From: Firmicutes bacterium HGW-Firmicutes-12
GTDB taxonomy: Bacteria; Bacillota; Peptococcia; DRI-13; PHAD01
Direction: 5' to 3'
Assembly (NCBI GenBank): GCA_002841595.1
Contig: PHAD01000002.1
Span: forward strand, 1 to 46,160
DNA length: 46,160 nucleotides
Below are positions 1 through 46,160 of the stretch, in pieces; within the stretch, counting starts at the first letter, position 1; each line of letters opens with the position of its first letter. Both the position numbers and the translations under genes were made by a program. The notes under the pieces are model-generated. The model was given only the letters and a program-made list of their open reading frames with translations. It was not told the DNA's origin and made no database searches.

Positions 1-685
1 GATGTAGCCCTTTACCTATTATATCCTTAACCAGATCCCGCTTTCCTGTTTTTTTACATTCTTGTAATATATCGAGCAGCAAATCCTTTTTCATAAGATA
101 CATGTCCATTGATACCTTATACCTTTTTTTCATTCGCGGTTTATTATAGATAGCTGTAATCCTCATGTCTTTTCCTATCTCAAAAAAGCAGTTCTCTTCA
201 ATATCATCACCATATAAAACATAATCCTCTTTATATATAACCGTTATATCACTTTGTTTTTCCCTATGAAACTGCATAACCATACCGTAATCAATATTAC
301 AAATCATATTGCTACCTGCTATGACAACATATTGTTGCTTGCTTTTTAGTAAATAGTTTAAGTTATTAGATAAATCCTCTAAATCAACTTTGCATGTATT
401 TATATCACGATTATCATGGGCAGTGGGTAAAATGAAAAGTCCTTCATGTCTTTTATCCAAACCCCATTCCTTCCCACTTCCCAAATGGTCCATTAAAGAA
501 TGCATATTTAAAGAGGTTGTTACCCCTATGTTACGTATACCCGCATTAACCATATTCGATAAGACGAAGTCCACCAGACGATATTTACCGCCAAAGGGGA
601 CCGAAGCTATACAACGGTGTTTGCTTATCTCGCCTAAGGCATCTTCATTTTTCAAGTGATGAATTATCCCCATAACATCTTTCAT
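1..685 (-). CDS. glgD: GlgD, ADP-glucose pyrophosphorylase-like regulatory subunit (partial, 3' end beyond window)
   Basis: The minus-strand frame opens at ATG 685-683 and stays open to the window edge, giving 228 residues. An AGGAG ribosome binding site lies about 9 bases upstream. The N-terminus (MKDVMGIIHH) and the SVPFGGKYRLVDFVLSNMVNAG stretch belong to the nucleotidyltransferase fold of the GlgC/GlgD family. It lacks the GGQGSRL nucleotide-binding loop seen in the neighbouring GlgC, which is typical of GlgD. In Bacillota, GlgD pairs with GlgC to form the enzyme that makes ADP-glucose for glycogen synthesis. It follows glgC by about 96 bases in the same operon; glgA would be expected next, outside the window. 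Family assignment is firm; the C-terminal beta-helix is not visible. Confidence 0.93.
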   Translation of the reverse strand, partial: MKDVMGIIHHLKNEDALGEISKHRCIASVPFGGKYRLVDFVLSNMVNAGIRNIGVTTSLNMHSLMDHLGSGKEWGLDKRHEGLFILPTAHDNRDINTCKVDLEDLSNNLNYLLKSKQQYVVIAGSNMICNIDYGMVMQFHREKQSDITVIYKEDYVLYGDDIEENCFFEIGKDMRITAIYNKPRMKKRYKVSMDMYLMKKDLLLDILQECKKTGKRDLVKDIIGKGLH

Positions 686-725
686 GATATCTACTCCTGT
701 TAATTTATCTTCGGTTTCCACAAGA

Positions 726-752
726 CGCCCTCTTCAACTTAGTAAGAGGGCG
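726..752 (-). other. Intercistronic hairpin between glgC and glgD
   Basis: A perfect 9-base stem (726-734 with 744-752) and a 9-base loop lie in the 96-base gap between glgC and glgD. No T-run follows it on the minus strand, so it is not a standard terminator. It may set the ratio of the two subunits by partial termination or by protecting the upstream message; that role is inferred. Confidence 0.6.
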
Positions 753-781
753 ATGTGTCAATCCTCGAAATTAGTCTCGCT

Positions 782-2029
782 TTATACTCCTGCAACCTCA
801 CTAAGCTTGCTTTCGTTTCTATTCATTCTAAGGACCACTCCAATTCTTGTATTTGGAGCTAAGTTCAGATTCTCTTCAACTACCGTGATCTTTGGATACT
901 GCTCTACACCAAATTCATCACCAATAAAGTCTCCACCTATAATCGTGCATTCTCCGACCACTGTATTTTCTCCAATGATGCTCTTCTCAATCCTAGCATT
1001 ATTATCAACTTTAACATTTGACATAATAACGGAATCTTTGATTTTAGCCCCTTTTGCTATTAATACTCCTGGGAATATTATTGAATTCTCTACCTCACCA
1101 AAAATTAAGCATCCTTCAGACACCATAGCATTGTTAATCCTAGCACAACCAGCCAAATAATGCGGTGGGTGAGGTGGTATTAAAGAATAAATAGCCCATT
1201 TCTGATCAAAAATATCTAGCGGTGTGCTATCATGCAAAATATCCATGCTAGCCATCCAGTAACTCTCAATTGTCCCGACATCCTTCCAATAACCCGAAAA
1301 AGAATAGGCATACATTCTTCGCCCTTCTTTTAGCATTCTTGGTATAACATTTTTACCGAAATCATTGTCGGAGCTGCTATCAAGCGCATCTCTTTCCAAA
1401 TAGCGCTTTAATATATCAGTATTAAAAACATACACACCCATTGAAGCTAAATTACTTCGAGGGTCACGGGGTTTTTCCTCAAATTCTATTATTTCGCCCT
1501 TATCATTAACGCTCATAATCCCAAAACGGTTGGCTTCATCCCAAGGCACTTTAATAACGGCAATTGTTATATCTGCATTTTTTTCTTGATGGTACTCCAC
1601 TAACAACGAGTAATCCATCTTATAAATATGATCCCCAGACAGTATCAGTACATGTTCTGGATTATGTTTGTTTATAAACTCCATATTCTGATATACAGCA
1701 TGTGCAGTTCCTTTATACCAGCTTCCACCGTTTTCTCCAACATAGGGAGATAAAATTGTAGTTCCACCATTATGACAGTAAAGGTCCCAGGTACTTCCAA
1801 GTCCAATATAGGAGTTTAGTAACTGGGGTTTATATTGAGTCAAAACTCCAACCGTATCTATACCTGAATTAGCACAATTACTCAAACTAAAATCAATAAT
1901 TCTATACTGTCCTCCAAAGGGAACCGCAGGTTTAGCCAGGTTTTTTGTTAACATCCTTAATCTACTACCCTGTCCTCCTGCTAAAAGCATAGCTATACAT
2001 CTCTTCTTATGCTTTAATTTATATGGCAT
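782..2029 (-). CDS. glgC: Glucose-1-phosphate adenylyltransferase GlgC
   Basis: The 415-residue protein makes ADP-glucose from ATP and glucose-1-phosphate, the committed step of bacterial glycogen synthesis. The nucleotide-binding loop [10 protein letters not shown] is at about residues 15-24. The [14 protein letters not shown] and [10 protein letters not shown] stretches are typical of the family, as is the lysine in FEEKP. The C-terminal third has the hexapeptide-like beta-helix repeats expected of the oligomerisation and allosteric domain. Start ATG 2029 is preceded by AAAGGGG. It lies 14 bases after glgP and upstream of glgD, so glgB-P-C-D is one transcription unit. Length matches the family. 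Confidence 0.96.
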
Positions 2030-2043
2030 TACTTCATTCCCCT

Positions 2044-4509
2044 TTAATCTTGTAATTTAAGCTGTCTTGGTAATAAAACCTGTTTGTCTTCTTCCTTTAT
2101 AGGTTTTATTCCCCATATTTCCTCTGCATACTCCCGAATTGTCCGATCACTTGAGAAGGAACCCGAGTAGGCTATGTTATTTATACACATTCTTATCCAT
2201 TCCTTCCTATCCCTGAATTTCTGTTGCAGATTGTTTTGAGCATTCACATAGGTCGCAAAGTCACGCAAGACAAAAAAATCATCATTATGATGGAGAAGAT
2301 GATCATAGATTGACGGATAATTCATTTGGTCAAATACTCCATTGACTAGCTGATTGCAGATTTTATGCACTCTCTCATCAGTATTATAGATATCCCAAGC
2401 TTTGTAATCTCCATTAGTATAATAGTCCAATACCTCATCAGCACTCAGACCAAAGGCAATAAAATTATCTGCACCAACCTTTTCCCTTATTTCCACATTA
2501 GCCCCGTCAAGCGTACCAATAGTTACTGCCCCATTCATCATAAATTTCATATTCCCAGTACCCGAGGCTTCTTTACTAGCTGTTGATATCTGTTCACTTA
2601 CGTCTGCCGCCGGAAAAGCCAGCTCAGCAAGTGAAACGTTGTAGTTTTCTAAGAATACGACTTTAATCTTTTCTCGAATAACCCGGTCATGATTTATGGT
2701 CTGGGCCAAAGAATTGATTAATTTGATAACGCGTTTGGCGAGAAAATATGCGGGTGCTGCTTTCCCACCAAAAATAAAAGTACGCGGTACAATCTCTAAT
2801 TCCGGGTTTTCATACAAACGATTATATAGATCAATGATATGAAAGACATTCAGTAGTTGTCGCTTGTACATATGAATTCTTTTAATATGGATATCAAAAA
2901 TAGAATCTGGATTCAGTTTGATACCCTGTTTATCAAAAATATAATGCGCGAGGCTTAGTTTATTTTCCTGTTTTATCTTTGCAATCTTCTCCTGTAATAT
3001 TCCGTCTTCGGCCATAGTCGCGAGCTTTTCCATTTTCATAGGTTTGTTAATCCAATCATCCCCTAGTACCTCTGTTAATAGCCTACTTAAGGAAGGGTTG
3101 GAAATTGGGAGCCATCTTCTCTGAGAAATCCCATTAGTTTTATTGTTAAATTTTGTGGGATAAAAATTATGAAAGTTATTCATTACTCGTTTCTTTAATA
3201 TCTCCGTGTGGAGACGAGCTACTCCATTGACGCTATGACTACCTATAATGGCCAAATTTGCCATTTTTATATTTCCGTCACTTATAATGGCCATATCTCT
3301 TACTTTTTCCCTTAATTCCGGATAATTATTTATTAAATCACCACAAAATCTGGTGTTGATTTCTTCTACAAGCATATATATTCTGGGCAACAATCGACGG
3401 AAAAGCTCTACCCCCCATCTTTCAAGGGCTTCGGGCAGCAGGGTATGATTAGTATAAGAGATAGACCCAGTTGTTATTGACCAAGCCTCGGCCCAGTTCA
3501 TACCTTCTTCATCAATAAGTATTCGCATTAACTCTGCTACGGCTAAAGCAGGGTGGGTATCATTAATATGGATAGCATTATTCTTATGAAAATCTTTCAT
3601 AGAGCTGCCTTCTTTTTTATATTGATGTATAATACTTTGCAGTCCGGCAGACACAAAGAAATACTGTTGTTTTAATCTTAGTTCTTTGCCCTCATAACTA
3701 CTATCATCAGGATAAAGGACCTGAGAAATAGCTTCTGCACGTATTTTCTCGTGAAAAGCCCAGCCATATTCCCCATGAGAAAAAGTATGAAACTCAAAAT
3801 CAGTTCTATCCGTTTCTGCACTCCACAACCTTAAGTTATTTACCGTATTATTTCGGTAACCAATTATTGGTATATCATAAGGTATTGCCTTAACTACTTC
3901 ATAGTTTTCATGGGTAAACAGTGACTTATCATCCTGAAATGCTACCGTAACTGATCCACCAAATCGCACTTTTTCTGCTTTTTCTGGTTTTCTGTACTCC
4001 CAAACACAGGGCTCATGCAACCAATTATCGGGTAACTCCGTCTGTTCACCGTCTACTATCAGTTGTTCAAAAAGACCGTAGCGATAGCGTATTCCACAGC
4101 CAAACCCTGGCATTCCCAAAGAAGCCAAAGAATCAAGAAAAGCTGAAGCTAATCTACCTAAACCCCCATTTCCAAGTCCAGGATCTTCCTCCTGTTCTTT
4201 TACTTCCTCCAATTTAATAGCGAGATCATCTAAGCCTTCGGATACTATTTCTTCTATTCCCAAATAATGCAGATAGTTTAATAAAAACCTGCCTGGTAAA
4301 AATTCTATCGAGAAGTAGTACACTCTCTTTTCATTTTGTTGGCTATAGATATTTTTAGAAGTATTCCATTTTCTGCTAATTTCATCCCTAACCAAACTAG
4401 CTAGAGTCCGATAGTATTGATATCGGTTACCTTCCGTAAAATCTTCTCCATGTAATTCAAGAAATCGCTCTTGAAATGCCTTCTTAAAGCCTTCCTTTTC
4501 CATAAACAT
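2044..4509 (-). CDS. glgP: Glycogen phosphorylase GlgP
   Basis: The 821-residue GT35 enzyme releases glucose-1-phosphate from glycogen or maltodextrin. Visible family features are [20 protein letters not shown] near residues 107-126, [14 protein letters not shown] in the middle, and the pyridoxal-phosphate lysine in [10 protein letters not shown] at about residue 660. Full length for the bacterial family (about 800). Two in-frame ATGs lie 6 bases apart (4509 and 4503) with only a modest GGGGG/GAAGG binding site, so the exact start is uncertain by two residues. It sits between glgB and glgC in the operon, so synthesis and breakdown genes are co-expressed, as is common in Bacillota. Confidence 0.95.
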
Positions 4510-4580
4510 GCCTTCAACCCCCGCTTTAGGATGTGGGTATTTATTTTATTTTTACCCAGAAATATCTGTTTTTATTTTAA

Positions 4581-6446
4581 TTACGACAATTTAAAAAGCA
4601 CAAATGCTAGTGGAGGTACTTTAATTTCCAGTGAATATGGTTGATTATGCCATGGTATATTTTCCGCAGCCAGCAACACGCTGTTTTTCTTGTCTGACCC
4701 TCCATAAACTCCTAGGTCACTGTTAAATATTTCTTGATAAGTACCGTCCAATGGTACACCTATCCTGAAGCCTTCATAATACTGCGGTGTGAAATTACAA
4801 AGTACTAATAGCTGTTCAGCTTTATTTCTACTCTTTCTTAGAAATACAATAATGCTCTGTGAATTATTGTGGCAATCTATCCATTCAAAACCTTCCCAAC
4901 TATGATCTTGCTGCCATAATGCCTTCTCGGCACTATACATTCTGTTCAAGTTCTTAACGTAATCCTGAAACCTACGATGCATCTCAAAACTCAAGAGGTC
5001 CCATTCCAAGGCTTCATAATACCGCCATTCAATGAATTGTGCCAACTCGCCACCCATAAATAACAACTTCTTACCGGGATGAGTCATCATATACCCAAGA
5101 AAGACTCGTAAATTAGCAAATTTTTGCCAATAATCCCCAGGCATTTTTTCTATTAGCGATCTTTTCCCATGAACAACTTCATCATGAGACATCGGCAGTA
5201 TGAAATTTTCCGAGAAAGCGTAGAGGAATGAGAAAGTTAATAAATTATGATGCCAGGAACGATAGATTGTTTCTTTTTCCATGTATTTCAGCACATCGTT
5301 CATCCAGCCCATATTCCACTTATAATTGAAACCCAACCCTCCTGCATAGGTTGGTCCTGTTACTAAAGCCCACTCGGTAGACTCCTCTGCTATCATCATC
5401 GCCTTCGGAAAATTTAAGAATACTGCTTCATTCAATTTCTTTAATAAGGTTATGGCCTCTAGATTACCATTCCCTCCATACTTGTTAGATATCCATCCAC
5501 CCTCTTTGCCATAATTAAGGTACAACATACTGGCAACAGCATCTACCCTTAATCCATCCACATGAAATATATCAAACCAAAAAAAAGCATTGGAAATAAG
5601 AAAACTCATAACTTCAGGTCTACCATAATCAAAACGCATGGTTCCCCAGCCTTGTAATTCTTCAGCCTCATAAAGACGGGTACCATCAAAATCAATGAGG
5701 CCATGACCATCCTTACAGAAATGGGCCGGTACCCAATCCAGTATCACCCCTATACCACGCTGGTGACAGCAATCCACAAAATACATGAAATCATGGGGCG
5801 TCCCATAACGACTTGTTACTGCATAATAACCGGTTATCTGATATCCCCAAGACCCGTCATAGGGATGCTCCATAATGGGCAATAATTGGATGTGGGTATA
5901 CCCCATTTCCACTACATACTCTACTAAATCATGAGCCAATTCTCTGTAAGTATAAAAGGTTCCATCATCCTTTAGTTTCCATGAGCCGAGGTGAACTTCA
6001 TAGATATTAACAGGCTTATCGTATACCGTCTTATCGTTATTGACCCACTCTTGGTCACCCCAAATGTATTCATGTAGGTCATATGTTACTGAAGCTGATT
6101 TTGGTCGGCATTCTGCATAAAAAGCATAGGGATCAGCTTTCAGCAAAACCGTTCCATAATCCGTCTTTATTTCATATTTGTACAACTCTCCTTGCTGGAG
6201 GTTAGGAATGAAAAGAGACCAGATACCTGATTCCTTTATCCTTTGTAATGAATGTAATTTACCGTTCCAGTTATTGAAGCTTCCGACGACACTTATTTCT
6301 TTCGCATTAGGGGCCCAGACGGAAAACCGAACTCCTTTTTTTCCATCCTCTTCCCTAAATTGAGCTCCTAACATTTCATAACTCTTAAAGAGATTGCCTT
6401 GATGGAAAAGATATATATCATGGGGTGTTGGAAAACCTAACGTCAT
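4581..6446 (-). CDS. glgB: 1,4-alpha-glucan branching enzyme GlgB
   Basis: GH13 branching enzyme that creates alpha-1,6 branches in glycogen. I choose ATG 6446 (621 residues), where the protein begins MTLGFPTPHDIYLFHQG, because Bacillota GlgB proteins begin around this point and an AGGA site lies upstream. The longer frame, opening at GTG 6518, has no binding site. An N-terminal CBM48 module (VRFSVWAPNAKEISVVGSFN) precedes the catalytic barrel. The nucleophile is D302 in DGLRVDA, the acid is E354 in MIAEES, and the HDE motif is at 421-423. A C-terminal beta-sandwich domain ends the protein. It is the first gene of the glycogen operon. Confidence 0.94.
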   Translation of the reverse strand: MTLGFPTPHDIYLFHQGNLFKSYEMLGAQFREEDGKKGVRFSVWAPNAKEISVVGSFNNWNGKLHSLQRIKESGIWSLFIPNLQQGELYKYEIKTDYGTVLLKADPYAFYAECRPKSASVTYDLHEYIWGDQEWVNNDKTVYDKPVNIYEVHLGSWKLKDDGTFYTYRELAHDLVEYVVEMGYTHIQLLPIMEHPYDGSWGYQITGYYAVTSRYGTPHDFMYFVDCCHQRGIGVILDWVPAHFCKDGHGLIDFDGTRLYEAEELQGWGTMRFDYGRPEVMSFLISNAFFWFDIFHVDGLRVDAVASMLYLNYGKEGGWISNKYGGNGNLEAITLLKKLNEAVFLNFPKAMMIAEESTEWALVTGPTYAGGLGFNYKWNMGWMNDVLKYMEKETIYRSWHHNLLTFSFLYAFSENFILPMSHDEVVHGKRSLIEKMPGDYWQKFANLRVFLGYMMTHPGKKLLFMGGELAQFIEWRYYEALEWDLLSFEMHRRFQDYVKNLNRMYSAEKALWQQDHSWEGFEWIDCHNNSQSIIVFLRKSRNKAEQLLVLCNFTPQYYEGFRIGVPLDGTYQEIFNSDLGVYGGSDKKNSVLLAAENIPWHNQPYSLEIKVPPLAFVLFKLS

Positions 6447-6575
6447 TAATACAATCCTGCCTTTCAAATATATTCCTTTAAATAATCCTTTATATTTACC
6501 ATCAATATATCTTGCCACTATTCACAGCCAATTAAACAAATTAGGGTAGCTTTTTATTTATGAAAGAATTTTCCT

Positions 6576-6612
6576 TTTAAAAAAAAGAAAACCCAGGTAA
6601 ATAACCTGGGTT
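6576..6612 (-). terminator. Rho-independent terminator of the NYN gene
   Basis: A 9-base perfect stem (6612-6604 with 6598-6590), 5-base loop and a following run of eight T on the minus strand (about 6588-6580) lie 35 bases after the NYN stop codon. It separates that gene from glgB. Confidence 0.85.
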
Positions 6613-6647
6613 GACATACTATTCTTATTGTTTAAGCTTTCTATTAT

Positions 6648-7196
6648 TCACTTTACAACCTCCATAGCAAAATCATTGATCCAGTGTACCTTATCACTAT
6701 ACGACTGAAGGTTTGGAGAAACACCATATCTAAACACACATAATTCTATTCTTTTATTCAAGTATTCCTTTACGTGGACTATGGCATCTTCTAAGTCACC
6801 ATCTCCCGATGATAAAATAAGGTTATCATAGTTTTGTTGATGGGCGAGCTTAACTATAAGCGTAGCTATGCCTACATCCACACCCTTTTGAATCTGTTCA
6901 GATAACATGGACGAGCAATGCGGGCAGCGATATTCATCTTCTTTTAGCTCATATAGCTTTACGATAAATTGAGGTCCATCAGGGCGGGCAGTTTTTAACC
7001 ATGTATTAAAGGCATTTTGGGCATCGGAAGGAGGATTTTGTGTTGAATTTAAATAGTAAGTCCGATTAATACAACCCAACTTTTCTAACTTGTTGCGTAA
7101 TTTTAAATAATCGAAATTAAAAGCGGGACTAACTGAGCGCTGTGCATTAAATAAATATGCAGCATCTATCAGCCAGATGGTTTTGCCCTGTCGCAT
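6648..7196 (-). CDS. NYN domain (LabA/PIN-like) protein
   Basis: The 182-residue protein has the NYN ribonuclease-like fold. There is an acidic start IWLIDAAYLFN (D11), a central GVDVGIATLIVKLA helix, and a late SSGDGDLEDAI motif (about residues 129-139) that supplies the other metal-binding acids. A CPHC pair at about residues 94-97 resembles half a zinc knuckle inserted before the central helix. NYN proteins of this size are presumed metal-dependent RNA nucleases, but most are uncharacterised. ATG 7196 is preceded by AAAGGAG. It is monocistronic, with its own terminator, and diverges from the NRPS operon. Confidence 0.85.
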   Translation of the reverse strand: MRQGKTIWLIDAAYLFNAQRSVSPAFNFDYLKLRNKLEKLGCINRTYYLNSTQNPPSDAQNAFNTWLKTARPDGPQFIVKLYELKEDEYRCPHCSSMLSEQIQKGVDVGIATLIVKLAHQQNYDNLILSSGDGDLEDAIVHVKEYLNKRIELCVFRYGVSPNLQSYSDKVHWINDFAMEVVK

Positions 7197-7392
7197 TGCA
7201 ACAACTCCTTTTTTAGGTACACATAACTTATATTAATAATATATTTTTCATTCTACATCTTATTATTCTACCTTTCAATCTCAATATTTTAGCCATTTTT
7301 AATAAACTTTTTAAAAATGATAAAAAAATAGTGGAAAATAATCTATAATAAACTAAATAGTAGTAATTTATCAAGTTAAGGAGGAAACCTTC

Positions 7393-10300
7393 TTGCCTAA
7401 AATGTATCCCCTAACTCACCCTCAAATGCGTATCTGGTATGTTGAAAAGACTTTTCCTGGTACCAGTGTCGCTAATATTGCTGCCACCGTCAGAATAAAA
7501 GAACGTATTGACTATATTGCCTTAGAAAAAGCCCTTAATCATTTCATCAAAATTAACGATTCTATGCGCACTCGCATAATCGAGCAAGGTACTACCCCCA
7601 AGCAGTTTTTTTCTCCATATGAAGAATCCAGTATGGAATTATATGATTTTAGCGGACAACCTGTCGAAGCCCTTTATGAATGGGATACTAAACTCTCCCG
7701 TATTTCTATGCCTTTTATTGACTCACCACTATTCTATTTTGTACTATTTAAATTAAATGATTTTGACGGAGGTTTCTTCTGCAAACTACATCACTTAATT
7801 ACAGATGCCTGGTCAGAGATGTTAATAGTTTCCCAGGTTATGAATGCGTACAGGTCATTTTGCGAGGACCGCGAACCTGAACAAACCTCAAATTATTCTT
7901 ATATCGATTATATTGCGAGAGAACAAAACTACCTACTTTCTGACAGATATCAGAAAGATCAAATATATTGGATAGAACAGTTTACTCCCGTCCCCGAATT
8001 GGTAACATTGCAAACCAAAAAACCTGCCAAAAGAAGTCTTGCAGCAAAACGCAAAACCTTTATTCTTTCAAATGAAGAAGCTGAGCAAATTCGTTTATTT
8101 TGTAAAATAAATGAGGTCACAGTTTTTTCTTTCCTTTTAACCATGCTCACTATATATATTAATCGCTTAACTGGTTCTAATGATGTTGTTCTCGGTACTC
8201 CCGTATTAAACCGTCTCAATTCAAAAGAGAAACAAATGATGGGTATGTTTATTAGCACCGTCCCACTCAGATTTCGTATAGACGAAAATGCTCCATACTT
8301 GGAATATGTATCAAGCATTAATAAGGCGTGGCTTTCCATCCTGCGACACCAACAGTTTCCCTACGATGTACTGCAACGCACTCTAAGAAAGAGTAATACC
8401 GATCTAGAGAACCTCTTTGAAATTACTCTTTCCTATCAAAATGCCAAGGTAACACGAGAAAGCATGCTTTGGGATGCCTCTACGCGCTGGCATTTTTCAG
8501 GATACCAAAATGAACCCTTGGTCATCCATATTAACGATCATGATGATAATGGTGTTCTAATCTTAAATTACGACTATAATACAAGCTGTTTTGCTGATCG
8601 AGAAATTCAATTTATTCATAGCCATTTTAAAAGCTTGCTTGAAGATGCACTCCATAATCCTACTAAACCCATTAAGTCTCTTAGCCTGATTGGCCAGGAT
8701 GAACTCCAGAGAATACAAGCCTTTAATTCAATTAGTTCTGACTATGATAAGAACAAGACATTTGTAGAACTCTTCGAAAGACAGGTTAATTTAACTCCAC
8801 AGGCTCATGCCTTGGTTTTCCACGATATCCCACTCACCTTTGCTGATCTCGAGCTCCAGGCAAATCGCCTCGCATATCACTTACGCAGCTCTGGTGTCAA
8901 GCCTGATAATATAGTAGCTGTAATGCTACCTCGCGGTCATGAACTAATTATTTCCTTGTTAGGTGTCTTAAAATCCGGTGGTGCCTTCTTACCTATAGAC
9001 CCTTCCTATCCTAGTGACCGCATTAAATATATGCTATCTGATAGTACAGCAAAATTTGTTATTACAACTCCCGAGCTTGCGAATAACTTTGCAATAAACC
9101 CTGGGTTGGTTATTCCACCTAACGATAAGCGTATAAATGAGGCCCCCTCATCACGACTGCCCTTAGTCAATAAGCCGGAAGATCTTATTTATATAATATA
9201 CACCTCCGGTTCCACCGGACTTCCTAAGGGTGTCATGGTGAAACATTCAGGGCTTAGTGCATATATACATGCTCTTAATAAGATTATGTATTTTCAAGCT
9301 GGTGAAGCCGTTTTATCCATCTGCACTATTGCCTTTGATATATTTATTTTTGAGGTTTTTCCCTCATTAGTATATGGTATGAAGATAATCCTAGCTGATG
9401 AAAACGAACAAAAAATTCCTTCTTTACAAAAGGAACTAATAACAAACCATAAAATAGTAAAATTCTTGGGGACACCAGTCCGTATGAAGCTACTGTTAGA
9501 TGACCCCGGTAGCCGCGAGAGTCTGGCAAATCTTAAAGAAGTTATGCTTGGTGGTGATATTTTTCCTGTATCATTGCTAAAGCAGATGCAAGAGACCTTA
9601 TCTGCTGAAATATTTAATGGCTACGGTCCAACAGAGACTACCATTGGTGTAACTTTTAAGAATTTAACTCACTCAAATGATATCAATATTGGCCGCCCTA
9701 TCGCTAACACCAAAATTTATATTTTAGATAAACACATGAATCTGGTCCCTATAGGTATACCTGGAGAAATATACATCGGTGGAGATGGCTTAGCCCGTGG
9801 ATATCTGAATAATCCGGAATTAACCTCAGAAAAGTTCATTCCTAACACATTTACTCCAGGCGAATATTTATATCGTACTGGCGACCTCGGTCGTTGGTAT
9901 CCAAAAGGAGAAATTGCCTTTCTAGGACGTATCGACTCACAAGTGAAAATCCACGGACATAGAATTGAGCTAGGAGAGATCGAAAATGCTATCCGTAAAC
10001 ACCCTAATATATCAGACGTCGTTGTACTAGATATCGAAGACCGAGGCAGAAAGGCTCTTTGCGCATACATTGTGCCTTCTAAGGATCAAACACCTGATTT
10101 TCATGTTTTACGAAAAGAATTATATAAAAGATTGCCTAATTTTATGGTTCCCTCTTTTTACATGTTAATAAATACTATTCCCCTGAATTCAAGTGGTAAA
10201 ACAGATAGACGAGCTCTTCCAGCCCCTGACAGTGCAAAATCTCTACATAATAAATTCGAGCCACTAACAGACTCAACAGAGATTAAACTTTCAAATATTT

Positions 10301-11367
10301 GGGAACAAATCCTAGGTCTGTTAGAAATTAATGCCGGTGAGGATTTTTTTGAACTAGGCGGTGATTCTCTTGATGTAGTAAACCTTATTACAGCCATTCA
10401 TTGTGGTTTTGGCGCAGAATTATCAATTAGTGATATTTATGAATTGCCGACATTACGCATGCAAGCAGAAAAAATAAAAGAACTCAAAACTGATGGAACC
10501 GTCTTGACTATATGTCCAAATCTCGTCACATTGCACCATAGCATAGAACCAAGAAAAGTATTTTTTATACACGCGGGTAATGGAGAAATAAACAACTACT
10601 ATGAACTAACTCAACTTCTTAATAGTAATATGTCTTTTTATGGACTACGCTATCTTACTAATAGTGTTGCACCTAATAATGTAACAATACAAGAACTAGC
10701 TAATCTTTATCTACAACAGATACGCACCGTACAACCTCAAGGCCCCTATAATCTTATTGGATGGTGTATCGGTGGTACGATAGCTTTTGAAATAGCCCGA
10801 CAACTTGAAGAATTAGGGGAACAAATTGACTGCCTTTCTCTAATAAATTCTATCTCCCCACGCGTATGGCATGGAGTAACCCCATTTACTCAAGAAACCG
10901 AGCTTAAATTCTTATTAGATATACTGCCGGAACAAGAAAAATATATAAGTACTAACGCTTTAGATATACAAGCACTATGGCAAGATGCAATTAAAGAGCT
11001 CCAATCTATAAGTAATATTGAGCAACTCATACGTACCAAAATTCCCAACGAAGTTGCTGTAAGTATCCCCAACCTTTGTAATACAGACATGCCTACCCTT
11101 ATCAAATATATCAATATTATACGTACTTTGCATGTTGCCCGTGTTTATTACAAACCCTCTACAGCATTAAATACTAAGCTTAGTTTTATCGAGGTTAGTG
11201 CAAATGATGTTATTACTGACAAAAATGCCAACCTAGCAGATTGGCAACGTTTCTGTTCTCATCCCATTAATCGCCTACAAGTACCAGGAGATCACTATTC
11301 GATTTTTGCCGCTCCTAATGTAGTAAAACTCGCTCACCTCCTTAGTTCCTTACTTGGCCGTGAGTAG
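7393..11367 (+). CDS. Single-module non-ribosomal peptide synthetase (C-A-PCP-TE) with atypical thioesterase
   Basis: The 1324-residue protein starts at TTG 7393, 8 bases after AAGGAGG; an ATG at 7402 is too far from that site. Domains: condensation about 5-440 (HHLITDA at 133-139); adenylation about 455-950 with A3 YIIYTSGSTGLPKG at 600-613 and the A10 lysine K936; carrier about 960-1030 with phosphopantetheine serine S992 in GGDSL; thioesterase about 1055-1324. The thioesterase nucleophile position reads GWCIGG (C1125). The residue 27 later, normally Asp, is N1152; the histidine is H1301. My hand alignment gives an adenylation pocket D649 I650 F653 L692 M718 G720 G743 I751 G752 K936, which I do not recognise. 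A condensation domain with no upstream module suggests an acyl donor supplied in trans. First gene of an operon with the kinase and HD-GYP regulator. A TATAAT at 7344-7349 is a possible -10, but no -35 is clear. Confidence 0.95.
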   Translation: MPKMYPLTHPQMRIWYVEKTFPGTSVANIAATVRIKERIDYIALEKALNHFIKINDSMRTRIIEQGTTPKQFFSPYEESSMELYDFSGQPVEALYEWDTKLSRISMPFIDSPLFYFVLFKLNDFDGGFFCKLHHLITDAWSEMLIVSQVMNAYRSFCEDREPEQTSNYSYIDYIAREQNYLLSDRYQKDQIYWIEQFTPVPELVTLQTKKPAKRSLAAKRKTFILSNEEAEQIRLFCKINEVTVFSFLLTMLTIYINRLTGSNDVVLGTPVLNRLNSKEKQMMGMFISTVPLRFRIDENAPYLEYVSSINKAWLSILRHQQFPYDVLQRTLRKSNTDLENLFEITLSYQNAKVTRESMLWDASTRWHFSGYQNEPLVIHINDHDDNGVLILNYDYNTSCFADREIQFIHSHFKSLLEDALHNPTKPIKSLSLIGQDELQRIQAFNSISSDYDKNKTFVELFERQVNLTPQAHALVFHDIPLTFADLELQANRLAYHLRSSGVKPDNIVAVMLPRGHELIISLLGVLKSGGAFLPIDPSYPSDRIKYMLSDSTAKFVITTPELANNFAINPGLVIPPNDKRINEAPSSRLPLVNKPEDLIYIIYTSGSTGLPKGVMVKHSGLSAYIHALNKIMYFQAGEAVLSICTIAFDIFIFEVFPSLVYGMKIILADENEQKIPSLQKELITNHKIVKFLGTPVRMKLLLDDPGSRESLANLKEVMLGGDIFPVSLLKQMQETLSAEIFNGYGPTETTIGVTFKNLTHSNDINIGRPIANTKIYILDKHMNLVPIGIPGEIYIGGDGLARGYLNNPELTSEKFIPNTFTPGEYLYRTGDLGRWYPKGEIAFLGRIDSQVKIHGHRIELGEIENAIRKHPNISDVVVLDIEDRGRKALCAYIVPSKDQTPDFHVLRKELYKRLPNFMVPSFYMLINTIPLNSSGKTDRRALPAPDSAKSLHNKFEPLTDSTEIKLSNIWEQILGLLEINAGEDFFELGGDSLDVVNLITAIHCGFGAELSISDIYELPTLRMQAEKIKELKTDGTVLTICPNLVTLHHSIEPRKVFFIHAGNGEINNYYELTQLLNSNMSFYGLRYLTNSVAPNNVTIQELANLYLQQIRTVQPQGPYNLIGWCIGGTIAFEIARQLEELGEQIDCLSLINSISPRVWHGVTPFTQETELKFLLDILPEQEKYISTNALDIQALWQDAIKELQSISNIEQLIRTKIPNEVAVSIPNLCNTDMPTLIKYINIIRTLHVARVYYKPSTALNTKLSFIEVSANDVITDKNANLADWQRFCSHPINRLQVPGDHYSIFAAPNVVKLAHLLSSLLGRE

Positions 11368-11387
11368 ATCTTTAAGGGAGTATTAAA

Positions 11388-13253
11388 ATGGACTTTTCAT
11401 TTATTCTGTTATGTCTTTCATCATTAATGCTATTTATTCTTTTCGCCTTCTCTTTAAAGATAAGAAGACGCAGCCATCTTTATTATGCTTTTTTAGCAGT
11501 ACTAGTAACTATGCTCTTTTGGACAAACGGTAACATTCTTGCCTGGATAACATATCAACAAACAGGAAAGATAGTAATGGGTTTTGTTAAATTGTGGTAC
11601 ATAGGCAACTGTTACCTACCAGTTTTTCTATACCTAACCGGTATTCTTTTCAAAAAAGATCGCCTTGAGCGGACCTGGCGATGTATTTTTCTATTTCTAC
11701 CTCCAACTATATCTTACCTTACTATCTTAACTAACGAGTTTAACGGCGGCTTATTCTATCGTCAATTCTCATTAATGAACACTGAGGTTATTTTAGGCCC
11801 GGTTTTCTATTTTCACTCAGCAATATCATATTTATATTTAGGCCTTGCCATCTACCATTTGATGACATTTTCTACTCAAACTACCGGACTATTCTCAAGA
11901 CAGTCCCTAATTATTATGACTGCTACACTTATCCCTATTACAGTAAATATTATAACTACTTTGAGATTAATTAATTTGCCCGTATATTATACTTCTATTG
12001 CTTTTTCTATTACTGTTTTTCTGTTCTTTATTTCCATTGTCAAATACCGTTTCCTTAACCTAACCCCTATTGCTATCCAAACTGTGCTTGACAAAATGAG
12101 CGATAGTATTGTTGTCATCAGTGACAACCATATTACATATAGTAACAACCCATTTCTGGAGAAATTTCAATTCAAGACTACCAAATTATATAATCTATTT
12201 GAGCTTTTTAATAGCCATCCTCATTTACAGGTTTTAGGCAACAAACTCGAAAAGAAAATTGAAATCTTGCAAGAGTCCCCAGAAATACATTCTTTTGATC
12301 AAGAGTTATTTCTAAATAACGATGTACACTACTTCCATATCGAAATAACTCCCCTCTATACACCTAATAATAATGTGTTGTGGGGTTTCTTACTTTTTTT
12401 TAAGGATACTACTCAAATTCGTAAAGCCAATGATATTATTCACCGCAATCAAACAATGCTAATAGAACAACAGCATCTCGCCTCCCTCGGACAACTTATC
12501 GGTGGTATTGCCCACAACATGAGAACTCCGATCATGTCTATTTCAGGGGGCTTAGAAGCACTACGTGATCTCGTACATGAATACGAGATCTCTCTTGGAG
12601 ATAATACAGTAACAGAGGATGACCATAGAGAAATTGCCGCGGAAATGATAGAATGGATTAAGAAGACTAAACCTTTTTGCTCTTATATGTCTGATATTAT
12701 TTCAGCTGTAAAGGATCAGGCCGTGCGCTTAAATGAATCATCAATGAGTAAATTTACTGTTACTGAGCTTTTAAAAAGGATAGACCTCTTAATGAAGCAC
12801 GAATTACAGATGGGTCACTGTATCTTACTTATAGATAACCGCATGCCTGAAGAAACAGAGCTCCCTGGTACGATGAATAATATGATTCAGATAATTGGGA
12901 ATATTATTGTTAATGCCATTGAGGCTTATGAAGATACGCAAAGTAAAATTGAGTTAATCGTTGATGAGTGCAACACGATACGTAATAATATTAGAATTTC
13001 CATACGCGATTATGGCCCAGGCTTACCAGAACAGGTGCGAGGAAGAATTTTTAAAGAAATGACTACAACTAAAGGCAAAAAAGGTACAGGACTGGGTCTT
13101 TATTTATCCTATCTTACCATCAAGGGTAAATTCGGCGGAACCATGTGGTTTGATACCGTTACAAATCAGGGAACCACTTTCCATATTTCAATACCCACAA
13201 TACAGGCAAGCACGACGACAGGAGGAAAGTACCATGAGGAAAAAACTGGTTAG
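11388..13253 (+). CDS. Membrane sensor histidine kinase with N-terminal 7TM-type domain and PAS-like region
   Basis: The 621-residue protein has about seven hydrophobic segments in residues 1-222, resembling the 7TM sensor domain found at the N-terminus of some histidine kinases. A PAS-like linker follows (about 230-345). The phosphoacceptor helix has H376 in GIAHNMRTPI. The ATPase domain has its N-box around N505/N509, DYGPGLPE at 541-548 and GTGLGLYLS at 566-574. It would autophosphorylate and pass phosphate to the next gene's receiver. ATG 11388 follows AAGGGAG, 20 bases after the NRPS stop. The C-terminus overlaps the regulator gene by 20 bases, so the two are translationally coupled. A membrane sensor encoded directly after a synthetase suggests it may sense the product; that is inference. 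Confidence 0.93.
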   Translation: MDFSFILLCLSSLMLFILFAFSLKIRRRSHLYYAFLAVLVTMLFWTNGNILAWITYQQTGKIVMGFVKLWYIGNCYLPVFLYLTGILFKKDRLERTWRCIFLFLPPTISYLTILTNEFNGGLFYRQFSLMNTEVILGPVFYFHSAISYLYLGLAIYHLMTFSTQTTGLFSRQSLIIMTATLIPITVNIITTLRLINLPVYYTSIAFSITVFLFFISIVKYRFLNLTPIAIQTVLDKMSDSIVVISDNHITYSNNPFLEKFQFKTTKLYNLFELFNSHPHLQVLGNKLEKKIEILQESPEIHSFDQELFLNNDVHYFHIEITPLYTPNNNVLWGFLLFFKDTTQIRKANDIIHRNQTMLIEQQHLASLGQLIGGIAHNMRTPIMSISGGLEALRDLVHEYEISLGDNTVTEDDHREIAAEMIEWIKKTKPFCSYMSDIISAVKDQAVRLNESSMSKFTVTELLKRIDLLMKHELQMGHCILLIDNRMPEETELPGTMNNMIQIIGNIIVNAIEAYEDTQSKIELIVDECNTIRNNIRISIRDYGPGLPEQVRGRIFKEMTTTKGKKGTGLGLYLSYLTIKGKFGGTMWFDTVTNQGTTFHISIPTIQASTTTGGKYHEEKTG

Positions 13254-14745
13254 TACTGTTCACGATTACAACATACTACTCGTCGACGATGAAATCGGAA
13301 TTATTGATTCAATTGGAACAGTTCTTAAACGTAATGGCTACATGTTTAAAGGGTGTACAAACCCACATGATGCAATCGATGCCGTCCGCAATGAACACTT
13401 TGATTTACTGGTATTAGACTTCTTAATGTATCCAATCCATGGAGATGAGGTAGTTAAGCAAATCCGCAGGTTTAATAAGGAGATCTACATCCTGCTATTA
13501 ACAGGTCATAAAGATCTCGCTCCCCCACTAGAAACCATAAAGCAACTGGATATACAAGGATATTGTGAAAAAAGTGATAATTTTGATCAACTTCTCCTAT
13601 TAATCGAATCTGGTCTAAAATCAATAAATCAAGTGCGGACAATTACTAAGTTCCGTGATGGCCTTAATAAAATACTGCAATCAGTCCCCAGGATATATCA
13701 ACTGCAACCAATAGATTCAATTCTTGAAGAAATCCTAGTTCAAATAATGCCTATTGTAAACAGTACAAATGCCTTTATTCTGGTGGATAACCCCACCGAA
13801 GAGAACAAGGATAACAAAAGTATATTTCGCGGTATCGGAAAATATAAGGCTGATTTGGATTCTTTCTGGCTAATGCTCACTTCCGAGTTTATTACGAATA
13901 TTGGAACAGCTCGTGCAGAAAAGACGAATGTGTTTCACGAGGAAGGTATTATTATCCCGCTTATCAACGAATACCAACATTCTTTAGGGATATTATATGT
14001 GGAGAGTCTAGACCGTGATGACGGTCTAGCTCTACTAGAGATATTTTCCAACCAAGCTGCTTCTTCTGTTAGTAATGCCTTTTTACATTCTCTAGTCAAT
14101 GTTAAGAACGAACAACTAAACAATACCTATATTCAATTAAAACGAAACTACTTAGATACGGTGCAAGCCTTACGCTTAGCTGTTGATGCGAAAGATGTCT
14201 ATACGCGTGGGCACTCTGACCGCGTAGCTTACTATTCCGTCGAGCTGGGTAAATTTATCGGACTTGGCCCTAAGGATTTACAAACACTTAAGCTAAGTGG
14301 GCTTTTCCATGATATAGGTAAGATCGGAACAGCAAATGATCTTCTTCTTAAGAGCGAGAAGCTTTATCCTGAAGAATACGAAGAAATAAAAAAGCATTCT
14401 CTCACTGGAGCACATATCCTCTCTGTAATATCCTTCTTTAAAGATGTCATCCCCATTGTAAGAAGCCATCATGAAAGAATTGACGGAACCGGCTATCCTG
14501 ATGGCCTTAAGGAAGACGATATACCCTACTTAGCAAAAATCATTTCGATTGCTGATGCTTTCGATGCCATGATGTCCGATAGAATGTATCGTTCCCGTTT
14601 AGAACGAGACAATATAAAGAAAGAGCTATTAAGAGGCGTCGGTAAACAGTTTGACTATCACCTAGTCAAGAGTTTTATAGAGATTATGGATAAATTACCC
14701 CCTACAGAAGATATTATAATGGATGATTTATCAATAGAATATTAA
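13234..14745 (+). CDS. Response regulator with receiver, GAF-like and HD-GYP phosphodiesterase domains
   Basis: The 503-residue protein starts at ATG 13234 behind a strong AGGAGG; a longer frame from 13150 only overlaps the kinase. The receiver (about 13-130) has acid pair D18-D19, phosphoacceptor D62, T90 and K113. A GAF-like region spans about 155-290. The HD-GYP domain (about 305-490) has H359-D360 in FHDIGKIG, HHE at 412-414 and DGTGYPDGL at 417-425. All the usual metal and substrate residues I can check are present, so it should be an active phosphodiesterase for cyclic-di-GMP or a related dinucleotide. The neighbouring kinase is the evident partner. The gene ends 4 bases from the convergent thioesterase gene, with no terminator between. 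Confidence 0.94.
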   Translation: MRKKLVSTVHDYNILLVDDEIGIIDSIGTVLKRNGYMFKGCTNPHDAIDAVRNEHFDLLVLDFLMYPIHGDEVVKQIRRFNKEIYILLLTGHKDLAPPLETIKQLDIQGYCEKSDNFDQLLLLIESGLKSINQVRTITKFRDGLNKILQSVPRIYQLQPIDSILEEILVQIMPIVNSTNAFILVDNPTEENKDNKSIFRGIGKYKADLDSFWLMLTSEFITNIGTARAEKTNVFHEEGIIIPLINEYQHSLGILYVESLDRDDGLALLEIFSNQAASSVSNAFLHSLVNVKNEQLNNTYIQLKRNYLDTVQALRLAVDAKDVYTRGHSDRVAYYSVELGKFIGLGPKDLQTLKLSGLFHDIGKIGTANDLLLKSEKLYPEEYEEIKKHSLTGAHILSVISFFKDVIPIVRSHHERIDGTGYPDGLKEDDIPYLAKIISIADAFDAMMSDRMYRSRLERDNIKKELLRGVGKQFDYHLVKSFIEIMDKLPPTEDIIMDDLSIEY

Positions 14746-14749
14746 GAAT

Positions 14750-15166
14750 TCACTCGAAGTTATGTTGATCTTTTTTTCTATATACCATCCCAATAAAATT
14801 CGCTACAATTACATCTTTGTTGTCATCAAACACATCAACGTTATAACTGGCCAGCTTACTGTTTGCATATATTTCCTTTGCTTCAGCTATTAGTACTTTC
14901 CCTTTAGGTGGTCTAAAATATGTAATACTCACATTAATCCCTACCGCAACTTGTCCATATGAATTTGAAGCTACACCAAAGGCAAAATCAGCTAATGTAA
15001 AAGTAACTCCACCCTGCACTGAATCAATCGCGTTTAAATGATTATCACATATTTCTAATTTGGCAAGCGCATACCCCGACCCAACTTCTATGAGTTTTAT
15101 ACCTATAGATGCAGCAAACCGATCCTTTTTAAAATACTCCATCATTTGTTGTTGTTCTTTAGTCAT
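14750..15166 (-). CDS. PaaI-type hotdog-fold thioesterase
   Basis: The 138-residue protein starts at ATG 15166, chosen because AAGGAGG sits 5 bases upstream; the upstream GTG at 15184 lies before that site. It has the hotdog fold pattern of acyl-CoA/acyl-carrier thioesterases: a central HLNAIDSVQGGVTFTLADFAFG stretch (HxxxxxxxxGG type) and a following strand GINVSITYFRPP. Substrates of this family are acyl or aryl CoA or carrier thioesters. It follows the ABC permease gene with almost no gap and is convergent with the NRPS operon. A role in editing mis-loaded carrier domain or supplying acyl groups is possible but only inferred from position. Confidence 0.88.
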   Translation of the reverse strand: MTKEQQQMMEYFKKDRFAASIGIKLIEVGSGYALAKLEICDNHLNAIDSVQGGVTFTLADFAFGVASNSYGQVAVGINVSITYFRPPKGKVLIAEAKEIYANSKLASYNVDVFDDNKDVIVANFIGMVYRKKDQHNFE

Positions 15167-15183
15167 AGTCTCCTCCTTATCCA

Positions 15184-15975
15184 CTAATAAATTAGTCTTC
15201 GTTTTAGCTTCTTAACTGCTAAATAGCCAAAAAACAAAATAAAAACAGCTATATAAAGCAAATCTAAAAACAGTTCTATTTTTAAACCTCCGGGCACACA
15301 AAACGCTCGGGATATTCTAACCACATGAGTTAGTGGAAGCATTTCCGCAAAATACCTCAGAGCTGCAGGAAGATTATCTATGGGAAACACTACTCCGGAA
15401 AAGAAAAACATCGGTGACAGTAAGCCAGTAAAGTAAAAATTAAAGTGGTTAATATTATTTACGGCAGATGTAATAAACATTGATATTGCTGCAAACATTA
15501 CCCCACATAGAAAACCGGCCCCAGCCGCCATAATACTTAGAGGGTACGTTATAATACCTGTTAACCAACCCACGATAAGAACGGCAAATGCAAAGAAAAA
15601 GCCTTTTGTTCCAGCAAAAAGTATCTCTCCAATTATAAGGTCGTCTGTGGAAATGGGAGCTCCCAGTATCCCATCATAAACCTTATCAAATTCTAACCGA
15701 ATAAAAGTGCCGAAGGTGCATTCATACGCTGCGGTAAACATTGCAGTAGTTACGATAAGACCACTTGCCAAAAACAAAACGTAATTCATTCCCTCAAAAT
15801 CCTCTAAATAGCTTCCTAAACCTATCCCCAAAGCAGTCAAAAGAATCAACGGTTCTAGGAAGGGAGTAATCGTATTGCTAAAAAAATTGGCATTATATAC
15901 CCTCACATGACGGTACCAAACACTACCAACACGTTTCCACCACGGGGGAACTTGATAAGCTTTATTGCAGTTCAT
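15184..15975 (-). CDS. ABC-2 type exporter permease (NodJ/DrrB-like)
   Basis: The 263-residue membrane protein has about six hydrophobic segments and the ABC-2 transporter pattern, with late LSPMFFFSGVVFPIDNLPAAL (about 185-205) followed by LPLTHVVRISR, typical of the NodJ/DrrB subfamily. The partner ATPase gene overlaps its start by 14 bases. Such two-gene exporters move small lipophilic molecules, drugs or polysaccharide out of the cell. The substrate is not shown by the sequence. Its position across from a synthetase operon makes export of that product one option. Confidence 0.9.
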   Translation of the reverse strand: MNCNKAYQVPPWWKRVGSVWYRHVRVYNANFFSNTITPFLEPLILLTALGIGLGSYLEDFEGMNYVLFLASGLIVTTAMFTAAYECTFGTFIRLEFDKVYDGILGAPISTDDLIIGEILFAGTKGFFFAFAVLIVGWLTGIITYPLSIMAAGAGFLCGVMFAAISMFITSAVNNINHFNFYFTGLLSPMFFFSGVVFPIDNLPAALRYFAEMLPLTHVVRISRAFCVPGGLKIELFLDLLYIAVFILFFGYLAVKKLKRRLIY

Positions 15976-16897
15976 TTAGACTCCTCCCCGTAACCTTTAA
16001 GAATAAATCCTCCAGGTTGGCTGGACGAATATGATAATCATGTTCTGGTAATTGATCTCCTAAAACTGAAAGCGCTACAGCCTCATTACTATATATAAAT
16101 ACAGTGTCCTGAAAACACTCATATCTAAGGCCGTATTCAGTACAGTATGATTGGTAATCTCTAGTCCCTCGTTGGGCAGAATGAATTTCCATAACATATT
16201 TCTCTATACTACCTGCTAATAATTCTCTTGGAGGTCCCTCCAATATTTTTTTACCCTTGTCCATTATAATGATCCTATTGCAGATCTGAAAAGCCTCTTC
16301 CATATAGTGAGTTGATAAGAGAATAGTAACCCCTTTTTCTTGCAATTCCCGTATCTTATTCCAGATAAGATGCCTAACCTGAGGATCAAGACCAGTAGTG
16401 GGTTCATCCAATATCAATAAACGGGGGTTGTTAATAAGTGCTCTAGCAATAGTGAGCCGGCGCTGCATCCCCCCTGATAACTCCTGCACACGGGCCTTAG
16501 CTTTATCCTGCAATTCCATGAAAGATAGCAATTCTTCAATTCTTGTCCGGGCTAACTGGGCAGATATACCATAGAATTTAGCATATATTGCTAGATTATC
16601 TTTGACATTAAGTTCACTGTCAAGATTGTCTTGTTGGGGTACAATCCCTGCTAAAGCCTTTATTTTAAGTGCATCCTTTCTCGGATGAAAACCAAAAATA
16701 CTAATGTCTGTATCCTGACATTCATCAGGTACAGATACTCCATAAATTGTTTTCATGGTTGTACTTTTTCCAGCCCCGTTTGGTCCAAGCAGACCAAGAC
16801 ATTCAGTTCTTTTTACCAGAAAATCAAGACTATCTACAGCCTTTATATTGCCGTAAGTTTTATTCAGATTCCTCACAAGTATTTCTACATCATCCAA
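15962..16897 (-). CDS. ABC-2 type exporter ATPase (NodI/DrrA-like)
   Basis: An ATPase of about 311 residues with Walker A GLLGPNGAGKSTT, signature LSGGMQRRLTIARAL, Walker B LLILDEPTTGLDP and a switch histidine in LLSTHYMEEA. The C-terminal 80 residues form the accessory region common in DrrA/NodI proteins. I choose TTG 16897, which follows AAAGGTGAT and places VEILVRNLNKTYG near the N-terminus. A longer ATG frame from 16936 adds 13 residues but has no visible binding site. It is followed by its permease (14-base overlap) and preceded by the ferredoxin gene, so transcription from the 17.2-kb promoter probably covers all four genes. Confidence 0.92.
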   Translation of the reverse strand: MDDVEILVRNLNKTYGNIKAVDSLDFLVKRTECLGLLGPNGAGKSTTMKTIYGVSVPDECQDTDISIFGFHPRKDALKIKALAGIVPQQDNLDSELNVKDNLAIYAKFYGISAQLARTRIEELLSFMELQDKAKARVQELSGGMQRRLTIARALINNPRLLILDEPTTGLDPQVRHLIWNKIRELQEKGVTILLSTHYMEEAFQICNRIIIMDKGKKILEGPPRELLAGSIEKYVMEIHSAQRGTRDYQSYCTEYGLRYECFQDTVFIYSNEAVALSVLGDQLPEHDYHIRPANLEDLFLKVTGRSLNELQ

Positions 16898-16954
16898 CTT
16901 AATATCACCTTTCCAATACTTAACATACTCTATCATAAGAATAGAGAAAGTAGA

Positions 16955-17137
16955 TTATTTTACTTGTATAGCTTTCATCGGACAGAATTTAATACACTTC
17001 TCACATTTAATACACGCCTCTTGATCAATTGTTGGCAGAGCATAACCTTCTTGCTTTATTGCATTAACTGGGCATACCTTCACTGCTGGACATCTGTGAT
17101 TTTGTGGACATCTACTTTCATTAACTGTAAGCTGCAT
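16955..17137 (-). CDS. Small 4Fe-4S ferredoxin-like protein with unusual first cysteine motif
   Basis: The 60-residue iron-sulfur protein has a standard second motif (C42, C45, C48, C52 followed by Pro). Its first motif is spaced C10-x5-C16-x5-C22-Pro instead of CxxCxxCxxxCP, giving seven cysteines in total. One normal [4Fe-4S] cluster is expected; a second could be incomplete or a different type. Start ATG 17137 follows a GGGAGTGAT site. The promoter and a CsoR-type operator lie immediately upstream. The redox partner is unknown. Confidence 0.85.
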   Translation of the reverse strand: MQLTVNESRCPQNHRCPAVKVCPVNAIKQEGYALPTIDQEACIKCEKCIKFCPMKAIQVK

Positions 17138-17166
17138 AATCTATCACTCCCAATATCATATTATTT

Positions 17167-17183
17167 ATACCCCCGTAGGGTAT
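17167..17183 (-). promoter_or_regulatory. CsoR/CstR-type operator upstream of the ferredoxin gene
   Basis: On the minus strand this reads ATACCCTACGGGGGTAT, matching the pseudo-palindromic ATACCC-n5-GGGTAT pattern of Bacillota CsoR-family repressors (copper, persulfide or related sensors). It lies 30 bases before the start codon and starts 7 bases after the -10 box, in the expected transcription-start region, so binding would block initiation. No CsoR-family gene is in the window. Confidence 0.75.
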
Positions 17184-17190
17184 GAATAAT

Positions 17191-17219
17191 ATGATATACC
17201 TATATACAATAATTTTCAA
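17191..17219 (-). promoter_or_regulatory. Sigma-A type promoter for the ferredoxin/ABC exporter unit
   Basis: On the minus strand TTGAAA (17219-17214) and TATCAT (17196-17191) are separated by exactly 17 bases. The CsoR-type operator follows directly. Confidence 0.7.
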
Positions 17220-17260
17220 TTAAATTTTGTCCGCTTTCCATATTTTGTTTATTATTTAGA

Positions 17261-17434
17261 CTATTCTTTTACTATCTTAATTGAATCTAGTTGTTGTTTA
17301 AAATTCTGTCTGAAAACTGCCAGATACTCTTGGCGTAGTATCTGCTGTTCTTTAGACTCTTCTGCGGTTAAAGCCTGAAGCTTAGCAATTCTTGCTAACT
17401 CATTTATCCTTTGTATTCGTTCTTCATGTGTCAT
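17261..17434 (-). CDS. DUF896 (YnzC/UPF0291) family small protein
   Basis: A 57-residue protein starting MTHEERIQRINELARIAK and ending QQLDSIKIVKE. This is the complete DUF896 signature: an N-terminal INELARxAK helix, a middle LTxEExxEQxxLRQEYL segment and a C-terminal QLDSIKIV. The family forms a helical hairpin and is common in Bacillota; its function is not established. Start ATG 17434 follows a weak AGGAA. It lies 47 bases after exonuclease III on the same strand and probably shares its transcript. Confidence 0.9.
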   Translation of the reverse strand: MTHEERIQRINELARIAKLQALTAEESKEQQILRQEYLAVFRQNFKQQLDSIKIVKE

Positions 17435-17481
17435 TTCCTAATCAACCCCCATCCAATATATCTCAACTTCTAATTTTGTAT

Positions 17482-18231
17482 TTAAATCTCAAGCCCAACG
17501 GGACAATGATCACTGCCCAATATGTCATCATAAATAGGAGCACACCTAACTTGATCCTTTATGCGTTCTGACACAAGAAAATAGTCAATGCGCCAACCAA
17601 CATTATTAGCCCTGGCCTTAAACATATAAGACCACCACGTATAAGCTTCTGTTTTGTCGGGATGTAAATAACGGAACGTATCAACAAAGCCTGCTCCTAA
17701 TAGCTCGGTCATTTTTTCACGTTCTTCAGGAGAGAATCCGGCGCTCCCAACATTAGACTTCGGGTTTTTTAGGTCTATCTCTCGGTGGGCCACATTCATA
17801 TCTCCACATACTATCACCGGCTTCTTTTTATCTAAGCTTTGCAAATGGGCACAAAAATCGTCCTGCCATCGAATCCGATATTCTAGACGTGCTAAACCCC
17901 TTTGGGAATTGGGGACATATATATTAACAAGATAAAAGTCATCATATTCTAAAGTGATTATGCGTCCTTCTGAGTCATGCTCTGCTATCCCCAAATCAAG
18001 CGTAACTACATTGGCTTTCATCTTAGAAAATACAGCTGTCCCAGAATAACCTTTTTTTACAGCACTATTCCAGTATTCCTCATAATCAGGAAGATTAATA
18101 TCAGCCTGTCCTTTTTGCATTTTTGTTTCCTGTATACAGAAGATATCAGCATCAATATCCTTGAAAAATTCCAAAAACCCTTTATTCAAACTGGCTCGTA
18201 GGCCGTTCACATTCCACGAAACAAGCTTCAT
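17482..18231 (-). CDS. xth: Exodeoxyribonuclease III (AP endonuclease)
   Basis: A 249-residue EEP-fold nuclease of the ExoIII/APE1 family, which cleaves DNA 5' of abasic sites and degrades 3' ends in base excision repair. MKLVSWNVNGLRA at the N-terminus, E35 in CIQETK, the metal and catalytic residues in CGDMNVAH, and the C-terminal GSDHCPV supply the full active site. Length matches the family. The WWSYMFKARANNVGWRIDYFLVS stretch is characteristic of the ExoA/ExoIII subgroup. It follows aguB by 78 bases on the same strand. Confidence 0.96.
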   Translation of the reverse strand: MKLVSWNVNGLRASLNKGFLEFFKDIDADIFCIQETKMQKGQADINLPDYEEYWNSAVKKGYSGTAVFSKMKANVVTLDLGIAEHDSEGRIITLEYDDFYLVNIYVPNSQRGLARLEYRIRWQDDFCAHLQSLDKKKPVIVCGDMNVAHREIDLKNPKSNVGSAGFSPEEREKMTELLGAGFVDTFRYLHPDKTEAYTWWSYMFKARANNVGWRIDYFLVSERIKDQVRCAPIYDDILGSDHCPVGLEI

Positions 18232-18309
18232 CTTATGCTCTTTACCCCCTTATGTTTAAATATTATGCCTATTTTAGCTCCCCGAAATCATAGCCAATAC
18301 CTATGCTGC

Positions 18310-19188
18310 TTAACGAATAATTAACTCCCCATCATTTGAGGTAATAACTCCGTAAAGATCAGGTCGTCTATCTCTAAAAATTCCCCATTCGATACGTTGT
18401 TTTTCCAATTGATCTAAATCAAATTCGGCTATTAGCATTGTTTCATCCTCACGATTTGCTTCAACAAGCTTGTTGCCTTGCGGTCCCGCAATAAAGGAAG
18501 AACCATAAAACGTAATTTTTGAATCCTCATCTTCTTCGCTACCAACGCGATTTGACGCAATAACCGGAACCAGGTTAGCGGCAGCATGTCCTAACATACA
18601 AGTCTGCCAATGATCTTTGGAATCTATAGATTCGTCGTGGGGCTCTGAACCAATTGCTGTTGGATAAAACAGTAATTCGGCTCCCCTTAAGGTCATACAC
18701 CTGGCCGCTTCTGGGAACCACTGATCCCAGCATATTCCTATACCTATTTTGCCATAGCGGGTATTCCAGACTTGAAAGCCCGTATCCCCAGGATTAAAAT
18801 AGAACTTTTCTTCATAACCAGGGCCATCGGGAATATGACTTTTGCGATATACCCCCAATACCAGTCCATTTGCGTCTATTACAGCTACGGAGTTATATAG
18901 GGCGTTATTTTTCTTTTCATAAAAACTGATAGGTAAGACTACCTGAAGCTCCTTAGCAATTTCTTTAAAATGATTAACTGACTTGTTCTCAGTTAATCCG
19001 ACCGCATACTTATAATACTTGGTGTTTTCCTTCTGACAAAAATAGGGCGTTTCAAAAAGCTCTTGCAGTAGAATTATTTGTGCGCCTTCCTTAACGGCTT
19101 CTCTCACAAAACCTTCCGCTTTAGCGATATTATCATCCATATTACCTGAACAACTCATCTGTGTAGCCGCTACTTTAACTTTCCTCAT
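18310..19188 (-). CDS. aguB: N-carbamoylputrescine amidase
   Basis: A 292-residue carbon-nitrogen hydrolase of the nitrilase superfamily. The catalytic triad is visible: E43 in LLQELFE, K116 in YRKSHIPDG and C153 in GIGICWDQWFPE. The IPDGPGYEEKFYF stretch is typical of AguB. It converts N-carbamoylputrescine to putrescine, ammonia and CO2. ATG 19188 follows TGAGGTG. It is the second gene after aguA (gap 27 bases), so the two enzymes form a complete agmatine-to-putrescine pathway. Confidence 0.95.
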   Translation of the reverse strand: MRKVKVAATQMSCSGNMDDNIAKAEGFVREAVKEGAQIILLQELFETPYFCQKENTKYYKYAVGLTENKSVNHFKEIAKELQVVLPISFYEKKNNALYNSVAVIDANGLVLGVYRKSHIPDGPGYEEKFYFNPGDTGFQVWNTRYGKIGIGICWDQWFPEAARCMTLRGAELLFYPTAIGSEPHDESIDSKDHWQTCMLGHAAANLVPVIASNRVGSEEDEDSKITFYGSSFIAGPQGNKLVEANREDETMLIAEFDLDQLEKQRIEWGIFRDRRPDLYGVITSNDGELIIR

Positions 19189-19215
19189 TAAAACACCTCA
19201 TTTTTTATAAGCTAT

Positions 19216-20247
19216 CTATTCTTTTCCCCTCGGCATTTGCTGGGTAGTACAGTGCACATTCCCACCTTCTTTAATAAGGGCCATACCGTTTATTTTACGT
19301 ATTCTTCTCCCGGGAAATACTTCTTTTAATACATCTTCGGCTTTTTTGTCTGTATCTTCAGCATTCCCGCCAAAAATCGGCAGGATAATCCCACCATTAA
19401 CAAAATAGAAATTCAAGTAACTTAAAGTTAGCCTGCTTCCTTTATGTTCAAGCATTGGAGGCTGCTGAATGGGAATAATCTCTATACTCCTACCCATGGC
19501 ATCCGTACTATTCGTTAAGATCTTAAGGTTTTCTTGGGTAATCCCGTAATTATCATCCTCCGGGTCATCACAAATCTGGAGAAGTATTTTCCCAGGTGCA
19601 GCAAAACAAGCTATATTATCAATATGACCATCGGTCTCGTCACCGTATAGACCCTTCTTCAGCCAGATAACCTTTTCAATATTTAAATATTGCTTTAAAT
19701 AACTCTCAATTTTATTTTTAATCAAATATGGATTCCTATTAGGATTTAATAAACACTCCTCAGTAGTAAGCAAAGTTCCTTCGCCGTCTACATGAATAGA
19801 GCCACCTTCCATAACCAAGGATGCATTAAAGCGTTCAATATTCAAATAGTCAAGAATTAAAGGTGCGACCTGATCATCTAAATCACAGGGGGTATACTTC
19901 TCTCCCCACGCATTGAATTTCCAATTAACTCCTGCTCTCTTACCGTCATCATTCATCAGAAATGTTGGCCCATTATCCCGAAGCCACGCATCATTATGTT
20001 GGATAGGAATTACTTCTATATTAGGCTCCTCAAATAGCTCCTTGATCTGGTCTTGCTCATCAGGGTTAACTACAACAATAACAGGTTCAAATTCCGCGAT
20101 AGCTTTGACGATCTCTAAATATCCCTGCTGAACCCTTTCATAGTCTTGTGGAAAACACATGGATTCTTGAACCGGCCAAGAGATAAAGGTACATTGATGG
20201 TTTGTCCACTCCGCAGGCATTTTGTAGTTGTGTAATTTAGACCCCAT
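19216..20247 (-). CDS. aguA: Agmatine deiminase
   Basis: A 343-residue guanidino-group hydrolase (PAD-related fold) that hydrolyses agmatine to N-carbamoylputrescine and ammonia. Diagnostic features are MPAEWTNHQCTFISWP at the N-terminus, the DNGPTF motif, the GDETDGHIDNIACF stretch, and the nucleophile C333 in GGNVHCTTQQMP. Full length. ATG 20247 follows AGAGGT. It lies 72 bases after the upstream kinase gene on the same strand. No arginine decarboxylase is in the window, so agmatine must come from elsewhere in the cell or from the medium. Confidence 0.96.
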   Translation of the reverse strand: MGSKLHNYKMPAEWTNHQCTFISWPVQESMCFPQDYERVQQGYLEIVKAIAEFEPVIVVVNPDEQDQIKELFEEPNIEVIPIQHNDAWLRDNGPTFLMNDDGKRAGVNWKFNAWGEKYTPCDLDDQVAPLILDYLNIERFNASLVMEGGSIHVDGEGTLLTTEECLLNPNRNPYLIKNKIESYLKQYLNIEKVIWLKKGLYGDETDGHIDNIACFAAPGKILLQICDDPEDDNYGITQENLKILTNSTDAMGRSIEIIPIQQPPMLEHKGSRLTLSYLNFYFVNGGIILPIFGGNAEDTDKKAEDVLKEVFPGRRIRKINGMALIKEGGNVHCTTQQMPRGKE

Positions 20248-20319
20248 AAATACCTCTTTCCGACATTAATATATTTTTGAATTTTAAAAAGTCTATGTTT
20301 TAGGATAATAGATTTCTTT

Positions 20320-21681
20320 CTAAATGGCTAGAGGTATTTTTATTATAAATCTACTCCCCTTACCCAGTTCTGATTCAACTCTTATTGTTCCCATTATCTT
20401 TTGAAGATTTTCTTTTGCTAAAAATAGACCTAGTCCTTCACCTGAAGTCCTATTATCATTATTACTTCTATAATAAGCATCAAATATTTTTGTTTGTTCT
20501 TCTTTTTTTATACCTTTACCGTTATCTTCAATGATTATGAGCATTTCTTTATTTTGCTTTTCATACTTTACCGTTACCTTGCCTTCTGAAGAGGTATATT
20601 TGTATGCATTTGTTAAAACATTATATATTGCCTGACTCAGCTTGTATTTATCAGAGTATATAGTGACTTTTTCATGGTTTAGGACATCTATATTAATAGC
20701 CTTTTTATTAAACTGTACTCTTAATCCGCCAACTATCTGTCTAAGTAATTGATTAAACTCAAATCCTTCTACTTCAATTCTTCCTTCATTCTTGTCTGCA
20801 TCAATCATATTACTCATATTAGCAATAATTTCAGTAATGTTGTCAATTTGTTCATCACAGATTTTAATTTCTTCTGAATTCATATCAATCATACCATCTT
20901 CTAAACTTTCTAAATGGTTTTTTAATATTGTCAGTGGTGTTCTGGATTGATGGATTAATTCATCAATTAATCTCTTTCTACTCCTATTCTTCAGCCTTAA
21001 TTTTGCTTTAAGTGTCTCTAGGCTTTGTTGTACGACTCTGATTTCCTTGATTTTAGACAACTTAATACTAACGTAATCCCCTATTTCTATATTTTGGGCC
21101 AAAGCAGCTGTTTGAACCATATCTTTGCTCATGTTCCTACTAACTATAATTCCTATAATTACAGCAAAAACAAGTACAATTCCTATGGAAATTAAACTAT
21201 TTAAAAGTAATGCTGCTTTAAACATCCTTATGGCTATTGAGTTTTCTACTGAACTATAACGGGTGATGTTTAACTGTCCAACTAAGATATCTTTATCTAA
21301 TATCTCTGCATGATCAACTTCTTCGGACTGCAACTCCATCATTCTGTTAAACATACCCCTATTCTTCATCATGCCTAGCATATCGGACTCATTAGCTACA
21401 TCAACTATTAATTGCCCTTTTGCATTATAAAGCTTAATTCTCGTGATAGGATCGTCTAGATGAGTCTCTAATTCTATTGCCATTTGCCTTAATGAAAAGT
21501 CTTTTTCTGATAATGCTATTTTTGAGTATTCAACTATTTCCGAAAAATGCTTTTCATAATTCTCGGTCATATAGTCTACAAAGTACCTGTCTGTTAAAGA
21601 GCTTAATACAAATGCATTAATACTAACTGAAAATATTGCAACTAATATCAATACTATTAACCATTGTCGTCTTATTGTCAT
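20320..21681 (-). CDS. Sensor histidine kinase (two-TM, extracytoplasmic sensor)
   Basis: The 453-residue protein has a transmembrane helix at about 7-29, an extracytoplasmic segment of about 125 residues and a second helix at about 157-181. The phosphoacceptor is H244 in ELIHQSRTPLT. The ATPase domain shows NVLTNAYKYT, EDNGKGIKKEE and GEGLGLFLAK. The sensor segment is methionine-rich around residues 101-115 (MLGMMKNRGMFNRMM), which could be relevant to metal or oxidant sensing. The gene overlaps the preceding regulator by 4 bases. The signal is unknown. Confidence 0.94.
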   Translation of the reverse strand: MTIRRQWLIVLILVAIFSVSINAFVLSSLTDRYFVDYMTENYEKHFSEIVEYSKIALSEKDFSLRQMAIELETHLDDPITRIKLYNAKGQLIVDVANESDMLGMMKNRGMFNRMMELQSEEVDHAEILDKDILVGQLNITRYSSVENSIAIRMFKAALLLNSLISIGIVLVFAVIIGIIVSRNMSKDMVQTAALAQNIEIGDYVSIKLSKIKEIRVVQQSLETLKAKLRLKNRSRKRLIDELIHQSRTPLTILKNHLESLEDGMIDMNSEEIKICDEQIDNITEIIANMSNMIDADKNEGRIEVEGFEFNQLLRQIVGGLRVQFNKKAINIDVLNHEKVTIYSDKYKLSQAIYNVLTNAYKYTSSEGKVTVKYEKQNKEMLIIIEDNGKGIKKEEQTKIFDAYYRSNNDNRTSGEGLGLFLAKENLQKIMGTIRVESELGKGSRFIIKIPLAI

Positions 21682-22367
21682 AAGCCATTCTCTCCAAACA
21701 TATACCCCATCCCATATTTACTTATTAGGATTTTTGGTTTTTTGGGATCCATTTCAATTTTTTGCCTAATTCTCTTAATATAGGTATCAATATTTCTATC
21801 ATAGCCCTCATATTCAAGTCCATAAGCCAGGTTGATTAATTGTTCTCTCGTTAAAACCTTACCTTTATTCATGAACATTACTAGTAATAATTTATATTCT
21901 GCAGAAGTTAGATCGATTTCCTCATTAAGTTTGTATAGTTTCATGCTTTTTGTGTGCAAACTTAAGTAACTATGATTATAGACAATTTCGTCCGAATCAT
22001 TATACACTCTTTTTAAGAGAACTCTTATTCTTCGCATGAGTTCTTTTACGCTAAACGGTTTGACGACATAATCGTCTGCTCCGGTATCAAAGCCTTTCAA
22101 GCGATCAACTTCCTCCTGTTTTGCAGTTAACATAATCACAGGAACTTCTGAGATTTTTCTTATTTCACCAAGGACATCAAAACCGGTAATCCCTGGAAGC
22201 ATAATATCAAGAAGAACGAGGTGAATATCACTATTGTGATTAAAAAACTCTAAGGCCTCAAATCCATCTTTCGCTACATGATAACTATAACCTTCTTTGG
22301 CAAGATATTTTGCAACTATATCACTTATTTCCTTTTGATCTTCCACCACTAACACTCTATGTCTCAT
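21678..22367 (-). CDS. OmpR-family response regulator
   Basis: The 229-residue protein has a receiver domain with acidic pair E9-D10, phosphoacceptor D54 in VLLDIMLPG and K103 in VVKPFSVKEL. It is followed by a winged-helix DNA-binding domain ending in NIDTYIKRIRQKIE and KYGMGYMF. It is the cognate regulator of the kinase it overlaps by 4 bases. ATG 22367 follows GAGGTGACGGG. Likely targets are nearby, for example the SHOCT protein genes just upstream, but no binding site was identified. Confidence 0.95.
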   Translation of the reverse strand: MRHRVLVVEDQKEISDIVAKYLAKEGYSYHVAKDGFEALEFFNHNSDIHLVLLDIMLPGITGFDVLGEIRKISEVPVIMLTAKQEEVDRLKGFDTGADDYVVKPFSVKELMRRIRVLLKRVYNDSDEIVYNHSYLSLHTKSMKLYKLNEEIDLTSAEYKLLLVMFMNKGKVLTREQLINLAYGLEYEGYDRNIDTYIKRIRQKIEMDPKKPKILISKYGMGYMFGENGL

Positions 22368-22444
22368 CCCGTCACCTCACCTTAATTTTATCACCTCGGT
22401 TATATCAATGTCTATTTACCATTTTCGACCCCGTATGACATAGA

Positions 22445-22474
22445 AACCGCCTGAAACTTTCGTTTCAAGCGGTT
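22445..22474 (-). other. Hairpin between the SHOCT genes and the two-component genes
   Basis: Two 13-base arms (22445-22457 and 22462-22474) with a TTTC loop and one mismatch follow the second SHOCT gene by 33 bases. The T-rich tail on the minus strand is short, so this is a weak terminator or an attenuating hairpin before the regulator gene. Confidence 0.5.
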
Positions 22475-22507
22475 CTTTGGTCTGTGTTTTCACACAGCCT
22501 AATACAT

Positions 22508-22759
22508 TTACTTTTTATTCAATACCGCTTTTTTCTTCAGAAATTCTTCTTCGGTTATTTCTCCTTGTACTAGTCTGATTTTTAGTGAATCTAATGCTGG
22601 ATTATTAGCTTGTGTTGTATTGTTTCTTCTAACTATATAAACTATTAAAACAATTGCTGCTATAATAACCCCTATTGTGATTAAGCTACTCAATCCACCA
22701 CCCAAAAACCCTTGCCCAAAACAACCATAATTACCAATCATGCCTTTTCCATACATCAT
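22508..22759 (-). CDS. SHOCT domain membrane miniprotein
   Basis: An 83-residue protein starting at ATG 22759, 8 bases after AAGGAGG; a longer frame from 22783 begins before this site. It has a glycine-rich start, one transmembrane helix (about residues 24-44) and a C-terminal SHOCT motif (LDSLKIRLVQGEITEEEF). SHOCT modules are short helical segments thought to mediate oligomerisation. Its binding site lies within the end of the previous SHOCT gene, so the two are coupled. Function unknown. Confidence 0.85.
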   Translation of the reverse strand: MMYGKGMIGNYGCFGQGFLGGGLSSLITIGVIIAAIVLIVYIVRRNNTTQANNPALDSLKIRLVQGEITEEEFLKKKAVLNKK

Positions 22760-22772
22760 CTTAACTACCTCC

Positions 22773-22955
22773 TTAGTCTTCAATCATTTTTTTGATCTTT
22801 TCATATTCCTGATCGTCTAGCTCACCATTTACATACCTCAACTTTAAAACCTCTACTGCTTCATTTTCTTTTGGTTGTTTGGTTTGAATTCTATCTTTTT
22901 TAATAACAAAATAGTAGATAACAATACCTATCAAGACCCATAAAATGAACATCAT
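22773..22955 (-). CDS. SHOCT domain membrane miniprotein
   Basis: A 60-residue protein with an N-terminal transmembrane helix (about 3-18) and a C-terminal SHOCT motif (VLKLRYVNGELDDQEYEKIKK). ATG 22955 lies 9 bases after AAGGAGG. It is the first gene of a pair of related one-helix SHOCT proteins upstream of the two-component genes. The pair could hetero-oligomerise in the membrane; that is inferred from shared architecture only. Confidence 0.82.
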   Translation of the reverse strand: MMFILWVLIGIVIYYFVIKKDRIQTKQPKENEAVEVLKLRYVNGELDDQEYEKIKKMIED

Positions 22956-23059
22956 ATTAACCGACCTCCTTCATATATCAAATTAAGTAAAAAGCAATGT
23001 TTTGATTACCTAACTACAATTATGAGATATAAATGTGGCACAAATATGACATTTATTAA

Positions 23060-23947
23060 CTATGTAAGCCTCTCCAGAATAAAATCAAGGTTTTGCTTTT
23101 GCCCCTCCTCTAGTAACGGCAAAAAAAGATCTCCTTTCTTCTTCAACCTTGCGGATATGTTTAATAACGTATAATCCTCAGGCTTTGCACCTTTCTCTAA
23201 TTCCTGCCATTCAACCGGTACTGCTACCGTAGCTTGGGCAGTAGCTCGAGGGGAGTAGGGAGAGATTATGGTTTTCCCACTCCACATCTGCAAATAATCA
23301 AAATAAACGCGCTGTCCTCGTTTCTTAACCACTCGCTCAATAGTTATCTTATTAGGATATTTGTTAACAAAAAAAATAGCAAAGATATGATTTATTTTTC
23401 TTGCAGTATCATAATCATATTTCTCGTTTACCGGGATATATATCTGCAGACCGGTAGCACCGGACATTTTAACATAGGAATTAACATTTAATTTTTTCAG
23501 TTCTTCATTTATATTGAGCGCTACTTCTGCAGTGTCAGAAAATCTTAGTCCTTCAGCCGGGTCTAGATCAAAAATAATGTCCTTCGGCCTTAATTCATTT
23601 GTATAATAATTAAAAGCCGTATGCAGTTCCAAAGCAGCCTGATTAGCTAGCCATACAAGTGTGGCTGAATCGTTTAGTAATATATAGTTGTTATCATGCC
23701 AAGGATGCGTCTTTATCCATTCCGGAGCATGTTTGGGGGTATTTTTCTGATAGAATGATTTCCCTATATAACCATGGGGATAACGAATGGTCGTAAGTAA
23801 ACGATTGTATGCATGAGGGATAATATATGGGGCAAGCTCTATAATCCTAGTAATATAGTCAATCTTACGTATTCCTAACTCGGGCCATAGTAACTTCTCC
23901 GGATTAGTTATACTTACTTCGTAACCATCTATATAAAGAACCGACAT
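23060..23947 (-). CDS. NHEJ polymerase/primase (LigD polymerase domain, stand-alone)
   Basis: A 295-residue archaeo-eukaryotic primase-type protein equal to the polymerase domain of LigD. Visible features are the N-terminal TNPEKLLWPE motif, YQKNTPKHAPEWI, the metal-binding D127 and D129 in IIFDLDPAEG, and SGATGLQIYIPV. It fills gaps and adds nucleotides at double-strand break ends during non-homologous end joining. Its ATG overlaps the ligase stop codon by one base (TGATG at 23949-23945), so translation is coupled. In many bacteria the two activities are fused in one LigD; here they are separate proteins. Confidence 0.93.
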   Translation of the reverse strand: MSVLYIDGYEVSITNPEKLLWPELGIRKIDYITRIIELAPYIIPHAYNRLLTTIRYPHGYIGKSFYQKNTPKHAPEWIKTHPWHDNNYILLNDSATLVWLANQAALELHTAFNYYTNELRPKDIIFDLDPAEGLRFSDTAEVALNINEELKKLNVNSYVKMSGATGLQIYIPVNEKYDYDTARKINHIFAIFFVNKYPNKITIERVVKKRGQRVYFDYLQMWSGKTIISPYSPRATAQATVAVPVEWQELEKGAKPEDYTLLNISARLKKKGDLFLPLLEEGQKQNLDFILERLT

Positions 23948-24897
23948 CAGACTATGTACTCCTTCCCCACAGCTTCTCTGGGATTTTGCTCACTAAAACC
24001 AATTATCTTAGGATGTCTTAACACCCCACCTTCTGTCCATTCAAGAAATTGCACCCAACAGGTTAGTGCCGGTCTGAGCCATACGGTTTTTGGCTCATTT
24101 GAAACATCTATAAAGGGACTCGTTTCTTGCGTCGTACTGGTCTTATACTTGGTGATATAGTTATATAAATCCAAAATGTTTCCTTGCGATAATCCCAGCG
24201 ACGCTCTTCCCACATATACAAGGTTTTCATCATTGTAGATACCTAAAAGCAGGGAATTAGGATATTTGTTTTTTAATATAATACCTCCAATAATCGCGAG
24301 CATTTTTTTATTTATTTTTATTTTTAGCCAATCATTGTGCTTTTTACCCCCTTGGTATAGGCTGGATAATCGCTTAGAGACAATTCCTTCCATACTTCGC
24401 TCTTTCATCATCTCATATAGTTTCTGTCCGTCCAGGTAATCATCTGTTAGAAAGATATGCTCATCAGGTTTAAGAATATCTCGTAATAACGAGCTTCTTT
24501 CGGAGAGTGGAAGACCACGAAGATCTTGGTCATTACAGTAGAGTAGGTCAAAGATAATATAGTTAACGGGGTAGTTGCGACTATAGTAACCTAGCTTAGT
24601 TTGTGTACGAATTCTCTCGCGAGTGAGCACTCGGTTAAAAGAAGGAACCCCACTATCACCCAAAACAACCAATTCACCATCTAAAATCGCCTGTTTTGCG
24701 TTTAAAAGCCTTAAACATTGTTGTACCTCAGGATAGAAATCGGTTCGTTCTCTTCCCTTCTTGGTAAAAACTCTAAGCCTGTTCTGTTCAATATAGCTTA
24801 AACCACGAATTCCATCCCATTTAACCTGATGTATCCACTCCCTTTCATTCATTACTATTAGATTTTGGATTGGTTCCATCGGTTGTAATAAATTCAT
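23947..24897 (-). CDS. ATP-dependent DNA ligase of NHEJ (LigD ligase domain, stand-alone)
   Basis: A 316-residue ATP-dependent ligase. Motif I is KWDGIR with adenylated K26; DGELVVLGDSG is motif III-like, MEGIVSKRLSS is motif IV and WLKIKI is motif V. An OB-fold region follows, with HPKIIGFSEQNPREAVG near the end. There is no fused polymerase or phosphoesterase domain. It seals breaks held by Ku. It lies between ku and the polymerase gene in a three-gene repair operon, with a 65-base gap to ku. Confidence 0.94.
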   Translation of the reverse strand: MNLLQPMEPIQNLIVMNEREWIHQVKWDGIRGLSYIEQNRLRVFTKKGRERTDFYPEVQQCLRLLNAKQAILDGELVVLGDSGVPSFNRVLTRERIRTQTKLGYYSRNYPVNYIIFDLLYCNDQDLRGLPLSERSSLLRDILKPDEHIFLTDDYLDGQKLYEMMKERSMEGIVSKRLSSLYQGGKKHNDWLKIKINKKMLAIIGGIILKNKYPNSLLLGIYNDENLVYVGRASLGLSQGNILDLYNYITKYKTSTTQETSPFIDVSNEPKTVWLRPALTCWVQFLEWTEGGVLRHPKIIGFSEQNPREAVGKEYIV

Positions 24898-24962
24898 TTT
24901 GTCTCACCTGCTACTACACTCGTTTTTTGCTACTTTAATTTTCTTGTCATTAAAATATAAAT

Positions 24963-25808
24963 TTAAACAGTAGCCGTTTTCTTTTCCTTATCAGACTTGG
25001 CTGTTTTCTTGCCCGATTTCTTCGTAGCTACCCCTTTTTTCTGAGATTCTTTAAGGCTAGCTTGTAGTGCTTCCATGAGATCAATCACATTTCTCTGAGG
25101 CACAACTTTTGAAACCTCAATTTCCTTACCGGCAATTTTTTTATTAATTAGTTCATTCAATGCTTCACGATAATTATCTTTGTATTTTTCCGGCTCAAAC
25201 GAAGCTGTTAGTGATTCGATGAGTTTGGTGGCTATGTCCAATTCCTTCTCATTGATTTCAACTTTTTCCGGTAATCCGGGAACTTGACTGACAGGCCTTA
25301 CTTCATCCGGATAAAAAATAGTTTCCATAACTAATATTTCATTGCTTACCCTGAGACAGGCTAGAGATTGTTTGTTTCGTATGGTTATTCTGGCAATCGC
25401 AATTTTACCAGTATCAAGCATAGCTTTTTCTAACAGACTATACGCTTTACCACCGTTCTCCTGCGGAGAAAGATAATAGGTTTTTTCAAAATAGATAGGA
25501 TCGATTTCGGATAGATTTACAAAATCCAGGATTTCAATGTTTCTACCATTTACCTCAGATTTAAGACTATTTAATTCATTTTCATCGACTATAATAAAAT
25601 GACTTGGTTCGTATTCATACCCTCTGACAATCTCTTCATCCTTAATCTCTTTATCACAGACAGGACATACTTTCTGATATTTAATAGGGCTCATGCACTC
25701 TTTATGAAGATAACGAAAACGTACATCTTTTTCTTCGGTAGCCGCGAACATCTTAATAGGGATATTAACAAGCCCAAAGCTGATAGAACCTTTCCACATC
25801 GTATGCAT
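24963..25808 (-). CDS. ku: Ku protein, DNA end-binding factor of NHEJ
   Basis: A 281-residue bacterial Ku homodimer subunit. The start MHTMWKGSISFGLVNIPIK is the conserved Ku N-terminus; ATG 25808 has AAAGG at suitable distance, whereas the ATG three codons earlier does not. A CPVC motif with a nearby cysteine follows at about residues 34-53. The C-terminal tail (about 258-281) is rich in lysine, as in Ku proteins whose tails help DNA threading and ligase recruitment. It is the first gene of the ku-ligase-polymerase operon and diverges from the MBL-fold gene. Confidence 0.96.
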   Translation of the reverse strand: MHTMWKGSISFGLVNIPIKMFAATEEKDVRFRYLHKECMSPIKYQKVCPVCDKEIKDEEIVRGYEYEPSHFIIVDENELNSLKSEVNGRNIEILDFVNLSEIDPIYFEKTYYLSPQENGGKAYSLLEKAMLDTGKIAIARITIRNKQSLACLRVSNEILVMETIFYPDEVRPVSQVPGLPEKVEINEKELDIATKLIESLTASFEPEKYKDNYREALNELINKKIAGKEIEVSKVVPQRNVIDLMEALQASLKESQKKGVATKKSGKKTAKSDKEKKTATV

Positions 25809-25928
25809 GATTTTCATCCTTTCAGTGGTTTTAACATTATTCTTTGTTGTCTACGTTGAGATAATGCATCATTATCTTCATTGTCTTGATATAATAGTAC
25901 TTATAATGCTACTAGGAGGTAAATTCAT

Positions 25929-26630
25929 ATGAAAAACTCAGAAGTAAGAATCCAATATATCTATCACAGCGGTTTTATTGTTGAAACAGCCCAAAACATC
26001 TTAGTATTTGACTATTATCGAGGTACCGTTAAACTTAATAATGCAGGCAACAAAAAGGTATTTGTCTTCTCCTCACACGAGCATGCTGACCATTTTACTC
26101 CGCAAATATTTGAATGGCAAAAAGAAAGGCCAGATATCCACTACATCTTGAGTAGCGATATCTGCATCCGGCAAAGAAATGACAATATAAAATTGCTGTC
26201 TCCGTATGAAGAGACAGCAATTGATAATGTAAATATTAGGACTTTTGGTTCAACTGATCTTGGTGTTTCTTTTCTAGTTAACTGTGACGGGATCGATGTA
26301 TTCCATGCCGGAGATTTGAATTGGTGGTACTGGTGGGGCGAGTCTCCGGAAGAAATCGCCAACGCTGAAAAATTGTTCAAAGAAGAAATAGCAAAAATCA
26401 AAGGATTAAATATTGATCTTGCCTTTTTCCCTATAGATCCAAGACTAGAACACAATGACCGTGTAGGAGCAGATTACTTCATTAAAGAAATAACTCCAAA
26501 AGTTTTAATACCCATGCATTTCGCGGATAATCCTGCAACGGCCGAAAAATATGCTGATAGTATGAAGCATTCTCCAACTAGAATAGTTGCCTTGACAAAG
26601 CGGGGACAGGAAATACTACTGTTTGGCTAA
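25929..26630 (+). CDS. MBL-fold metal-dependent hydrolase
   Basis: A 233-residue metallo-beta-lactamase-fold protein. The metal motif HEHADH is at 50-55, HAGD at about residue 121, and a late histidine in LIPMHFAD. There is no beta-CASP domain, so it is not an Artemis-type nuclease. It is closest in style to UlaG/YycJ-like small MBL hydrolases; the substrate is unknown. AGGAGGT lies 8 bases before ATG 25929. TATAAT boxes at 25890-25895 and 25902-25907 could serve as -10 elements, but no clear -35 is present. Divergent from ku; the 3' end overlaps the convergent gene by 15 bases. Confidence 0.9.
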   Translation: MKNSEVRIQYIYHSGFIVETAQNILVFDYYRGTVKLNNAGNKKVFVFSSHEHADHFTPQIFEWQKERPDIHYILSSDICIRQRNDNIKLLSPYEETAIDNVNIRTFGSTDLGVSFLVNCDGIDVFHAGDLNWWYWWGESPEEIANAEKLFKEEIAKIKGLNIDLAFFPIDPRLEHNDRVGADYFIKEITPKVLIPMHFADNPATAEKYADSMKHSPTRIVALTKRGQEILLFG

Positions 26631-27062
26631 ACGTCTTTGGAAATAAATAAAAACAGGTAACGGTATTACTATCCAGCCAAGGCTTTTAATTATACTGTTT
26701 TGGGCCCTTTGTATTTGTCTATCTTTTTCAGCTGTGACCATAGCATTATAGTTCTCAAGCAATTCTTCGTCAGACAGCTTCTCTTCCTGCTGGCCTTCGA
26801 TGTTAGGTTTTTCCATGCCACCATATCGTTTATAATCTTCAAAGGACTGATAATACGCAGTAGGGCTAATCATATCTGCGGCAGCCATAAACACTGCAAC
26901 ACTACCACCAATCGTCATCATTAAGGTTGCGAAAAGCACCAAATATACATAAACATTTTTTATCAAGTCTTCTCCTCCTTTTTCAGGTGTTGCTTTGATA
27001 CCAGCAATAATTAATAAGATTACGGCTAAAACGGCAACGGGTATCAATATTGATATCATCAT
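26616..27062 (-). CDS. Hypothetical membrane protein with three hydrophobic segments
   Basis: A 148-residue protein I do not recognise with confidence. Hydrophobic segments lie at about 3-24, 35-62 and 125-143, with a charged acidic segment between the second and third. The FATLMMTIGGSVAVFMAAADMISP part resembles small DUF5671-type membrane proteins, but this is weak. ATG 27062 follows GAGGG. The gene overlaps the convergent MBL-fold gene by 15 bases. A TATAAT-like box lies about 47-52 bases upstream of the start. Confidence 0.65.
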   Translation of the reverse strand: MMISILIPVAVLAVILLIIAGIKATPEKGGEDLIKNVYVYLVLFATLMMTIGGSVAVFMAAADMISPTAYYQSFEDYKRYGGMEKPNIEGQQEEKLSDEELLENYNAMVTAEKDRQIQRAQNSIIKSLGWIVIPLPVFIYFQRRLAKQ

Positions 27063-27193
27063 TAATTTCCCTCACAATCATCTTTAAATCATCTTACGCT
27101 ACCTCCTATTATAACAAGACGATAGACTGACCGAAAGGTTCCCATTATTACTAAAAAATATATTCCTAAAATTACAGCATGTTTGGACATCTG

Positions 27194-28828
27194 TTAATTT
27201 GCCGGTTTAGAAATGCTTTTCAACTGCTCCAAAACCTTATAATATTCAGCTTCAAGAGTTTCCTTATCGCAATACGGTAAACTCATCTTCGCAATGATTT
27301 CAGCAAGACGCATTCTTAGCATATCTTCTTGTGTCTTTTTATGATTATACTCTTGAGATGCTTGCTGACTTTCTTCGAGCTCTTTCATGTTTCCTATAAA
27401 TTCATTTATCTGTCCATTTTGCAGTATAAACAGTCTGTCAGCCGTTTTATTAACGAAAGCACTATCATGAGTTACAAACAATACGGTTCCTTCGTAGTCA
27501 GCAATGATATTCTCCAAAGCTTCTATAGCTGCCATATCAAGATAATTAGTCGGCTCATCCAGGAGCAAGACGTTGGCCTTGGATACAAAAAGTTTAGCAA
27601 AGGATACCTTAATCCTTTCTCCACCACTTAGAACTTTGATGTTTTTGTGAACACCTTCTCCAGCAATGAGTAACCGCGCCAATATGGTACGAATAGCCGT
27701 TTCTGTTTGAATGCTATCTTCCATTACATTCTCTAATACAGTCTTATTATAATCTAGATTTTCGAATCCTTGATAAAAATAGCCGATTACTGCCTTGGGA
27801 ACAATATAAATGTTATCTTTCCTACTACTAATTAGATTTAAAAGTGTGGTTTTACCTGCCCCATTATTACCAATTATTGCTACTTTCATTCCATTATAAA
27901 CTTTGAAACTTGCGCTATTGAATATCCTCTTACTACCATAGCAGAAGCTTAAATCATCACAAGATATGATAATCCTATTTCCAGGAGGATCCGTTAACGA
28001 GAAATCAAATTTAACACCTGGCAGCTCAATGGGCTTGGATTTGACTTCAAGCTTTTCTAAACGTGTTTTAATTATATTAGCTGCTTTGTCTGTTTTTTTC
28101 TTTTTTTCTTTAGTCTTACCCTTATGAAGTCTTGCTTCGGAATTCCCCATCCTTTGCGGGGCTTTTTTCATGGCCTTTGACTTGCTTTGCCTTTCTCTTC
28201 TAGCCTCCTCCAACCTATCCTTCACATCAATGAATTGATTATATTCAAACCATTCTCGTTTTATTTCTTCTTTTTTTTTATTTTGGTAAGACGTAAAGTT
28301 TCCTTCATAAAAAGACAACTTTCCATCCTTTATTTCTATAATCCGTGTACATAATTCGTCCAACAAATCTCTATCATGGCTGATTAAAAGTAAAGTTTCT
28401 ACTTGTATTAGTTTTTTCTTTAATGCTTCAATCCCCTTACGATCGAGATTGGCCGTAGGTTCATCCGCAAAAAGTAATACCTTATCTTTACTTAACTCTT
28501 GGGCAATTTTTAGCCTGGTATGCTCACCTCCGCTAACTTTGTTACAATTTACTTTATCTTGCACGTTAAATTCCTTTAATAACTTTCCGTCTACAGTTAT
28601 CACTTCATCTGAGAACTGTTTAATATATGCTATATCACAATATCTCTTTATAACGCCCTCATCACTAGCAATTTCTCCTGCCAGAATATCAAGTAACGTA
28701 GTCTTGCCGGCCCCATTTTGTCCAACTAACCCAATCTTTTCACCACTTTGTATACATAGCTCATCGAAGGCTATAATCAACTTATCTCCGTAATACTTTT
28801 TTATCTTAATTGCCTCTAAAATAAACAC
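27194..28828 (-). CDS. ABC-F type ATPase, ribosome-protection/antibiotic-resistance-like
   Basis: A 544-residue soluble protein with two ABC ATPase cassettes and no membrane domain. First cassette: GQNGAGKTTLL, VSGGEHTRLK and FADEPTANLD. Second: GNNGAGKTTLL, LSGGERIKVSFAK and LLLDEPTNYLD. The roughly 100-residue linker between them (about 185-290) is rich in Lys and Arg, as in proteins that reach into the ribosome from the E site. Size and layout fit the Vga/Lsa/Msr-like resistance group more than the housekeeping EttA group. Start GTG 28828 follows AAAGGAG. The long structured leader upstream supports inducible expression. The antibiotic class cannot be read from sequence. Confidence 0.88.
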   Translation of the reverse strand: MFILEAIKIKKYYGDKLIIAFDELCIQSGEKIGLVGQNGAGKTTLLDILAGEIASDEGVIKRYCDIAYIKQFSDEVITVDGKLLKEFNVQDKVNCNKVSGGEHTRLKIAQELSKDKVLLFADEPTANLDRKGIEALKKKLIQVETLLLISHDRDLLDELCTRIIEIKDGKLSFYEGNFTSYQNKKKEEIKREWFEYNQFIDVKDRLEEARRERQSKSKAMKKAPQRMGNSEARLHKGKTKEKKKKTDKAANIIKTRLEKLEVKSKPIELPGVKFDFSLTDPPGNRIIISCDDLSFCYGSKRIFNSASFKVYNGMKVAIIGNNGAGKTTLLNLISSRKDNIYIVPKAVIGYFYQGFENLDYNKTVLENVMEDSIQTETAIRTILARLLIAGEGVHKNIKVLSGGERIKVSFAKLFVSKANVLLLDEPTNYLDMAAIEALENIIADYEGTVLFVTHDSAFVNKTADRLFILQNGQINEFIGNMKELEESQQASQEYNHKKTQEDMLRMRLAEIIAKMSLPYCDKETLEAEYYKVLEQLKSISKPAN

Positions 28829-28872
28829 AAAAAATCTCTCCTTTGCCTTAGCTGGAAAGATTAAATGAATTC

Positions 28873-28986
28873 TAAAGGGTATAGCTATACCCTTTAATTA
28901 ATATAAGTTTCATTCAACTAATCCAGCACTATTCAGGCGCATAACGCCTACATCAAAACATTTTTGATTTAATAACTGAATTAGTT
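28873..28986 (-). promoter_or_regulatory. Structured 5' leader of the ABC-F gene (three-way junction plus palindrome)
   Basis: On the minus strand an 11-base stem (28986-28976 with 28926-28916, one G-U pair) encloses two hairpins: 7-base arms 28968-28962/28958-28952 and 5-base arms 28949-28945/28939-28935. Next comes a perfect 24-base palindrome at 28896-28873, 45 bases before the GTG start. A short frame 28942-28910 (MRLNSAGLVE) overlaps the junction. Inducible ABC-F resistance genes often use attenuating leaders; no clear T-run was found here. Confidence 0.6.
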
Positions 28987-29043
28987 AATTCTCATTTCAA
29001 TATAATACCTTACCCTCTTTTATTATTCTATTCTAATAACATT

Positions 29044-30108
29044 TTACGGGTTTAAATAAGAAAAATCAATCGGATATTCAATTTCTTGTATTTCCTTGAC
29101 TACATACGCATTATTCTTTTGCATTTTTATCAGGCGCTGATACTCCATCTTTTCCCCATCCTCCGGATATTCAAACATGTAATCAACAATCGCATAATAT
29201 ATACCCTTGTTTTGCATGTCTTCCAGTAAAATACGAACTTTAGGATATTCAGATACTCCGCCTACCGCTGGTACAGTGTATTTTCCTTTTTCATATGCAG
29301 TAATATCAACTGCCTTGTGTTCTTTTATTTCTACTCCAAAGTACTTCTTGGCTAATTCATCCATTACGGATACGTCAAATACTATATCCACACCTTCTTC
29401 TACTTTATCTCCAAATCCACTTGTATCCAAAAAGCCCAAAGCCAAATTATAACCAACAAAGTTTATGATTATCTCATCCGTTAAGTCACCTTCAACAAAA
29501 GGTCCAAGCCTGTCTTTAGCCGCAGGGAATAAGAATTGCTCTATGGCTTCTTTTTCTTCATCCGTCATATTTACCTTTTCTGTTTCAATGGGTTTTACAA
29601 AAGTGAATTCCCCTTCCGGGATTCCCCACATCGGAGTAATATCAACTTCATCTCTTGAAATTTTTGCCTGGATCTTCTCTTGGACAAAGGTTAGCTCTAT
29701 ATTCCCAGTATATTCCCATCCTTCATCCTCATAAGATGCCCTTAGTTTTCCATCTTCTATGTTTCCTGTAAAAGCAACTTCTGCTTGACGATAGCTTGGT
29801 GCCCCCTGTACTGAATAGATACTTCCTTTTATTACCCCATTATTATTTTCAACGATGTTTATTCCCGTAGTGCCAAAGTACTCTTCCAAAGCTGTCATCA
29901 AGTAAAGTCCTTCATTTACTGCCACAACTATTTTCCAATCACCTTTATACTTTGCAAAATCTACTGGGTCCATTTCAGAACCTGCCTTTTCCTTATCGGT
30001 ACTCTCTTTATTCTCTAGCTCATTATCAACTTGTGAATTAGTATTATTACATCCAACAACAAGAGTAAGGATTAGCAATATTGCTAATATTAAAGCTAGT
30101 CTTTTCAT
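29044..30108 (-). CDS. Lipoprotein of unknown function
   Basis: A 354-residue protein with a lipoprotein signal peptide (hydrophobic 4-19, lipobox LVVGC with C20), followed by an acidic, low-complexity spacer to about residue 45. The mature part has beta-strand-rich segments (GDWKIVVAVNEGLYLMTALEEYFG, GKYTVPAVGGVSEYPKV). I recognise no domain. ATG 30108 follows GGGAGGAAAAG. It would sit on the outer face of the membrane. The gap to the ABC-F leader downstream shows no terminator. Confidence 0.85.
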   Translation of the reverse strand: MKRLALILAILLILTLVVGCNNTNSQVDNELENKESTDKEKAGSEMDPVDFAKYKGDWKIVVAVNEGLYLMTALEEYFGTTGINIVENNNGVIKGSIYSVQGAPSYRQAEVAFTGNIEDGKLRASYEDEGWEYTGNIELTFVQEKIQAKISRDEVDITPMWGIPEGEFTFVKPIETEKVNMTDEEKEAIEQFLFPAAKDRLGPFVEGDLTDEIIINFVGYNLALGFLDTSGFGDKVEEGVDIVFDVSVMDELAKKYFGVEIKEHKAVDITAYEKGKYTVPAVGGVSEYPKVRILLEDMQNKGIYYAIVDYMFEYPEDGEKMEYQRLIKMQKNNAYVVKEIQEIEYPIDFSYLNP

Positions 30109-30245
30109 CTTTTCCTCCCTTTAATATTTCTTCCTTTAGAATTCTACTTACAAATTTAGGCTGATACAGTATTAATATGCTCCTATTAATAGTTTCTTAC
30201 AAAATGGTATATATTTCAAGTGCTGCTTATGTCGTTTTGGGTTAC
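30109..30245. other. Intergenic region without recognised content
   Basis: 137 AT-rich bases between the lipoprotein start and the radical SAM remnant. I see no gene and no clear hairpin with a T-run. The lipoprotein promoter should lie here, but I could not place it with confidence. Confidence 0.4.
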
Positions 30246-30543
30246 TTATGTAGTTTTTCTCGCATAGGCTTCATATAACTGTTCGAGAGCTTGTACTTCT
30301 CTCTTTAATCCATTAACCATCTTATACAATTGGATCTTAATCTTTATCCGCACCACCAGTGTTATAAATCCTGTGTATCCCTTCTTTTTCATCAGGAAAG
30401 ACCTTTTCAATAAAATCAAAGAAGTGCTTTCGTGTAGTACCTCTTAAATACAAAGTACCTGCTAAGACATAATGGACATTGCATTGGCTTGCCAGCTTAA
30501 ATATATTATCCAGATTATAAGTATACTTTGCTTCACTTTCCAT
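30246..30543 (-). pseudogene. C-terminal remnant of an SPL-type radical SAM protein, frameshifted
   Basis: Residues such as VLAGTLYLRGTTRKHFFDFI and RIYNTGGADKD match, from memory, the C-terminal region of SPL-like radical SAM proteins. The frame stops at 30337-30339. Shifting by one base restores a continuation (KIQLYKMVNGLKREVQALEQ onward) to a stop at 30246-30248, consistent with loss of a single T. The N-terminal part with the iron-sulfur cysteine motif is absent: the remnant begins directly after the exporter stop codon, with only two codons between. It is a decayed gene end, not a working enzyme. Confidence 0.75.
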
Positions 30544-30549
30544 AGATCT

Positions 30550-31989
30550 TTATTGTGTATCTCTAACACTACGTTTAACCTTAGCCCTTTTTGCGTATAA
30601 TCTATAAGCTGTCAGCAAAGCTCCTATAATGCATAATACTCCTGCAGTAATGAATACAACCTTCATGCCATAAATGAATGCATCCTCTTGCCCCGGAATA
30701 TAATCATTAACATCGTATCCTAGTTTATGACTCATTCGATTATATAATAGTGTAGTAGCCATGGATATGCCGAAAACCATTCCCAAATTTCTGACTAAAG
30801 CATTAACACTGCCAGCAATTCCTAGTCTATTTGTAGTTACAGTTGACATGATCAAGGAAGTATTTGGTGATTGAAAAAGTCCATTCCCTATAGACATGAT
30901 GATTACAAAAGTAACCAAGGTTAGGATGCTAGAGTGTTGATTCAAGGTAGACATTAGAAACAATCCAACACTGGTGAGTGTCAATCCCAAAAAGGTCAGT
31001 ATCTCCGACCCAATTATATCGGACAAATATCCACTAATTGGGGCTACTATGGCCAAAATCATCGGAAAGGCCATCAAAATAAGTCCGGTAACAGCCGGTG
31101 ATAAGTTCATTACATTTTGCAAATAAAAGGGCTGTATAATATTTGAACAGCTAATAGCGACGAAAGAGATAAAGGCGCATAAAAGGCTAAGAGAAAATAA
31201 CATATTCTTAAAAATCTCAAGCTGTAAAAGAGGTTCTGACATCCTTTTTTCAATCTTAATAAACATGATCATAGATAGCGCCGCTATAACAAGACCTGTA
31301 ATAATAATTGGTTTAGTATATCCTAGATCCTCACCTCTGATTAATGAACCAAAGAGAGTTAGAATAACAATAATAATCAATAACGCCCCTTTGATATCGA
31401 ACTTTTCCTTAGTAAATTTTTCTATCGCTGGAAGAACTCTAGCTCCCATGATCAAGGCAAATATCCCTATAGGAATATTTATTAAAAAAATGTATTTCCA
31501 ACTTAAAACACTTACGATAAATCCCCCTAAAGGTGGACCAACCAAAGATCCCAACGCCACAGAAGTCCCTGCCATTCCTAGAGCTCTTCCTCTTTCATTT
31601 CTTGGAAACACCTGAGTAATGATGCCCTGATTAGTTGCCATAGCCCCGGCGGCACCAACAGCTTGAATAATTCTTGCCATTACTAGAACTGTAAATGAAT
31701 TTGCAAGACCACACATTAACGAGCCAATAGTAAATATAGCGATCCCATACTTAAATACTCTTATTTTACCTATAATATCTCCTAACTTACCAAATATCAA
31801 AATCGTTGTAGCTATAACAATCAGATAAGCCGTTACTACCCAAGCAATAGCTTCTGTACTAACAGACAACTTTTCTGCCATCATTGGCAATGCTACGTTT
31901 ACGATACTGCTATCCAATGTAGCCATAAAGGTCATCATAACAACATTAAGTAAAATGAGCATTCTGTTTTTATATATTTTCTCTTCCAT
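30550..31989 (-). CDS. EmrB/QacA-type MFS drug exporter (DHA2, 14 TM)
   Basis: A 479-residue membrane protein with about 14 hydrophobic segments. Motif D1-like LDSSIVNVALP near residue 25, motif A-like GKLGDIIGKIRVFKYG near 68-83 and motif C-like GSLVGPPLGGFIV near 146-158 identify the proton-driven DHA2 multidrug exporters. It lies 12 bases after the MarR gene and is evidently its target, de-repressed when the MarR ligand binds. The stop codon is directly followed by the radical SAM remnant, which suggests a past rearrangement at its 3' end. Confidence 0.93.
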   Translation of the reverse strand: MEEKIYKNRMLILLNVVMMTFMATLDSSIVNVALPMMAEKLSVSTEAIAWVVTAYLIVIATTILIFGKLGDIIGKIRVFKYGIAIFTIGSLMCGLANSFTVLVMARIIQAVGAAGAMATNQGIITQVFPRNERGRALGMAGTSVALGSLVGPPLGGFIVSVLSWKYIFLINIPIGIFALIMGARVLPAIEKFTKEKFDIKGALLIIIVILTLFGSLIRGEDLGYTKPIIITGLVIAALSMIMFIKIEKRMSEPLLQLEIFKNMLFSLSLLCAFISFVAISCSNIIQPFYLQNVMNLSPAVTGLILMAFPMILAIVAPISGYLSDIIGSEILTFLGLTLTSVGLFLMSTLNQHSSILTLVTFVIIMSIGNGLFQSPNTSLIMSTVTTNRLGIAGSVNALVRNLGMVFGISMATTLLYNRMSHKLGYDVNDYIPGQEDAFIYGMKVVFITAGVLCIIGALLTAYRLYAKRAKVKRSVRDTQ

Positions 31990-32001
31990 TTACTTCATAC
32001 C

Positions 32002-32457
32002 TTACCCTTCATTCAACTTATAGTTGTTTTTATATTCTTTTGCATTTTTTAAAATAATACTTAATAAATCTAATATCCTTTCCTCATCATCTGCGTTTAA
32101 TTCTTTTGTTATCATTTCGTTCCAATGGAGTAGTTCTCTCTTGACTGCCGGGATAATAGCTTTGCCCCGATCTGTTAAGAATAGTTTATAAGCCCTTGAA
32201 TCCTCAATATCTTCTTTCTTTTCTAAATACTCAAGTTCAATAAGCCTTTTTATAGCTCTCGCCGACATAGCTTTATCTATATTTAGTTCTTTACTTATTT
32301 GATTCTGGTTAATACCTTCTTTCTCTGATAGCACAAATAAAAATGGATATGTACCAGTACTAAGCTTATATTTCGCGAGGACTTCATTAGCGTATGCTTG
32401 CGTGCACCTATAAAGATTATTGGCAAGTTTTGTTAAGGTTGGTTTTCCAAATATCAT
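32002..32457 (-). CDS. MarR-family transcriptional regulator
   Basis: A 151-residue winged-helix regulator. The DNA-binding region INQNQISKELNIDKAMSARAIKRLIELEYLEKKEDIEDSRAYK shows the recognition helix and the DxRAxxLxLT wing. I choose ATG 32457, which has AAAGGAAAG upstream; the longer frame from 32517 would overlap the promoter. A perfect inverted repeat centred at about 32528, just upstream, is the probable autoregulatory operator. It forms an operon with the EmrB-type exporter. Confidence 0.93.
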   Translation of the reverse strand: MIFGKPTLTKLANNLYRCTQAYANEVLAKYKLSTGTYPFLFVLSEKEGINQNQISKELNIDKAMSARAIKRLIELEYLEKKEDIEDSRAYKLFLTDRGKAIIPAVKRELLHWNEMITKELNADDEERILDLLSIILKNAKEYKNNYKLNEG

Positions 32458-32500
32458 ATCTTCTTTCCTTTCCAAAACATGAATTTTATTTATATTTCTC

Positions 32501-32556
32501 ATAAAATAATAAGGCAATATAGTTGATTGGTCAACTATATTGCCTTATTATTTTAT
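32501..32556. promoter_or_regulatory. Perfect inverted repeat with symmetric divergent promoters (MarR operator)
   Basis: Arms of 26 bases (32501-32526 and 32531-32556) match perfectly around a TTGG centre. Minus strand: TTGACC (32534-32529), 17-base spacer, TATTAT (32511-32506), aimed at marR. Plus strand: TTGATT (32523-32528), 17-base spacer, TATTAT (32546-32551), aimed at the DUF362 gene. The central AGTTGA-TTGG-TCAACT looks like a typical MarR site. Binding would cover both -35 boxes. Confidence 0.8.
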
Positions 32557-32691
32557 CCTGATCTTTTCGACGGTTAAAACAATGATAACTGTTTATAATA
32601 TAACCTAGTTCTTTCACCTAGATAATGCTATTGTAATAGTAGGGTAATATTATTAAATATGTATAATAAATTTATAAAGGTGGCATAGTGT

Positions 32692-33837
32692 ATGGCAAAA
32701 GTAGCCTTAATCAGATGTGAGAGCTATGATTATCATGAAGTGAAAGAAGCTGTATATAAGGGTCTGCATTTAATAGGGGGTCCGGAAAGTTTCGTCAAAC
32801 CTGGAGAAAAGATCATACTAAAGCCAAATTTATTAACAGGTGATCCACCAGAAAAATGTGTAACTACTCACCCAAATGTATTCAAAGCTGTTGGTGAAAT
32901 TTTTAAAAGTACAGGGGCCGCTCTTTCTTATGGTGATTCACCTGGCTTTGGCAGTATTGAAAGTGTCTTAAAGAAAACTGGCATAGGAGCCGCAGCGTCA
33001 GATTTGAGTATTCCTTTAGCTAACTTTCAAACCGGAGAGGAAGTACATTTTGAAGGTGGCATTCAAAACAAAAAGTTTGTAATCGCTAAGGGGGTTCTTG
33101 AGTGTGATGGCTTAATCAGCCTACCTAAGCTCAAGACGCACGGTTTAGCTCGGATGACCGGCTGTGTTAAAAATCAGTTTGGTTGTATTCCCGGCTTTCT
33201 AAAAGGAGAATTTCATGTAAAGCTTCCCAACGTCAATGAATTCGCTCAGATGCTGATTGACCTAAATCTATATTTGAAACCAAGACTTTATGTTATGGAC
33301 GGCATTATAGCTATGGAAGGTAATGGTCCACGGGGTGGAACTCCTAAGAAAATGAATGTATTACTTTTTTCCTCCGATCCTATAGCTTTAGATGCAACGA
33401 TTTGCCGTATGATTAATCTTGCACCTGAATTTGTTCCAACTATAACATTTGGTAAAGATGCCGGTTTGGGTACCTACCATGAAGAGGATATAGAAATTGT
33501 AGGTGATCGACTAGAAAACTTCCGAGTTCGCGATTTCGAAGTGAAGCGTGAGCCAATTAAGGCCTATAAGTCTAAAGGAGCACTAAACTTATTAAGGAAC
33601 TCCTTTATTCCCAAACCTTTTATTATTGAGAGAAAATGTGTAAAATGCGGTGTTTGTATAACTATGTGCCCAGTAAACCCTAAGGCTGTCGATTGGCATG
33701 ATGGCGACAAAAAAAAGACACCGAGCTATAAATATAATCGGTGCATTAGATGCTATTGCTGTCAGGAGTTATGCCCTGAAAGCGCTATAGATTTAAAAGT
33801 ACCTTTCATTAGAAAATTATTGAGCCTATACAAGTAA
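32692..33837 (+). CDS. DUF362 protein with C-terminal 2x[4Fe-4S] ferredoxin domain
   Basis: The 381-residue protein has an N-terminal DUF362 domain (about 30-240; features KIILKPNLLTGDPPEKCVTTHP, YGDSPGFGS, LPKLKTHG and MEGNGPRGG). A C-terminal ferredoxin module has two CxxCxxCxxxCP-type motifs at about 314-324 and 351-361, the second with an extra adjacent cysteine. Such proteins are common in anaerobes and are presumed redox enzymes or electron carriers; the reaction is not established. ATG 32692 follows AAAGGTGG. The plus-strand promoter in the MarR palindrome would leave a 5' leader of about 130 bases. Followed by the 2-hydroxyacid dehydrogenase gene. Confidence 0.9.
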   Translation: MAKVALIRCESYDYHEVKEAVYKGLHLIGGPESFVKPGEKIILKPNLLTGDPPEKCVTTHPNVFKAVGEIFKSTGAALSYGDSPGFGSIESVLKKTGIGAAASDLSIPLANFQTGEEVHFEGGIQNKKFVIAKGVLECDGLISLPKLKTHGLARMTGCVKNQFGCIPGFLKGEFHVKLPNVNEFAQMLIDLNLYLKPRLYVMDGIIAMEGNGPRGGTPKKMNVLLFSSDPIALDATICRMINLAPEFVPTITFGKDAGLGTYHEEDIEIVGDRLENFRVRDFEVKREPIKAYKSKGALNLLRNSFIPKPFIIERKCVKCGVCITMCPVNPKAVDWHDGDKKKTPSYKYNRCIRCYCCQELCPESAIDLKVPFIRKLLSLYK

Positions 33838-33860
33838 AATTATTTAAAAAGGAGGCTTCT

Positions 33861-34817
33861 ATGGATAAGCGTATCCTGGTTCTAGTGCCCGTAGAGGATC
33901 ATCATAAGGTGATATTAGAAAGTGCTACATCAAAAGCCATTTTTACTTACAGTAGTATCAAGACAGTTACTAAAGAGCAAGTGGAAAGTACCCATATAGT
34001 GATTGGGAATATCCCAATCAGCTTACTAGAGCACGCGAATAACTTGGAATGGCTACAGCTGAATTCGTCGGGTGTTGGTGCTTATTCAAGGTGGGCACTA
34101 CAGAAGAATTTCACTCTGACTTGCGCCACAGGGATCTATGGATTAGCAGTATCAGAGCATATATTAGGACTTATTCTGTCACTCTATAAAAAACTATACC
34201 TATATCGTGATAATCAATTATCCCAAGCATGGGTAGATGAAGGCCCGGTGAAGACTATTGAAGGGTCCATTGCTTTGATAGTGGGATTAGGAGATATAGG
34301 TTCAACACTAGCCAAGAAGCTAAAAGCTCTGGGTGCTTATACTATTGGTGTACGTCGTTTAGATTTAAATAAACCTAACTACGTTGATGAACTCTATCCC
34401 ACCGAGAAACTAGATGAGCTTTTACCCAGAGCTGACATAATTACGTTTATTCTCCCCGACACCAAAGATACCTATCATCTAGTTAATGAACGTCGCCTCA
34501 ATCTTATGAAGAATGATGCAATACTAATCAATACCGGCAGAGGAAGTTTAATTGATCAAGATGCTTTGTGCAATGTTCTAGATACGGGAAAACTTTTAGC
34601 CGTTGGACTTGATGTAACTAATCCAGAACCTCTGCCAGCTAATCATAGACTATGGGGAATTAAAAACGTAATTATTACACCACATGTGTCAGGAGATTAT
34701 CATCTAAAAGAGACTCATGAAAGATTGATCCAACTTACAGCAACGAACTTACATGCCTTTTTCAATGACAAAGAATTGACTAGTTTAGTTGATCACTCTA
34801 CAGGTTATAGACGGTGA
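33861..34817 (+). CDS. D-isomer-specific 2-hydroxyacid dehydrogenase family protein
   Basis: A 318-residue NAD(P)-dependent oxidoreductase. The Rossmann motif is GLGDIG at 142-147. The catalytic set is R227 in NTGRGS, E256 in DVTNPEPLP and H275 in TPHVSG, all present. The family interconverts 2-oxo acids and D-2-hydroxy acids; the exact substrate (for example glyoxylate, hydroxypyruvate or a larger oxo acid) cannot be told. ATG 33861 follows AAAAAGGAGG, 23 bases after the DUF362 gene, so the two are likely co-transcribed. Confidence 0.92.
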   Translation: MDKRILVLVPVEDHHKVILESATSKAIFTYSSIKTVTKEQVESTHIVIGNIPISLLEHANNLEWLQLNSSGVGAYSRWALQKNFTLTCATGIYGLAVSEHILGLILSLYKKLYLYRDNQLSQAWVDEGPVKTIEGSIALIVGLGDIGSTLAKKLKALGAYTIGVRRLDLNKPNYVDELYPTEKLDELLPRADIITFILPDTKDTYHLVNERRLNLMKNDAILINTGRGSLIDQDALCNVLDTGKLLAVGLDVTNPEPLPANHRLWGIKNVIITPHVSGDYHLKETHERLIQLTATNLHAFFNDKELTSLVDHSTGYRR

Positions 34818-34839
34818 AAGCTTTTTAGTAAACTTAACT

Positions 34840-36303
34840 TTAAGCACTTTCGACAAAGATATCATCTTCGTTGACATTACGCTGCTTGAGTACTTTCATA
34901 GCCGGTCCTATCATGGGCTTCGGCCCGCAAATATATACTTTGTAGCCCTCTAGTTCCATTTCTTGTATGATGTTGGTTACAAAGCCTTTTTTCCCTTCCC
35001 ACGTTTTATCAGAAGCTACCACCTTGATATACTCAAATTTAGCATACTCATATTCTAGCTTTTTAAAATGATCATCATAGATGAATTCATCTTGCTTGTT
35101 TACACCATATATCAATTTGATTTCATCTATATTATTCTTCGTTTGTAGTAATTCCGTTACAATAGGTCTAAACGGCGTAATCCCTATACCCCCAGCAATC
35201 AGAAGCACCTTTTTCACTGACTTATCGACAACAAGCTCCTTACCCATTGGACCTTCTAATTCTACCTTCTTTCCAACTTTAAAGGTATCCGCTATTATCT
35301 GGGTTCCATAGCCATCCGACATATTCTTCATCGTAACACTCAAGCTTCTACCATCTTTATCATATGATGAAATGGAATAGGCACGGCTCATCGAAGGATA
35401 ATCGGAAATTTTAACTAGTATAAACTGTCCCGGTTTGTAGTCAACCCTCTGAGGATCTTTAAAATTAAAGGAGTATTCAGTAATGTCATCTTTTAATTGC
35501 ACAATCTTGCTAATAACCGCGCTAATCCTCTGTCTACCTTCATACCCTTCAATTTCAGTGCTTGCATTAATTATCTCAGCCTCTTTTTGGGTATCTAACG
35601 ATAATATACCTGCTGGGCAGTTTACTACACAGGTCGAGCATCTTATACATTTCTCATTGTCAAACTGGTTTTTATCTGAGAACTCTTGATACGGCAGTAA
35701 TTGCATTGGGCAAACCCTAGCGCATTTACCACAGTTATGGCATTTCTCTTGGGCCGCTACAATAACTTTTTTATCAGTTAACTTGGCTACTCCCAGTAAC
35801 TTACCAAGCTTGTAGGACAATGTCTGAATTGTACCCATAGGACAAAACTGACACCAGGCTCTCGGTGAAATAAAAATGCTTAGCAAACCACCAACTATCA
35901 AAACCATAAGATACGTGGTTACAAAAACAAAACCTAACTTATCGAGAAACATATCGCTTCCAAAGGTAGGAAATACCTTCATGAACTTGTTCGTCATACT
36001 GTATCCGAACCCGGCAAAAACAAGGGCACGAAAAACCTTTGATTTTAAGATGGCCGGTATTTTTTTATTTGAGCTTAAGGGTAAAGCAAGAAAATCATAT
36101 AAGCTACCATGGGGACAATAGTTTCCACACCACTGTCTTCCCCTGAAAAAGGATAAGGCACTAAGTGCTATCATTATTGGTATAACCAGTAATCCAAGCT
36201 TATGGTACCACAGACCACCAATTGCTACCAAAAGTGTTATGATCCATGCTCGCTTTCTAACTAGAGTAAATGTTCTGTTTGTTTTAATATTAAATGTCGC
36301 CAA
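34840..36303 (-). CDS. Membrane polyferredoxin fused to FAD/NAD(P) ferredoxin-reductase module
   Basis: A 487-residue fusion. Residues 1-170 carry four or so membrane helices and two cytoplasmic CxxxCP/CxxCP motifs (C59, C63; C151, C154) of the NapH/CcoG-type. A 2x[4Fe-4S] module follows with motifs starting at C188 and C219. Residues about 260-487 form a ferredoxin-NADP reductase-like unit with the FAD motif RAYS (307-310), nucleotide motif GGIGITP (371-377) and CGPKPM (459-464). It should move electrons between NAD(P)H and a membrane-side acceptor. TTG 36303 lies 8 bases after AGGAGG. It has its own promoter with a CsoR-type operator. Confidence 0.92.
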   Translation of the reverse strand: MATFNIKTNRTFTLVRKRAWIITLLVAIGGLWYHKLGLLVIPIMIALSALSFFRGRQWCGNYCPHGSLYDFLALPLSSNKKIPAILKSKVFRALVFAGFGYSMTNKFMKVFPTFGSDMFLDKLGFVFVTTYLMVLIVGGLLSIFISPRAWCQFCPMGTIQTLSYKLGKLLGVAKLTDKKVIVAAQEKCHNCGKCARVCPMQLLPYQEFSDKNQFDNEKCIRCSTCVVNCPAGILSLDTQKEAEIINASTEIEGYEGRQRISAVISKIVQLKDDITEYSFNFKDPQRVDYKPGQFILVKISDYPSMSRAYSISSYDKDGRSLSVTMKNMSDGYGTQIIADTFKVGKKVELEGPMGKELVVDKSVKKVLLIAGGIGITPFRPIVTELLQTKNNIDEIKLIYGVNKQDEFIYDDHFKKLEYEYAKFEYIKVVASDKTWEGKKGFVTNIIQEMELEGYKVYICGPKPMIGPAMKVLKQRNVNEDDIFVESA

Positions 36304-36337
36304 AGTAGTATCCTCCTATTTTTGTATTATTATACCC

Positions 36338-36354
36338 ATACCCCTATAGGGTAT
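36338..36354 (-). promoter_or_regulatory. CsoR/CstR-type operator upstream of the polyferredoxin reductase gene
   Basis: The plus strand reads ATACCCCTATAGGGTAT, a near-perfect palindrome of the ATACCC-n5-GGGTAT class and closely similar to the site at 17167-17183. It lies 35 bases before the TTG start and 11 bases downstream of the -10 box, so a bound repressor would block transcription start. Confidence 0.8.
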
Positions 36355-36365
36355 CAATACATATT

Positions 36366-36394
36366 ATTTTATCTATGTGTTAGGATATTGTCAA
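36366..36394 (-). promoter_or_regulatory. Sigma-A type promoter for the polyferredoxin reductase gene
   Basis: On the minus strand TTGACA (36394-36389) and TAAAAT (36371-36366) are spaced by 17 bases. The -35 box is a full consensus. The CsoR-type operator follows. Confidence 0.82.
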
Positions 36395-36420
36395 TATATA
36401 TATCCCATATACCATTTTTT

Positions 36421-36481
36421 GCATATATAAATAACCCCGGAACAGTTCACACAAACTTAGTCCGGGGTTATTTATATATGC
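36421..36481 (-). terminator. Long perfect hairpin after the Old Yellow Enzyme gene
   Basis: Two perfect 21-base arms (36421-36441 and 36461-36481) enclose a 19-base loop, 19 bases after the OYE stop codon. The GC-rich inner part followed by a T/A-rich outer arm can act as a terminator on the minus strand. It also separates the OYE unit from the promoter of the next gene. Confidence 0.65.
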
Positions 36482-36499
36482 TCGTACTTTTATAATCTT

Positions 36500-37498
36500 C
36501 TATCTAAAACTATCTACTGCCTGCTTTGCCCACTCTGAGTCGTTTAGTACTGCCCTACCGACACCAATAAGGTCAGCTTTTTGTTCAGCCAATAACTGTT
36601 CTACAATCCTTGCCTCTGTTATACCGCCAGTGAGAATTACGGGAATTTTCACTTCCTTTTTCATGGCTTCGCTTAAAGAAGCGAAATAGCCCTGTTCCCC
36701 TGTATGCCCCGGTATTGTATATCCGCAGAAGCCTCCTGATATATCTAGAATATCGATTCCTGCCTTTTCAAATTCCCGCACTGCTATTAAGCTATCTTCA
36801 ACAGTAGTTCCACCTTCGATATAGTCTGCTGCACCTAATCTAAAAAGAATAGGGAAATCTACGCCCACTGTTTTTCGCACTGCTTCAATTACTTCAAGAT
36901 GAATTCTAATACGGTTTAAGACGTTTCCCCCATATTCATCTTTCCGTTTGTTACTCAGTGGTGAAAAGAACTGGTTTAGTAGATATCCATGTGCTGAATG
37001 AATTTCAACACCATCGAATCCGGCTTCTTTTACACGAGTGGCAGCATTTTGAAAAGCAACAATAATTTCTGCTATTTCCTTTTTCGTAAGTTCATGGGGT
37101 ACATCTTTACCTTTCCGCAGGTTTACAATAGGAGATGGCCCTACAGGTCGCATACCAATGATTTCCTCTTCAGTAGCGCTACCTGCATGATTTATCTGCA
37201 TAACACCCTTTGCTTTATTTTGGTGGATTATCTCTGCCAGCTTTTTGAGGTTCTCAATTACGTTATCATCTGCTATCGACAGTTGGTTCTTACTGGCTTT
37301 ACCTTCCTGACTAATAAAGCTGTGTTCTACAATGATAAGTGATATGTAACCACCTTGGGATTTCTCTTCATAGTAATCAAGTATAGCCTGGCTAACCATA
37401 CCGTCAGCTTCAGCCTTTGCCGTTGCCATAGGTGGCATGACTAACCGGTTATTTAGCAACACGGGGCCTACTTGTAACGGTTTAAGAAACAATGCCAT
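36500..37498 (-). CDS. NADH:flavin oxidoreductase (Old Yellow Enzyme family)
   Basis: A 332-residue FMN-dependent TIM-barrel enzyme. ATG 37498 is chosen because GGAGGT lies 7 bases upstream; a longer frame starts 5 codons earlier. Family features are PLQVGPVLLNNRLVMPPM at the N-terminus, QINHAGS, the substrate-binding EIHSAHGYLLNQFFSPLSNKR and a late GVGRAVLND. The C-terminal iron-sulfur/FAD part of the long 2,4-dienoyl-CoA reductase type is missing, so it belongs to the short single-domain class, which reduces activated C=C bonds. It follows the VOC gene and shares its transcript. Confidence 0.92.
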   Translation of the reverse strand: MALFLKPLQVGPVLLNNRLVMPPMATAKAEADGMVSQAILDYYEEKSQGGYISLIIVEHSFISQEGKASKNQLSIADDNVIENLKKLAEIIHQNKAKGVMQINHAGSATEEEIIGMRPVGPSPIVNLRKGKDVPHELTKKEIAEIIVAFQNAATRVKEAGFDGVEIHSAHGYLLNQFFSPLSNKRKDEYGGNVLNRIRIHLEVIEAVRKTVGVDFPILFRLGAADYIEGGTTVEDSLIAVREFEKAGIDILDISGGFCGYTIPGHTGEQGYFASLSEAMKKEVKIPVILTGGITEARIVEQLLAEQKADLIGVGRAVLNDSEWAKQAVDSFR

Positions 37499-37537
37499 AA
37501 ATATGACCTCCATATTATGTTATAAAGCTCTTAAAAT

Positions 37538-37927
37538 CTAGACTTCTCCCTTTGCCGCTGCTATCGGATCGTCTCCAGGATAATTAACTAGTATGGCTCG
37601 CATACCAAATAGATCTAACACCACTTCATCCATTTGACCAACGGAGAATTCTGATAATACTTTTACTCCATTATCCTGTACCCAGCTTTTGGCTTCCTCT
37701 AAATCCTTTGCTTTAAAATGGAAGCTCCTAAAATGAATGGCCTTACCCGGTACTTCCACCAGTTCAAAACCTTGTTGGCTTATGGCAGCTTTTATTTTTG
37801 CTCCATTAGGCAATACTACTTCACCAACAAATTCAAATTCCAGACCAAAAATATTATTAAAGCTCTTAATACCCTCTTCCAAATCAGGGACACCCAGACA
37901 TAAACGTTCCAGTTTTTCCACTTTCAT
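37538..37927 (-). CDS. VOC (glyoxalase/bleomycin resistance) family protein
   Basis: A 129-residue protein with the paired beta-alpha-beta-beta-beta layout of the vicinal-oxygen-chelate fold: LERLCLGVPDLEEGIKSFNNIFGLEFEFVG in the first half and AIHFRSFHFKAKDLEEAKSWVQDNGVKVL in the second. ATG 37927 follows AGGAGGT at 9 or so bases; a longer frame starts before that site. The fold hosts many activities (epimerase, dioxygenase, thiol addition), and which one applies is unclear. First gene of a pair with the OYE-type reductase. Confidence 0.85.
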   Translation of the reverse strand: MKVEKLERLCLGVPDLEEGIKSFNNIFGLEFEFVGEVVLPNGAKIKAAISQQGFELVEVPGKAIHFRSFHFKAKDLEEAKSWVQDNGVKVLSEFSVGQMDEVVLDLFGMRAILVNYPGDDPIAAAKGEV

Positions 37928-38016
37928 TACTATCCCACCTCCTATAATCATCTAGTTTACTTTCTAGAACGCTTTTTATTTATCCTTCCATATTTTACGA
38001 ATTAATTAATTAACCA

Positions 38017-39303
38017 TTAATTAAGAGGTATTTTTATTATTTCATTAAATTGCTTTTTGTATCTAATCTTTTTAATAAGCAATTTATGCTTTTCACCTGT
38101 AGCTAGGAATTCTAATTTTCTTTGATAGTATATCTTTGCATCTAATGACTTTTCTTCTTCCCCTGGTATAGTTTTCTCCAGCGATATCTGTTCTCCATCA
38201 ACAACTAGATATACCTTTTCCAACAGTACATGGTCTTGAGTTGTTATCGTCACGTAGGTTTTATCATTTTGGGTATAGACTTTATTCACGATGATTTCAT
38301 TGCCCTCAATTTCAATGCTTTTATCTTGTTCATTCCTCTCCAAATCTATAGCGATATCAACCGATTCGCTTTCTGTAACGGTATTAAATTTTATTGCTAA
38401 CTCTTCTAAGTCTTGTGGTAAGGGATCAAAGCGACCTTCAAACTCAATTCCTTTAGTTGAAGTGCTCATTCCTCCACCCTGTCTGCCTACTATTTGTCCA
38501 TTTGCTATGAGATCATACTCAAGACCAAAACGATAATATCTGTTTTGTAGTACATTGTTTAAAAACTCTAACGCAGTTCCGATAGAACCGTTAATTACTG
38601 TTTGGGTCGGTGAGGCAGTTATTGTCTCAAATCTAATTATAGTATCCTTAAGCTCTAATTCTCTATCTATATTTTGTTTTATCGAATAACCCATGGCTTT
38701 AGTTCTATCCAATTTAAATTCAATAGAACCACTCTCCTGGAATTGGTTGGGTCCACTTAAATCAAAGTTTAAGGTTAGATTCCTTTCAAAAAAGTAAGGA
38801 GGCTCAAAATCATAGACCCATTTCACCTTAGTAAATTCCTCATTAGATTTGCCATGTCCACCTTGACTATAGTATCTTAGCATTCCCTTCATGCTCAGAA
38901 ACAGGTTATAGTCGTCAACATTTCCTACTGTGGATTCTAACGTGTGAAATACAATTAGTCTGTTTTCGTCTAACATAATACCATCCAAAATAAGTACTGC
39001 GCCGTTTTTAAAATTATACCTTTTATTTATTTCTTGTCCCTGTCCTTGTTCATTCAAATCCTTTAAAGCTCCATTCATTACTTCATCATAGCCTAGAATT
39101 ATTTTCCCATAATAGGCTATGACATCATAATTATAAGAAAATAACAAAAAACAGATTAGAATTGCAGCAACCATAGGTATATTTTTTTTGGTTTTTTTTC
39201 TTTCACCAAGGGCATTTCTTAGCCTTATCTCTAATTCCGGCGGCGCTTCAAGTTTATTTAATCTTTCTCTTTCAGAAGCTAGAATCTGCTCTATCTCAAC
39301 CAA
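38017..39303 (-). CDS. DUF4179 membrane protein, likely anti-sigma factor
   Basis: A protein of about 428 residues with a cytoplasmic N-terminal segment, one transmembrane helix (about residues 42-60, starting MVAAILICFLLF) and a large extracytoplasmic part with the DUF4179 layout (ILDGIMLDENRLIVFHTLES and later DUF5643-like strands). I choose TTG 39303, 7 bases after GGAGG. The GTG at 39312 overlaps the binding site itself. It overlaps the end of the sigma factor gene by 8 bases, which supports a sigma/anti-sigma pair. The stress it responds to is unknown. Confidence 0.85.
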   Translation of the reverse strand: MVEIEQILASERERLNKLEAPPELEIRLRNALGERKKTKKNIPMVAAILICFLLFSYNYDVIAYYGKIILGYDEVMNGALKDLNEQGQGQEINKRYNFKNGAVLILDGIMLDENRLIVFHTLESTVGNVDDYNLFLSMKGMLRYYSQGGHGKSNEEFTKVKWVYDFEPPYFFERNLTLNFDLSGPNQFQESGSIEFKLDRTKAMGYSIKQNIDRELELKDTIIRFETITASPTQTVINGSIGTALEFLNNVLQNRYYRFGLEYDLIANGQIVGRQGGGMSTSTKGIEFEGRFDPLPQDLEELAIKFNTVTESESVDIAIDLERNEQDKSIEIEGNEIIVNKVYTQNDKTYVTITTQDHVLLEKVYLVVDGEQISLEKTIPGEEEKSLDAKIYYQRKLEFLATGEKHKLLIKKIRYKKQFNEIIKIPLN

Positions 39304-39820
39304 GGTATTCACCTCCCATGCTTTCCTTTAGTTTCTTTAGGCCAAGGGATATTCTGGACTTAACAGTTCCCAAGGGTACATCCAATATCTCAGCAATAGT
39401 TTTATAATCCAAGTCCAGAAAATACTTTAAGCGTATCGCCTCACTGTGCTCATCACTAAGTAAGTTCATATATTTTAATAAATCAGTTCTTTGTTCCTTT
39501 TGTTCATATATTTCCTGATAGGGCTCTTCTTCTATTCTCTCCAATAAAATGAGCTTATTTTTTTTCTTAATTAATTGTTTACAGCAGTTAACCAAAATAG
39601 TCTTACTCCAACTAAAGAAAGCTTCTGGTTTCTTTAGCTTTGTAATATTCTCATAGAGAATAACGATCATATCCTCCAGACTATCCAGGGTATCTTCTTG
39701 ATTGCCCAGATATACATAGGCTAATCTGTAGTATTCATGTTGCTTGGCCATAACAAGCTCAAGCAGCACATTCTTATCACCTTTTTTAGCTCTTCTAATC
39801 TTTGATGCCAGATCAAGCAA
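39296..39820 (-). CDS. ECF-type RNA polymerase sigma factor
   Basis: A 174-residue sigma-70 family protein with region 2 (YYRLAYVYLGNQEDTLDSLEDMI, about 30-52) and region 4 (SEAIRLKYFLDLDYKTIAEILDVPLGTVKSRISLGLKKLKES, about 125-166). Regions 1 and 3 are absent, as in extracytoplasmic-function sigma factors. Start TTG 39820 lies 7 bases after AGGAGG. A 16-base perfect palindrome (39834-39849) abuts the ribosome binding site. Together with the downstream DUF4179 protein it forms a membrane-signal-responsive switch. Confidence 0.92.
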   Translation of the reverse strand: MLDLASKIRRAKKGDKNVLLELVMAKQHEYYRLAYVYLGNQEDTLDSLEDMIVILYENITKLKKPEAFFSWSKTILVNCCKQLIKKKNKLILLERIEEEPYQEIYEQKEQRTDLLKYMNLLSDEHSEAIRLKYFLDLDYKTIAEILDVPLGTVKSRISLGLKKLKESMGGEYLG

Positions 39821-39833
39821 ATCTTAACCTCCT

Positions 39834-39849
39834 CTCTTATATATAAGAG
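39834..39849. repeat. 16-base palindrome before the sigma factor gene
   Basis: CTCTTATATATAAGAG is a perfect palindrome directly 5' of the ribosome binding site of the sigma gene. It could be an operator or an RNA hairpin that limits translation. No second copy was seen. Confidence 0.4.
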
Positions 39850-39959
39850 TGTTTAGTTATTAAAAAAGTTCAAATATAACAATTGAATAATCAATAGTAG
39901 GTACATACACCAAAGAGTACTCTCTCCAATAAACTAACTACAAAAACAAATGGTCTGCT

Positions 39960-40005
39960 GGCGGTCATAATAGAAGGAGGTGTGGCAACTAGTAACCGCC
40001 CTTTT
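39960..40005 (+). promoter_or_regulatory. Possible attenuator hairpin upstream of the ABC importer operon
   Basis: A 6-base GC-rich stem (39960-39965 with 39995-40000) and a 29-base loop are followed by CTTTTT, 30 bases before the substrate-binding protein gene. A terminator-like hairpin in the leader suggests riboswitch or attenuator control. I see no TPP, SAM, cobalamin or T-box signature. Confidence 0.4.
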
Positions 40006-40034
40006 TAATTTAGTTTTAAAAGGAGGAAATTTTA

Positions 40035-41042
40035 ATGAGAAAAATAAGCTTAATCCTGGCTATCGTTCTTGTCTTAAGCTTAGTAGTCGGAAGCTTATGT
40101 GGTTGCGGTCAGTCCAAGATGACCAAGGTGCGTCTAAACGAGGTAACGCATTCCATTTTTTATGCTCCCATGTATGCAGCCATTAATCTTGGTTTTTTTG
40201 AAGATGAAGGTTTGGATATCGAACTTACAAACGGAGCAGGGGCTGATAAGGTCATGACCGCTGTTTTGGCGGGGCAGGCGGATGTGGGATTTATGGGACC
40301 CGAATCTACAATCTATATTTTTAATGAAGGAAAAGAAGATCATGTCGTCAACTTCGCCCAATTAACCAAGCGCGATGGTTCCTTTTTGGTGGGCCGAGAG
40401 CCTGATCCCAACTTTACTTGGGATAAACTAAAAGGTAAAACGATAATCGGAGGGCGTAAAGGCGGTATGCCCGAAATGACCCTGGAATATGTGCTTAAAA
40501 ATAAAGGTTTAGAACCTAATAAGGACCTAACTGTGCTAACTAATATCCAATTTGCTCTGATGGCCGGAGCTTTCACCGGCGGAACCGATGACTATGTAAC
40601 TCTCTTCGAGCCAGTAGCTACTTCTTTAGAAAAAGAGGGTAAGGGCTTCGTAGTAGCATCTGTAGGTAAAGAAAGTGGTGAAGTGCCCTATACTGTCTTT
40701 TCTGCTCAAAAAAGCTTTATAGAAGAAAATCCTGAGCTTATTCAGAAATTTACCAACGCGATATATAAAGGTCAGCTCTGGATTGAAGATCATACACCAA
40801 AAGAAATAGTAACAGCCCTAAAACCGTCTTTCCCGGATACTGATGAAGATGTTTTGGAAGTTGTAATCAAGAGATACCGTGATCAAGACACCTGGGCAAA
40901 GACTCCTGTCTTCACTGAAGAAGCCTTTAACAGGATGCAAGATATTCTACAAGAAGCAGGAGAGTTAAGCAAACTAGCGCCTTACGACAAGCTAGTTACT
41001 AACGAGTTTGCTGAAGCGGCCATAAAAATACTAAAGAACTAA
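40035..41042 (+). CDS. ABC importer substrate-binding lipoprotein (SsuA/NMT1-like)
   Basis: A 335-residue lipoprotein: hydrophobic signal at 4-20, lipobox ending in C24 (LCGC). The mature part follows the SsuA/TauA/ThiY pattern: SIFYAPMYAAINLGFFEDEGLDIELTNGAGADKVMTAVLAGQADVGFMG near residues 36-84, and an EPVATSLEKEGKG hinge segment. It would capture a small substrate (aliphatic sulfonate, pyrimidine precursor, nitrate-like or similar) outside the membrane. AAGGAGG precedes ATG 40035. First gene of a three-gene importer operon. Confidence 0.92.
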   Translation: MRKISLILAIVLVLSLVVGSLCGCGQSKMTKVRLNEVTHSIFYAPMYAAINLGFFEDEGLDIELTNGAGADKVMTAVLAGQADVGFMGPESTIYIFNEGKEDHVVNFAQLTKRDGSFLVGREPDPNFTWDKLKGKTIIGGRKGGMPEMTLEYVLKNKGLEPNKDLTVLTNIQFALMAGAFTGGTDDYVTLFEPVATSLEKEGKGFVVASVGKESGEVPYTVFSAQKSFIEENPELIQKFTNAIYKGQLWIEDHTPKEIVTALKPSFPDTDEDVLEVVIKRYRDQDTWAKTPVFTEEAFNRMQDILQEAGELSKLAPYDKLVTNEFAEAAIKILKN

Positions 41043-41085
41043 ACAGGGATAAAGCGAGATCTTAATTCAAAAGGGAGTGGATTAG

Positions 41086-41856
41086 ATGGAAAGCAGGGTA
41101 ATAGTAGACGTAAGAAACCTAACTATGAAATACCACACCTTAGCTGGGGAAACGGCAGCTTTGAATAACCTCTCACTACAAGTTCGAGAAGGTGAGTTTG
41201 TCAGTATTATCGGACCCAGTGGATGCGGAAAGTCTACCCTGCTTTCGCTGATCTGTGGTTTGCTCAGCCCATCCGGAGGGAATATCCTGGTGGACGGGGA
41301 AACCGTACAAGGCCCCAATCCCAAAATTGGTTATATGCCGCAACGTGATCAGCTTTTTCCCTGGCGTAATATTTTGATGAATGTAACCCTAGGGCTGGAA
41401 GTTCAAAATAAGCTTAACGAAAAAACAAGGAGTAATGCTAAGGATCTTTTGGTGAAATATGGACTTGGGGATTTTCTTTATCATTATCCTGCCCAGCTTT
41501 CCGGTGGAATGCGCCAAAGGGTAGCCTTAATTCGCACGCTAGCCATCGACCCGGAAATACTTATTCTCGATGAACCCTTCTCTGCTCTGGATTACCAAAC
41601 TAGACTATCTGTTTCAGATGAAGTAAAAAGAATTATAAATAACGAGAAAAAAACCACTATTTTAGTCACGCATGACATTGCCGAGGCAATCAGCATATCT
41701 GACAGAATAGTGGTATTAACAAAACGGCCAGCCGATATAAAAAACATTCATGATATTGCTCTAAGCTGTGATGACATATCACCGATCAGAAGAAGGGAAT
41801 GCCCGGAATTTAGACATTATTTCAACCTGCTATGGAAGGAGTTGGAGGTTAAGTGA
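41086..41856 (+). CDS. ABC importer ATPase (SsuB/TauB-like)
   Basis: The 256-residue ATPase has Walker A GPSGCGKSTLL, Q-loop MPQRDQLFPWRN, signature LSGGMRQRVALIRTLAI, Walker B ILILDEPFSALD and switch LVTHDIAEAISIS. The family energises uptake of sulfonates, taurine, nitrate or thiamine precursors. ATG 41086 is 43 bases after the binding-protein gene. The last 4 bases overlap the permease gene. Confidence 0.94.
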   Translation: MESRVIVDVRNLTMKYHTLAGETAALNNLSLQVREGEFVSIIGPSGCGKSTLLSLICGLLSPSGGNILVDGETVQGPNPKIGYMPQRDQLFPWRNILMNVTLGLEVQNKLNEKTRSNAKDLLVKYGLGDFLYHYPAQLSGGMRQRVALIRTLAIDPEILILDEPFSALDYQTRLSVSDEVKRIINNEKKTTILVTHDIAEAISISDRIVVLTKRPADIKNIHDIALSCDDISPIRRRECPEFRHYFNLLWKELEVK

Positions 41857-42668
41857 AAGAAGAAACTCGTCTCGTATCTATGGAACATCTGAAATTCATA
41901 CGGGCTGTAAGAATGGAAAACTACCGAGTTCTCGTGGCCCGCCTGACTATACTGTTCTTCTTTATCCTGAGCTGGGAATTGGCTGGTCGCTTTGGCCTTA
42001 TTGATCCCTTTATCACCAGTCAACCTAGCCGTATCTTAAAAACTCTAATTAACCTCTACCGCGAAGGGCAGCTATTTCATCATATTCTGATAACAGTCGT
42101 GGAGAATATCATCGGCTTCGTCTCAGGGACACTGCTAGGGACTCTTATTGCCGTTGCCCTCTGGTGGTCCAGCTTCCTATCTCGTGTCCTCGACCCCTAT
42201 CTTGTTGTGCTGAATGCTTTGCCTAAGATAGCCTTAGGTCCTATTCTCATCGTCTGGATCGGCAACGGCCCACCCTCTATTGTGGCTATGGCAATACTGA
42301 TTTCCGTAATTGTAACCATCCTGACCGTATACTCGGGCTTTGTCCAGGTGGACGAAGAGAAAATTAAGATCCTCAAAACTTTTGGTGCTACCAAATACCA
42401 GATTCTCCAAAAGGTTATTCTTCCTGCCAGCGTTCCTACCATTGTCTCAGCTCTGAAAATTAACGTAGGCCTATCCTGGGTAGGAGTTATAGTGGGTGAA
42501 TTTCTTGTCTCTAAAGCTGGCCTAGGATATCTTATTGTTTACGGAGGGCAGGTCTTTAAACTGGATCTGGTTATGGCTAGCGTGATTATTCTTGCCGCAG
42601 CTGCAGCCTTGATGTATCAAGGTATGGTGTGTCTGGAGAAATCCCTATCCAGATGGCAAGGTAACTAG
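41853..42668 (+). CDS. ABC importer permease (SsuC/TauC-like)
   Basis: A 271-residue membrane protein with about six helices and the EAA loop KTFGATKYQILQKVILPASVPTIVSALKINVG (about 175-206) that contacts the ATPase. It starts at GTG 41853 inside the ATPase stop (GTGA overlap), with GGAGG upstream. It completes the importer begun at 40035. Convergent with azlD (14-base gap). Confidence 0.94.
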   Translation: MKEETRLVSMEHLKFIRAVRMENYRVLVARLTILFFFILSWELAGRFGLIDPFITSQPSRILKTLINLYREGQLFHHILITVVENIIGFVSGTLLGTLIAVALWWSSFLSRVLDPYLVVLNALPKIALGPILIVWIGNGPPSIVAMAILISVIVTILTVYSGFVQVDEEKIKILKTFGATKYQILQKVILPASVPTIVSALKINVGLSWVGVIVGEFLVSKAGLGYLIVYGGQVFKLDLVMASVIILAAAAALMYQGMVCLEKSLSRWQGN

Positions 42669-42682
42669 TACATTATCTGGTT

Positions 42683-43024
42683 TTAATTGGTCACCAATAT
42701 GAATTGAATGGTAATCATATAAATAACTGTTCCACTTAAAATACTAATTAAGTTATTCCGCTTCCAAATATGCAGGATTGCTACAGTAGCAACTCCTATC
42801 AATTCCGGAATCCCAAAAGGAAACTTAAATAGATTAACATTTTTTAAGCAATAGATAATAAGCATGGAAATAACCGCAGGAGGCAAGTACTTCCCAATAT
42901 AAACTATATATTTAGGAGTAGCCTTACCTTTTCTAAAGAAGATAAAGGGTGCTACTCTAGTGCCGAATGTAACGATTGCAATAACCACTATTGCAAAAAA
43001 AGTATAATTATTGCTAAAATTCAT
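42683..43024 (-). CDS. azlD: AzlD-family branched-chain amino acid transport subunit
   Basis: A 113-residue protein with about four membrane helices. The VIAIVTFGTRVAPFIFFRKG and YLPPAVISMLIIYCLKNVN stretches are the AzlD (PF05437) pattern. AzlCD pairs export branched-chain amino acids in characterised members. The start overlaps the end of azlC by 11 bases. Confidence 0.9.
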   Translation of the reverse strand: MNFSNNYTFFAIVVIAIVTFGTRVAPFIFFRKGKATPKYIVYIGKYLPPAVISMLIIYCLKNVNLFKFPFGIPELIGVATVAILHIWKRNNLISILSGTVIYMITIQFILVTN

Positions 43025-43733
43025 TATTCATTGCCTCTTCTCGTTTTTCATATTCTTTTTTATCTATCTTCTTCTCAAAAACCAATAAAATTGCAGTTAT
43101 AAATATCATAGAGGGTAAAATCATATTATCACTACCAAAGATCATCAGGGATAATAATGTGGCCACTATACCAATCAGTACCGGTATATGAGTCTTATAA
43201 GTAAACCATTGTTCAATAAATATCACCACAAATAGGGCTGTCATAGCAAAATCAATTCCTTGAGTATTAAATGTAATCAAGGAGCCTGCGATAGCACCAA
43301 TAATTGAGCCTATTATCCAGTACATTTGATTTAATAAAGCGATAGAAAAAAGAAACAGATTATTATCAACACCAACAGGTGCTTTTAAAGAACAAATTAA
43401 TGAGTAAGTCTCATCTGTGAGAGAAAAAATCATATAGGTTTTTTTCTTACCCATATCTTTAAATTTATCTATAAATGATAAACCATAGAAAACATGTCTA
43501 ACATTTACGAACAAAGTCATCAATGCTATTTCAATAAGACCAACCCCGTTTGTCAATAGATTAATCGCTATAAATTGCATAGAACCTGCATATACCGTTA
43601 TACTCATGAAAATTGCCCACAAGAAATTATGTCCTGTCTTCACCATAAGTAAGCCAAAGGCTAACCCAACTGAAATATATCCAAGCATAACTGGTATTGT
43701 GGCTGGGAATGCTGCTTTCAATGCTTTTCTCAT
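43014..43733 (-). CDS. azlC: AzlC-family branched-chain amino acid exporter subunit
   Basis: A 239-residue integral membrane protein. AFPATIPVMLGYISVGLAFGLL, the YAGSMQFIAINLL segment and LMTLFVNVRHVFYGLSF are signatures of AzlC (PF03591). ATG 43733 follows AAGGAGA. It forms a two-gene operon with azlD and should export branched-chain amino acids or analogues. No Lrp-type regulator is next to it, unlike in Bacillus subtilis. Confidence 0.92.
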   Translation of the reverse strand: MRKALKAAFPATIPVMLGYISVGLAFGLLMVKTGHNFLWAIFMSITVYAGSMQFIAINLLTNGVGLIEIALMTLFVNVRHVFYGLSFIDKFKDMGKKKTYMIFSLTDETYSLICSLKAPVGVDNNLFLFSIALLNQMYWIIGSIIGAIAGSLITFNTQGIDFAMTALFVVIFIEQWFTYKTHIPVLIGIVATLLSLMIFGSDNMILPSMIFITAILLVFEKKIDKKEYEKREEAMNNEF

Positions 43734-43769
43734 AAGCTGTCTCCTTAAAAATGCCTAGTATTTATAAAA

Positions 43770-43955
43770 ATGTCTCTTGCTCTAATTTCACTTTCTTCTC
43801 CAACAGGCTATCATGCATACCCTTATTTGCCTAATGAGAAGACAGCCAGGGACTATGGTATATTTAACGACTCGGAAGGGACATCCGAGCGGGCAAGTAT
43901 CATTATTGACGAAAACGGCAAGATAAAATGGGTTAAGGTATATCAACGAAAATAA
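43770..43955 (+). pseudogene. C-terminal remnant of a peroxiredoxin/redoxin
   Basis: The 61-residue frame contains EKTARDYGIFNDSEGTSERASIIIDENGKIKWVKVY, which looks like the middle-to-late part of an AhpC/TSA-type peroxiredoxin. The N-terminal half with the peroxidatic cysteine is missing, because the azlC start region begins only 36 bases upstream. No ribosome binding site precedes the ATG. I read it as a truncated gene fragment. Confidence 0.6.
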
Positions 43956-43998
43956 GTCCTATAAATAATCCTTAGTATATTATTTATAAGACTTATTT
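43950..43998. repeat. Inverted repeat after the redoxin remnant
   Basis: Two 20-base AT-rich arms (43950-43969 and 43979-43998) match with one mismatch around a 9-base loop, overlapping the end of the redoxin remnant. It may be a weak bidirectional terminator. Confidence 0.5.
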
Positions 43999-44001
43999 AC
44001 A

Positions 44002-44059
44002 AGCATACACAAAGTAAAAGTCATCTGCTTAATTAGATGCCTTTTACTTTGTGTATGCT
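44002..44059. repeat. Long inverted repeat overlapping the end of the 44-kb membrane protein gene
   Basis: Perfect 19-base arms (44002-44020 and 44041-44059), continued after one mismatch by 5 more pairs (44022-44026 with 44035-44039) around an 8-base loop. The right arm encodes the last residues SIHKVKGI of the minus-strand gene. The arm beyond the stop codon mirrors this coding sequence. Confidence 0.75.
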
Positions 44060-44614
44060 ACTTTTAATTAATTGCTGGTCTTGTGCTAAATTCGTCTCGT
44101 TATGTGTTGGTTCATTTTGTTTAATCTTAACTGTTCCTGGAAACAATGGAATATTTCCGTTAAACAGACGTTCGTCACCTATCGCCAAAATTGTACTGGC
44201 TGTGACTATACCGTATGCAGTATGGGCGAGATATTCTGTAAGGACCGTCTTGGGTGATACTGGTGTCACTTTAGTCGCCCCCATAGTCCCCAATACCCCA
44301 TAAATAAAGGTCCACATAGCCTGTCCTGTGGCTGCCCCTTTTAAGACTCCTCGATTCTTTCCGGTAAGTGAAAACAAATATACCAAAGACACTCCCAGTA
44401 GACTAGCTACGGCACCATCAGCCAGATAACCCACTATTCTCCCTTCCTTGGTAGTTACGGTATGGGGAGGAACAAGCATCCCGGCAGCTCTCTCAGGACC
44501 ATCAATTTCAGCTATTTTTTTCTTCTTAAAATAACCGTCGATAACTAACTTAAAGATGTTCCCGGCCACACCACCTATGACTCCCAAGATCATCCTATCC
44601 TTAATCTTTTTCAT
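44033..44614 (-). CDS. Hypothetical membrane protein (YqhR-like layout)
   Basis: A 193-residue protein starting at ATG 44614, which has AGGTGG 6 or so bases upstream; the longer frame from 44668 has no such site. Hydrophobic segments lie at about 7-24, 67-85, 95-112 and 125-145, glycine-rich (ILGVIGGVAGNIFKLVIDG). The C-terminal 35 residues are polar. I cannot assign a family with confidence; its size and glycine-rich helices resemble small uncharacterised clostridial membrane proteins. The 3' end lies in a long inverted repeat. Confidence 0.7.
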   Translation of the reverse strand: MKKIKDRMILGVIGGVAGNIFKLVIDGYFKKKKIAEIDGPERAAGMLVPPHTVTTKEGRIVGYLADGAVASLLGVSLVYLFSLTGKNRGVLKGAATGQAMWTFIYGVLGTMGATKVTPVSPKTVLTEYLAHTAYGIVTASTILAIGDERLFNGNIPLFPGTVKIKQNEPTHNETNLAQDQQLIKSSIHKVKGI

Positions 44615-44740
44615 TTCGTTCCACCTATAACGATTATATTTAGATTTAGTTTTTATTAAATGACCCAATAATATCCCTCAAGCCATATAGTTAATCTATT
44701 ATCTAACGAAAATCCAATTCTGCTTCGCTTATGTTTACTT

Positions 44741-44778
44741 AAAAAAATAACCGGCCAAGTTAATAACTCTCAGCCGGC
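44741..44778 (-). terminator. Rho-independent terminator of the aldehyde dehydrogenase gene
   Basis: On the minus strand a GC stem (44778-44773 with 44756-44751) is followed by TTATTTTTTT (44750-44741), 27 bases after the stop codon. Confidence 0.8.
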
Positions 44779-44804
44779 GTAAAATTTTGTTACTGCTCAT
44801 ACAT

Positions 44805-46160
44805 TCATCTATCCGTACTTCTTTTACTTATCACTCTGACTTGAGTAAACTGCCGATGACCATCTGGAGAGCCATGATAGCCATAGCCACTGTGTTTCGC
44901 TCCTACCCAAGGTGTATCCCCTATTCCTCCTACTCCCTGGTTAATACCAACCATACCTGCTTGTAATTGCTTCGCTACTATTTCTGCGTCCTTTTTCCCA
45001 AACACGACAGCCCCTAATCCAAAGTTCGTGTTATTGGATGCTTTAATGGCTTCATCTATATCAGTGTATCGCGAAATACATACAACAGGTCCAATAGTCT
45101 CTTCTTTGGCAATAAGCATATCGTCAGTAACATTCGTTAATACCGTTGGCACTACATAACGCTCAGGATGATTATATCCTCCCCATAAAACCTTTGCCCC
45201 TTTGTCTATTGCATCTTCTATTTGTCTAATAATATTATTTCTCTGTTTATCATTAATAATAGGTCCTATATTTGCCTCTTGGTCATTCCATGGTCCAACT
45301 TTGTAGTATTGAGCATAGTGTGTTGCTTTTTGCTCAAATTCATCAGCGATTCCTTCATCAACAAATATTCTCTCCGTAGATATACATACTTGGCCTGCAT
45401 TATCAAAGCTGTTTGCTACTGCAAACCTTACTGCTTGATCAATATCTGCATCTTTCATAACAATAAGCGGGTCTTTTCCACCTAACTCCATAACAAGTCG
45501 TTTCAAGGCACCAGCAGCATTTTTCATAATATCTTTACCTGCATTTTGGGACCCTGTAAAAGCAATAAGGCTTACATCTGCTTCTACCAAGGCCTTACCT
45601 TGTTCGTCTCCACCATGTATAATTTGCAATACACCCTCAGGCAAAACTTTATTGAAAACATCAACATAGGCTTGCGCAATTAGCGGTGTCTCTTCTGATG
45701 GTTTTAAAACCACTGTATTTCCTGCTGTTAAGGCTGGAATGATAAGCCAATGTGCCATTGATATAGGAAAGTTCCATGGTGTTATAACAGCACATACACC
45801 TAAGGGGTTATATTCCATCTGCGTCTCTAACCCACCGCCTTTAAATACTTGTGTCTTTATACTCTCTTTAACCAATTTAGCTCTATAGATCGCATCATAC
45901 GCACAGCCCTCTACTTCTCCAACTCCCTGATTTAATCCTTTTCCCATTTCTCTACAGAGTAATACCCCAAGTTCATGGGATTCTTCTGATAAAATCTTTG
46001 CTGCTCTATCGATATACCTAATACGTTCATCTACAGAGAGCTTTCCCCATGACAATTGACTAAGCTTAGCCGTTTCTACAATTTGAGGAATTAGTTCTTT
46101 TTGAGTTATCTTAACTGTACCTACTATTTCTCCATTACTTGGATCATAGGATGTAAGGAT
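44805..46160 (-). CDS. NAD(P)-dependent aldehyde dehydrogenase (partial, 5' end beyond window)
   Basis: The frame is open from the window edge to the stop at 44805 (451 residues visible; the true start lies outside). Active-site features are complete: the TPWNFPISMAHW oxyanion asparagine, the general base Glu in LVMELGGKDPL and the nucleophile Cys in FDNAGQVCIST. The late EETIGPVVCISRY and GVNQG-like GMVGINQGVGG stretches are typical of the succinate-semialdehyde/betaine aldehyde group. It oxidises an aldehyde to the acid; the substrate is not clear. A terminator follows. Confidence 0.93.
   Translation of the reverse strand: MLTSYDPSNGEIVGTVKITQKELIPQIVETAKLSQLSWGKLSVDERIRYIDRAAKILSEESHELGVLLCREMGKGLNQGVGEVEGCAYDAIYRAKLVKESIKTQVFKGGGLETQMEYNPLGVCAVITPWNFPISMAHWLIIPALTAGNTVVLKPSEETPLIAQAYVDVFNKVLPEGVLQIIHGGDEQGKALVEADVSLIAFTGSQNAGKDIMKNAAGALKRLVMELGGKDPLIVMKDADIDQAVRFAVANSFDNAGQVCISTERIFVDEGIADEFEQKATHYAQYYKVGPWNDQEANIGPIINDKQRNNIIRQIEDAIDKGAKVLWGGYNHPERYVVPTVLTNVTDDMLIAKEETIGPVVCISRYTDIDEAIKASNNTNFGLGAVVFGKKDAEIVAKQLQAGMVGINQGVGGIGDTPWVGAKHSGYGYHGSPDGHRQFTQVRVISKRSTDR

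Follow-up and report, generated by a model that had tools for sequence, protein, structure and literature searches.

Most thioesterase (TE) domains of nonribosomal peptide synthetases (NRPSs) carry their catalytic aspartate after strand beta6, at position I (PMC11298585, PMC6668435). Among NRPS TEs with a characterised structure, a cysteine nucleophile combined with the lack of an Asp at this position has been reported for ObiF1 and SulM only; in both, as in type II TEs such as RifR, the Asp is found after beta7, at position II (PMC11298585, PMC6668435). The catalytic residues of ObiF1 are Cys1146, Asp1254 and His1284, with Gly1173 at position I (Cys+27), and Asp and His are 30 residues apart, the same distance as between Asp2926 and His2956 of SulM (PMC6668435, PMC11298585). 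In both enzymes, the combination of Cys and Asp at position II accompanies protection from hydrolysis, and a Cys-to-Ser exchange makes both of them hydrolytic (PMC11298585, PMC6668435).

The DNA analysed here (the window; 46,160 nucleotides of contig PHAD01000002.1 from Firmicutes bacterium HGW-Firmicutes-12) encodes on its plus strand a single-module NRPS of 1324 aa with the domain order C-A-T-TE (7393..11367), which starts with TTG downstream of the ribosome-binding site AAGGAGGAAACC. Its condensation domain (7399..8712; aa 3-440) contains the motif HHLITDA at aa 133, the adenylation (AMP-binding) domain (8773..10200; aa 461-936) has the 10-residue code DIFLMGGIGK, and the thiolation (carrier, PP-binding) domain (10288..10470; aa 966-1026) has GGDSL at aa 989. 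The C-terminal TE (10555..11328; aa 1055-1312), a PF00975 domain (E 1.5e-24), follows the T domain, as in AB3403/EntF-like type I TEs, which it also resembles by sequence, and it is the sole Pfam Thioesterase match in the whole genome. As a single ACPS-family phosphopantetheinyl transferase (AcpS-like, 133-aa frame; G000:C182:8073-8417, L062) was found in this genome, it may prime the NRPS carrier domain. Two orthologous TEs were available for comparison (n=3 with the window): L013 from G001, the only other compared genome from the same family, and L014 from G188, a distant member of the phylum. The window NRPS is 63% identical to the G001 orthologue, which in turn shares 59% identity with that of G188; for the TE, identity to the window is 51% (L013) and 43% (L014) in the orthologue alignment.

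The sequence-only reading of this DNA had described a Cys-Asn-His triad. The three residues are indeed where it had placed them, as confirmed from codons and motifs: Cys1125 (TGT, 10765..10767) as the nucleophile within GWCIGG, Asn1152 (AAT, 10846..10848) at Cys+27, i.e., at position I, where Asp is usual, and His1301 (CAC, 11293..11295) within GDHYSI, the catalytic histidine. All three are invariant among the three orthologues, and the Cys nucleophile and the loss of the usual Asp thus both hold. Because two independent orthologues keep Cys, Asn and His exactly, chance, sequencing error and decay are excluded as the source of the pattern. However, the triad itself was probably misassigned. 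A further residue, Asp1272 (11206..11208), located in the motif SANDVITD (ANDVI(T/A)D across the set), is equally invariant, as is D1276, and is separated from His1301 by 29 residues. When profiles of the three orthologous TEs and of two ObiF-type TEs encoded at related loci (L019 and L026) were aligned with each other, D1272 was paired with the Asp of the latter (probability 95%, E 1.8e-8), and the Asp of the L019 TE falls on Asp1254 of ObiF1 in a phmmer alignment. The earlier reading had allowed for another acidic residue in the triad and had named D1146. While alignment does point to such an acid, it would be D1272; D1146 is ruled out, since the residue at this position varies (D, R or S) among the orthologues.

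Given the invariance of D1272, its alignment with the ObiF-type Asp, the matching spacing and the lack of conservation of D1146, the triad is most likely Cys1125-His1301-Asp1272, with Asn1152 only marking the vacated site. In this arrangement, whose geometry we infer, Cys1125 would receive the N-acyl-aminoacyl chain carried by the T domain; His1301 would serve as base, supported by Asp1272 from its place at position II, the loop that follows beta7. It is worth noting that AB3403 also has an Asp in the region aligned to D1272 (KAKDEQED), yet its triad uses the Asp at position I; an acid in this region therefore need not be catalytic. In papain-type cysteine proteases, the His is positioned by an Asn, within an established Cys-His-Asn catalytic set. 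A true Cys-Asn-His triad, in which Asn1152 would position His1301 in the papain manner and D1272 would be structural, would fit with the invariance of the Asn, which could otherwise have drifted, and with the lesser need of a Cys nucleophile, compared to Ser, for an acidic partner. We nevertheless regard it as unlikely, considering that D1272 shows the same invariance and is matched in the alignment to the catalytic Asp of ObiF-type TEs, and that position I is Gly in ObiF1 and Ala/Gly in L019/L026, i.e., dispensable when an Asp occupies position II. AlphaFold models of the TE were of low confidence (pLDDT 34 from a single sequence, 46 from two sequences); in them, the Cys directly follows a strand and precedes a helix, and N1152 likewise comes directly behind a strand, while D1272 lies within a low-confidence part. 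Foldseek searches with the low-confidence model ranked AB3403, NocB and EntF first, with TM-scores below 0.4.

The same three proteins are found by sequence, with AB3403 (4zxh) as the best PDB match of the window TE (E 2e-19), accompanied by NocB and EntF. ObiF is missing among its PDB matches at E 0.01, whereas the TE of L019 matches ObiF1 (6n8e) at E 2.5e-31. Since the TE sequence groups with AB3403, NocB and EntF and not with ObiF, a member of the AB3403/EntF lineage would have reached the ObiF/SulM-like arrangement independently. Among 15 related type I TEs, 12 of them from plasmid records (cyanobacteria, proteobacteria and an actinomycete) and 3 from Bacillota, position I is Asp without exception, regardless of whether the nucleophile is Ser or Cys (the latter in L066, L069 and L072). 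Compared to these 15, Asn at position I is confined to the window TE family. No close member of this family beyond G188 was found among 398 sampled genomes of the phylum, no TE relatives were found on the viral contigs scanned, and the plasmid TEs among the matches listed share at most 31% identity.

The comparison with TEs that form beta-lactones or beta-lactams, to which the sequence-only reading had pointed, proved apt, as ObiF1 and SulM share with the window TE the Cys nucleophile and the lack of an Asp at position I (PMC11298585, PMC6668435) and, by alignment, the Asp at position II. The spacing is similar as well, with 27 residues from the nucleophile to position I in both ObiF1 and the window TE, and 30 (ObiF1, SulM) versus 29 residues (window) from the Asp at position II to the His. 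However, the TEs of ObiF and SulM cluster with type II TEs and have a GHC.GN elbow, whereas that of the AB3403/EntF-like window TE reads GWCIGG; furthermore, the window NRPS lacks a C-terminal MbtH-like domain, and its A domain is, judging from the code, not one for a beta-hydroxy amino acid. AB3403 from Acinetobacter baumannii shares the C-A-T-TE order and a GWCxGG elbow with Cys, but it keeps the Asp at position I (MIDTRAP), where the window TE has Asn.

With respect to the substrate, look-up of A-domain codes and the literature yielded no amino-acid assignment for DIFLMGGIGK, which is identical in the NRPS of L007 and is not a known Ser/Thr code. The single module would link one amino acid to an acyl donor; release by the TE would yield a small N-acyl amino acid or else its internal ester. 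The donor may well be fatty acyl, as 7c1h-group structures, the third-ranked PDB match of the window condensation domain, presumably represent fatty-acyl starter domains. Ordinary hydrolysis to a plain N-acyl amino acid, with either triad and without special chemistry, has about an even chance in our estimation: as the code is no known Ser/Thr code, a beta-hydroxyl for a four-membered ring is not expected, and Cys occurs together with the normal Asp in related cyanobacterial and A. baumannii NRPS TEs, so that Cys alone predicts nothing. On the other hand, Cys with Asp at position II goes along with hydrolysis protection in ObiF1/SulM, where Cys-to-Ser exchanges turn the enzymes hydrolytic, and NRPSs from sister loci, whose release domains are reductases or an ObiF-type TE, would release something other than simple acids.

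Strained-ring release, which the sequence-only reading had raised alongside aminolysis as a possible outcome, is not supported for this protein. With an A-domain code that matches no known Ser/Thr code, the sequence lends no support to a beta-lactone product, and a tailoring hydroxylase is absent from the conserved set of three genes described below. While the triad pattern is that of ObiF1/SulM, and at related loci (L019, L026) the Thr code DFWNIGMVHK does go together with a true ObiF-family TE (6n8e, E 2.5e-31 for L019), the window TE falls outside the ObiF clade, with ObiF not among its PDB matches, and we consider ObiF-like ring closure by this protein quite improbable. The window TE presents the Asp-II pattern in a different TE lineage and with a substrate that is probably unable to form a beta-lactone, which makes it testable whether Cys with Asp at position II favors ring closure or resists hydrolysis, or is just one of two workable triads.

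The NRPS gene is followed after 20 bp by a gene for a sensor histidine kinase with a HisKA_7TM N-terminal region, PAS, HisKA and HATPase_c domains (11388..13253, plus strand), the end of which is overlapped by the start of a response regulator gene (13234..14745, plus strand). The regulator comprises a receiver, DUF3369 and an HD-GYP domain with intact HDIGK and HHERIDGTGYP motifs and is, on the basis of this intact HD-GYP motif, a putative c-di-GMP-degrading enzyme. Downstream, the minus strand carries convergent ABC transporter and PaaI-type thioesterase ORFs (14750-16936), which were not counted as parts of the set. Elsewhere in the window (23060-25817), judging from the translations only, ORFs for a Ku-like protein, a LigD-type polymerase and an ATP-dependent ligase make up what looks like an NHEJ set, with LigD divided between two separate genes.

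An orthologue of the regulator was identified in 15 of the 398 phylum genomes, and none on plasmids. In addition to the window, 12 loci (L013-L015, L017-L022, L024, L026, L027) have NRPS, kinase and regulator intact and in this order, and the conserved trio spans distant families of the phylum (window 7393-14745, L013-L027). The same set is present in L016 (L016:9943-20000), broken by two 480-aa ORFs, one in the NRPS and one in the kinase, which are probably the same insertion element, and in L023 the contig edge falls inside the kinase. L025 (114-6189) encodes the regulator with a HAMP-type kinase and no NRPS; what it has instead is one gene of the ThiF family and another, coding for 574 aa, that weakly matches PilZ. 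HisKA_7TM is present in 11 of 14 kinases and HAMP in 3; in L015 and L017, a HAMP-type kinase adjoins the NRPS. Two additional MAG contigs were found via the NRPS alone, with L007 adjoining a kinase and L008 a regulator. Distances between the C domains track those of the kinase (Mantel r 0.87) and of the regulator (r 0.81; 0/2000 permutations each), a correlation that shows joint inheritance and linkage, not binding of the product by the kinase. Synthase, sensor and HD-GYP regulator are all that is conserved; no exporter or other transport, immunity/resistance or tailoring gene belongs to the conserved set. A literature search, with most subscription papers outside its scope, so that absence is not proof, found no published set of NRPS, kinase and HD-GYP regulator, which is thus apparently undescribed so far.

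Within the set, the release domain of the NRPS is exchanged. The Cys/Asn/Asp-II TE is found in the window, L013 and L014. L019 (3147-7043) and L026 (347-7381) have an ObiF-family TE with the elbow GHCVGN or GHCVGS, and because it is joined to the Thr code mentioned above, they are predicted producers of N-acyl (Ser-)Thr beta-lactones. A reductase of the NAD_binding_4 type ends the NRPSs of L015 (Pfam-tested) as well as of L016, L017, L018, L022, L024 and L027 (by likeness); the A-domain code is of the Ser type in L018, L022 and L024 and of the Gly type in L015. Another Rossmann domain, found in L007 (7950-12293), L020 (12805-17139) and L021 (3137-7477), has no Pfam match and is weakly like acyl-ACP reductase and PigE; it matches PDB 9e4s/9e4x at 1e-86 to 1e-89, entries titled 'amino acid adenylation domain protein', for which the literature search found no publication. 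This is apparently a little-described NRPS release domain, and in L007 it replaces the TE behind the very code found in the window.

Most likely, the NRPS product is a signal read by the neighbouring kinase, which would pass phosphate to the HD-GYP regulator and thereby change c-di-GMP. A signal circuit is the simplest reading, because conserved tailoring, transport and resistance genes are lacking and a sensor and an HD-GYP enzyme are adjacent. Taken as a whole, the explanation, from a Cys-His-Asp-II TE via a small N-acyl product and its perception by the kinase to HD-GYP and c-di-GMP, seems to us reasonably probable. Against a pairing of kinase and ligand, kinase and regulator occur without an NRPS in L025, and the NRPS occurs beside a HAMP-type kinase in L015/L017. 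There is a considerable, albeit less than even, likelihood that the two-component genes simply regulate or accompany the NRPS and that its product, instead of being a kinase ligand, is secreted as an inhibitor, a metal chelator or a toxin. Linkage alone does not demonstrate a ligand-receptor pair, and aldehydes and beta-lactones, as expected from the sister enzymes, are classical enzyme inhibitors; obafluorin, for instance, is reported as an inhibitor of ThrRS (PMC9880928). However, an inhibitor or toxin would be at odds with a conserved set that holds only synthase, sensor and HD-GYP regulator and no exporter, immunity or tailoring gene, and with an output that is a c-di-GMP enzyme and not a DNA-binding operon regulator.

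Most known signalling in Bacillota relies on ribosomal peptides or AI-2. If the signal reading is correct, the NRPS-kinase-HD-GYP operon would constitute a chemically new signalling class with a receptor candidate for each molecule. More tentatively, it could be a widespread, undescribed mode of Bacillota signalling, consisting of a mostly one-module NRPS that makes an N-acyl amino acid derivative, an interchangeable release domain, a 7TM kinase and an HD-GYP phosphodiesterase. The end group would then be set by the Cys TE, by the ObiF-type TE (beta-lactone, from Thr) or by the reductase (aldehyde, from Ser/Gly), and release-domain swapping could give rise to lineage-specific dialects. The trio could also guide genome mining for N-acyl beta-lactones and aldehydes.

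Aureusimine-type pyrazinones, valdiazen from Burkholderia and leudiazen are likewise NRPS products used or proposed as signals; their NRPSs are not known to be encoded in one operon with a dedicated kinase and an HD-GYP regulator. In layout, the trio resembles RpfF-RpfC-RpfG of the DSF quorum-sensing system, where the synthase gene likewise adjoins genes for a multi-TM histidine kinase and an HD-GYP regulator. We infer that the trio, in which synthase, TM kinase and HD-GYP regulator are encoded together and co-inherited, is an Rpf-like signal circuit. It would differ from Rpf in that the synthase is an NRPS instead of the crotonase-fold DSF synthase RpfF, in the HisKA_7TM and PAS domains of the kinase, in the DUF3369 of the regulator and in its Bacillota-type hosts.
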